Virus record (IMG/VR): IMGVR_UViG_3300044522_000078 | Location: 1-40,333 of that record | Origin: a virus | Strand: one strand, 5' to 3' | DNA: 40,333 bases | Part shown: positions 1 through 40,333 of the stretch, piece after piece | Numbering within the stretch: the stretch's first letter is position 1 | How the letters are laid out: the number at the start of each line of letters is the position of its first letter | Translations under genes and position numbers: made by a program | Notes under the pieces: generated by a model | Told to the model about the DNA's origin: nothing | Database searches by the model: none | Seen by the model: only the letters and a program-made list of their open reading frames with translations

Positions 1-1713
1 AGAGTCTCAGCAGCCGCAGAGATATTTAGTTTAGTTAAAGACAAGGTATTAACAGCCTTTAGTATTGGTTTTAGAATTATGGACGCGGAGTATAATGCTG
101 CAGCCGAAGTATTCATGATCAAAGAGCTAGAGTTAGTTGAAATTTCAATTGTTTCAGTACCATGCAATCAGAATACTGTATTTAGTTTATCTAAGGCGTT
201 TGACAACACCGAAGACTACAGTAAATTTAAAGAGCAATTTGCACCCAACGGCACTTCAGCTAAAGGGCTAGAATCCACAACGGAAGCAATGAGCACAACA
301 CAAAAGGAATGGAAAATGAATCCAGAAGAACTAAAGCAAATGCTTGCTGACGCTGCCAACAGTGCTGCCGAACAAGCCACCAAGTCTCTACTAGCGGCTC
401 AAGCTGCTCAATCAGAAAAAGCTCTTTCAGAAGCCAAGGCTACTGCAGATCTAGAAGCTAAGATTAAAGCTGCAGTTGCTGCTTCAATCCAGACCGTTGA
501 TACCGGTGCTGAGCGTCTTCTAGCTGAAGTTACAAAGCGTCTTGAAGATCAAAACACAGAATCAAAGTCTGCTCTAGCAGGTCTAGAAGCAGCTATTGCT
601 GAAAAGACAGCTGAACTAGCCAAGATCCAAGCAAGCAAGATGCAATTTGCTGGCGATAAGGGTGGCGAAGCCTCTACATATCAAGAACGTGAAACAGCTG
701 TTCTACTAAGCAAGATCACAGGTAAGAGCATTGCTGATACCAAGTACGGCAGCTTAATCATGACTAAGAATAATAATGTTGGTGGTCACTTACCTACCAC
801 TTCTGGTCAGTCAGTTTGGGAACTAGAAGTTTCTCTTAACATGGAAGCTGAAGTCCGTAGACGTCTAGTCATTGCACCTAATATTCGTGCAATTTCAATG
901 AAGACCAACGTAATGACCATCCCTGTTAATCCAGAAGCTGGTCTAGCAACTTGGGTTACCAACGCAAACTTTGGCGCTGTTCCAGCTACCCTAGGTGCTG
1001 CAGGTGCTTCAGCCGGTACTACCGCTACTCATCAAGTTAAGGAAATCACCCTTAATGCATATAAGCTAGCTACCAATGAGTACATGAACTATGAAGAAGA
1101 AGAAGATAGTCTACTAGTTCTAATGCCTATCGTTCGTGACGCTATGGTTCGCCGTGTTGCTCGTGCTGTTGACCGTGCATATCTATACGGTGCTGGTCAA
1201 GGTGGCGATCCTGTCAAAGGTCTAGCTACTTGGGCTTCAGCTGGCAGCGTATTTGCAGGTACTACTGCTGTTACCGGTGCTTCTTCAGGTATCGTAACTG
1301 TTGCTGCTCTACGTACACTACGTAAAGATCTAGGTGCTTGGGGTCTTGATCCTGCTGAAATCGTATTCGCAGTCTCTACTGACGTATACTATCAGTTACT
1401 AGAAGATACAACCTTCCAAACCATGAACCAAGTTGGCGTACAAGCTACCTTACTAACTGGTCAAATCGGTTCTATCGGTAACTCACCAGTTCTAGTTAGC
1501 GGTGAATTCGCTACTAAGGCTACTGGTACTATGGGTGCTATCTGCTTCGCACCTGGTAACTTCCTAGCTGGTAATCAGCGTGGTCTACGTTTTGATACTC
1601 AAGAACTAGTTGAGACTCAGCGTCGTGTTCTAGTTGCTAGCCTACGTACTGGTATGACTCAAGTCACTACCAATCTAGGTAATGGCGTTGCTAAGCTAAT
1701 TCACACAGCTTAA
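1..1713 (+). CDS. Prohead protease-scaffold-major capsid fusion (5' partial)
   Basis: The reading frame is open from base 1, so the true start lies upstream; the first in-frame Met (79) is internal. The first ~50 codons match the end of an HK97-type prohead protease (peptidase U35): a serine in an A-F-S-I-G-F context near codon 21, then the typical E-L-V-E-I-S-I-V-S-V-P-C-N segment. A long Ala/Glu/Lys-rich, coiled-coil-like stretch follows (about 290-640), as in a scaffold or delta domain. From about 650 the protein is an HK97-fold capsid subunit ending at 1713. In such fusions the protease cleaves itself and the scaffold away during prohead maturation. The capsid part has strong CTA (Leu) and CGT (Arg) codon preference, unlike its neighbours, as expected for the most abundant protein. 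Family assignment is from motif recognition and gene order; the catalytic His lies outside the window. Confidence 0.88.
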   Translation, partial: RVSAAAEIFSLVKDKVLTAFSIGFRIMDAEYNAAAEVFMIKELELVEISIVSVPCNQNTVFSLSKAFDNTEDYSKFKEQFAPNGTSAKGLESTTEAMSTTQKEWKMNPEELKQMLADAANSAAEQATKSLLAAQAAQSEKALSEAKATADLEAKIKAAVAASIQTVDTGAERLLAEVTKRLEDQNTESKSALAGLEAAIAEKTAELAKIQASKMQFAGDKGGEASTYQERETAVLLSKITGKSIADTKYGSLIMTKNNNVGGHLPTTSGQSVWELEVSLNMEAEVRRRLVIAPNIRAISMKTNVMTIPVNPEAGLATWVTNANFGAVPATLGAAGASAGTTATHQVKEITLNAYKLATNEYMNYEEEEDSLLVLMPIVRDAMVRRVARAVDRAYLYGAGQGGDPVKGLATWASAGSVFAGTTAVTGASSGIVTVAALRTLRKDLGAWGLDPAEIVFAVSTDVYYQLLEDTTFQTMNQVGVQATLLTGQIGSIGNSPVLVSGEFATKATGTMGAICFAPGNFLAGNQRGLRFDTQELVETQRRVLVASLRTGMTQVTTNLGNGVAKLIHTA

Positions 1714-1725
1714 TAGCTAAAACTT

Positions 1726-1755
1726 AAGGATAGGGAACTTCGGTTCCCTATCTTT
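1726..1755 (+). terminator. Intrinsic terminator after capsid gene
   Basis: A perfect 10-bp stem (1729-1738 with 1743-1752) is closed by a TTCG tetraloop, extended by three A/G-T pairs, and runs into a T-rich stretch (TCTTTTCT). It sits 13 bases after the capsid stop. It probably gives partial termination, so the abundant capsid mRNA exceeds that of the connector and tail genes downstream. Confidence 0.8.
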
Positions 1756-1780
1756 TCTAAGGCCTGAGCCTTAGAAAAGA
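1751..1780 (+). other. Second perfect hairpin overlapping the terminator tail
   Basis: A 13-bp perfect inverted repeat (1751-1763 and 1768-1780) with a CTGA loop lies directly downstream. Its left arm is the T-rich tail of the preceding terminator, and bases 1751-1755 belong to both structures, so the two hairpins compete. It ends 14 bases before the next start codon, just ahead of its AAAAGGA ribosome site. It has no T-run of its own. A role in readthrough, mRNA end protection or RNase III processing is inference. Confidence 0.65.
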
Positions 1781-1794
1781 TAAAAGGAAAACAT

Positions 1795-2424
1795 ATGGGA
1801 CTAAGTCTAGTAACACTCGCAGAATATAAAGCCTACGTAGGAATTACTAGTACTACACAGGATGTTTCTATTAATTCTCTTATTCCAGCAGTTAGTAACT
1901 TAGTAAAACTAATCTGCCGTAGAACTTTTGTAGATTATGTAGATACCATGAAGGTAGAAGTGTTTAAAGGCGGTCCAGTACTTAATGTAGCTGAAACCCC
2001 TCTAATATCCGTAAGCACTCTTGAATACTCTTTAGACTATGGTAGTACATATACTGAATTAGTAGAATTTACTGATTTTGCTGTAGATCAAGAAACTAGT
2101 CAAATTGTTCCAATTAAAGCAATGAATTACTATCCTGACTACTATGCTGGAACCGGTACTACATTACGCTACAATCCTAGTCCTGAATTTCCTAAACGTA
2201 TTAATGGTTACAGAGTAACTTATACTGCAGGATATGAAACAATTCCTTATGACTTAAAGATGGCCGTAATGGATTTAATCTCTTACCAGCTTAAAGGTGA
2301 TGCCGCCGTTAAGTCTCAAAAACCAGTCGGTTCTAATACTATGCAAATTGAGTATATTCTTAATACTCATTTACCTGCGCACATTAAACGCGTATTAGAT
2401 CAGTATACTGAAAGCTATAATTAA
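1795..2424 (+). CDS. Head-tail connector protein (HK97 gp6-like)
   Basis: This 209-residue protein begins with a pattern typical of phage gp6-like connectors: an L-x-E-Y-K-A-Y start, a short helix with S-x-N-S-L-I-P-A-V, then C-R-R-T-F-V-D-Y. Proteins of this family form a ring under the portal and join the filled head to the tail. Its position directly after the capsid gene fits. The start at 1795 is preceded by AAAAGGA at good spacing. It is longer than many family members because of a beta-rich middle segment (about residues 50-140). It is separated by two bases from the next gene, so translation is probably coupled. I am fairly sure of the family, less so of the exact ring position. Confidence 0.75.
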   Translation: MGLSLVTLAEYKAYVGITSTTQDVSINSLIPAVSNLVKLICRRTFVDYVDTMKVEVFKGGPVLNVAETPLISVSTLEYSLDYGSTYTELVEFTDFAVDQETSQIVPIKAMNYYPDYYAGTGTTLRYNPSPEFPKRINGYRVTYTAGYETIPYDLKMAVMDLISYQLKGDAAVKSQKPVGSNTMQIEYILNTHLPAHIKRVLDQYTESYN

Positions 2425-2426
2425 TC

Positions 2427-4184
2427 ATGAGTAAAGAAGAAGCAACTACTGCTATTAATAGAGTAATTATAGACTGTCTACAAGATAAAGAAGTACGAAA
2501 AAATCTAGATTCAGAGTACCATATATTAGATATATCTTTAAGAAGTCTGGAAGTAGCTAATAATAGAGGCGGGACTTCTCCCAAAATATTATGGAGTTCT
2601 TACTGGAAATTCTTTGTAGCTGTACGTAGTGACTGTAGTAGTAGAGGCTGTGTAGTATCTACACTAGAAACAGCATTAGAAAAATTATCTAAAGGTCGAG
2701 GGGTTTGCCTAATAGGTGATAATCTATTAGCATGTAGAAACTTCAATACTGCACGAGATTTTATATCTAAAATATCAGAAACTCCTGAACTTATTGATGA
2801 TCCTAGTTTTGGACAATCATATAGAGAGCGTACTTTAAGCGAATTACAGACTGAATATGATATTCCTGCTACTATGGATAAAAATTTAAGTATATTAAAA
2901 GGTAAGGCGTATATACAAGCAAATGGAAGAATAGGTCAAATAGCTGAGGTACCTAATCCAAATGATCCAAGTAAACCAAAGCACGTATGGTTTGAAGAAC
3001 CTAATTTAGGTCCTTTCTCTGAAGTAGCTTACTATAATAGTAGAGAAGATGAATTAAATAAGCTAGTTACTACAGGACCTTTACTAGGTCCACCTAGTTT
3101 TGCAGGTGCACAGGTAACTGTAAAATCTGAAGCTACTGGAATACCTACAGGTCCTACAGAAGGTAGTAGTAGTTCAGCTATGCGAGAAATCACTATATAT
3201 ATAGATAAAGATGGTAAAAGGTACCCTTTTATAAAGCGTAATAGATTATCTGTTTTAGATCTAGGACATGCATATCTTAGTTGGTCCGAAACAGGCAGAA
3301 CCCCTCTAGGAGAGAAATTAGCGCGTATATCACAGCAAGCTATAAATTTTGACAGCACTACATCTGCCGCAATACATAGTATTATTAATAAATACCAAAA
3401 AGACTTAAACGATCATCATAGTACTGTAAAATGGACATTTTATAATGGAGTACCAAGCTCTGGCATAGAAAGCGATAGTGCAACTACTGTTATTAAAATG
3501 TCGGTGGGATACGTAGTTTTAACTGTACAACATCATAAACAGAATAATGCCCTAGCTGTGCATGAGGGACGAATTAGAGATGCAGTAGAAGCACAGTTAA
3601 TAAATTTAATTAAAGATATCCCTGGTAGTAATACTATTAGTCAAGATATCGTAGAAGGTATTACTAATAGAGTATTAAAAAAATTAGGTGGTAAACCTAG
3701 AAAACTAAAACCTCATATACCTATTAAAGATAAGGTATATGTAGAACCTATAATTGCAAAAGCTACTACTACCGCAGTATCTGGTCCTAAAAAGACTAAG
3801 AAATCAGTTTCTGGCTCTAGGCCTCCTCCAATTCGTATTAGTAGTACTGGACGTTTTGTTAGCTTAATATCTTTACAAAATCTCCTTAATCAAAACTTAG
3901 CCTCTCAGATTCAGCAAAATATGGGCATTGGTGCCCGCAAAGATATTCTTAATTATCGTAGTGGACGTCTAGCAGGTTCTGCGACAGTAGAGAAAATGAG
4001 CGCTTCTAGAGAGGGTATGATTACTGCGTTCTACTCTTATATGCGTAATCCATACGCTACTTTCTCAGTAGGTGGGGCACAGTCAAATCCAGCTAGTAGA
4101 GACCCTAAACTGCTAATATCTAAGTCAATTAGAGAAATTGGAGCCACAATGGTTGGAAATAGAATGAGGGCGGTATTAGTATGA
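2427..4184 (+). CDS. Putative neck / tail-completion protein, 585 aa
   Basis: I do not recognise the full protein. Its slot between the connector and the tail terminator is where HK97 gp10-like tail-completion proteins lie. The last ~110 residues show what I would expect of such a protein: a Y-R-S-G-R-L-A-G-S motif, a Y-x-N-P-Y-A-T-F segment and a helical Ser/Ile-rich end. The N-terminal ~450 residues look like separate modules: a helical Lys/Glu-rich start, a Pro/Gly/Ser linker (about 200-255), a mixed alpha/beta part with an H-H motif near 370, and a basic Pro-rich linker (about 420-470). It uses AGA and TTA codons heavily, unlike the capsid gene. It overlaps the next gene by four bases (ATGA). 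Role inferred mainly from position. Confidence 0.5.
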   Translation: MSKEEATTAINRVIIDCLQDKEVRKNLDSEYHILDISLRSLEVANNRGGTSPKILWSSYWKFFVAVRSDCSSRGCVVSTLETALEKLSKGRGVCLIGDNLLACRNFNTARDFISKISETPELIDDPSFGQSYRERTLSELQTEYDIPATMDKNLSILKGKAYIQANGRIGQIAEVPNPNDPSKPKHVWFEEPNLGPFSEVAYYNSREDELNKLVTTGPLLGPPSFAGAQVTVKSEATGIPTGPTEGSSSSAMREITIYIDKDGKRYPFIKRNRLSVLDLGHAYLSWSETGRTPLGEKLARISQQAINFDSTTSAAIHSIINKYQKDLNDHHSTVKWTFYNGVPSSGIESDSATTVIKMSVGYVVLTVQHHKQNNALAVHEGRIRDAVEAQLINLIKDIPGSNTISQDIVEGITNRVLKKLGGKPRKLKPHIPIKDKVYVEPIIAKATTTAVSGPKKTKKSVSGSRPPPIRISSTGRFVSLISLQNLLNQNLASQIQQNMGIGARKDILNYRSGRLAGSATVEKMSASREGMITAFYSYMRNPYATFSVGGAQSNPASRDPKLLISKSIREIGATMVGNRMRAVLV

Positions 4185-4618
4185 GTAGAAGAACAAGCAT
4201 TGTAAAAGCCCTCGCTGAAAAATTCAAAGTTATTGATGGCTCCACAGGATACAAAACTAATATTTTTAACAACTCATCTCCGAAACTAAAGTTTTGGGAT
4301 GAGACCAACGATTTCCCTTCGGTCTTCGTCGTAGCCGGATCAGAAGCTCGCGAATATCATCCTAGTAATTTTACCTGGGGGTATTTAGGTATAAGCCTTA
4401 AGGTTTACTGTAAAGGCGAAGATTCCCAACAACTACTGGAAGACCTATTAGAAGATGTAGAAAATGTTATTGATGCTAATCGTGTACTAGTATATGATGA
4501 AACCAATGGGTATGAAACTACAGAAATTTTAATAACTTCTATCACCACAGATGAGGGCCTTCTAGCCCCGTATGCAATTGGAGAAATTAATCTCCAAATT
4601 AGATACCAAATTATGTAA
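4181..4618 (+). CDS. Tail terminator protein (lambda gpU-like)
   Basis: This 145-residue protein fits the tail-terminator slot just before the tail tube gene. It has an N-terminal helix (I-V-K-A-L-A-E-K-F), a beta strand with F-P-S-V-F-V-V-A-G, a strand with L-G-I-S-L-K-V-Y, an acidic helix (E-D-L-L-E-D-V-E) and a final strand with I-N-L-Q-I-R-Y-Q. That alpha/beta order is typical of minor tail protein U-like proteins, which cap the growing tube and bind the head. It starts inside the upstream stop (ATGA overlap) with GAGGG upstream, so translation is coupled. Sequence identity to named members is weak by eye; order and fold pattern carry the call. Confidence 0.65.
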   Translation: MSRRTSIVKALAEKFKVIDGSTGYKTNIFNNSSPKLKFWDETNDFPSVFVVAGSEAREYHPSNFTWGYLGISLKVYCKGEDSQQLLEDLLEDVENVIDANRVLVYDETNGYETTEILITSITTDEGLLAPYAIGEINLQIRYQIM

Positions 4619-4637
4619 TTTTCTAGTTTATAAAAAG

Positions 4638-4666
4638 TTCACGCAGATAAATATCTAGCTTATACT
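4638..4666 (+). promoter_or_regulatory. Candidate sigma-70 promoter before tail tube gene
   Basis: TTCACG (4638-4643) and TATACT (4661-4666) are separated by 17 bases, four and five matches to the consensus hexamers. It lies in the 80-base gap before the tail tube start at 4699. It lacks the TGN extension seen in the three stronger promoters of this window. The tube protein is needed in high copy, so an extra promoter would make sense, but the match is only moderate. Confidence 0.4.
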
Positions 4667-4698
4667 TCAAGTAGACTTCTACCTCTCAGGAGAAATCA

Positions 4699-6198
4699 AT
4701 GGCAACAAGTAATATTAATCTAAGTAGAAATACAAAAGTATACTTCACAACAAATGTAAATACATCGGGTATTATTGCAGATGCAGACTTTACTACATCT
4801 AATACATACCAAATCCAAGTATTAGATGGATTTTCCTTCAACCAAGGAACCTCACAGTCAACGATTCAGATCTCTGAAGCGGGCAATAATCCTAGTCGTG
4901 GACAGCGTGCTTTCAATACATCTTTAAATCCAGTAGACTTTTCATTCTCAACTTATATTCGTCCTGTATTAACAACAGGCACTGCAGGCCCAGTTACATC
5001 AGCAGAAAAAGTATTATGGAATGCTTTATTCGGTGAAGTTTCTTTAGATGCTGCAGGAGTGGGGGTAACTAGTCTTACTAGAATAGCACAAGTTACTGGA
5101 ACTGGAACTGCTGCTACTACTTCAAGTACTGCTTCCCCACAAGCTACCTTAGTACTATCAGCTGCTATAACGAAGAGGGTTAATACCACTAGCACTACCG
5201 GGGTAGCTGTATCTAAAGGTGATATTATTAATATTACTGGAGCAGATATTGATGCCTTTAATAGACCTGTAAAGATTATTTCAGATGTAGCAGCTACAGA
5301 TACAGCTATTTACACTGTAGAGTATTTTATGGCTCCAGTTACTACCAGCACAGTTACTGTGACAAGTGCTAAAGCGTATGCAGGTCAGTGGGCCCAGGGA
5401 AATACTAGCACTACTGCTGCACTCAATTCTAGTTATGTTAGTACTATGGGTGCCAATAAGAATCAGTTACAAAAATTCGGAATGCTATTCGTAGTTGATA
5501 ATGTTACCTATGCTGTTGATAACTGTGCTATGGATCAAGCATCCATTGCGTTCGGATTAGATACTATTGCTACATGTGCTTGGACTGGTAAAGGTACGTC
5601 TCTAAGAACTTCTACAGCATCTATTACTGCTAGTACTGCAAATGTAAAAGCAGCATATATTACTAATAAACTATCTACGATGGTTCTAAATAGTAATATT
5701 GGTGGTGATCTATATACCACCACTGCCTCTAAACCGTATACTATTCCTATTACTGGCGGCACTATTACTATTAGTAATAATATTACATATCAAACACCTA
5801 CTAATCTAGCAGTTGTTAATGTACCTATCGGATACTATACAGGCCAACGTGCTATTAGTGGTAATGTAACAGCATATTTACGTACTGGAGATGATAGTAC
5901 TAATTCAGGATCCTTATTAACTACTCTACTAGCTAATGTCACAGGTACTGAGGGCGTAGAACCTAAGTATTATGTGAAACTAGAAATGGGCGGCGTAGGC
6001 TCAGCTAATAGAGTAGACTTCGAAATGCCTGCTGTAGTACTACAAATTCCTGCTGTAAATATTGCAGACGTAGTTGCTACTACTATTAATTTCTCTGCTC
6101 AAGGTTTTAACCCTGACGTAAAAGGACAGCAATTATTTGATATTACTAAATCTAACGAATTACTAATTCGTTACTATTCAAATACTAGTTCAACTTAA
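4699..6198 (+). CDS. Major tail tube protein
   Basis: This 499-residue protein lies between the tail terminator and the chaperone pair, the standard site of the tube protein, and a transcription terminator follows it. The N-terminus (about 1-90) has tube-like strands, with a Q-V-L-D-G-F-S-F segment and L-N-P-V-D-F-S-F-S-T-Y. A Thr/Ala/Val-rich middle (about 130-230) looks like an inserted beta domain. The C-terminal part (about 400-499) returns to a tube-like pattern (Y-Y-V-K-L-E-M-G-G, then V-D-F-E-M-P). It stacks as rings around the tape measure to form the DNA channel. It is about twice the length of lambda gpV, which suggests a decoration domain on the tail surface. The start follows a good CAGGAGA ribosome site. 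Confidence 0.75.
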   Translation: MATSNINLSRNTKVYFTTNVNTSGIIADADFTTSNTYQIQVLDGFSFNQGTSQSTIQISEAGNNPSRGQRAFNTSLNPVDFSFSTYIRPVLTTGTAGPVTSAEKVLWNALFGEVSLDAAGVGVTSLTRIAQVTGTGTAATTSSTASPQATLVLSAAITKRVNTTSTTGVAVSKGDIINITGADIDAFNRPVKIISDVAATDTAIYTVEYFMAPVTTSTVTVTSAKAYAGQWAQGNTSTTAALNSSYVSTMGANKNQLQKFGMLFVVDNVTYAVDNCAMDQASIAFGLDTIATCAWTGKGTSLRTSTASITASTANVKAAYITNKLSTMVLNSNIGGDLYTTTASKPYTIPITGGTITISNNITYQTPTNLAVVNVPIGYYTGQRAISGNVTAYLRTGDDSTNSGSLLTTLLANVTGTEGVEPKYYVKLEMGGVGSANRVDFEMPAVVLQIPAVNIADVVATTINFSAQGFNPDVKGQQLFDITKSNELLIRYYSNTSST

Positions 6199-6208
6199 AT
6201 AGTTTCAT

Positions 6209-6240
6209 AGAAGGTGGCTTGATCACCACCTTCTCTTTTT
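6209..6240 (+). terminator. Intrinsic terminator after tail tube gene
   Basis: A perfect 9-bp stem (6209-6217 with 6226-6234) with an 8-base loop is followed by CTTTTT. It lies 10 bases after the tube stop and 25 bases before the chaperone start. It should lower transcription of the chaperone genes relative to the tube gene. Confidence 0.8.
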
Positions 6241-6265
6241 CCATGTATAATAAAGGATATAATCC

Positions 6266-6706
6266 ATGTCAATTGACAAAGTCTCAGTTACTAGTCTATC
6301 ACTAAAATCATTATTAGTTCCTAGTAAGCAAGTTGAAGTTGAGTTCCCTGGTTTTGCAGGCTTCAAAGTCCAACTTAATTTCTTATCACGTGAAACCTTA
6401 GTAGGTATTCGTAAGAAAGCTACTAAAATTACTTTTAAGAATCGCCAACCTACAGAAGAGTTGAATGATGATCTATTTCTACAGTTATATGTAGCTGCAT
6501 CTATCAAAGGCTGGTCTGGTTTTAAATTAATTTATCTAGAGCAATTAGCTCCTGTTGATTTAAAAGGTCAGGATATGGAAGCAGAACTAGAGTTTAGTGA
6601 TGAAAACGCATTATTCTTAATGAAGTCTAGTAGCAACTTTGATTCATGGATTTCGGAGCAGGTAACTGAACTGGGAAACTTTCAGAAATCCAGCGTAGGG
6701 AAGTAA
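6266..6706 (+). CDS. Tail assembly chaperone G-like (0-frame product)
   Basis: This 146-residue protein sits between the tube and tape measure genes, as lambda gpG does. It starts with beta-like segments (S-L-S-L-K-S-L-L-V-P-S, then V-E-V-E-F-P-G-F), followed by helical acidic stretches (E-E-L-N-D-D-L-F-L-Q-L-Y). It carries a -1 slippery site in its last codons (6673-6679). G-like proteins coat the tape measure during tail assembly and are absent from the finished tail. The start at 6266 has AAAGGA upstream. The 0-frame stop lies inside the frameshift stem-loop. The frameshift context makes this call firm even though the sequence itself is divergent. Confidence 0.82.
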   Translation: MSIDKVSVTSLSLKSLLVPSKQVEVEFPGFAGFKVQLNFLSRETLVGIRKKATKITFKNRQPTEELNDDLFLQLYVAASIKGWSGFKLIYLEQLAPVDLKGQDMEAELEFSDENALFLMKSSSNFDSWISEQVTELGNFQKSSVGK

Positions 6707-6721
6707 ACCAACAGCTGGATT
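6673..6721 (+). promoter_or_regulatory. -1 programmed ribosomal frameshift site
   Basis: The heptamer G GGA AAC (6673-6679) lies exactly in the X XXY YYZ phase of the G-like gene (codons CTG GGA AAC). Seven bases later an 8-bp perfect stem begins (6687-6694 paired with 6714-6721, 19-base loop). The -1 frame is open from 6679 to 7056. This matches the lambda G/GT arrangement (GGGAAAG there). Confidence 0.9.
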
Positions 6722-7056
6722 CATATTTTCAAAATAGTTCCGTTAGCATGACTAAGGAACAGTATTTTGAAATGTGTGAAATGCTAGGTACTAATCCTAT
6801 AGATTCCGAGATTCCAATAGAAATAGACGACTTACCTTTAGAAGTACAAGAAGCCATAAATATCTACAGTCATTTAAGAGATGACTGGGATTATACTGGT
6901 GGAAACTATATTGGGAAAAGTCTAATTGGATTTAAAGATATATTAAATATGTATGAAGTAAACAAATCTGACTATAAATATATGTATGAATTAATTATAT
7001 ATATAGATAGAATTAGAGCTAAACAAATACACGATAGTAAACCTAAGACTACTTAA
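6679..7056 (+). CDS. T-domain extension of tail chaperone GT (made by frameshift)
   Basis: This reading frame is entered by -1 slippage at 6673-6679. Base 6679 is read twice, and the full GT product runs 6266-7056, 138 residues from the G frame plus 125 from this one (263 in total). The extension begins L-S-E-I-Q-R-R-E-V-N-Q-Q-L and is rich in Asp, Glu, Tyr and Ile. An ATG at 6748 is in frame but has no recognisable ribosome site, so I do not think it is an independent start. In lambda the T part recruits tube protein to the G-coated tape measure. Termination is immediately followed by a strong terminator. Confidence 0.82.
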   Translation, partial: LSEIQRREVNQQLDSYFQNSSVSMTKEQYFEMCEMLGTNPIDSEIPIEIDDLPLEVQEAINIYSHLRDDWDYTGGNYIGKSLIGFKDILNMYEVNKSDYKYMYELIIYIDRIRAKQIHDSKPKTT

Positions 7057-7083
7057 AAAGCCTCCCTTGTTGGAGGCTTTTTT
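7055..7083 (+). terminator. Intrinsic terminator after chaperone genes
   Basis: An 11-bp stem (7055-7065 with 7072-7082), CTTGTT loop, G+C-rich core GCCTCC/GGAGGC, ending in a T-run. It overlaps the stop codon of the GT frame and separates the chaperone from the tape measure transcription unit. Confidence 0.87.
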
Positions 7084-7106
7084 ACGCCTCGCAGAAAAAT
7101 ACACGC

Positions 7107-7135
7107 TTGACTTATATCATCCTCAATGGTATAAT
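7107..7135 (+). promoter_or_regulatory. Extended -10 sigma-70 promoter for tape measure/tip block
   Basis: TTGACT (7107-7112), 17-base spacer ending in TGG, and perfect TATAAT (7130-7135). The TGN before the -10 makes it an extended -10 promoter. The same layout recurs at 23504 and 28328. It follows a terminator by 23 bases and should drive genes from 7191 onward. Confidence 0.82.
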
Positions 7136-7143
7136 TGTAGCAA

Positions 7144-7157
7144 ATGTGAATACACAT
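7144..7157 (+). other. 5' leader hairpin
   Basis: ATGTG / CACAT with an AATA loop lies within a few bases of the expected transcription start (about 7142) and is followed by a T-run. The stem has only five pairs and is probably too weak to terminate. It may protect the 5' end of the mRNA. Confidence 0.45.
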
Positions 7158-7190
7158 AATTTTTTTATACTGGCGGTACCAGGAGTAAAT

Positions 7191-10100
7191 ATGGCAGAAA
7201 ATACAGTAAATATTGGTATTAACGTATCCGATAATGGTACAACAGCAGGCATCACAAAAAATGTACAGAATTTAAAAGATGTATTAGATCAAGCTGCAGC
7301 ATCGGCTACTAAGATAGGTTCTGGTACTCCTACTGCGGGAAGTGCTACTACTAGTCGTATTACTGCAGCCAGTGCTCCTTCTAGTATGTCTTTTGGAGAA
7401 CGTAGAGAGTATGGTACTTCAAGAGCGGTAGGTGGAGGTACAGGGGCTGAAGCTAGGGATTTTGCTAAGGAATCCGCAGGCTTAGGTGGAGTAGTACGCC
7501 TATACGCAGTATTTGCAGCTAATATTTATGCAGTAAGTACTGCATTCGAAGTTTTAAGTAAAGCTAATGCAGCTGACAGAATGATAAAAGCTTCTGAAAT
7601 GCTTAGTATACAGATGGGGGCTAATCTTAAAAATATTAGTAAAAATTTACAAGAAGCTACAGATTATTCTTTAAGTTTTCAAGAAGCTACCCAATTCACT
7701 AATATGGGTATTGCTGCAGGTATTGCGGGGAAACAAATTGAAAATTTAACTAGAATTGCTAAAGGTGCCGCATCAGCACTTGGCAGAGATACGGGTGAAT
7801 CTATCAGACGTATTATTACAGGTACTGCTAAACAAGAACAAGAAATTTTAGATGAATTAGGTATCTTTGTTAAAGCCAAAGATGCTTACAAAGAATATGC
7901 TGCAAAATTCGATATTAAAGGTGGTGCAGACGCTTTAAGTGCTCAGCAAAAAGTTTCTGCTTATGCAAATGCTGTAGAAAAAGCAGGAGAAAAGTGGAAA
8001 GCATTCGCAGATATTCCTGATCCTTTTAGTAAGTTTAAAGCCAAAGGTTCCGAGGCACTACAAGAATTATTAAGTAATATTAATAAATTAATAACACCTA
8101 TAATATCTTTCTTAGCAGAATCTAGCGATAGAATTAAAGCCATAATGGTATTAATATCTGTCTTGTTAGTTAGAAGAGCGCTACCAGAATTAAAAGGTTT
8201 ATTTACAAATCTATTTACTTTTGACGCAGCTCAAGCTAAAGCAGCAGGTGACGTAGCCAGACTAACGGCGGTAAAACAGTATGCGGATATTACTTCTGCA
8301 TTGGAAGCTAAACAAGCAGAACGTGCAGCTTTAATGAATAGACCTACCAGCAGTACAGTAGCACAAGCAGTGGGAGGTTTAGCTTCTGTTAAAGGAGTAC
8401 CCGGAGGTATTAATGTAGCTTCCCTATCTTCAGCTATTGCTGCTAAAGATTTAGTTACATATACTTCTATACATGGTATACAAACAGAAATAGCTAGAGA
8501 TATAGCCAAACAATTGGCTTTAGAAGCAGATAAAACAGGTTTGATACAAAAACAAATTGATTTAGGTATACTATCTAAAGCTGCAACAGTAGATAATATA
8601 ATCTTAGGTAAAGAATCTATTATAGTTTCCGAAAAGCTTCTGTTAGAAGCTAAGAGTAAGGCAATAGTAGAGGCCGAAACTTTAGCGTTACAAACCAAAC
8701 AATTAACTTTATCTAAAGAATTAACAGCTATGGGCGCTGCGGGAGGGAAAGTACCCTTAGGCCCAACTGGAGGAGCTCCTACAACTGCAGGAACTCCTGT
8801 GACTCCTATTGCTAGCGCAGCTGGAGCCATAGCAGCAACTAAGGCTGAAGATGATCTAGCAGCAGCCCGTCTTAGATCCGGAGCAGCTGCAGGAGTATCC
8901 GGAGCAGCTGCTACAGGATTAGTAGTAGCTACTACAAGGGTAACAGTAGCTACTGTAGAAGCAGTAACTATGACTCAAGCATTTAATATGGCTTTAGCAA
9001 AAAGTGCTGCAGCTCATGAGAGATTAGCTACAACTATGGGGTTGGGTACTATAGCAAGCCTAAGAATAATGGGGAGTGTACTAGCTCAATCCTTTATGAG
9101 TATACTCAAATGGGAAGCAGGTATAGGAGCAGCAGCTGTAACAGCTACAGTATTTGGAAATGCCGTAGTATTTGCGGGAGTAGCTGTAGGTACATTAGCT
9201 AAAGCATTTATGCAATTTTTAGGCCCTATAATGTTAGTATGGGCTGCCTGGGATATATTCGGCGATAAAATCAAAGAACTATTAGGTATTAGTACTGACC
9301 TTACAAAAAAGCAAGAAGAATTAGACAAACAAAACAAAACTAGTAATGAAACTATAGGATTAATGGGGGCCTCACTTGACTTATTAAATACCAAACGTAA
9401 AGACCAGATTCAAACTTATGAAGATTTAGCAGCCGCTCATAGAATAGAAGCATCAGCTATGCAAGAAGCAAGAGCTGCTTTTGATGCTGCATCCAAAGCT
9501 GAATCAGACGTAACTAAACAATCTTTATTAGATGCTGCTAAAGCTGCTGCTGCCAAAAGAAACGATGTATTTAGTGAACGTGCTTATTTCTTTGAGCAAT
9601 TGGCTAATAATACTGAACTAACAGAAAGTCAGAGAAAAGAATACAAGGAGCAAGCAGTTTTATTCCAGAATTTTGCAAATGGTAGAATAGCAATGTTGGA
9701 TAAAATAAAGACTGCCGAAGATGCTGCAGGGGGTGCTAGGGCTAATAGAGATTATCTTAGAAGCCAGAACTCACCTGTAGCTTCCGAACAAGCAAATACT
9801 AAAGTAGTAGCTGCAGATAAGGAAGCTGCAGAAGCGAGAAATAGATTAACTGATTCTACTAAAGAGCTAGATGCCGCTGGTGTAAAACTTTTAGATAATA
9901 ATAAAGCGCGATTAGAACAATCTCAATCTTTAGACGCTGCTACTTTAAAAAGCTCTGCCGTAATTACAAAAGGTTGGGAAGATGTAGAAAAACGTAGAAA
10001 AGAAATAGCAGATCCAACATCTAAAATAAAAGATGTTAAAGTTGAAGAAATGAGAACTAACTTAGTAAAGTTGTTCGATATGACTGGTAGTGTAATGCAG

Positions 10101-12188
10101 CAAGAAGGTCGTCGTAAGATAATATTAGACTCTCTAACTGATGCTCAGAAAAATACTGTAGAGGGTACTAAATCACATGCTAAAGCAGTTTTACTATTAA
10201 ATATATATACTGCCTCGTTAGAAAAAAATGATAAAGATTTAATTAAAACATTAGCAGATGTAAAAGATGCTATGGACGAGCTATTCGGAGCTGTTGAAAA
10301 ATCACTAAAACAAGCCCCTTTCAGAGCCTATACGGATGCTGCTGAAGCTGGTTTTATTAAGTTAAAGGCTGAAATTAATAAAACTGGTCTAGACATAAAA
10401 CGTACAGATATGGAAATAGCAAATATTTCAGCAATAGATGCTAGAATTAAATCAATTCAAGGTTACTCAAATGCATTACAAATTGCAGCCTTGAATAAAG
10501 CAAGAAATGATAAAGCAGACCTAGAATTTACTAATGCAAATAAAACCGCTCAGTTAGAGTATGATAGAATAATAAGTAAAAAAGATCAAGAAGGCGATCC
10601 TAAAGCAAGAAAGCTTGCTAACGACGCAGCTTTAGTTGCACTTAATCTAGCAAAAGAAACTGCAGACTTAAATAAAAAAGCAGCACTTGCTGGCAATGTA
10701 AGTGTAAATATTAATGATAAAATAGCTGTATCCTTAGCAGTAATTGGAAAAAGATATGAAGAAATTGACCGCACAATATCTGTAATTATTGCAAAAAATA
10801 ATGCTACCCTAACTTTAGACAAAGCTAGGGTAGATGCACTATCTCAACTCAATGCTTACTCCGAAACAGGGCTAGCACTTAGAACCCGTTCATTAGAGGC
10901 TGCTAAAATAGAATCAGATTATCTACAAGCCACATCCCAAGCGCAGAAAGATAAAGATAAAGCTCAAACAGAGTTAAATGCTAAAATACAAGACAGTACT
11001 AAATTAACAGAAGAAGAAAAAATAGCGCAGGATGAGATAAAAAGTATATACGATACAAAAATAGCTTTAGCTATTATATCAAATAAACTAGCGCAGGAAA
11101 CTTTAAAAATATCTACAGAAACTAAATTGAATCTAGCTGCCCAAAATGAACTCGTAGAAAAACAGAACTTTGCACTTAGCCAATTAGAAACATTAAAAGC
11201 AAGAGAACTAATAACTAATGACGAGTACTTAGCCAAGAAGAAATTATTATCACTAGCTAGTTTAGAACAAGCCGCAGATAGGGAAAAGGGGCTAGCTATT
11301 AAAGCTCTTACGGCAGATTTAGTACCATTAGGCGAAAAATTAACAGCATTAAGCATAGTAGGTGCTGATACTACAGCACTAGATAACGAAGTTAAAGCAA
11401 CAAGAGCTGCAACAACTGCCAAGTTAGAAGGTATAGATAGAGTAAAAGCGGCTAAAGTAGATCAAGCTAAATGGGATGCTAATCAAAATGAACGTCAAAT
11501 AGGATACACTGAAACTTTTAAAACCGCTTTTAGTTCTATGAGCGATGCAGTTGCAGAATTTGCTAAAACTGGTAAACTAAACTTTAAGAGCCTAATTGAC
11601 GATATGCTAGCCAATTTGATAAAGCTTGAAATGAATATGGCGATGAAGAAGATGGTAGGAGAAGGAGGGTTCGGAGGATTAGCTACTAAAGCTATTGGCT
11701 ATTTATTTGGAGCACCTGCAGTACCTAGCGGTAGTTTCGATACTATGCCGGGCTCGGGTGCTGGTAGCGATCCTCGTATGAACAATGCAAAAGGTGGTGC
11801 TTTCGACGGCGGAATCAAAGCTTTCGCAATGGGCGGAGCATTTGCCAATTCCATCGTAAGTTCGCCAACTATATTCAAGTTCGCCAGCGGAACTGGCCTC
11901 ATGGGAGAAGCAGGCCCTGAAGCGATCATGCCTCTAAAACGCGACTCTAATGGCAATTTAGGTGTACGCGCAGGTAGTAATAACAGTGGTGGAAATGTAG
12001 AAATAGTAGTTAATAACTATGGTAATCAACAAGCAACTACTAAGGAATCTACCGATAGTAGGGGTAATAGAAAAGTAGAAGTCATGGTTGGTGATATGAC
12101 TGCGGGAGAAATTAACCGCAGTGGAAGTAGTTCACAAAAATCAATTCAAAGTACTTATGGATTACAACCAGCACTAATTAGGAGATAA
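7191..12188 (+). CDS. Tape measure protein (1665 aa)
   Basis: The protein sets tail length and is ejected with the DNA. I place the start at ATG 7191, which follows AGGAG; the frame stays open upstream to 7107, but that stretch holds the promoter. The protein is very long and mostly helical, with Ala/Lys/Glu-rich coiled-coil stretches. It has two hydrophobic segments (about residues 317-332 and a long one at 643-690) that may help cross the inner membrane. The C-terminus has a Gly-rich segment and then the hallmark G-E-A-G-P-E-A-I-M-P-L near residue 1575, common at tape measure ends. At about 1.5 angstrom per residue the tail would be near 250 nm; this is a rule-of-thumb estimate. No peptidase or lysozyme motif was noticed. 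Confidence 0.92.
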   Translation: MAENTVNIGINVSDNGTTAGITKNVQNLKDVLDQAAASATKIGSGTPTAGSATTSRITAASAPSSMSFGERREYGTSRAVGGGTGAEARDFAKESAGLGGVVRLYAVFAANIYAVSTAFEVLSKANAADRMIKASEMLSIQMGANLKNISKNLQEATDYSLSFQEATQFTNMGIAAGIAGKQIENLTRIAKGAASALGRDTGESIRRIITGTAKQEQEILDELGIFVKAKDAYKEYAAKFDIKGGADALSAQQKVSAYANAVEKAGEKWKAFADIPDPFSKFKAKGSEALQELLSNINKLITPIISFLAESSDRIKAIMVLISVLLVRRALPELKGLFTNLFTFDAAQAKAAGDVARLTAVKQYADITSALEAKQAERAALMNRPTSSTVAQAVGGLASVKGVPGGINVASLSSAIAAKDLVTYTSIHGIQTEIARDIAKQLALEADKTGLIQKQIDLGILSKAATVDNIILGKESIIVSEKLLLEAKSKAIVEAETLALQTKQLTLSKELTAMGAAGGKVPLGPTGGAPTTAGTPVTPIASAAGAIAATKAEDDLAAARLRSGAAAGVSGAAATGLVVATTRVTVATVEAVTMTQAFNMALAKSAAAHERLATTMGLGTIASLRIMGSVLAQSFMSILKWEAGIGAAAVTATVFGNAVVFAGVAVGTLAKAFMQFLGPIMLVWAAWDIFGDKIKELLGISTDLTKKQEELDKQNKTSNETIGLMGASLDLLNTKRKDQIQTYEDLAAAHRIEASAMQEARAAFDAASKAESDVTKQSLLDAAKAAAAKRNDVFSERAYFFEQLANNTELTESQRKEYKEQAVLFQNFANGRIAMLDKIKTAEDAAGGARANRDYLRSQNSPVASEQANTKVVAADKEAAEARNRLTDSTKELDAAGVKLLDNNKARLEQSQSLDAATLKSSAVITKGWEDVEKRRKEIADPTSKIKDVKVEEMRTNLVKLFDMTGSVMQQEGRRKIILDSLTDAQKNTVEGTKSHAKAVLLLNIYTASLEKNDKDLIKTLADVKDAMDELFGAVEKSLKQAPFRAYTDAAEAGFIKLKAEINKTGLDIKRTDMEIANISAIDARIKSIQGYSNALQIAALNKARNDKADLEFTNANKTAQLEYDRIISKKDQEGDPKARKLANDAALVALNLAKETADLNKKAALAGNVSVNINDKIAVSLAVIGKRYEEIDRTISVIIAKNNATLTLDKARVDALSQLNAYSETGLALRTRSLEAAKIESDYLQATSQAQKDKDKAQTELNAKIQDSTKLTEEEKIAQDEIKSIYDTKIALAIISNKLAQETLKISTETKLNLAAQNELVEKQNFALSQLETLKARELITNDEYLAKKKLLSLASLEQAADREKGLAIKALTADLVPLGEKLTALSIVGADTTALDNEVKATRAATTAKLEGIDRVKAAKVDQAKWDANQNERQIGYTETFKTAFSSMSDAVAEFAKTGKLNFKSLIDDMLANLIKLEMNMAMKKMVGEGGFGGLATKAIGYLFGAPAVPSGSFDTMPGSGAGSDPRMNNAKGGAFDGGIKAFAMGGAFANSIVSSPTIFKFASGTGLMGEAGPEAIMPLKRDSNGNLGVRAGSNNSGGNVEIVVNNYGNQQATTKESTDSRGNRKVEVMVGDMTAGEINRSGSSSQKSIQSTYGLQPALIRR

Positions 12189-12189
12189 T

Positions 12190-12576
12190 ATGGCGTATTC
12201 GTACTCATGGGCAGGAACTGGATTACCGCAAAACCCTCAGAAGGGGTTTTCGGAAACAGGAGGAGTTTTAGTAATTAGGACTCCTACTGACCAGGGCCCT
12301 GCAAAAATGCGATATAGAGGTGCTAAACCTCAAGTATTAAGTATAAGTTTTTTAATGACTAGCGCCCAAGTAGTTCTCCTAGAAGCTTTTGTAAAAGATA
12401 CTATTAAGGGTACGGCACGTTTTGGATTTCCGCACCCTAGACTAATTACTGCACTAGGAGCACCTCTTATGGTAGAAGTAAGAATGGTTCCACAAGGTAG
12501 CGGAGATTACTATAATTTAACATATACAGCTCCAGGTTATTGGAATGTAGCATTACAATTGGAAGTACTACCATGA
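12190..12576 (+). CDS. Minor tail / tip protein, lambda gpM-like position
   Basis: This 128-residue beta-rich protein starts one base after the tape measure stop (TAATATG) and follows GGAG. It lies where lambda gpM (or a distal tail protein) is encoded. It contains a G-A-K-P-Q-V-L-S-I-S-F strand, a helix, the segment G-T-A-R-F-G-F-P-H-P-R, and an aromatic end (Y-W-N-V-A-L-Q-L-E-V). Proteins of this size and position form the ring linking the tube to the tip. Its stop overlaps the next start (ATGA), so the two are probably made in equal amounts. The role is inferred from order. Confidence 0.6.
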   Translation: MAYSYSWAGTGLPQNPQKGFSETGGVLVIRTPTDQGPAKMRYRGAKPQVLSISFLMTSAQVVLLEAFVKDTIKGTARFGFPHPRLITALGAPLMVEVRMVPQGSGDYYNLTYTAPGYWNVALQLEVLP

Positions 12577-13258
12577 GTCGCTTGACCTCACTGTCCCCAG
12601 AAGCTATCCTTGCTATATTTTCTCCGGATGCAGATAGTGACCTATTCATGCTAGTTACTATCTATGATCCTAATCCTGTTACGGTGTCCGCAGGAAGTTT
12701 TATAGTAGGTAAAACCTATAGTATTCTTAGTGTAGGTACTACTGATTTCACAAATACCAGCATAGGTGCTATCAGTAATGCCGTAGGAACTATATTTAGA
12801 GCTACTGGAGTAGGTACTGGTACTGGTACAGCATCAGATATTGTAGCTATGCGTTTGTGCGATGGATATACTAAACGTATATCTGAAACTGCTGATGAAG
12901 TTATTTATGGAGTAACCAGTAGGGGTAATGATTTTACATTTTTACCGATACAAATTACTTTGCCTCAGGAAGACGAAGCTCAAGCTCCTAAATGTACTAT
13001 AACTTTAAACGATGTTACAAGGCACGTTACACCTTTAATTAGAAGTCTTACAGCATCTCCTAAAGTATTGTTAGAACTAGTTTTATCTAAAAACCCTACA
13101 ACCCTAAATAGGGTTGAAGTATCTTTTTCGGGATTATATATAACTAACTTTACGTATAATGCAGATTCAGTTGTAGCTACTCTAGCAATGACTGATTATG
13201 AACGGGAACCCTTTCCAATGCATACATTTTCTCCTAAATACTTTCCAGGATTATTCTA

Positions 13259-13259
<1 letters not shown>
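12573..13259 (+). CDS. Tail-tip protein, lambda gpL-like slot (DUF1833-type) with inserted domain
   Basis: I chose ATG 12573, overlapping the upstream stop, giving 228 residues; the frame remains open upstream to a TTG at 12540 with no ribosome site. Residues ~1-33 and ~92-228 resemble DUF1833 tail proteins (I-Y-D-P, then L-C-D-G-Y, F-x-F-L-P-I-Q-I-T-L-P, ITLNDV, and V-L-L-E-L-V-L-S). That group lies at the tail tip next to the K/I/J proteins. Residues ~36-91 are an extra Gly/Thr-rich module: G-K-T-Y-S-I, then G-T-T-D-F, I-G-A, F-x-A-T-G and G-T-G-T-A. I have seen that short motif scattered through phage structural proteins, so this is probably a domain insertion. The stop overlaps the next start by one base (TAATG). 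Confidence 0.7.
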
Positions 13260-21660
<8,401 letters not shown>

Positions 21661-21664
<4 letters not shown>

Positions 21665-21999
21665 CATACGGACTACAGATATTCGATTCTGTAGGTACTA
21701 AAACTTTCGATTCCACAACCGCCGCTGGCGGTTGTGTAGTTGATATGGTACCTCTTATCATTAATAGTGGTACAGGAAGCGTATATAATACAGGTACTCA
21801 GACAGGTATGCAATATAAAACATACCCCGATTTCGCAGGAAGAACTGCGTATGTTATATTAATATCCGGATACGCAAATAATACATCTCCTGTAGTAGAC
21901 TATGATCTAGGATATCCTAGAGTAACTTTTTATCCTTTTAGTACGGCTGGTTATAGTACCGCGTATCCTCCTGAAGTTTATATGGTATTTGTACTATGA
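21661..21999 (+). CDS. Small tail-tip-associated protein, M-T-Y-G-L family, copy 1
   Basis: This 112-residue protein starts inside the stop of the giant tip gene (ATGA) and begins M-T-Y-G-L-Q-I-F-D. The next gene starts in the same way (M-T-Y-G-L-K-I-D-N), so the two are probably distant paralogues sharing an N-terminal strand. The body is beta-rich with many Tyr, Pro and Thr residues and no membrane segment. I recall small phage proteins with this start (DUF6453-like) encoded beside J-type proteins; the exact function is unknown. Position suggests a tip accessory or cap protein. Translation is coupled on both sides by ATGA overlaps. Confidence 0.6.
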
Positions 22000-23066
22000 C
22001 ATACGGTCTTAAAATAGATAACTCTTTAGGAAAATTAGTTCTTTCTTCAGATGCATTAGGTTATAGATATGTAGGTACTGCCAGTTTAGTATCTTCAGCA
22101 AGTAAATCTGGTACATTTGGTACACTTACGCCTTATGTATATAGCATAACATTACCTGCAGGCGCAGTGTATCCTATAGTAGGTATAAAATTAACTCCGA
22201 ATTCTCTTGTTAATGTATATTCTGTATCTAATGTTCAGCAAGCTACATCCCTAACATATATTTATGGATATGCAGGAGCCAAAAGAGCGGTAGATACTAG
22301 TACAGGTAATATATATTTTAATTCTGATAGCCTTTCAGGTGGTTTAGTATACGGTCAAAACTATGGTATATTAACAGTTAGAAATAACTGTATCTACGAA
22401 GGAGAAAAGATTGTATATGGATTAGAGTATCAGGCTTCCCCCCCAGGATATAGAGCAGTTTATCCACCTACTAATGGCAGTAAACCCGCATCATATATTC
22501 CCACTACTTCAAAATTAGTTATAACAGTTGATTCTATTAGTACGGCTACTAACTATAGAAATTACTCTGCTTTAACCTTCTCTGTGCCTACAGTATACGC
22601 CTTTTGCCCCTATGTTAATTCTGATGGTAATTCAGGGTATGGTTTAAATTTATATGATTCCTCAGGTACTAATCTAACTTTTAGTTCTAATAAACTACCT
22701 ATGTCTATCAATCAAACTAGAGATTTTGCATATGCTACTACGTTTAAAAGTGACGGTTATGGATCTTTTAATAATGGTTCAGACCTTTATACGACGGGAC
22801 AATCTATGTCTTGGAATAATATAACTAATCCTGTAATGCTAGTAGGGCAAGGATTAGGCAGTGTAATATGCGAAAGACAGTCTATAAACCCAGGAGAAAT
22901 TATATTTGAAGAGAATTTTGGATGGATGTATATAGGCAGTACCTTAATGAGAATGCCCTATAGAGTAAATCAATCATCTTTTACTTATGATACCTCCTTG
23001 GATAGTGTAGATGTTAATGTATCCCCGGTAAGAACAATAATAGTTGATGGTACTAATTTTACATAA
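21996..23066 (+). CDS. Tail-tip-associated protein, M-T-Y-G-L family, copy 2
   Basis: This 356-residue protein begins in the stop codon of copy 1 (ATGA). After the shared M-T-Y-G-L start it is a long beta-rich protein with many Tyr, Ser and Gly residues, including L-V-Y-G-Q-N-Y-G-I-L and G-W-M-Y-I-G-S-T near the end. No catalytic motif or coiled coil is visible. It is probably an elongated structural or adhesin protein at the tail tip. It is three times longer than copy 1, so any homology would be confined to the N-terminal part and fold. Function beyond virion association is a guess. Confidence 0.55.
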   Translation: MTYGLKIDNSLGKLVLSSDALGYRYVGTASLVSSASKSGTFGTLTPYVYSITLPAGAVYPIVGIKLTPNSLVNVYSVSNVQQATSLTYIYGYAGAKRAVDTSTGNIYFNSDSLSGGLVYGQNYGILTVRNNCIYEGEKIVYGLEYQASPPGYRAVYPPTNGSKPASYIPTTSKLVITVDSISTATNYRNYSALTFSVPTVYAFCPYVNSDGNSGYGLNLYDSSGTNLTFSSNKLPMSINQTRDFAYATTFKSDGYGSFNNGSDLYTTGQSMSWNNITNPVMLVGQGLGSVICERQSINPGEIIFEENFGWMYIGSTLMRMPYRVNQSSFTYDTSLDSVDVNVSPVRTIIVDGTNFT

Positions 23067-23075
23067 AGGAACAAA

Positions 23076-23459
23076 ATGGCTTTAATTAAAGATTATCCTA
23101 CACAATTCGGGGTAACTGCAAATTATCATAAAATAACTAAAATTGAGTTCTTAGTTAATAATTTAACAGTTAGTATCATAGTTGCAGTATACGCTACGCA
23201 AGCTGCATATGATACTGGTAGTAGTCCTATATGGAATGAATATGTTGCTATACCTTTTTCACAATTCAAAAGTGATCCTAGACAAGCATTCTATCCATTA
23301 TTAGAAACTTATGTAAATTCTTATCTCACAGGTGCACAGTCATCTTTTACTGGAGACTTAGATATTGCTAATGCTTTAGTACTAAAGCCGTACGAACCTC
23401 CACCCCCCATGCCTGTAATACCTGCACCAGAACCAGCACCACCTGCACCACAGTTTTAA
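23076..23459 (+). CDS. Small structural-region protein with proline-rich tail
   Basis: This 127-residue protein follows AAAGGA at good spacing. It starts M-A-L-I-K-D-Y-P-T-Q-F-G-V-T-A-N-Y-H-K-I, a beginning I associate with small phage proteins in tail-fibre regions. The last ~20 residues are almost all Pro, Ala and Glu, a flexible tail. No enzyme motif is seen. It is the last gene of the tip transcription unit, directly before a strong terminator. Its function is unknown; I infer a tail or fibre accessory role from context. Confidence 0.6.
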   Translation: MALIKDYPTQFGVTANYHKITKIEFLVNNLTVSIIVAVYATQAAYDTGSSPIWNEYVAIPFSQFKSDPRQAFYPLLETYVNSYLTGAQSSFTGDLDIANALVLKPYEPPPPMPVIPAPEPAPPAPQF

Positions 23460-23469
23460 AATTAAAATT

Positions 23470-23500
23470 AAAATTCCAACTCTCGGGTTGGAATTTTTTT
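23470..23500 (+). terminator. Intrinsic terminator ending the tail-tip unit
   Basis: An A/T-flanked stem with CCAAC/GTTGG core (23470-23480 with 23487-23497), TCTCGG loop and a 7-T run. The next promoter starts three bases after the T-run. The core and T-run match the terminator at 28295. Confidence 0.88.
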
Positions 23501-23503
23501 GGT

Positions 23504-23532
23504 TTGACTGTAGAATGCCTGCATGGTATAAT
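23504..23532 (+). promoter_or_regulatory. Extended -10 promoter for fibre cassette 1
   Basis: TTGACT (23504-23509), 17-base spacer ending in TGG, perfect TATAAT (23527-23532). The spacer shares ATGCCT-N-CATG with the promoter at 28328. Expected start of transcription is about 23539, giving a leader of some 57 bases. Confidence 0.85.
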
Positions 23533-23547
23533 AAGGTCAATTAAATT

Positions 23548-23569
23548 AATATTGCCAATATTTTTTGGC
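23548..23569 (+). other. Leader inverted repeats (possible operator or 5' hairpin)
   Basis: A 15-base perfect inverted repeat (AATATTG-C-CAATATT, 23548-23562) overlaps a second hairpin (GCCAA/TTGGC, 23554-23558 with 23565-23569). Both lie about 10-30 bases after the predicted transcription start, where a repressor site or an mRNA-stabilising hairpin could act. Confidence 0.45.
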
Positions 23570-23595
23570 TACTTATATAGCAAAAGGAATATAAT

Positions 23596-23985
23596 ATGGC
23601 TATTAGATTTGTTCACGGAGACACAGCTCCGCAATTGAAATTAACTATTAGTGATAGTGTTGCTGGTTCCGAGCTATCTCTTACTAATTATAATATTAAT
23701 ATGTATGTACGAGTTGCGGGTACTACGCCTGCTACTCCTATTTTAATTAAAACTACTGCTGGTGGGGGTATTGTTAAATCTAATCAAACTACTTTTCCTG
23801 GTGAGTGTGTTGTTAGTTGGGTTGCTGGAGACTTAAACCTAACAGCAGGTAGCTATGAGGCTGAAATTGAATTAATAGGTATGACTGGTACTGTTGCAGC
23901 AGGTATTGTAGAAACAATATACGATTTAGTAAGTTTTTCCGTACGTGCTGAGATGGGACCTAGTGCTGCAGGTGCACTAGGTTAA
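23596..23985 (+). CDS. BppU N-terminal-like fibre/baseplate anchor protein (cassette 1)
   Basis: This 129-residue protein begins A-I-R-F-V-H-G-D-T-A-P-Q-L-K-L-T-I-S-D, the pattern of the BppU N-terminal domain (PF10651-like), in which a G-D-T segment leads into a beta sandwich. Later strands include I-N-M-Y-V-R-V and Y-E-A-E-I-E-L. In lactococcal phages BppU attaches receptor-binding proteins to the baseplate. Here it is the first gene after a promoter and is followed by fibre genes, the same arrangement as the gene at 28426. The start has AAAAGGA upstream. It probably links the adhesins of this cassette to the tail tip. Confidence 0.65.
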   Translation: MAIRFVHGDTAPQLKLTISDSVAGSELSLTNYNINMYVRVAGTTPATPILIKTTAGGGIVKSNQTTFPGECVVSWVAGDLNLTAGSYEAEIELIGMTGTVAAGIVETIYDLVSFSVRAEMGPSAAGALG

Positions 23986-23990
23986 ATAAT

Positions 23991-25013
23991 ATGTTAGGAG
24001 TTATAGCTAGTATAGGATCTGGTCTTATAGCACTTATAGCTAAACAAAGTGAAAAAATAGCAGGTGTCCTAGCTGCTAGTGATAAAACTACATCCGTAGA
24101 TGTAACTAGTAATCTATCCGCTAGTGTAGAAACACGCAGTGGAATATTAGTAAATATTATTGCTATAAGTAATAAACTTGCAAGTGCAGAAAATTCTCGT
24201 AACTTAGTACTTTCAGTAGTACAAGGTATATTTATACTTATTCTACAATTCTTTGATACTGTAGCTATTAAAGATAGTACGCTTATTGGTATTAATAAAA
24301 GTATTACGGATGATCTCACTACAGTAGATATTACTATAGTTGAAACTACAAATTTAGGTACTATCAAGAATGCTGTAGAACCTATAACTTTAGTAGATGT
24401 TCCTAGTACAGTTACTAGCTTTAATCGCACAGTTACAGAACCTATAACTTTAGTAGATGCTCCTAGTACAGTTACTAGCTTTAATCGCACAGTTACAGAA
24501 CCTATAACTTTAGTAGATGCTCCTAGTACAGCTACTAGCTTTAATCGCACAGTTACAGAACCTATAACTATAGTTGAAACTACAAATTTAGGTACTATCA
24601 AGAATGCTGTAGAACCTATAACTTTAGTAGATGTTCCTAGTACAGTTACTAGCTTTAATCGTACAGTTACAGAACCCATAGCTTTAGCAGATACTCTCAG
24701 TACAGTTACTAGCTTTAATCGTACAACTACAGAACCCATAGCTTTAGTAGATACTTTCAGTATAGCGGCCAATTTTAACTCTACTATTTCGGATCCTATA
24801 ACTTTAGTAGATGTTCCTAGTACAGTTACTAGCTTTAATCCTGCTATTTCGGAACCTATAGCTCTAGTAGATGTTCCTAGTACAATTACTAGTTTTAATC
24901 GCAGAGCTACAGAACCTATAGCTCTAGCAGATATTGGTAGAATTACTATTTTTAGTTATTCAAATCCTGATTATTTTAGTGAAGACTACGTTGGTACTTT
25001 TACTACATTTTAA
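23991..25013 (+). CDS. Fibre-like protein with eight 20-residue repeats
   Basis: This 340-residue protein starts five bases after the BppU-like gene. Residues 1-25 and about 78-90 are hydrophobic (G-I-F-I-L-I-L-Q-F-F) and might anchor or trimerise it. From residue 130 it is built of 20-residue units of the type E-P-I-T-L-V-D-x-P-S-T-V-T-S-F-N-R-T-V-T: three, then an 18-residue spacer, then five more that diverge toward the end. The C-terminus is aromatic (Y-S-N-P-D-Y-F). Regular short beta repeats of this kind form fibre shafts. The DNA repeats are nearly identical, so copy number could change by recombination. The fibre role is inferred from repeats and context; I do not recognise a named family. 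Confidence 0.6.
   Translation: MLGVIASIGSGLIALIAKQSEKIAGVLAASDKTTSVDVTSNLSASVETRSGILVNIIAISNKLASAENSRNLVLSVVQGIFILILQFFDTVAIKDSTLIGINKSITDDLTTVDITIVETTNLGTIKNAVEPITLVDVPSTVTSFNRTVTEPITLVDAPSTVTSFNRTVTEPITLVDAPSTATSFNRTVTEPITIVETTNLGTIKNAVEPITLVDVPSTVTSFNRTVTEPIALADTLSTVTSFNRTTTEPIALVDTFSIAANFNSTISDPITLVDVPSTVTSFNPAISEPIALVDVPSTITSFNRRATEPIALADIGRITIFSYSNPDYFSEDYVGTFTTF
24333..24911 (+). repeat. 60-bp tandem repeats with a 95-nt exact repeat
   Basis: Full 60-bp units start at 24378, 24438, 24498, 24612, 24672, 24732, 24792 and 24852; a 54-bp variant occupies 24558-24611. Bases 24333-24427 and 24567-24661 are identical (95 nt, 234 bases apart), showing a recent duplication of a block of units. 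Confidence 0.9.
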
Positions 25014-25031
25014 AATTTAAGAAAGAATTAT

Positions 25032-25502
25032 ATGAATTCCAATAAGGAAACACTAAGTATTAAAGGCAATTTAAATATTGTTCTTACAGATGCACAAGGT
25101 AATATTAAAGATACTAGACAAGTAACTAATTTAGTAGTCTCTTCGGGAGTTGCATTTATACTAAATAGATTAAAAGATAATGTGACATATGCTACTGGTA
25201 TGTCACATATGGAAGTAGGTACTAGTGCTACAGTTACTGCATCAACTCAAGCTGCTTTAGCAGGTGCTACAGGTACACGGGTAGTAACTTCTAGCTCAAT
25301 AACTGCTACTACAGCAAGCGGAACAATTTCGTATTCCGCTACTTTTGGAACCGGAGTATCGAGCGGACCTCTTACAGAAGCAGGTATTTTTAATGCTTCA
25401 ACTGGAGGCATTATGCTATGTAGAACAGTCTTCCCTGTAATTAATAAAGGTACAAATGATACCATGACTATTACGTGGGCAATTACAATAACTCCAGGAT
25501 AA
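25032..25502 (+). CDS. Phage structural-region protein, 156 aa
   Basis: The protein begins with a polar strand (L-S-I-K-G-N-L-N-I-V-L-T-D), as in small tail proteins. It ends with a pattern I recognise from phage fibre regions: L-T-E-A-G-I-F-N, then G-I-M-L-C-R-T-V-F, and T-M-T-I-T-W-A-I-T-I. The middle is Thr/Ala/Ser-rich. The start has an AAGAAAG ribosome site. It has no membrane segment or enzyme motif. It lies between repeat fibre and adhesin genes in one transcription unit, so a virion accessory role (for example a cap or collar of the fibre) is likely but not shown. Confidence 0.6.
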   Translation: MNSNKETLSIKGNLNIVLTDAQGNIKDTRQVTNLVVSSGVAFILNRLKDNVTYATGMSHMEVGTSATVTASTQAALAGATGTRVVTSSSITATTASGTISYSATFGTGVSSGPLTEAGIFNASTGGIMLCRTVFPVINKGTNDTMTITWAITITPG

Positions 25503-25514
25503 AGAGATCCCTAA

Positions 25515-25967
25515 ATGACTATTTATACTAGACAGACAACATCTACTACTAGTATTGGGGTAGTGAATTTGGGAAATCCCCTAAATAATACACAACTTGA
25601 CCAGAATTTTATATTTCTGAACGATAGTAAACGTCCTATCCTTACACGTATTGGAACAGTAGTATCTACTGCTACTGTAACACCAAGTACAGCGTCTGAT
25701 CAGTATAATATTACAGCTTTAGCTACAATAACAAACATAGCAATCCCTACAGGTAGTACTGCTTTTGATGGACAAAAATTAACTATACGTATAAAAGATA
25801 ATGGTACTGCATACGCATTGTCCTGGGTAACTACTACAGGAGGATATAGAGTAATAGGTACTATACTACCCCTTACTACTATAGCTACTAAAATTACGTA
25901 TATTGGATGTATATATAATGAGGCAGATTCTTTTTGGGACGTAGTTTCTGTAGCACAACAGGTCTAA
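25515..25967 (+). CDS. Phage fibre-region protein, 150 aa
   Basis: The N-terminus (T-S-I-G-V-V-N-L-G-N-P-L-N-N-T-Q-L-D-Q-N-F) resembles the 'L-N-x-x-Q-x-D-x-N-F' start of many phage fibre proteins, which defines an attachment segment. The rest is a beta-rich module with D-G-Q-K-L-T-I-R-I-K-D-N-G-T, A-L-S-W and a final Y-x-x-A-D-S-F-W-D-V-V-S-V. Such a domain is common as the C-terminal part of fibres, here as a separate small protein. The ribosome site is weak (AGAG). I infer a short fibre or fibre-tip protein; no enzyme function is visible. Confidence 0.6.
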   Translation: MTIYTRQTTSTTSIGVVNLGNPLNNTQLDQNFIFLNDSKRPILTRIGTVVSTATVTPSTASDQYNITALATITNIAIPTGSTAFDGQKLTIRIKDNGTAYALSWVTTTGGYRVIGTILPLTTIATKITYIGCIYNEADSFWDVVSVAQQV

Positions 25968-25976
25968 AGGTTAAAT

Positions 25977-26147
25977 ATGCTAAAAATTGATTTTCAAAAA
26001 ACCCAAGATCTAACTACATTTTCTGACGCTATATACTTACCTGAGGATCATACATTTACTGAAGCAGACATTGAAGCAATGAAACAAGAACGTTTCGATA
26101 CTTGGTTAACTATTATTAATCCTCCTATCTTACCTGTAGAGGAATAA
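25977..26147 (+). CDS. Small 56-aa protein before the beta-repeat adhesin
   Basis: ATG 25977 follows AAGG at a usable distance and the frame ends with TAA at 26145-26147, one base before the next start. The product begins M-L-K-I-D-F-Q-K and is acidic, helical in the middle (T-E-A-D-I-E-A-M-K-Q-E-R-F-D-T-W) and Pro-rich at the end (N-P-P-I-L-P-V-E-E). Its stop region carries the GAGG ribosome site of the next gene, so the two are coupled. I do not recognise it. Similar small helical proteins occur between fibre genes in environmental phages. It may be a fibre chaperone or assembly helper; this is speculation. Confidence 0.65.
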   Translation: MLKIDFQKTQDLTTFSDAIYLPEDHTFTEADIEAMKQERFDTWLTIINPPILPVEE

Positions 26148-26148
26148 A

Positions 26149-28293
26149 ATGGCTACAAAATATTGGGTAGGGGGTTCGGGTACTTGGAACTTAAGTTCTA
26201 CTGTAAATTGGTCATATACATCCGGAGGTACAGGAGGTGCTCCTGTACCTAACTCCTCAGATGATGTAATTTTTGACCAGGCGGGTACTTACGGCATTAC
26301 AATGACAGGAACAGCAACTATTGCTACTTTAGTAGTTAGTGCAGCAAGTTCTTACACTTTTAGAAACGGAATTTCCCCCGCTCTTATAAGTACTGCAGGT
26401 ACTTTAAATTTAGCAACCGGCACTACTTGGAACTGTACAGGAGCACTTACATTAGGAGGTTCTGGTACTGTAACTACTAATGCCGTATTAATACGTAGCG
26501 GTACTATAACAATTAATACTGCTGGTACAATTACTCTTGGTAGTGCCTTAACTACGCTTTCTACAAGTTACTTTTACCATACACTGGGTACTCTTGCACT
26601 TGCCGGTTATACGTTAACAGCAGGATACTATAGTTCAACTAATGCTAATACTAGATCTATTGATTTTGGAACTAATGGTAAAATATATTTAATTTGGAAT
26701 GTCCTTAATTCTATAGTACTTTCCATGGGTACTATTACCAACTTTACCTGGGCAGGTACTGGAGGATTTTATCTAAATGCAAATATAGCTAAGAGTATTG
26801 TCATTGGGCAAAGCGGAGGAGGTAATGCATACAATGCTCCTAATTTATACGTATATGCAGGAAGTGGTACATTATCAACATCTTCCAGTTGGTTCAACAT
26901 ATTAGATTTTACAGGATTTACTGGAAGTGTTGCCTCCGGCTCGGTAAACTTTAATACTTTAATATTACCTACTACAGGCTCTTTCCCTTTAACAGTTAAT
27001 TTTATAGGTACAGGTGGTACTTATACATCAAACAGTAGAATTATAACTGCATTAAATATTAATTCTGCACCGAACGGAACTCTTAGCATAGGCAGTCCCC
27101 TATCAACTAATGCTGATATTCCAAGTGTTACTCTTACCCAAGGTACTTTAGATCTTAATGGACATGATTTATCTACAAATACATTTATATCCTCCAATAC
27201 CAATATTAGAAGCATTAATTTCGGTGCAAATAAAATAACGTTAGGTGTAGGTGTAGGCGGTAATGTACTTTCTATGGGCACGGCTACTAACTTTACTTGC
27301 TCAGGTACAGGTGGTTTTACGACGTTATCGGCCACAGGAAGTAAAACTCATACATTTGGAAATACAGCAGGCGGTAGTAGCAGTAATGCTCCTAATTTAA
27401 ATATACTTGGCGGAACTGTTCCTCATACTTTATCTACTGGAAGTTACTTTGGGATATTAGATTTTACAGGCCCTACTAGTTATAATTCTGTCAATACTAC
27501 TGCAATAAATGTAAACTCGCTAATACTATCTGCCCATCCTTCTGCAACTACTGCATATCGTAGCATGTCTATAACTGCTGTAGGTACTGGTACTATTAAT
27601 ACTAATAATAGAGCTATACCTGCATTTACAGTTAATGCCCCTAATGGGGTAGTAACATTAGTAAATGATCTTACTATTCTAAACTCCACTAATACAGCTG
27701 GTCCTGTAATATTAACTGCCGGAACACTGGATATAAATAACTATACACTTAATGCAGCAACATTCGATTCTACCGGAGGTACCTCTCGTGCTTTAGTATT
27801 AGGAACAGGTATACTAAATATATCGGGGTCTTCTTTTTTTGCTCCTGCTTCCCCCGAATTAACTACACCGACTTCAGGAACAATTAATTTAACAAGTGCA
27901 AATATTAAAATCTTTACAGGTGGTAGCGCATCATGGCCTACTTTAAATCAAGGTGGAATAGGTACTCTAGTTATAGCAGGTTCTAATACTTTCGCAAATA
28001 TAACTAACACTGTACAACCTACGAGTATTTTATTTACAGCCGGTACTACTAGTACTTTTACTAACTTTTCACTAGCGGGTACTCAAGGTAACCTAGTAAC
28101 AATTAGTTCTTCTACTACTATACCACATACTCTGACAATGGCAATGGGTAGAGCTAATAGCTCCTATTTAAATATTAGTTACTCTAATGCTACAGGTGGG
28201 GCTATATGGAATGCGCGGTCTAGTTCAACTGATTCAGGCAATAATTCAGGATGGATATTTTCAGACCCAAGTACTTTCTTTTTAGTATTTTAA
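26149..28293 (+). CDS. Beta-repeat adhesin / fibre protein, 714 aa
   Basis: The protein starts Y-W-V-G-G-S-G-T-W-N, then V-N-W-S and D-D-V-I-F-D, a beginning I have seen in many aquatic-phage fibre proteins. It is rich in Thr, Ser, Asn and Gly and almost purely beta. Three internal repeats of about 185-190 residues are marked by 'G-T-L-x-(L/I)-x-x-x-x-L' followed by S-T/N...R at DNA positions near 26590, 27145 and 27724. Two copies of a T-G-G-F ... N-A-P-N-L ... I-L-D-F-T-G block also recur (near 26760 and 27310). This suggests a beta-solenoid shaft. The C-terminus ends W-N-A-R-S-S-S-T-D-S-G-N-N-S-G-W-I-F. It is probably a receptor-binding or surface-glycan-binding protein. A terminator follows directly. 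Confidence 0.65.
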   Translation: MATKYWVGGSGTWNLSSTVNWSYTSGGTGGAPVPNSSDDVIFDQAGTYGITMTGTATIATLVVSAASSYTFRNGISPALISTAGTLNLATGTTWNCTGALTLGGSGTVTTNAVLIRSGTITINTAGTITLGSALTTLSTSYFYHTLGTLALAGYTLTAGYYSSTNANTRSIDFGTNGKIYLIWNVLNSIVLSMGTITNFTWAGTGGFYLNANIAKSIVIGQSGGGNAYNAPNLYVYAGSGTLSTSSSWFNILDFTGFTGSVASGSVNFNTLILPTTGSFPLTVNFIGTGGTYTSNSRIITALNINSAPNGTLSIGSPLSTNADIPSVTLTQGTLDLNGHDLSTNTFISSNTNIRSINFGANKITLGVGVGGNVLSMGTATNFTCSGTGGFTTLSATGSKTHTFGNTAGGSSSNAPNLNILGGTVPHTLSTGSYFGILDFTGPTSYNSVNTTAINVNSLILSAHPSATTAYRSMSITAVGTGTINTNNRAIPAFTVNAPNGVVTLVNDLTILNSTNTAGPVILTAGTLDINNYTLNAATFDSTGGTSRALVLGTGILNISGSSFFAPASPELTTPTSGTINLTSANIKIFTGGSASWPTLNQGGIGTLVIAGSNTFANITNTVQPTSILFTAGTTSTFTNFSLAGTQGNLVTISSSTTIPHTLTMAMGRANSSYLNISYSNATGGAIWNARSSSTDSGNNSGWIFSDPSTFFLVF

Positions 28294-28294
28294 T

Positions 28295-28324
28295 AAAAAA
28301 TCCAACTTAGGTTGGATTTTTTTT
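28295..28324 (+). terminator. Intrinsic terminator ending fibre cassette 1
   Basis: Six A's plus TCCAAC (28295-28306), TTAG loop, GTTGGA and an 8-T run. It begins two bases after the stop. The CCAAC/GTTGG core and the GGTTTGACT immediately after the T-run match the unit at 23470-23509. Confidence 0.9.
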
Positions 28325-28327
28325 GGT

Positions 28328-28356
28328 TTGACTATACTATGCCTACATGATATAAT
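28328..28356 (+). promoter_or_regulatory. Extended -10 promoter for fibre cassette 2
   Basis: TTGACT (28328-28333), 17-base spacer ending in TGA, perfect TATAAT (28351-28356). The spacer shares ATGCCT-N-CATG with the promoter at 23504. It should drive the collagen-like, LamG and downstream genes. Confidence 0.85.
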
Positions 28357-28371
28357 AGCTTAAAATATACC

Positions 28372-28390
28372 AGCACACTATATTTGTGCT
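28372..28390 (+). other. 5' leader hairpin
   Basis: AGCACA (28372-28377) pairs with TGTGCT (28385-28390) around a 7-base loop, about 10 bases after the predicted transcription start. It takes the same place as the leader hairpins at 7144 and 23548. Confidence 0.5.
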
Positions 28391-28425
28391 AAATAGACGT
28401 TGTCTGACGCCAACAAGGAGAATGT

Positions 28426-29013
28426 ATGGCAGCACCTACTAAATTGAATTTCAAGATCTACCAAGGCAGTACTTTTACTGAAACTCTACGTTGGGAAAGT
28501 GACTTAAAAGTATATGTTCCTATTACGAACATAACAAAAACTGCCCCTATGGTAGTTACTGCAACAAATCATGGAATTCCTATTAATTGGCGAACGAATA
28601 TATCTAATGTAGTAGGTATGAAAGAAGCTAATACTACAGATTACATTAATGCTACTGCAGTAACTAGTAATACTGTTACTTTTAACTCTATCAATGCTGT
28701 AAACTATAGTACTTATACCGCAGGAAGTGGTATACTATCGTATAACCAACCAGTATCTTTATCTGGATACTCTGCACGTATGCAAATACGTGAAAAAATT
28801 ACTAGCGATACTTTCATCTTAGAACTAACCACTGATAATGAATTTATAGTACTAGATGATATTAATAAAATAATTACTATAAATATTCCTGCAATATATA
28901 CTGCTTTATTTGATTTCAAAACTGCTATATATTCCTTAGAGCTAACTACAGGAACCGTAGTAGAACCTTTTATCTATGGTAGTATTAGTCTAGAACCCGA
29001 TATTACGAGATAA
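28426..29013 (+). CDS. BppU-like anchor protein with inserted domain (cassette 2)
   Basis: This 195-residue protein begins [18 protein letters not shown], resembling the start of BppU-type N-terminal domains, which resumes near residue 110 ([11 protein letters not shown]) through to the end. Between them (residues ~33-107) lies an extra module with [18 protein letters not shown] and [10 protein letters not shown]. That module looks like the FCCH-type insert found in phage tail proteins. It is the first gene after its promoter, with an AAGGAG ribosome site, and precedes fibre genes, as does the gene at 23596. It probably anchors the fibres of this cassette to the tail. Confidence 0.6.
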
Positions 29014-29015
29014 TT

Positions 29016-31034
29016 ATGGACACTTTAATTGACGTTAAAAATTCTTATATTATTCAGAAAATACCTACCACTAATATTATATTAGCCGGTACTCCAGGAC
29101 CCAAAGGTGCAGATAGTACAGTACCGGGTCCTACTGGTCCCATGGGTCCTACTGGTGTTATAGGGCCTTCAGGCGGACCTACAGGCCCAACGGGTACAGC
29201 AGGTGCTACAGGTGCTACAGGTGCTACAGGTGCTACAGGCTCAGCTGGAGTTGCGGGCCCAACGGGTACAGCAGGTGCTACAGGTGCTACAGGTGCTACA
29301 GGTGCTACAGGTGCTACAGGTGCTACAGGCCCAGCTGGAGTTGCAGGCCCAACGGGTACAGCAGGTGCTACAGGCTTAGCTGGAGTTGCAGGTGCAACAG
29401 GCCCAACAGGTGCTACAGGTGCTACAGGTGCTACAGGCCCAACGGGAGTAGCAGGTGCTACAGGTGCTACAGGTGCTACAGGTGCTACAGGTGCTACAGG
29501 TGCTACAGGTGCTACAGGTGCTACAGGTGCTACAGGTGCTACAGGTGCTACAGGTGCAGATAGTACTGTAGCAGGACCAATGGGACCAACGGGCCCAGCA
29601 GGTACTGGTACTGGTACTGGTACTGGAGATATAGGCCCAACAGGTGCTACAGGTGCAACAGGCCCAACAGGTGCTACAGGGGATGCTGGCCCAGCAGGCC
29701 CAGCAGGTGCAGCGGGCCCCACGGGTGCTACAGGTGTAGCAGGTACAACAGGTGCTACAGGCCTAACAGGTGCTACAGGCCCAACGGGAGTAGCAGGTAC
29801 AACAGGTGCTACAGGGGATGCTGGCCCCACGGGAGTAGCAGGTACAACAGGTGCTACAGGTGCTACAGGTGCTACAGGAGTAGCAGGTGCTACAGGCCCA
29901 ATGGGAGTAGCAGGTACAACAGGTCCTACAGGGGATGCTGGCCCAACAGGTCCTACAGGCCCATCGGGAGTAGCAGGTACAACGGGCGCTACAGGCCCAA
30001 CAGGTGCTACAGGTGTAGCAGGCGCTACAGGTCCTACAGGGGATGCTGGCCCAACAGGTCCTACAGGCCCATCGGGAGCCACAGGCTCAACAGGGCCAAC
30101 AGGGCCAACAGGTGCTACAGGTGTAGCAGGCCCAACAGGTGCTACAGGTGTAGCAGGCCCAACAGGTGCTACAGGTATAGCTGGCCCAACAGGTCCTACA
30201 GGCCCAACGGGAGTAGCAGGCCCAACAGGTGTAGCAGGTGCTACAGGTTCTTCTGGGTTAGGTTTCATTATTGCTAAGACTTATGTCTCAGTAGCAGCAT
30301 TAACCACAGATACTAATCCTACAGGTATTGTACCAGGACAGTTTGCTATAATTGATACGGGTAGCGCGGAAAATTCGGAAAATTCTAGACTATATCTATG
30401 GAATGGCTCAATATATTCATATGTTACTGATTTATCAGGAGCCCAAGGTATTAGTGGTGCTACAGGTGCTACAGGTGCTACAGGTGCTACAGGTGCTACA
30501 GGAGCAACAGGAGCAACAGGAGCAGATAGTACTGTAGCAGGCCCTACAGGCCCTACAGGTGCCACAGGTGCCACAGGTGCTACAGGAGTAGCAGGCCCTA
30601 CTGGCTCAACAGGAGCAACAGGAGCAGATAGTACTGTAGCTGGTCCTACAGGTCCTACAGGACCAGCAGGTACTGGTGGTGGTGGTGCCTCAACTACAGT
30701 GTCTGATACAGCACCAGTAAGTCCTACTACAGGCGCACTATGGCTAAATAGTACTACCGGCGAATTATTGATCTATTATAGTTCACAGTGGATACAACCA
30801 TCAGGTGTACCGGGTACTGGCGGGGGAGGTAGTGCTCTTGTAATTAAAGATGAAGGTACTACAATTAGTTCTGCGGCTACTAGCTTAAACTTTGTAGGTA
30901 GTGGAGTTACAGCAACAAATTCTGCAGATGCAATAACAGTAACAGTATCAGCAGGTACACTAGCAAACCTAGATGGCGGTACGCCTTCCACTAGTTACGG
31001 CGGCATAACAGCAATTGATGCAGGGACACCATAA
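29016..31034 (+). CDS. Collagen-like tail fibre protein, 672 aa
   Basis: After a short N-terminal anchor (~25 residues) the protein is a Gly-X-Y collagen-like fibre from about residue 25 to 410, mostly G-A-T, G-P-T and G-V-A. A small folded domain follows (~410-475: [10 protein letters not shown], then [11 protein letters not shown]), then a second collagen segment and a C-terminal module (from ~570: [18 protein letters not shown]). The motif A-D-S-T-V-A-G-P interrupts the collagen several times. Such segments form triple helices, so the protein is probably a trimer. The DNA is dominated by perfect 9-bp repeats prone to length change. It overlaps the next start by one base (TAATG). Confidence 0.82.
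29454..29552 (+). repeat. Eleven perfect GGTGCTACA units
   Basis: Eleven tandem 9-bp units encode (GAT)11. Shorter tracts of the same unit occur at about 29201-29240, 29273-29325 and 30455-30500, interrupted by near-copies. The unit length keeps the frame when copies are gained or lost. Confidence 0.93.
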
Positions 31035-31792
31035 TGGCTATACAAATACAATATCGACGCGGTACGGCAGCCGAATGGACTTCAGCTACCCCTGTTTTAT
31101 CTATAGGCGAACCTGGCTATGAAACTGATACTGGAAAGTTTAAAGTAGGTAACGGTTCTAGTGCTTGGACTGCTTTATCCTACTCAAGTGGCCTAACTGG
31201 GCCAACAGGAGCCACAGGCTCAACAGGGCCAACAGGGCCAACAGGTGCTGCCAGTACGGTGGCCGGACCTACCGGTCCTACTGGCTCAATAGGTACTACA
31301 GGCTTAACGGGCCCCACTGGACCCACAGGTGCTACAAGTACTGTAGCAGGTCCTACTGGACCTACCGGTGCTGTAAGTACTGTAGCAGGACCTACAGGAC
31401 CTACAGGACCCACTGGCGAAGTAACCCTAGTTGGTGTACAGACGCTTACCAATAAGACATTGACTGCTCCAGTACTCATAGGTACTAAGGAGACTAAGGT
31501 CGCCATCGCGGCTGCGGCAATAGACTTAGCTACAGGTAATTACTTCAGCAAGACAATCGCAGGAGCTACTACGTTTACTCTAGCTAACGTACCCGCAGCA
31601 GGTACTGCGATCAGCTTCATCCTAGACGTAACCAACGGTAGCGCCTTCGCCATCACTTGGTTCAGCGGAGTCAAGTGGGCTGCGGCTACTGCTCCTACAC
31701 TGTCGGCTTCTGGGCGTGATGTACTAGGCTTTTTCTCTCATGATGGTGGAACCACCTGGAACGGGTTCGTACTTGGAAAGGCGATGGCATGA
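31034..31792 (+). CDS. Tail fibre with Mtd-type N-terminus and collagen-like linker
   Basis: Residues 1-55 ([11 protein letters not shown], then [20 protein letters not shown]) match the N-terminal domain seen in the Bordetella phage Mtd protein and many fibre proteins, which anchors trimers. Residues ~55-135 are collagen-like G-P-T-G with S-T-V-A-G-P interruptions. Residues ~135-252 form a C-terminal domain starting [12 protein letters not shown] and ending [15 protein letters not shown]. From about 31480 the DNA is visibly richer in G+C. The C-terminal domain may bind the receptor or cap the fibre. No reverse transcriptase or template repeat is present, so there is no sign of Mtd-type diversification. 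Its stop overlaps the next start (ATGA). Confidence 0.75.
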
Positions 31793-34700
31793 ATCGTGAC
31801 CTATTTGCTGCTAGTGGTGGAGTAATAGACGCTACCACCGATCCTTACTTTAATTACACCACGCTGTTGTTAAGCGGCGACGGTACGAACGGTGCTCAGA
31901 ATAACACGTTTGTTGATGCATCAACGAATAACACTACCATCACACGTGCCGGTACTCCCACACAAGGCAGTTTCTCGCCCTTTTCTCAGACGGGGTGGAG
32001 TGGGTATTTTGATGGTAGTAGTTATCTAGAACCCAATGCATCGCTTAATACCACAATAGGTGGACTTGCAGGGTCGCTATGGACTATGGAATCTTGGGTA
32101 TACGTATCATCTATATCTTCAGGTAACGGTTATCGTACAGGGATATTTGGTACTTATCAAGCAGTGGCTGCACAACGTTGGTGGTTTGGTTATAATAGTA
32201 CTAATGGAACAGATATAACAGCAATGTTTACTACAGCAACCTCTGCAGGAGCTGAAGTTCAGACCGGCGGTACTATAACATTTGCATTAAATTCTTGGGT
32301 ACATCTTGCAGTTACAATAGATGCTAGTACTGCATCTTCGTCAACTATTACATTATACGTAAATGGAGTCGGACAATCCTTTACTGGAAAAAATTTATCT
32401 TCATTTACGACAAACTATACTGCACCACCTATAGGTGGAAATTACTCACAGTATGTTAATAATCATACCGGATATATTTCTAACCTACGCCTTGTAAAAG
32501 GGGTAGCAGTCTACATCGGCAACTTTACAGTACCCATTGCACCACTAACAGCAACTCAAGCAGCCGGCACTAACATCGCAGCCATCACCGGCACAGCCAC
32601 CAGTTTATTAACCTTACAAGACAATCGCTTCAAAGACAACGCACTCGCACCCAATGCGATCACTGTCGGAGGCACACCCAGCGTACAAGCCTTCTCACCC
32701 TTAGCACCCACTGCGGCGTACTCGCTACCCGCAGCTGCCGCAGGGTCGGCGTATTTTAATGGTACGAATAATTCTTTAATTACCCCAACATCTGCACTTT
32801 ATGACTTTGGATCGGGTGCTTTTACTGTTGAATGTTGGATCTATCCTACTGTAATAGGAACTATCCAAGAATTGGCATTTCATGGCTGGGCAGGTTCAGG
32901 AGGGCTTAATTATGGATGGCGTGCAGAAATAAATGCTAGTAATCAATTGCAATTTTATGTTAACGGTGATACACGTGTATTTACTGATATAGTTGTAACA
33001 TCTAATACTTGGAATCACTTGGCAATAACTGGTAGTGCTGGTACACTTTCAGCATATAAAAATGGTGTAAAAAGTGTCACTACTTGGAGTTATTCATCAT
33101 TTGTTGATAGACCTATTGCTAACCTTGTCATAGGTGGATTTAATGATACTACTGAAAATGCAGCAGCACGTTGGTTTTATAAGGGGTACATCTCCAATTT
33201 CAGAGTAGTAAAAGGCACCGCAGTCTACACCGGTGCATTCACACCACCATCAGCACCGTTAACTGCAATAAGCGGTAGTGGTTATAGTACCAGCCTGTTA
33301 ACCCTGCAGGATACTACCTTCAAGGATAAATCTGGCAACACTCTAGCAATCACTGCATCGAGCCCTGCGCCGGTGATTCAGTCATTTACGCCGTTTACTC
33401 AGGTTTGGGGTGGGTATTTTGATGGTAGCAGTTACTTAAGTATGCCTAATAGTGCAGGATTTCAGTTTCCCACAGGTACTGATTTTACTGTTGAATGTTG
33501 GGTAAACTTTAATAGTGTTTCTGGGGGCTCCTCTCAACAAATACTTTCACCTTGGGGTGGCAATAGTGGGTGGCAATTATATTGGCAAGGTGCTAGTAAA
33601 AAGTTTACTTGGTATGCTAATGCAAGTGCCATTATTTTAGGAACTATGGTTCCTGTTGCCAATACATGGTATCATGTGGCGATTAGTAGACAAAGCGGTG
33701 TAATAAAATCTTTTGTCAATGGCGTCCTTGATTATAGCGTAGCAGATACTGCAAACTACGCACAGACTAGTCCTCTGTATATTGGCGTAGAGACCGCATC
33801 GATAGGTTATCTCAGCGGTTATATTTCTAATGTGCGTATAGTTAAAGGTACTGCTGTGTATACGACTACCAGCACTATTGTTGGAGCTGTAGTATTTACA
33901 CCTCCAGCTAAAACACTAAGCGCAACTCAAGCAGCAGGTGTGAATATCTCGGCGATATTCCCAGGACAGACCAGCTTGTTAACCTTACAGGATCCAACTT
34001 TCAAAGATAACGCAATCCTGCCTAACACGATCACTGCATCAGCTACGCCTCCTAAAGCTCAACTAGTATCAGCGCCATTCACGAGTGCTGCAACTGTGGA
34101 TCCGGTTAATGGGTCGGGGTATTTTAATGGTACAAGTAATCTCGCTGTTCCAGCAGGTGCACCTTTTAATCTAACAACAGTAGATTTTTGCATTGAGATG
34201 TGGGTCTATCCAATAGCACAATCAACATATGGCGCGCTATTATCATTTGATGTGCAGGATTTTCCTTTAATGTTTCAATGGGCAAGTGCTGGTTCTGCAA
34301 ATATTAGGTTTTATGCAGGATCCTCAACTGCATGGATTTCAGGCACTCCATTAGATTTTGGTACAACCGTATTAAATACATGGGCACATATTTGTGTTAC
34401 GCGAACTAACGGTGTATTCCGTACATTCAAAGATGGTATATTATCAACTGTACTAGCTGGACAAGAAGCTTACTCTATTGGTAATAGCGCAGGTTCCGTT
34501 TATGTTGGTAGTAATGGTGCTGCAGGAGGTTTTTCTACTGCATATATTAGTAATCTAAGGATAATAAAAGGTACCGGTAACGTACCAGTTGCTTATCAAA
34601 CATCTAGTACAACATCAGGTACTGCTATCTTCCAACCACCATCAGCACCTCTAACCGCAGTAACAGGTACCAGCCTACTAACCCTGCAGGACACTACCTT

Positions 34701-36708
34701 TATTGATAAATCTGGCAACACTCCAGCAATCACTACATCAGCAACACCTCCAGTGATGCGTGCCTTCACACCGTTTGCGTCAAATTGGGGTGGGTATTTT
34801 AATGGTTCGACAAATTATTTATTGACAACAAATGTATTATCAAACGCAGGCAATTTTACAATTGAATGTTGGGTTTATCCACAAACCAGTGCTAGTGGTA
34901 GAGCAATTTGTGGAGCAGCAGGTTGGGAATTATATCTATCAGGATTTGCAGTAAATTTTGTTTATCATAGTGTCGCAGTCTATAGTAGTAGTTTAACTTT
35001 AAAACAAGATTGTTGGAATCATGTTGTAGTAGAACGTTATAATTTTGTAGTAGGTACTTCTGGAGGATATAAAATATTTGTAAATGGGGTTATGTATGAT
35101 ACTGGCGCCTTCGTTGCCGGAGGCGGAACTGCCTTACCTACTCAAATGGGTCTTTTAGTGGGGGGCAGCTACTACGCCAGTACTCCTAGACTATGGTGGG
35201 CAGGATACATCTCCAACTTACGTATCGTCAATGACACCGCAGTCTACACAGCAAACTTCACGCCGCCATCAGCACCCTTAACTGCAATAACCGGCACCAG
35301 TCTACTAACCCTACAAAACAACACTTTCATTGATAACGCAACACCACCTAATACGATCACAGCAACCGGCTCACCTAAGACTCAGTTACTAAACTTACCC
35401 TTTACGTCCTCAATCACAAAGGTTGCAGCACCGTGGAACATCTCAGTGACTGCGCCACTTGCTACGGTTGGGGGTAGTATGTACTTTGATGGTAGTTCAG
35501 GTGAAGGTGGATCTGCTAATAATTTAACCCTACCTGCAATTTTAGCTACCACATTATTAGGTAGTAGTGATTTTACAATAGAATGTTGGTTTTATATGAC
35601 TGCAGCCCCTGTAGGACGATCATATTGCTTAATAACAAACTATTATAATTCAACTAATGGATATAGCATAAACGTAAATTCATCTAGATTAATTACATTT
35701 AATGCGGCAGGAGATGGTACAAATATCACAGGTACCACGGTATTACCTATTAATAGTTGGCATCATTTAGCATTGTGTAATACAGGAGGTACTTCTTCGA
35801 AATTATATATAAATGGTATTCAAGAAGGATCTACTTTTACTGGCACACATAGAGTTGGTGGAGTGAGTCAGCCATTTTGGATTGGTCAGTTATATGCAGC
35901 TGCTTATTATTCTAATTTTACTGGATACATCGCCAACTTCAGAGTTGCCAAAGGCGTAGCAGTCTACACCGGCGCATTCACTCCTCCCACAGCACCTCCG
36001 CAACCTACTCAAACTCCCGGTCTGCTAGGCACCAACGTCAACGCAGTCGATGGCACTAACACCAGTTTGCTGCTACTCGGCAGCAACGCCGGTATCTACG
36101 ACGCCACCGCTAAGAACGACATAATTACTGTAGGTAATGCTCAGGTATCAAGCACACAGATCAAATATGGTACTGGTGCTATGTACTTTGATGGTACTGG
36201 GGATTATATAAACTGTGGGTACAGTCCACAGTTTGACTTTGGTACTGGTGACTTTACTGTTGAATGTTGGGTGTATACAACATCGTATGCTACTGCACAA
36301 GGACTATTTGAATCTAGAGTAAAGGCAGACGTAGTAGAAGCAAATAGACTAATAATTTCAATCCTAGTTACTTCAGGGTATCCACAATTATATAATGCAT
36401 CTAATGATGTAGCTGTAATTTCAACAATTGCGATACCCTTAAACACTTGGACACACGTTGCATGTACTCGTAATAGTGGAACAGCTAGAGTATTTGTGAA
36501 CGGACAAGTAGGTGCAACAAACGCATCATTTACTACTAATTTTCTTGTAAATAAACTAGTAATAGGAGCATGGATACAAGTATCCGGTGGTGGGGTTTAT
36601 AACCGTAACTTTATTAATGGATACATTGATGACTATAGAATCACCAAGGGCATAGCAAGATACACCGCAGCATTCACACCCCCAACTAAAGCAATGATAG
36701 GACAATAA
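31789..36708 (+). CDS. Giant adhesin with seven LamG-like (concanavalin-fold) domains, 1639 aa
   Basis: Seven repeats each begin with a Y-F-(D/N)-G-(S/T) segment and T-(V/M/I)-E-(C/S)-W-(V/I), typical of LamG/Laminin_G_3 domains that bind carbohydrates. Each ends with a G-Y-I-S-N-(L/F)-R-(V/I) strand. Repeat starts are near 32002, 32752, 33412, 34118, 34792, 35477 and 36180. Linkers share [10 protein letters not shown] and [12 protein letters not shown]. By hand count one linker (36001-36120) has 57% G+C while a core (36301-36420) has 33%. The N-terminus ([15 protein letters not shown]) has no signal peptide. The protein likely binds surface glycans or aids attachment to particles. It is translationally coupled to the gene before it. 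Confidence 0.85.
32002..36680 (+). repeat. Seven diverged LamG-domain repeats (660-750 bp period)
   Basis: Distances between the repeat starts are about 750, 660, 706, 674, 685 and 703 bases. Core sequences are diverged, while linkers retain similar stretches such as a CAGTCTACACCGG-type segment. Confidence 0.8.
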
Positions 36709-36709
36709 C

Positions 36710-37219
36710 ATGTTAATAGCAAAAATACAGGACGGGGCAGTGGCTGAGGTCGCAGACTACAAGCAGTTGTTCCCCAATACATCGTTTCCGCCATCAGGTC
36801 CAGACTCTGAGTTCTTATTCGAGAACTCGTGTCTACCGGTAAACCTCTGGAAGGCGTATGATCGCACAACTCAGAGGTTGCTGCCCTCAGCAGCGTATAT
36901 CGAAGACGGGCAGGTGTTCTTAGTTACGGTACAAGACAAGACCGCAACAGAGATCGCCAACGAGGCTCGTGACGTAATCATCGCAACCAACACGCAGAAC
37001 ACCGTCGCGCGTGCTACAGCGTACTCTGTCGAGGCTGACCCCTTGTTCTTCAAGTCACAGCGTGGTGAAGCGACGCATGAGGAATGGCTCGCAAAGGTCA
37101 CCGAGATCAGGACTCGCTATCCGGTGGCGCTTGTACCGGATCTAGCGGTGGAACCTCCTGCACCAACTCCAGAGCCAACTCCAGAGCCAACTCCAGAGCC
37201 AACTCCAACACCTACTTAA
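36710..37219 (+). CDS. Fibre-region accessory protein, 169 aa, G+C-rich
   Basis: The protein begins M-L-I-A-K-I-Q-D-G-A-V-A-E-V-A-D-Y, then F-P-N-T-S-F-P-P-S-G-P, a start I know from small proteins beside tail fibres in aquatic phages, sometimes called tail fibre assembly or virion proteins. The middle is helical (A-T-E-I-A-N-E-A-R-D-V-I-I-A-T) and contains a K-S-Q-R-G-E-A-T-H-E-E-W segment. The last ~20 residues are a flexible PTPE repeat. Bases 36901-37020 have 56% G+C by hand count, far above most neighbours, which suggests transfer from another phage lineage or origin with the LamG linkers of similar composition. Its start follows the previous stop by one base. Exact function is unknown. 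Confidence 0.62.
   Translation: MLIAKIQDGAVAEVADYKQLFPNTSFPPSGPDSEFLFENSCLPVNLWKAYDRTTQRLLPSAAYIEDGQVFLVTVQDKTATEIANEARDVIIATNTQNTVARATAYSVEADPLFFKSQRGEATHEEWLAKVTEIRTRYPVALVPDLAVEPPAPTPEPTPEPTPEPTPTPT
37163..37207 (+). repeat. 12-bp tandem repeat (Pro-Thr-Pro-Glu)
   Basis: CCAACTCCAGAG occurs three times perfectly and once partly, encoding the proline-rich C-terminal tail of the gene. Confidence 0.9.
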
Positions 37220-37228
37220 GGAGATAAT

Positions 37229-38275
37229 ATGGCAATAACATTTCCTTCTAGTCCTACCTTAAATCAAACTACCACGACAGGTAGTCAGTTATGGATCTGG
37301 AATGGTACTAACTGGAAGTCTGCAGCAGCCGGAGCAGGATCTGCAGTGTATGATACCGCTGCAATTAGCACCGGTTACTTTTCACTACCTGCTGGTACTA
37401 CGGGAGAGCGTCCTGCCAGTCCAACTGCTGGCATGACTCGATGGAATACTACACTCGGTGTTGGGGAGATGTGGACAGGTTCAACTTGGTACACATATGT
37501 TACTTCAATTTCTTATGTATCTGCCACAGGTGGTACTATTACCACTTCAGGTAACTATAAAATACATACGTTCACATCGAGCGGTATTTTCACACCAACT
37601 ATTGGTGGTACTATAGAGTACTTAGTAATTGCTGGAGGCGGTGGTGGTGGCAGTTCAGCAGGCAGTATGGGTGGTGGTGGTGGTGGTGGTGCGGGTGGAC
37701 TTACTACTACTGCGGATTTCGCTGTGACAGCTCAAGCATATAGCATTGTAGTAGGAGCCGGTGGTGCTGCTGGTGCAACAGGAACTGCTGCAAATGGCAC
37801 TAATGGTATTAATTCTACATTTTCAACTATAACTGCAATTGGTGGTGGGGGCGGGGGCAATGGTGCTGGTAGTGGTGCTGGAGCATCTGGCGGGTCCGGT
37901 GGGGGCGGTGGTTGGTCAAGTGGCGGTGGTGGAGTTGCGTCAGTAAGTGGATCTCAAGGATTTGCTGGCGGAAATGCAGGCCAGCCTAATGGTGGTGGAG
38001 GTGGTGGTGCCGGCGCCGTTGGAGCAAATAATGGAGCAAGCGGAGGTGGTATAGGAGCATATTCTTCAATAACTGGAACATCTATTCCGTATGCCGGAGG
38101 TGGGTCTGGTGCCGGAGGCGGAGCAGCTTCAGCTGGCGGTGGTGGTAGTTTCAGTGCTAACGTTGGATTACCAGGTACAGCAAATAGTGGCGGTGGCGGT
38201 GCTGGTGGATACTCTGCAGGTGCAGCCGGTGCTGGCGGATCCGGTATAGTCATCATTAGATACCTGTTCCAGTAA
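37229..38275 (+). CDS. Tail fibre with glycine-rich (polyglycine-II-like) receptor-binding domain
   Basis: The N-terminus F-P-S-S-P-T-L-N-Q-T then L-W-I-W-N-G-T-N-W is a common anchor of phage fibre proteins. A second anchor-like segment (P-T-A-G-M-T-R-W-N-T-T) follows near residue 65. From ~110 it has Y-K-I-H-T-F-T-S-S-G-I-F-T-P and E-Y-L-V-I-A, then a region of ~210 residues dominated by glycine runs up to seven long. It ends G-G-S-G-I-V-I-I-R-Y. Glycine-rich segments of this kind form polyglycine-II sandwiches with variable loops in the phage S16 adhesin gp38; this is an analogy. The ribosome site is AAGGAG. It probably contacts the host receptor. Confidence 0.75.
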   Translation: MAITFPSSPTLNQTTTTGSQLWIWNGTNWKSAAAGAGSAVYDTAAISTGYFSLPAGTTGERPASPTAGMTRWNTTLGVGEMWTGSTWYTYVTSISYVSATGGTITTSGNYKIHTFTSSGIFTPTIGGTIEYLVIAGGGGGGSSAGSMGGGGGGGAGGLTTTADFAVTAQAYSIVVGAGGAAGATGTAANGTNGINSTFSTITAIGGGGGGNGAGSGAGASGGSGGGGGWSSGGGGVASVSGSQGFAGGNAGQPNGGGGGGAGAVGANNGASGGGIGAYSSITGTSIPYAGGGSGAGGGAASAGGGGSFSANVGLPGTANSGGGGAGGYSAGAAGAGGSGIVIIRYLFQ

Positions 38276-38294
38276 TATTTTAAAGAAAGAAAGT

Positions 38295-38630
38295 ATGTCA
38301 CATTTTGCACAAGTAGTAGACGGTATCGTCACTCAGGTACTAGTTATAGAACAGGACGTGCTCGACACTGGTCTTTTTGGTACTGGTTGGATTCAAACTA
38401 GTTATAATACTCAGGGAGGGGTTCATCCCGAGGGTCGGCCTTTACGTAAAAACTATGCAGGTATAGGATATACATACGATCCAGTACGTGATGCATTTAT
38501 CCCCCCGAAACCGTACCCAAGTTGGGTACTTAACGAAGATACATGTTTATGGGACGCACCAGTAGCACACCCCACCGATGGTAAGATGTATACGTGGGAT
38601 GAAACCACAAATACTTGGATAGGAGCATAA
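38295..38630 (+). CDS. Conserved aquatic-phage virion-region protein, 111 aa
   Basis: The protein begins S-H-F-A-Q-V-V-D-G-I-V-T-Q-V-L-V-I and contains the segment L-R-K-N-Y-A-G-I-G-Y-T-Y-D-P-V-R-D-A-F and then I-P-P-K-P-Y-P-S-W. I recognise that pattern from small proteins in marine T4-like cyanophages and other aquatic phages, where function is unknown. It is beta-rich and has many Trp and Tyr residues, as in proteins that bind surface sugars or fibres. It has a AAAGAAAG ribosome site and is followed after one base by the glycosyltransferase gene. It is the main clue to an aquatic source. Confidence 0.7.
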   Translation: MSHFAQVVDGIVTQVLVIEQDVLDTGLFGTGWIQTSYNTQGGVHPEGRPLRKNYAGIGYTYDPVRDAFIPPKPYPSWVLNEDTCLWDAPVAHPTDGKMYTWDETTNTWIGA

Positions 38631-38631
38631 A

Positions 38632-39696
38632 TTGAGTAAGCTAAGAATTGCAGTATACGCTATTAGTAAAAATGAAGAGGCTTTTGTAGAGCAGTTTATT
38701 AAATCTGCACAAAAGGCAGATTTAGTACTAATAGCAGATACAGGTAGTACAGATAAAACTGTAGAATTAGCACGCGAGTTAGGTGCTACAGTACATTCTA
38801 TTTGTATAAACCCCTGGAGATTTGACAAAGCCAGAGATGCAGCCTTAGCTCTTGTTCCCAAAGATATAGACGTATGCATTAGTATAGATCTAGATGAAGT
38901 ATTAGAAGAAGGCTGGCGAGAGGAAATTGAACGTGTTTGGCAGTCTTCTACTACTCATTTAAGATATAAGTATGATTGGGGTCAAGGAGTAATATTCTTT
39001 GCAGAAAAAATACACAGTAGACATGGATATCATTGGCATCATCCTTGCCATGAATATATTAGAGCCGACCCTAGAATTGAAGAAGTTTGGGCTAATACTG
39101 ATAAGCTATTAGTTACCCATCATCCTGATCCTACTAAAAGTAGGGGCCAATACCTTGAGTTATTAAAAGTAGGTGTTACTGAAGATCCTTATTGTCCTAG
39201 AAATGCTTTTTATTATGCTAGAGAACTTACATTCTACTATCATTGGGAGGAAGCTATAGTTGCTCTAAATAAATATTTAGATATGCCTAATGCTACTTGG
39301 AATCCAGATAGAGCATACGCTATGCGCTTAATAGGTAAAGGCTACAATGCTTTAGGAAAACATACTGAAGCATTATATTGGCACCGCCTAGCCTGTGAAA
39401 AAACACCAGATTCTAGAGAACCTTGGTGTGCTTTATCTTTGTATTGCTATGAACAATCTAATTGGTCTGAGTGTTACTATGCAGCCGATAAAGCATTAAA
39501 TATAACCTTTAGAGAGCAGTTATATACGTCCGACCCTACGGCTTGGGGCTTTCAGCCCCATGATTTAGCAGCTATTGCTGCGTGGAATCTAGGATTAACG
39601 GATAAAGCTCTATCGCATGGTTTAAATGCTTTGGAACTTGCTCCAGACGACACTAGATTACAAGATAATGTGAGACTAATGAGATGTGGATCCTAA
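38632..39696 (+). CDS. GT2-type glycosyltransferase with helical (TPR-like) repeats
   Basis: The N-terminal ~110 residues match family-2 glycosyltransferases: A-I-S-K-N-E-E at 10-16, D-T-G-S-T-D-K-T at 36-43 (nucleotide-sugar binding), R-F-D-K-A-R-D-A-A at 63-71, and the metal-binding D-L-D (86-88). The C-terminal ~150 residues are TPR-like helices (A-M-R-L-I-G-K-G-Y-N-A-L-G-K-H-T-E-A-L). The start is TTG (38632), six bases after AGGAG; no better ATG lies nearby. It should transfer a sugar in the cytoplasm to a protein or lipid-linked acceptor. Its place between fibre and lysis genes suggests glycosylation of a virion protein or of the host surface; I cannot tell which. The end overlaps the spanin gene by 13 bases. 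Confidence 0.83.
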   Translation: MSKLRIAVYAISKNEEAFVEQFIKSAQKADLVLIADTGSTDKTVELARELGATVHSICINPWRFDKARDAALALVPKDIDVCISIDLDEVLEEGWREEIERVWQSSTTHLRYKYDWGQGVIFFAEKIHSRHGYHWHHPCHEYIRADPRIEEVWANTDKLLVTHHPDPTKSRGQYLELLKVGVTEDPYCPRNAFYYARELTFYYHWEEAIVALNKYLDMPNATWNPDRAYAMRLIGKGYNALGKHTEALYWHRLACEKTPDSREPWCALSLYCYEQSNWSECYYAADKALNITFREQLYTSDPTAWGFQPHDLAAIAAWNLGLTDKALSHGLNALELAPDDTRLQDNVRLMRCGS

Positions 39697-40091
39697 ACTG
39701 GTTACCTGACTGGCTTTTCTATGTAATGTTTTTCACAGGAGTATTATCGTTAGTAATTGGTAAGATACTTGCCGATTTCCGGCTATACGCCTATCCAGCA
39801 GGTGTTGTGCTAATAATTATGGGTACATGGTACTCAGGCGGCATTGCTAAAGATCATGAATGGAAAGAAAAAGTAGCAGAAGTAGAAGCTAAATTAGCCC
39901 TTGCCCAACAAGCAAGTGCTAAAGTAAACGAAAAGATAATTACTAAGGTAGTTACCAAGAATCAGATAATTAAACTACGTGGGGATGATATAGTAAAGTA
40001 TATCGATAAGGAAGTTATCAAATATGATAATACTTGTAAAATCCCTATCGAAGTAATTATTGTACATAACATGGCTGCTAAACATGATTAA
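39684..40091 (+). CDS. Inner-membrane spanin (Rz-like)
   Basis: This 135-residue protein has two hydrophobic segments (about 8-27 and 33-51), a coiled-coil-prone Lys/Glu/Ala region (about 55-110) and the pattern Y-D-N-T-C-K-I-P-I-E-V-I-I-V-H-N-M-A-A near the end, typical of Rz-like proteins. I-spanins sit in the inner membrane and bind an outer-membrane lipoprotein to fuse membranes at lysis. A lipoprotein gene follows directly, overlapping by eight bases, which supports the pair. Most Rz proteins have one membrane segment; two here would change topology. The start lies 13 bases inside the previous gene. Endolysin and holin are not in the window. Confidence 0.7.
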   Translation: MWILNWLPDWLFYVMFFTGVLSLVIGKILADFRLYAYPAGVVLIIMGTWYSGGIAKDHEWKEKVAEVEAKLALAQQASAKVNEKIITKVVTKNQIIKLRGDDIVKYIDKEVIKYDNTCKIPIEVIIVHNMAAKHD

Positions 40092-40333
40092 ATATATCGC
40101 TATTCTATTATTAGCTGGATGCGCTACGGCAGTACCTGTAAAGCAGGTATTTCCTAGCGTACCAGAAGAATTGTTAAAGCCATGTCCTGCCCTAACTACT
40201 ATAGATACTCAGGAGATTAAATTAAGCGAGTTCTTAAATATTGTTAGCGCAAACTATACCAAGTACTACCAGTGTTCTAATGTATTAGAAGCATGGACAA
40301 CTTGGTATAAAGAAAATAAGAAAATAAGCGAGG
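40084..40333 (+). CDS. Outer-membrane spanin lipoprotein (Rz1-like, 3' partial)
   Basis: ATG 40084 opens a frame that runs off the right edge (83 codons visible). It has a short hydrophobic signal with lipobox L-A-G-C (Cys13), so it should be acylated and sent to the outer membrane. The region after it (P-V-K-Q-V-F-P-S-V-P-E-E-L-L-K-P-C-P-A-L) is Pro-rich, as in Rz1 proteins. The later N-Y-T-K-Y-Y-Q-C and W-T-T-W-Y-K motifs are common in this group. It overlaps the i-spanin gene by eight bases in another frame, the usual arrangement. This implies a host with an outer membrane. Confidence 0.75.
   Translation, partial: MIKYIAILLLAGCATAVPVKQVFPSVPEELLKPCPALTTIDTQEIKLSEFLNIVSANYTKYYQCSNVLEAWTTWYKENKKISE

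Follow-up and report, generated by a model that had tools for sequence, protein, structure and literature searches.

The window analyzed here is the whole stretch of 40,333 bases of a single virus record (IMGVR_UViG_3300044522_000078), and the genes between 1795 and 12188 look like a tail module of the T5 type, with a head-tail adaptor, a p143-like completion protein, a tail terminator, the major tail protein, chaperones and the tape measure protein. Two overlapping genes, G and T (6266 to 7056), lie between the gene for the major tail protein (4699 to 6198; phrog_3575) and the tape measure ORF (about 7191 to 12188; phrog_3779 and Tape_meas_lam_C), which is the order found in phage lambda. G (6266 to 6706, + strand) is read in the 0 frame and encodes 146 amino acids matching PHROG 313 ("Tail assembly chaperone"; E-value of 2.3e-15). 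The T domain (6679 to 7056, + strand; stop codon at 7054 to 7056) is read in the −1 frame and contributes 125 amino acids, which match the tail assembly chaperones of PHROG 3914 (E-value of 9.5e-13). The fused product, GT, would have 138 + 125 = 263 amino acids. A search of Pfam returned a single sub-threshold match for G, to Phage_TAC_5, and none for the T domain of the window.

The likeness to T5-like phages (Demerecviridae) concerns the tail genes, which match phrog_3575, Phage_tail_terminator_7, T5_p143 and phrog_313/phrog_3914; the match to T5_p143 is weak and lies under the Pfam cut-off. The G and T genes of T5-like isolates match the same two families, phrog_313 and phrog_3914, and there are short DNA matches between the window and T5-like major tail genes. 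A tblastn search with G found 894 phage records, every one with less than 60% identity and most of them from phages of Vibrio, Salmonella, Escherichia and Klebsiella. The 23 T5-like records examined from these matches are Demerecviridae or unclassified. A plasmid search with G gave no match.

A slippery heptamer and a stem-loop at the end of G

The heptamer G GGA AAC lies in the phase of G at 6673 to 6679, close to the end of the gene. It is followed by a 7-nt spacer (6680 to 6686) and a putative stimulator stem, in which the 5′ arm AATCCAGC (6687 to 6694) pairs with the 3′ arm GCTGGATT (6714 to 6721) around a 19-nt loop (6695 to 6713). The 0-frame stop codon of G, TAA at 6704 to 6706, is located in this loop. 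On the same + strand, a TGA at 6667 to 6669 bounds the T frame, which opens at 6670, 3 nt 5′ of the heptamer, and stays open to the end of T. The first start codon in the T frame is an ATG at 6748 to 6750, with no visible Shine-Dalgarno-like sequence on its 5′ side.

A sequence-only reading of this DNA had claimed a −1 programmed frameshift that joins the chaperones G and GT. It had placed GGGAAAC in exact phase at 6673 to 6679, with a 7-base gap, a perfect 8-bp stem, a 19-base loop holding the 0-frame stop and a −1 frame open to 7056 that carries the T domain. The reading frame of G, the coordinates of the stem-loop, the translation and the match to PHROG 3914 bear out these details, and the comparative evidence given below strongly supports the core claim. 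Scanning the window's long frames on the + strand for a short list of heptamer types gives 52 matches in phase, of which 2, GGGAAAC included, lead into a −1 frame of at least 60 codons.

Conservation of the −1 site among relatives

We considered the conservation of the heptamer a stronger test than chance statistics of the hairpin. In a first scan of 80 relatives, G ends with an in-phase heptamer in 79, and the −1 frame behind it remains open, in a few of them as far as the end of the contig. Over all scans 238 loci were classified, the window included; L202 was then removed because its contig ends at the stop codon of G, which makes the frame call meaningless. The other rows left out are L001 and L002, which are the window itself, L218 and L234, in which G runs off the contig, and L168, a 35.8-kb contig whose match covers only 21 residues of the G protein of a Vibrio phage and whose fetched part holds no full G that we could find. 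L161, used as a query, found no relative.

The T frame is −1 in 190 loci, counting the window, and 189 of these have an in-phase heptamer: AAATTTT in 131, GGGAAAC in 50 and AAATTTC in 8. Locus counts include re-fetches of one contig and near copies, hence we also give counts of distinct sequences; the −1 loci correspond to 107 distinct 100-nt sequences. The two types of heptamer sit one codon apart in the same L-x-N-F motif, with GGA AAC on Gly-Asn and AAT TTY on Asn-Phe. On a tree of 85 G proteins (148 columns, without an outgroup and hence unrooted), five changes on supported branches are needed for each heptamer label. Once the −1/+1 split or L041 is set aside, about four switches from one heptamer to the other remain when counted by eye on the tree, so the site hopped by one codon more than once.

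The sole −1 relative without a heptamer is L041, which reads TTA AGC AAT TTT CAG (3349 to 3384) where others have CTG GGA AAC TTT CAG. Either L041 shifts at UUU alone or it is a defective record.

The stem is patchy and probably stimulatory

In the window, the 43-nt hairpin region folds with −15.4 kcal/mol (z of −5.8), a value equaled by none of 200 shuffles. Folding as good as this occurs in 1.6% of 832 windows at the same locus, and a hairpin as good at that spacing occurs at 1.6% of 192 control positions. RNAfold adds four pairs within the loop, so the loop need not be fully open. By eye, the loop sequence GGGAA could also form a pseudoknot with a downstream UUCC.

Among the 107 distinct −1 loci, 80 have a helix of at least 5 bp with net negative energy 4 to 11 nt 3′ of the heptamer, and in 68 the hairpin ranks in the best 5% of control positions. 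These best stems are unevenly spread over the heptamers, being found in 55 of 66 distinct AAATTTT sequences, 13 of 35 with GGGAAAC and none of the 6 with AAATTTC. A stem at that spacing is absent from 19 of the 35 GGGAAAC and all 6 AAATTTC sequences, and L005 and L006, both close relatives, lack one. A blunter measure, the minimum free energy of windows, ranked 11 of 43 representative loci among the best 5% and was superseded by the hairpin-specific scan.

Helices of at least 6 consecutive pairs occupy discrete registers. The register of the window is used by 8 of 34 GGGAAAC sequences, falling to 0 to 2 when slid by one to three positions, and two AAATTTT registers are used by 28 and 24 of 63 sequences, falling to 0 to 2 and 0 to 4, respectively. 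These counts took all distinct sequences; separate tables of pairs are biased, as they used only loci already having a stem at the place. The arms of the stem vary in sequence between groups yet keep pairing. The stop codon of G lies inside the loop in 15 of 16 GGGAAAC stems, versus 8 of 64 AAATTTT stems. We conclude that the stem is genuine, though patchy, and probably stimulatory. Because it is missing from L005, L006, many GGGAAAC sequences and all AAATTTC sequences, it is not generally required, and we regard it as dispensable.

How the T frame is entered

The conserved heptamers, together with coding in the −1 frame before any start codon, make a −1 frameshift to a 263-residue GT very likely, and we are highly confident in −1 programmed ribosomal frameshifting as the source of GT in the window. 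The majority of ribosomes would end at 6704 to 6706 and yield the 146-residue chaperone G. A minority would step back by one base, with the Gly-tRNA moving from GGA to GGG in the P site and the Asn-tRNA simultaneously from AAC to AAA in the A site, while the stem 7 nt ahead probably holds the ribosome during the slip. The slipped ribosomes would then continue in the T frame to 7056 and complete GT. The efficiency of the slip presumably sets the ratio of G to GT, with G in excess. If the chaperones work as in lambda, the tape measure protein would be bound by G and by the G portion of GT, and the tail tube protein would be recruited by T. A point that may count against a slip on GGGAAAC is the preference of E. 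coli, in which heptamers ending in AAG shift strongly and A_AAA_AAG shifts far better than A_AAA_AAC, according to PMC5009743.

Could T instead be a separate protein that starts at the ATG at 6748, next to an incidental heptamer? The Met at this position is common to 12 of 12 close relatives compared, and several T5-like genome records were deposited with an internal start annotated for T, for example, in Slocum with a marked ribosome binding site. However, there is no ATG, GTG or TTG in the −1 frame of the window between 6670 and 6748, and the 13 codons before the ATG (6709 to 6747) vary like −1-frame coding sequence. In 12 close relatives, including the window, we counted 214, 167 and 432 differences on −1 codon positions 1, 2 and 3, respectively (pairwise and hence non-independent counts), and a frameshift is the simplest entry into such a stretch. 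Moreover, 29 of the 107 distinct −1 sequences lack an ATG in the first 42 T-frame codons, and a Shine-Dalgarno-like word precedes the first ATG in only 3 of the other 78. This coding signature and the missing start codons led us to reject an internal start, which would also leave the heptamers in 189 of 190 loci unexplained; we rate it as very unlikely. Just as improbable is a shift one codon later in the window, on AAC UUU or on UUU alone. Sister lineages with AAATTTY or UUU_CGN pivot on the Phe codon, and L041 retains AAT TTT without a heptamer. Such a shift in the window, however, would require UUU to re-pair with CUU, whereas the slip on GGA AAC leads to pairing with GGG AAA, and GGGAAAC recurs in 50 loci with the window included.

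Transcriptional slippage would join the two frames equally well. However, the runs at the sites comprise just 3 bases (GGG AAA) or 3 to 4 bases (AAA TTTT), which is short for slippage by a polymerase, and an in-phase heptamer with a downstream stem is what ribosomal shifting predicts; we consider a transcriptional origin extremely unlikely. An assembly error or a decayed gene might be suspected in one virus record, but the layout recurs in about 107 distinct sequences on many contigs. This recurrence refutes such an artifact, to which we assign a negligible probability.

T5-like isolates have T in the +1 frame at TTT CGN

In the named T5-like isolates the T frame is +1 relative to G, and an in-phase TTT CGT or TTT CGA is present in 23 of 23 (18 of 18 and 5 of 5). 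These isolates were chosen from about 890 records found, several being near copies of one another, and they span Markadamsvirinae, Mccorquodalevirinae, Ermolyevavirinae, Sugarlandvirus, Priunavirus, Novosibvirus and unassigned records; the last five were added after the tree was made and are absent from it. All 47 surveyed +1 loci have TTT CGN in phase (41 CGT and 6 CGA) with a +1 ORF open across it, as do the 5 further isolates. One environmental contig, L242, belongs to these +1 loci. In contrast, an in-phase TTTCG occurs in the last 60 nt of G in none of the 190 −1 loci, and the window, with T in the −1 frame and GGGAAAC, falls outside this group.

Several features single out the hexamer. 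In 17 of 17 representative +1 G genes the site has TTT, versus 53% of other Phe codons, and CGT or CGA, versus 56% of other Arg codons, both comparisons being uncorrected for shared ancestry. The +1 T frame opens just 5 nt 5′ of TTT in 13 of the 17 representative genes. In L156 and L160 the stop codon of G directly follows CGT, so the overlap contains little besides the hexamer. For 13 chosen +1 sequences, the stretch from 24 to 72 nt past the site, which precedes the first ATG, has 333, 270 and 598 differences on +1 codon positions.

We aligned the fused GT proteins of 83 of the 84 labeled tree representatives with a site, requiring a T domain of at least 90 amino acids. The last 0-frame residue is the same Phe column in 17 of 17 +1 and 44 of 44 AAATTTY proteins, and the Asn one column earlier in 22 of 22 GGGAAAC proteins, with no gaps close to the junction. 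In the unrooted G tree, a well-supported branch (100/98) separates the +1 loci from the others; for this tree the program gives a warning about long branches within the +1 group.

In the T5-like phages, the P-site Phe-tRNA would move from UUU to UUC, a +1 step giving a co-linear GT, as the conservation of the hexamer suggests. This move is always possible because the next codon begins with C. A −2 slip was rejected on these sequences, as UUU would need to re-pair with CUU, ACU, CCU, GGU and others across the isolates, whereas a +1 slip always offers UUC. An in-phase C CCA AAA is also present in 14 of 47 +1 loci. As a shift site of tequintaviruses it was discarded, since 14 of 26 IMG/VR tequintavirus loci have it and 12 do not, and in all 14 the −1 frame that it leads into ends after 5 codons. 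In GenBank, the entry for Shivani has G and T joined into a single CDS, whose 832-nt span fits either +1 or −2, indicating that annotators had already noticed the overlap. The portions of the Shivani genome announcement available to us do not mention joined chaperone frames under the terms searched.

Comparison with known systems

Tail chaperones G and GT of phage lambda were reportedly described in 1993 (Levin) and 2004 (Xu). The window shares with lambda a GGGAAA heptamer placed for a −1 shift close to the end of G, a long T extension, a GT of similar size (279 amino acids in lambda versus 263) and the position of the chaperone gene between those for the major tail and tape measure proteins. 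It differs in the last base of the heptamer, C instead of the G of GGGAAAG, and in its strong stem, where lambda, at the same distance, offers only a helix of 6 bp that includes G-U pairs. The likeness is one of layout, size and gene order, and the chaperone families matched by the window are phrog_313 and phrog_3914. The sequence-only reading had spoken of a textbook lambda-type arrangement with a different last base. Lambda does have a −1 overlap and a GGGAAA heptamer, but a stem with the stop codon in its loop is not a feature of lambda. The last base does differ, yet it is not new: the available text of the respective papers reports tail-chaperone frameshifting on GGGAAAC for Caulobacter phage Colossus (PMC3556154) and halovirus HCTV-1 (PMC5009743). 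Both share the heptamer and the gene function with the window and belong to other phage groups. The parts of PMC5009743 at hand also treat G-GT frameshifting by −1, −2 or +1 in different phages as established.

The closest comparison is with T5-like phages (Shivani, KEY, pVp-1 and phiR2-01), which have homologous G and T genes upstream of the tape measure gene and a GT junction at the same protein column as the family of the window. In these phages, however, T is in the +1 frame, an in-phase TTT CGN replaces the −1 heptamer, and an extra tail gene precedes G, which the window lacks at that place. UUU_CGN is known as the +1 shift motif of influenza A virus PA-X and of plant amalgaviruses, as stated in the sections of PMC5052127 available. 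The hexamer, its phase and the +1 position of the next gene are identical in T5-like phages, but PA-X and the amalgaviruses belong to unrelated, eukaryotic viruses, and it is conservation that points to use of the motif in T5-like phages. In the available text of the papers found, UUU_CGN is reported for eukaryotic viruses. The codon CGU is common in E. coli. Hence, the rare-codon argument used for UUU_CGN elsewhere does not simply apply.

One family, probably with two shift directions

The site of the window is one more member of a well-known class and ordinary in kind. The part that deserves the attention of specialists is an apparent family-wide reversal of direction around one codon. We think it likely, judging from the sequences, that one chaperone family reversed the direction of its shift while keeping the same fusion point: environmental T5-type phages, including the window, would use A AAU UUY for a −1 shift, or else G GGA AAC one codon before it, with about four one-codon hops between them, and cultured T5-like phages would shift +1 at UUU_CGN. 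The same Phe codon and tRNA would serve as the pivot in both directions, and at the level of the family the shift appears to turn on this conserved codon.

If true, this reading would supply the missing GT mechanism for T5, and it predicts that T5-like phages, which are a model group, have a defined +1 site. The announcement of phage Sugarland, in the part available to us, describes a tape measure chaperone, like that of T5, without a predicted frameshift signal (PMC6256483). Gene callers would gain a +1 motif to seek in tail chaperones; the available portions of the PRFect paper state that no general forward motif was identified (PMC10885494). The family also forms a natural series, with the product fixed and the slip direction, the position of the heptamer and the stem varying, and hence what selects −1 or +1 can be tested with minimal constructs in E. 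coli. We found no description of a +1 shift in T5-like tail chaperones in the open-access literature searched, to the extent that its text was accessible and with subscription papers mostly outside its scope; this absence is not proof of novelty.

Flanking signals and other ORFs of the window

A terminator-like hairpin (7059 to 7078) with a T run (7059 to 7083 in all, + strand) lies between GT and the tape measure gene. It was not listed by a simple terminator scan, and the only Rfam matches, all below the gathering score, lie at this terminator. With a custom scan, a terminator-like hairpin was found after T in 31 of 32 distinct +1, 24 of 34 GGGAA and 12 of 73 AAATT loci, and Erwinia phage KEY has an annotated terminator at the equivalent place. 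A promoter-like match follows at 7107 to 7135 (TTGACT, 17 nt, TATAAT; 11 of 12 positions), but such sites are not more numerous than in shuffles (2 versus 4.2). Together, the hairpin and the promoter-like match suggest that the transcription of GT may be separate from that of the tape measure gene. Another terminator-like hairpin, at 6209 to 6234, is located immediately 3′ of the major tail protein gene and 5′ of G.

Elsewhere in the window, one ORF (79 to 1713) has, in front of the major capsid protein, a match to the end of the prohead protease profile (Peptidase_S78), and its frame may start upstream of the window. An in-phase AAATTTA, ten bases 5′ of the stop codon of a 2801-residue ORF, leads into a 113-codon −1 frame (21652 to 21999) that is the next ORF (21661 to 21999). 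Since this ORF could also start at an ATG of its own, in an ATGA overlap, the heptamer there may be due to chance. Two neighboring ORFs (21661 to 23066) each start with MTYGL and may be two copies of one tail protein that have diverged, and the ORF at 23991 to 25013 has repeated TEPITLVDAPSTVTSFNR-like units, close to those of collagen-like Gly-X-Y tail proteins.

Follow-up and report, generated by a model that had tools for sequence, protein, structure and literature searches.

The locus analyzed here raises the question of why the late genes of a phage should be interrupted at three points by long gaps that each harbor, in the same order, an intrinsic terminator, a promoter, a leader hairpin, and a ribosome site (hereafter units 1, 2, and 3). 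The window, i.e., the whole stretch of DNA analyzed, is one IMG/VR record (IMGVR_UViG_3300044522_000078) of 40,333 bases with 39.7% G+C, and it derives from a freshwater phage distantly related to T5. It comprises a late cluster encoding a capsid-protease fusion, a connector, a tail terminator, a tail tube, two chaperones, a tape measure, tail-tip proteins, and fibres. The capsid and tail tube proteins match 905 and 900 phage records, respectively, mostly T5-like phages at ∼30–37% identity, and the gene order of the cluster is the same as in T5, which together identify the phage as a T5 relative by its structural genes. In direct comparison with T5, the capsid, tail tube, tape measure, and chaperones are 28–40% identical. 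No DNA-level similarity of the window to phage records was found, and an Rfam search of the whole window returned no family.

The gaps at 7057–7190 (134 nt), 23460–23595 (136 nt), and 28294–28425 (132 nt) are the three longest in the window. We interpret the units that they contain as boundaries between transcription blocks in the late cluster of a T5-like phage, each combining an intrinsic terminator with a strong host sigma70-type promoter, and assign this reading a probability of roughly 0.85. The block structure is strongly supported by conservation and precedent, and we further suggest that the blocks may be insulated from one another, that polymerase may be recycled between them, and that the leaders may be functional. 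The genes opening the blocks behind units 1 and 3 are the following:

7191..12188, plus strand: gene for the tail tape measure protein, with which the block behind unit 1 opens (matches to PHROG tape measure families, E down to 7e-41)
28426..29013, plus strand: gene for a 195 aa protein (phrog_1084), first in the block behind unit 3 and followed by collagen-like fibre genes

Terminators and promoters of the three units

The initial annotation had placed a terminator ending in a T-run in each of the three gaps, and these were located as follows:

7056..7083, plus strand: unit 1 intrinsic terminator, AAAAGCCTCC-CTTGTT-GGAGGCTTTT, T-run at 7078–7083, placed right where the second tail chaperone gene reaches its stop codon
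23470..23500, plus strand: unit 2 intrinsic terminator, 12-bp stem AAAATTCCAACT/..GTTGGAATTTT, T-run at 23494–23500
28295..28324, plus strand: unit 3 intrinsic terminator, AAAAAATCCAACTTAGGTTGGATTTTTTTT, T-run at 28317–28324

Their predicted folds reach −14.3 kcal/mol (z −4.6), −12.3 kcal/mol (z −4.7), and −13.0 kcal/mol (z −4.9) in units 1, 2, and 3, respectively; none of 200 shuffles was as stable in any of the three cases, and each hairpin runs into 6–8 T, so that this part of the annotation holds. Two further terminators were observed in the window with no consensus promoter behind them:

1726..1757, plus strand: terminator-like hairpin with a UUCG loop, after the major capsid gene, without a promoter behind it, −18.0 kcal/mol
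6209..6240, plus strand: terminator after the major tail protein gene, without a consensus promoter behind it, −14.0 kcal/mol

These promoterless terminators may lower transcription after genes whose products are needed in abundance, and T5 likewise has a terminator behind its capsid gene. As a separate observation, in the region 1714–1794 the UUCG-loop terminator is followed by another strong palindrome, TTTTCTAAGG-CCTGAG-CCTTAGAAAAG, immediately upstream of the next ribosome site; this palindrome may be an mRNA end or a processing signal.

The promoters and the stretch preceding that of unit 1 were placed as follows:

7107..7135, plus strand: unit 1 promoter, TTGACT-N17-TATAAT, exact consensus, TGn at 7127–7129, predicted start ∼7142
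23504..23532, plus strand: unit 2 promoter, TTGACT-N17-TATAAT with TGn, spacer ATGCCT-N-CATG, predicted start ∼23539
28328..28356, plus strand: unit 3 promoter, TTGACT-N17-TATAAT with TGn, spacer ATGCCT-N-CATG, predicted start ∼28363
7084..7106, plus strand: A-rich, UP-element-like stretch ACGCCTCGCAGAAAAATACACGC between the unit 1 T-run and the −35, with its A-tract kept in relatives

The sequences and coordinates that had been given for these promoter elements proved correct, and the A-rich stretch of unit 1 may act as an UP element. The fit of these promoters to the sigma factor of this phage's host is an assumption. TTGACT-N17-TATAAT occurs exactly three times in the 40,333 bases, always in one of the three gaps and always with TGn. 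Strong-looking promoters and hairpins could in principle arise by chance in AT-rich spacer DNA, and loose promoter-like sites are indeed no commoner in the window than in shuffles; the promoter signal therefore lies in the perfect consensus and its position. At that level, a first-order Markov model expects 0.03 matches to TTGAC[A/T]-N17-TATAAT per window over both strands (0.0025 with TGn), against three observed, all within 1% of the window. Together with the conservation in dozens of loci described below, which refutes it, this leaves a chance origin a negligible probability.

Under the block-boundary reading, the terminator of each unit would close the preceding block and the near-perfect sigma70-type extended −10 promoter would open the next one. 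Transcription would rely on the host RNA polymerase carrying the housekeeping sigma factor, possibly altered by a phage protein so as to act late. The polymerase would stop at the terminator and restart 30–60 bp downstream. In vitro, polymerase let go by an intrinsic terminator was reported to slide along the DNA and initiate again at a promoter close by (PMC6978380). After intrinsic termination the enzyme in most cases remains bound and is able to start again in the vicinity (PMC6978380, PMC6978322), so that a hand-over at 30–60 bp would be physically reasonable. In this way, the tail, fibre, and collagen-like fibre genes would each obtain a transcript supply of their own in a cluster of >40 kb, and the hairpin near the 5′ end would shield the mRNA and keep the ribosome site open.

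Two types of unit

The three units had initially been presented as matched, in gaps of nearly equal length, a description of which our comparison bears out the lengths but not the match. The T-run and the −35 are separated by 23 nt in unit 1 but by 3 nt in the other two units, and the leaders measure 55, 63, and 69 nt in units 1, 2, and 3, ranging from 33 to ∼70 nt at the same places in relatives. Equal gap length was thus rejected as a meaningful feature and is regarded as a coincidence, because these inner distances vary between the units and between relatives. Moreover, units 2 and 3 belong to one cassette type and unit 1 to another, which has only the general plan in common with them. The likeness noted between units 2 and 3, in turn, is exact: both carry the CCAAC/GTTGG core, GGTTTGACT after the T-run, and ATGCCT-N-CATG in the spacer.

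Conservation of the units in related phages

A search of related phages for the combined pattern had been proposed as a check, and for unit 1 it was based on 44 IMG/VR loci whose chaperone shares at least 68% identity, 5 of which end before the gap is complete (in one of these, L057, the terminator and −35 are still visible). In all 39 loci covering the region, the complete unit (terminator, A-rich stretch, promoter, leader, and ribosome site) stands ahead of the tape-measure gene, and the terminator hairpin occupies the same place in 39 relatives with a changed stem sequence. Neither gap nor promoter was found at this place in the 15 more distant loci tested (45–54% identity). Among 31 distinct unit 1 promoters, TTGAC and the TG at −15/−14 are invariant, TATAAT is present in 30, and C occupies −21 in 26; the best-scoring promoter was taken per stretch with TG counted in the score, which slightly favors the TG figure, and hexamers alone select the identical sites. 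The distance from the T-run to the −35 at this place ranges from 19 to 29 nt (median 23). Unit 3 immediately precedes its gene in 12 of 16 related loci; in three others a unit lies farther upstream by a small gene, and one locus has no unit. Relatives also contain further units, consisting of a terminator or gap and a strong promoter, before an HNH gene neighboring the portal gene, before a tail-tip gene, and before a holin-like gene, so that the late cluster of these phages is cut at several points. An additional late unit was observed in L171, L180, and L183, where a terminator and TTGACT-N17-TATAAT without TGn are located ahead of a gene encoding ...TQAWLEDPTSIR..., a place at which the window has no unit.

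Leader hairpins

A short hairpin just after the predicted start had been described for each unit, and the following structures were found:

7144..7157, plus strand: unit 1 leader hairpin A, AUGUG-AAUA-CACAU, from folding, paired in 8/9 close relatives
7170..7185, plus strand: hairpin B of the unit 1 leader, CUGG-N5-CCAG, adjacent to the AGGAG ribosome site at 7181–7185
23554..23569, plus strand: unit 2 leader hairpin, GCCAA-N6-UUGGC, with ribosome site AAGGA at 23584–23588
28372..28390, plus strand: unit 3 leader hairpin, AGCACA-N7-UGUGCU, from folding, with ribosome site AAGGAG at 28415–28420

Hairpins are hence present in all three units, but each alone is only modestly stable (z −2.1, −1.0, and −1.5 in units 1, 2, and 3), and the case rests on relatives. 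The hairpin of unit 2 is kept in G002 with a G-U closing pair. Within the nine closest relatives of unit 1, hairpin A shows one double change (G-C to A-U, in L054) and hairpin B has an invariant stem with a variable loop; since a single double change is matched by 64/500 shuffles, covariation at this range is weak, and the argument for leader structure therefore relies on comparison between lineages. Folded from predicted start to start codon, 29 distinct leaders gave a mean z of −1.57, a moderate value drawn from related rather than independent sequences, for which reason the accompanying Wilcoxon probability is too favorable. Separate lineages carry different stems at the same place, namely AUGUG/CACAU, AGGU/ACCU, AGUGU/ACACU, AAUGCG/UGCGUAUU, UUAUCAAAA/UUUUGAUAA, and GUAGG../..CCUAC. 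In L076, L078, and L082, the stems GUGGUUA/UAACCGC, GCAACCA/UGGUUGC, and GCAGCUA/UAGUUGC differ in five of seven pairs and all remain paired (these were paired by hand, as the MAFFT alignment misplaced the loops). The stems before the unit 3 gene likewise read AGCACA/UGUGCU, AAGAC/GUCUU, GAAGAC/GUCUUC, AGAGC/GCUCU, and AGAGCU/AGCUCU. No convincing leader hairpin was found in L089, L090, L133, L134, G001, and G004, and the element is consequently usual rather than obligatory.

Regarding function, the leader hairpins might attenuate or autoregulate the block behind them by binding a structural protein or a ligand, instead of aiding stability or translation. Unit 1 lends itself to such an interpretation: a U-run comes after hairpin A, hairpin B adjoins the ribosome site, and nine close relatives retain both. 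Nevertheless, hairpin sequence and loop change freely between lineages, the U-run is not general, a 5-bp A/U-rich stem is weak as a terminator, and no Rfam family matches, which makes this alternative quite improbable. Because other lineages do not retain hairpin A with its U-run, attenuation by this pair was dismissed as a general feature. The simplest reading, and most likely the role of these hairpins, is that they shield the 5′ end and the mRNA and leave the ribosome site open.

The tail-fibre-like module between units 2 and 3

The genes enclosed by units 2 and 3 form a distinct block:

23596..28293, plus strand: exchangeable six-gene block, tail-fibre-like module, between two units in the window, G002, and L143, missing in G001

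In G001, the six genes are missing, and only one unit separates the homolog of gene 23076, 91% identical, from the homolog of gene 28426 behind it. In G002 and L143, two units flank homologs of genes 23596, 23991, and 25032 together with other fibre genes. A promoter homologous to that of unit 2 precedes the homologous gene in G002/L131, L143, and L169 (in L169, a gene like 23596); a direct scan confirmed no relatives of the first gene behind unit 2, and these were found later via neighboring genes. The proteins of the block weakly match fibre families, and one fibre gene of L143 has an S74 chaperone domain. At the DNA level, the 40 nt of unit 2 through TTGACT are identical in G001 and G004. 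A 63-nt comparison of unit 2 of the window with the one unit of G004 shows 92% identity, beginning with these 40 identical nucleotides, even though the flanking genes differ; the orthologous unit 1 of these two phages reaches only 76%. These comparisons suggest that the cassette may have been swapped together with the fibre module, or as its joint, a suggestion kept at moderate strength because few genomes carry the cassette.

The likeness of units 2 and 3 could accordingly reflect nothing but a recombination joint or mobile piece spreading between phages, with insulation as a by-product, and both the 92% identity despite different flanks and the joined "empty" order of G001 fit this idea. The promoter elements are perfectly kept in the cassette, however, unit 1 follows the same plan in an unrelated sequence, and the cassette occurs in only a handful of genomes; taken as the sole explanation, we hold it to be unlikely, and a recombination joint and a block boundary can both be true at once. 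Combined with the block-boundary reading, units 2 and 3 would constitute the common borders of an exchangeable tail-fibre module, which would bring in a promoter of its own and end at the following terminator. The units thereby show how a fibre module swap can spare the transcription of the genes behind it.

The block 23596–28293 resembles the morons of lambdoid and P22-like phages (definition in PMC2629481) in being inserted between neighbors that a relative joins, here by one unit between the homologs of 23076 and 28426 in G001, and in having its own promoter and closing terminator as predicted from sequence. Unlike morons, it is long, apparently encodes fibre components of the virion and not functions outside assembly, runs in the same direction, and adjoins a block restarted by a unit of the same type. 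The fibre-family matches and the S74 fibre of L143 would thus speak against a classical moron. As for the host, a search of 84,980 genomes with the unit 2/3 promoter pattern gave four scattered, uninformative matches. The same pattern was observed in three Oscillospiraceae genomes (L147, L148, and L150).

Relationship to T5 and other known systems

T5 uses host polymerase with sigma70 for all its transcription classes, and its promoters PG25, identified by experiment as a sigma70 promoter of the late class, and PJ5 start late (PMC7472727). In the T5 record (AY543070), a putative terminator and PG25 lie together at 92013–92113 behind the tape-measure gene, and more terminator–promoter pairs are found elsewhere. 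As in the units, this pair places a sigma70-type promoter and ribosome site right behind an intrinsic terminator, between two late tail genes. The pair is located behind the tape-measure gene in T5, whereas unit 1 lies ahead of it, where T5 has a terminator and no promoter. PG25 also has TTGATA, no TGn, and a short leader without a clear hairpin, compared with TTGACT, TGn, and a leader hairpin in the units. The units thus share with T5 the intrinsic terminator within the late structural cluster and the sigma70-type promoter directly behind it, and they occupy other gene junctions than PG25; because the unit 1 junction differs and T5 has only a terminator there, the units are of the same kind as the PG25 pair but are not orthologous to it.

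The Demerecviridae VCPH and PG07 (Vibrio phages) and Stubb (Proteus phage) carry terminator–promoter pairs at the PG25 place. There, the terminator, promoter, and ribosome site are contained in a gap of 110–140 nt behind the tape-measure gene, similarly to the units, and the VCPH leader starts with a GGUUUC/GAAACC hairpin resembling the unit leaders; these pairs differ in lying one gene later and in promoters further from the consensus, as read by eye. For the T5-like phage AKFV33, 32 sigma70 promoters and 19 terminators were reported (PMC3326045). As judged by these sequence comparisons, the arrangement is of a known kind, since T5 has an annotated terminator with the late promoter PG25, and is seen here in a more elaborate form conserved over dozens of related phages. 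It departs from the known cases in its position before the tape-measure gene, its extended −10, the leader hairpin that it usually has, and the use of units in pairs around the fibre module. The T5 pair with PG25, along with the presence of unit 1 in 39/39 covered loci and in 0/15 distant ones, strongly supports the initial proposal that terminator–promoter pairs split the late genes into blocks.

Discriminator composition and possible late timing

The chief rival to the block-boundary reading assumes that the units carry host promoters of the early type, active ahead of the late phase, and that late transcription starts from upstream promoters and reads through by means of a modified or antiterminating polymerase. 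Consensus sigma70 promoters by themselves cannot separate late from early use, and a precedent exists in Kayvirus 515A1, an unrelated phage in which, similarly to the units, a sigma70-type promoter (p98) lies immediately behind a terminator (t97) before a structural gene; there, this promoter is used early, and late polymerase from separate phage-type late promoters reads through, hardly stopping at t97 (PMC7698491). On the other side, T5, the nearest studied relative, makes late RNA from sigma70 promoters including PG25 (PMC7472727), and the discriminators differ between promoter groups of the same phages. Among 55 distinct late-unit promoters, 53 have a G in the four bases behind the −10 (−6 to −3), versus 5 of 21 other strong promoters, which makes the late-unit promoters look like a separate class. 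Conversely, discriminators starting with ATA or ATT were found in 1/55 late-unit promoters and 9/21 others. In both comparisons, "other" refers to promoters not next to a recognized structural gene, which may include those of late genes, and the sequences are related, which makes the nominal probability of the contrast unreliable. No motif of another late promoter type was noticed. We therefore consider early use with late read-through improbable.

The T5 late promoters PG25 (ATTG) and PJ5 (GTTA) also have discriminators with G, and ATATT was reported in the discriminator of T5 early promoters (PMC7472727), which the late-unit discriminators do not resemble. The contrast observed here may echo this reported early/late difference. 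How T5-like phages distinguish late from early sigma70 promoters is called unknown in the same study (PMC7472727), and the units supply >50 distinct late-type promoters, whose common discriminator trait is mostly lacking in other strong promoters of these phages, which opens this question to testing with reporters and modified polymerase. No homolog of gpT5.026, proposed to act on the discriminator, was found in ten partial or long records, which are incomplete and very distant and were searched with no positive control. A clade-wide model can be envisaged in which G-discriminator and extended −10 would define a late sigma70 class always accompanied by an upstream terminator, a phage-modified host polymerase would read timing from the discriminator, released polymerase would pass to the next promoter, and the cassette would double as a fibre-swap joint; this full combination is speculative and, in our estimation, holds with low probability.

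Strong promoters of other kinds were also observed. In L154, L160, and L185, a TGn promoter with an A/T-rich discriminator is conserved before the gene for a protein starting MAKTF...DSLNLAFRWKHSG, probably an early gene of flap-endonuclease type. Additionally, a strong, partly divergent promoter family is present at the gene-poor genome end in L043 (G003, ∼32–37 kb of IMGVR_UViG_3300045972_000034) and at L035:600–700, in which each promoter is followed by (T)TTGGCGCA and a long hairpin; this family looks like early-region promoters or a set of short RNAs.
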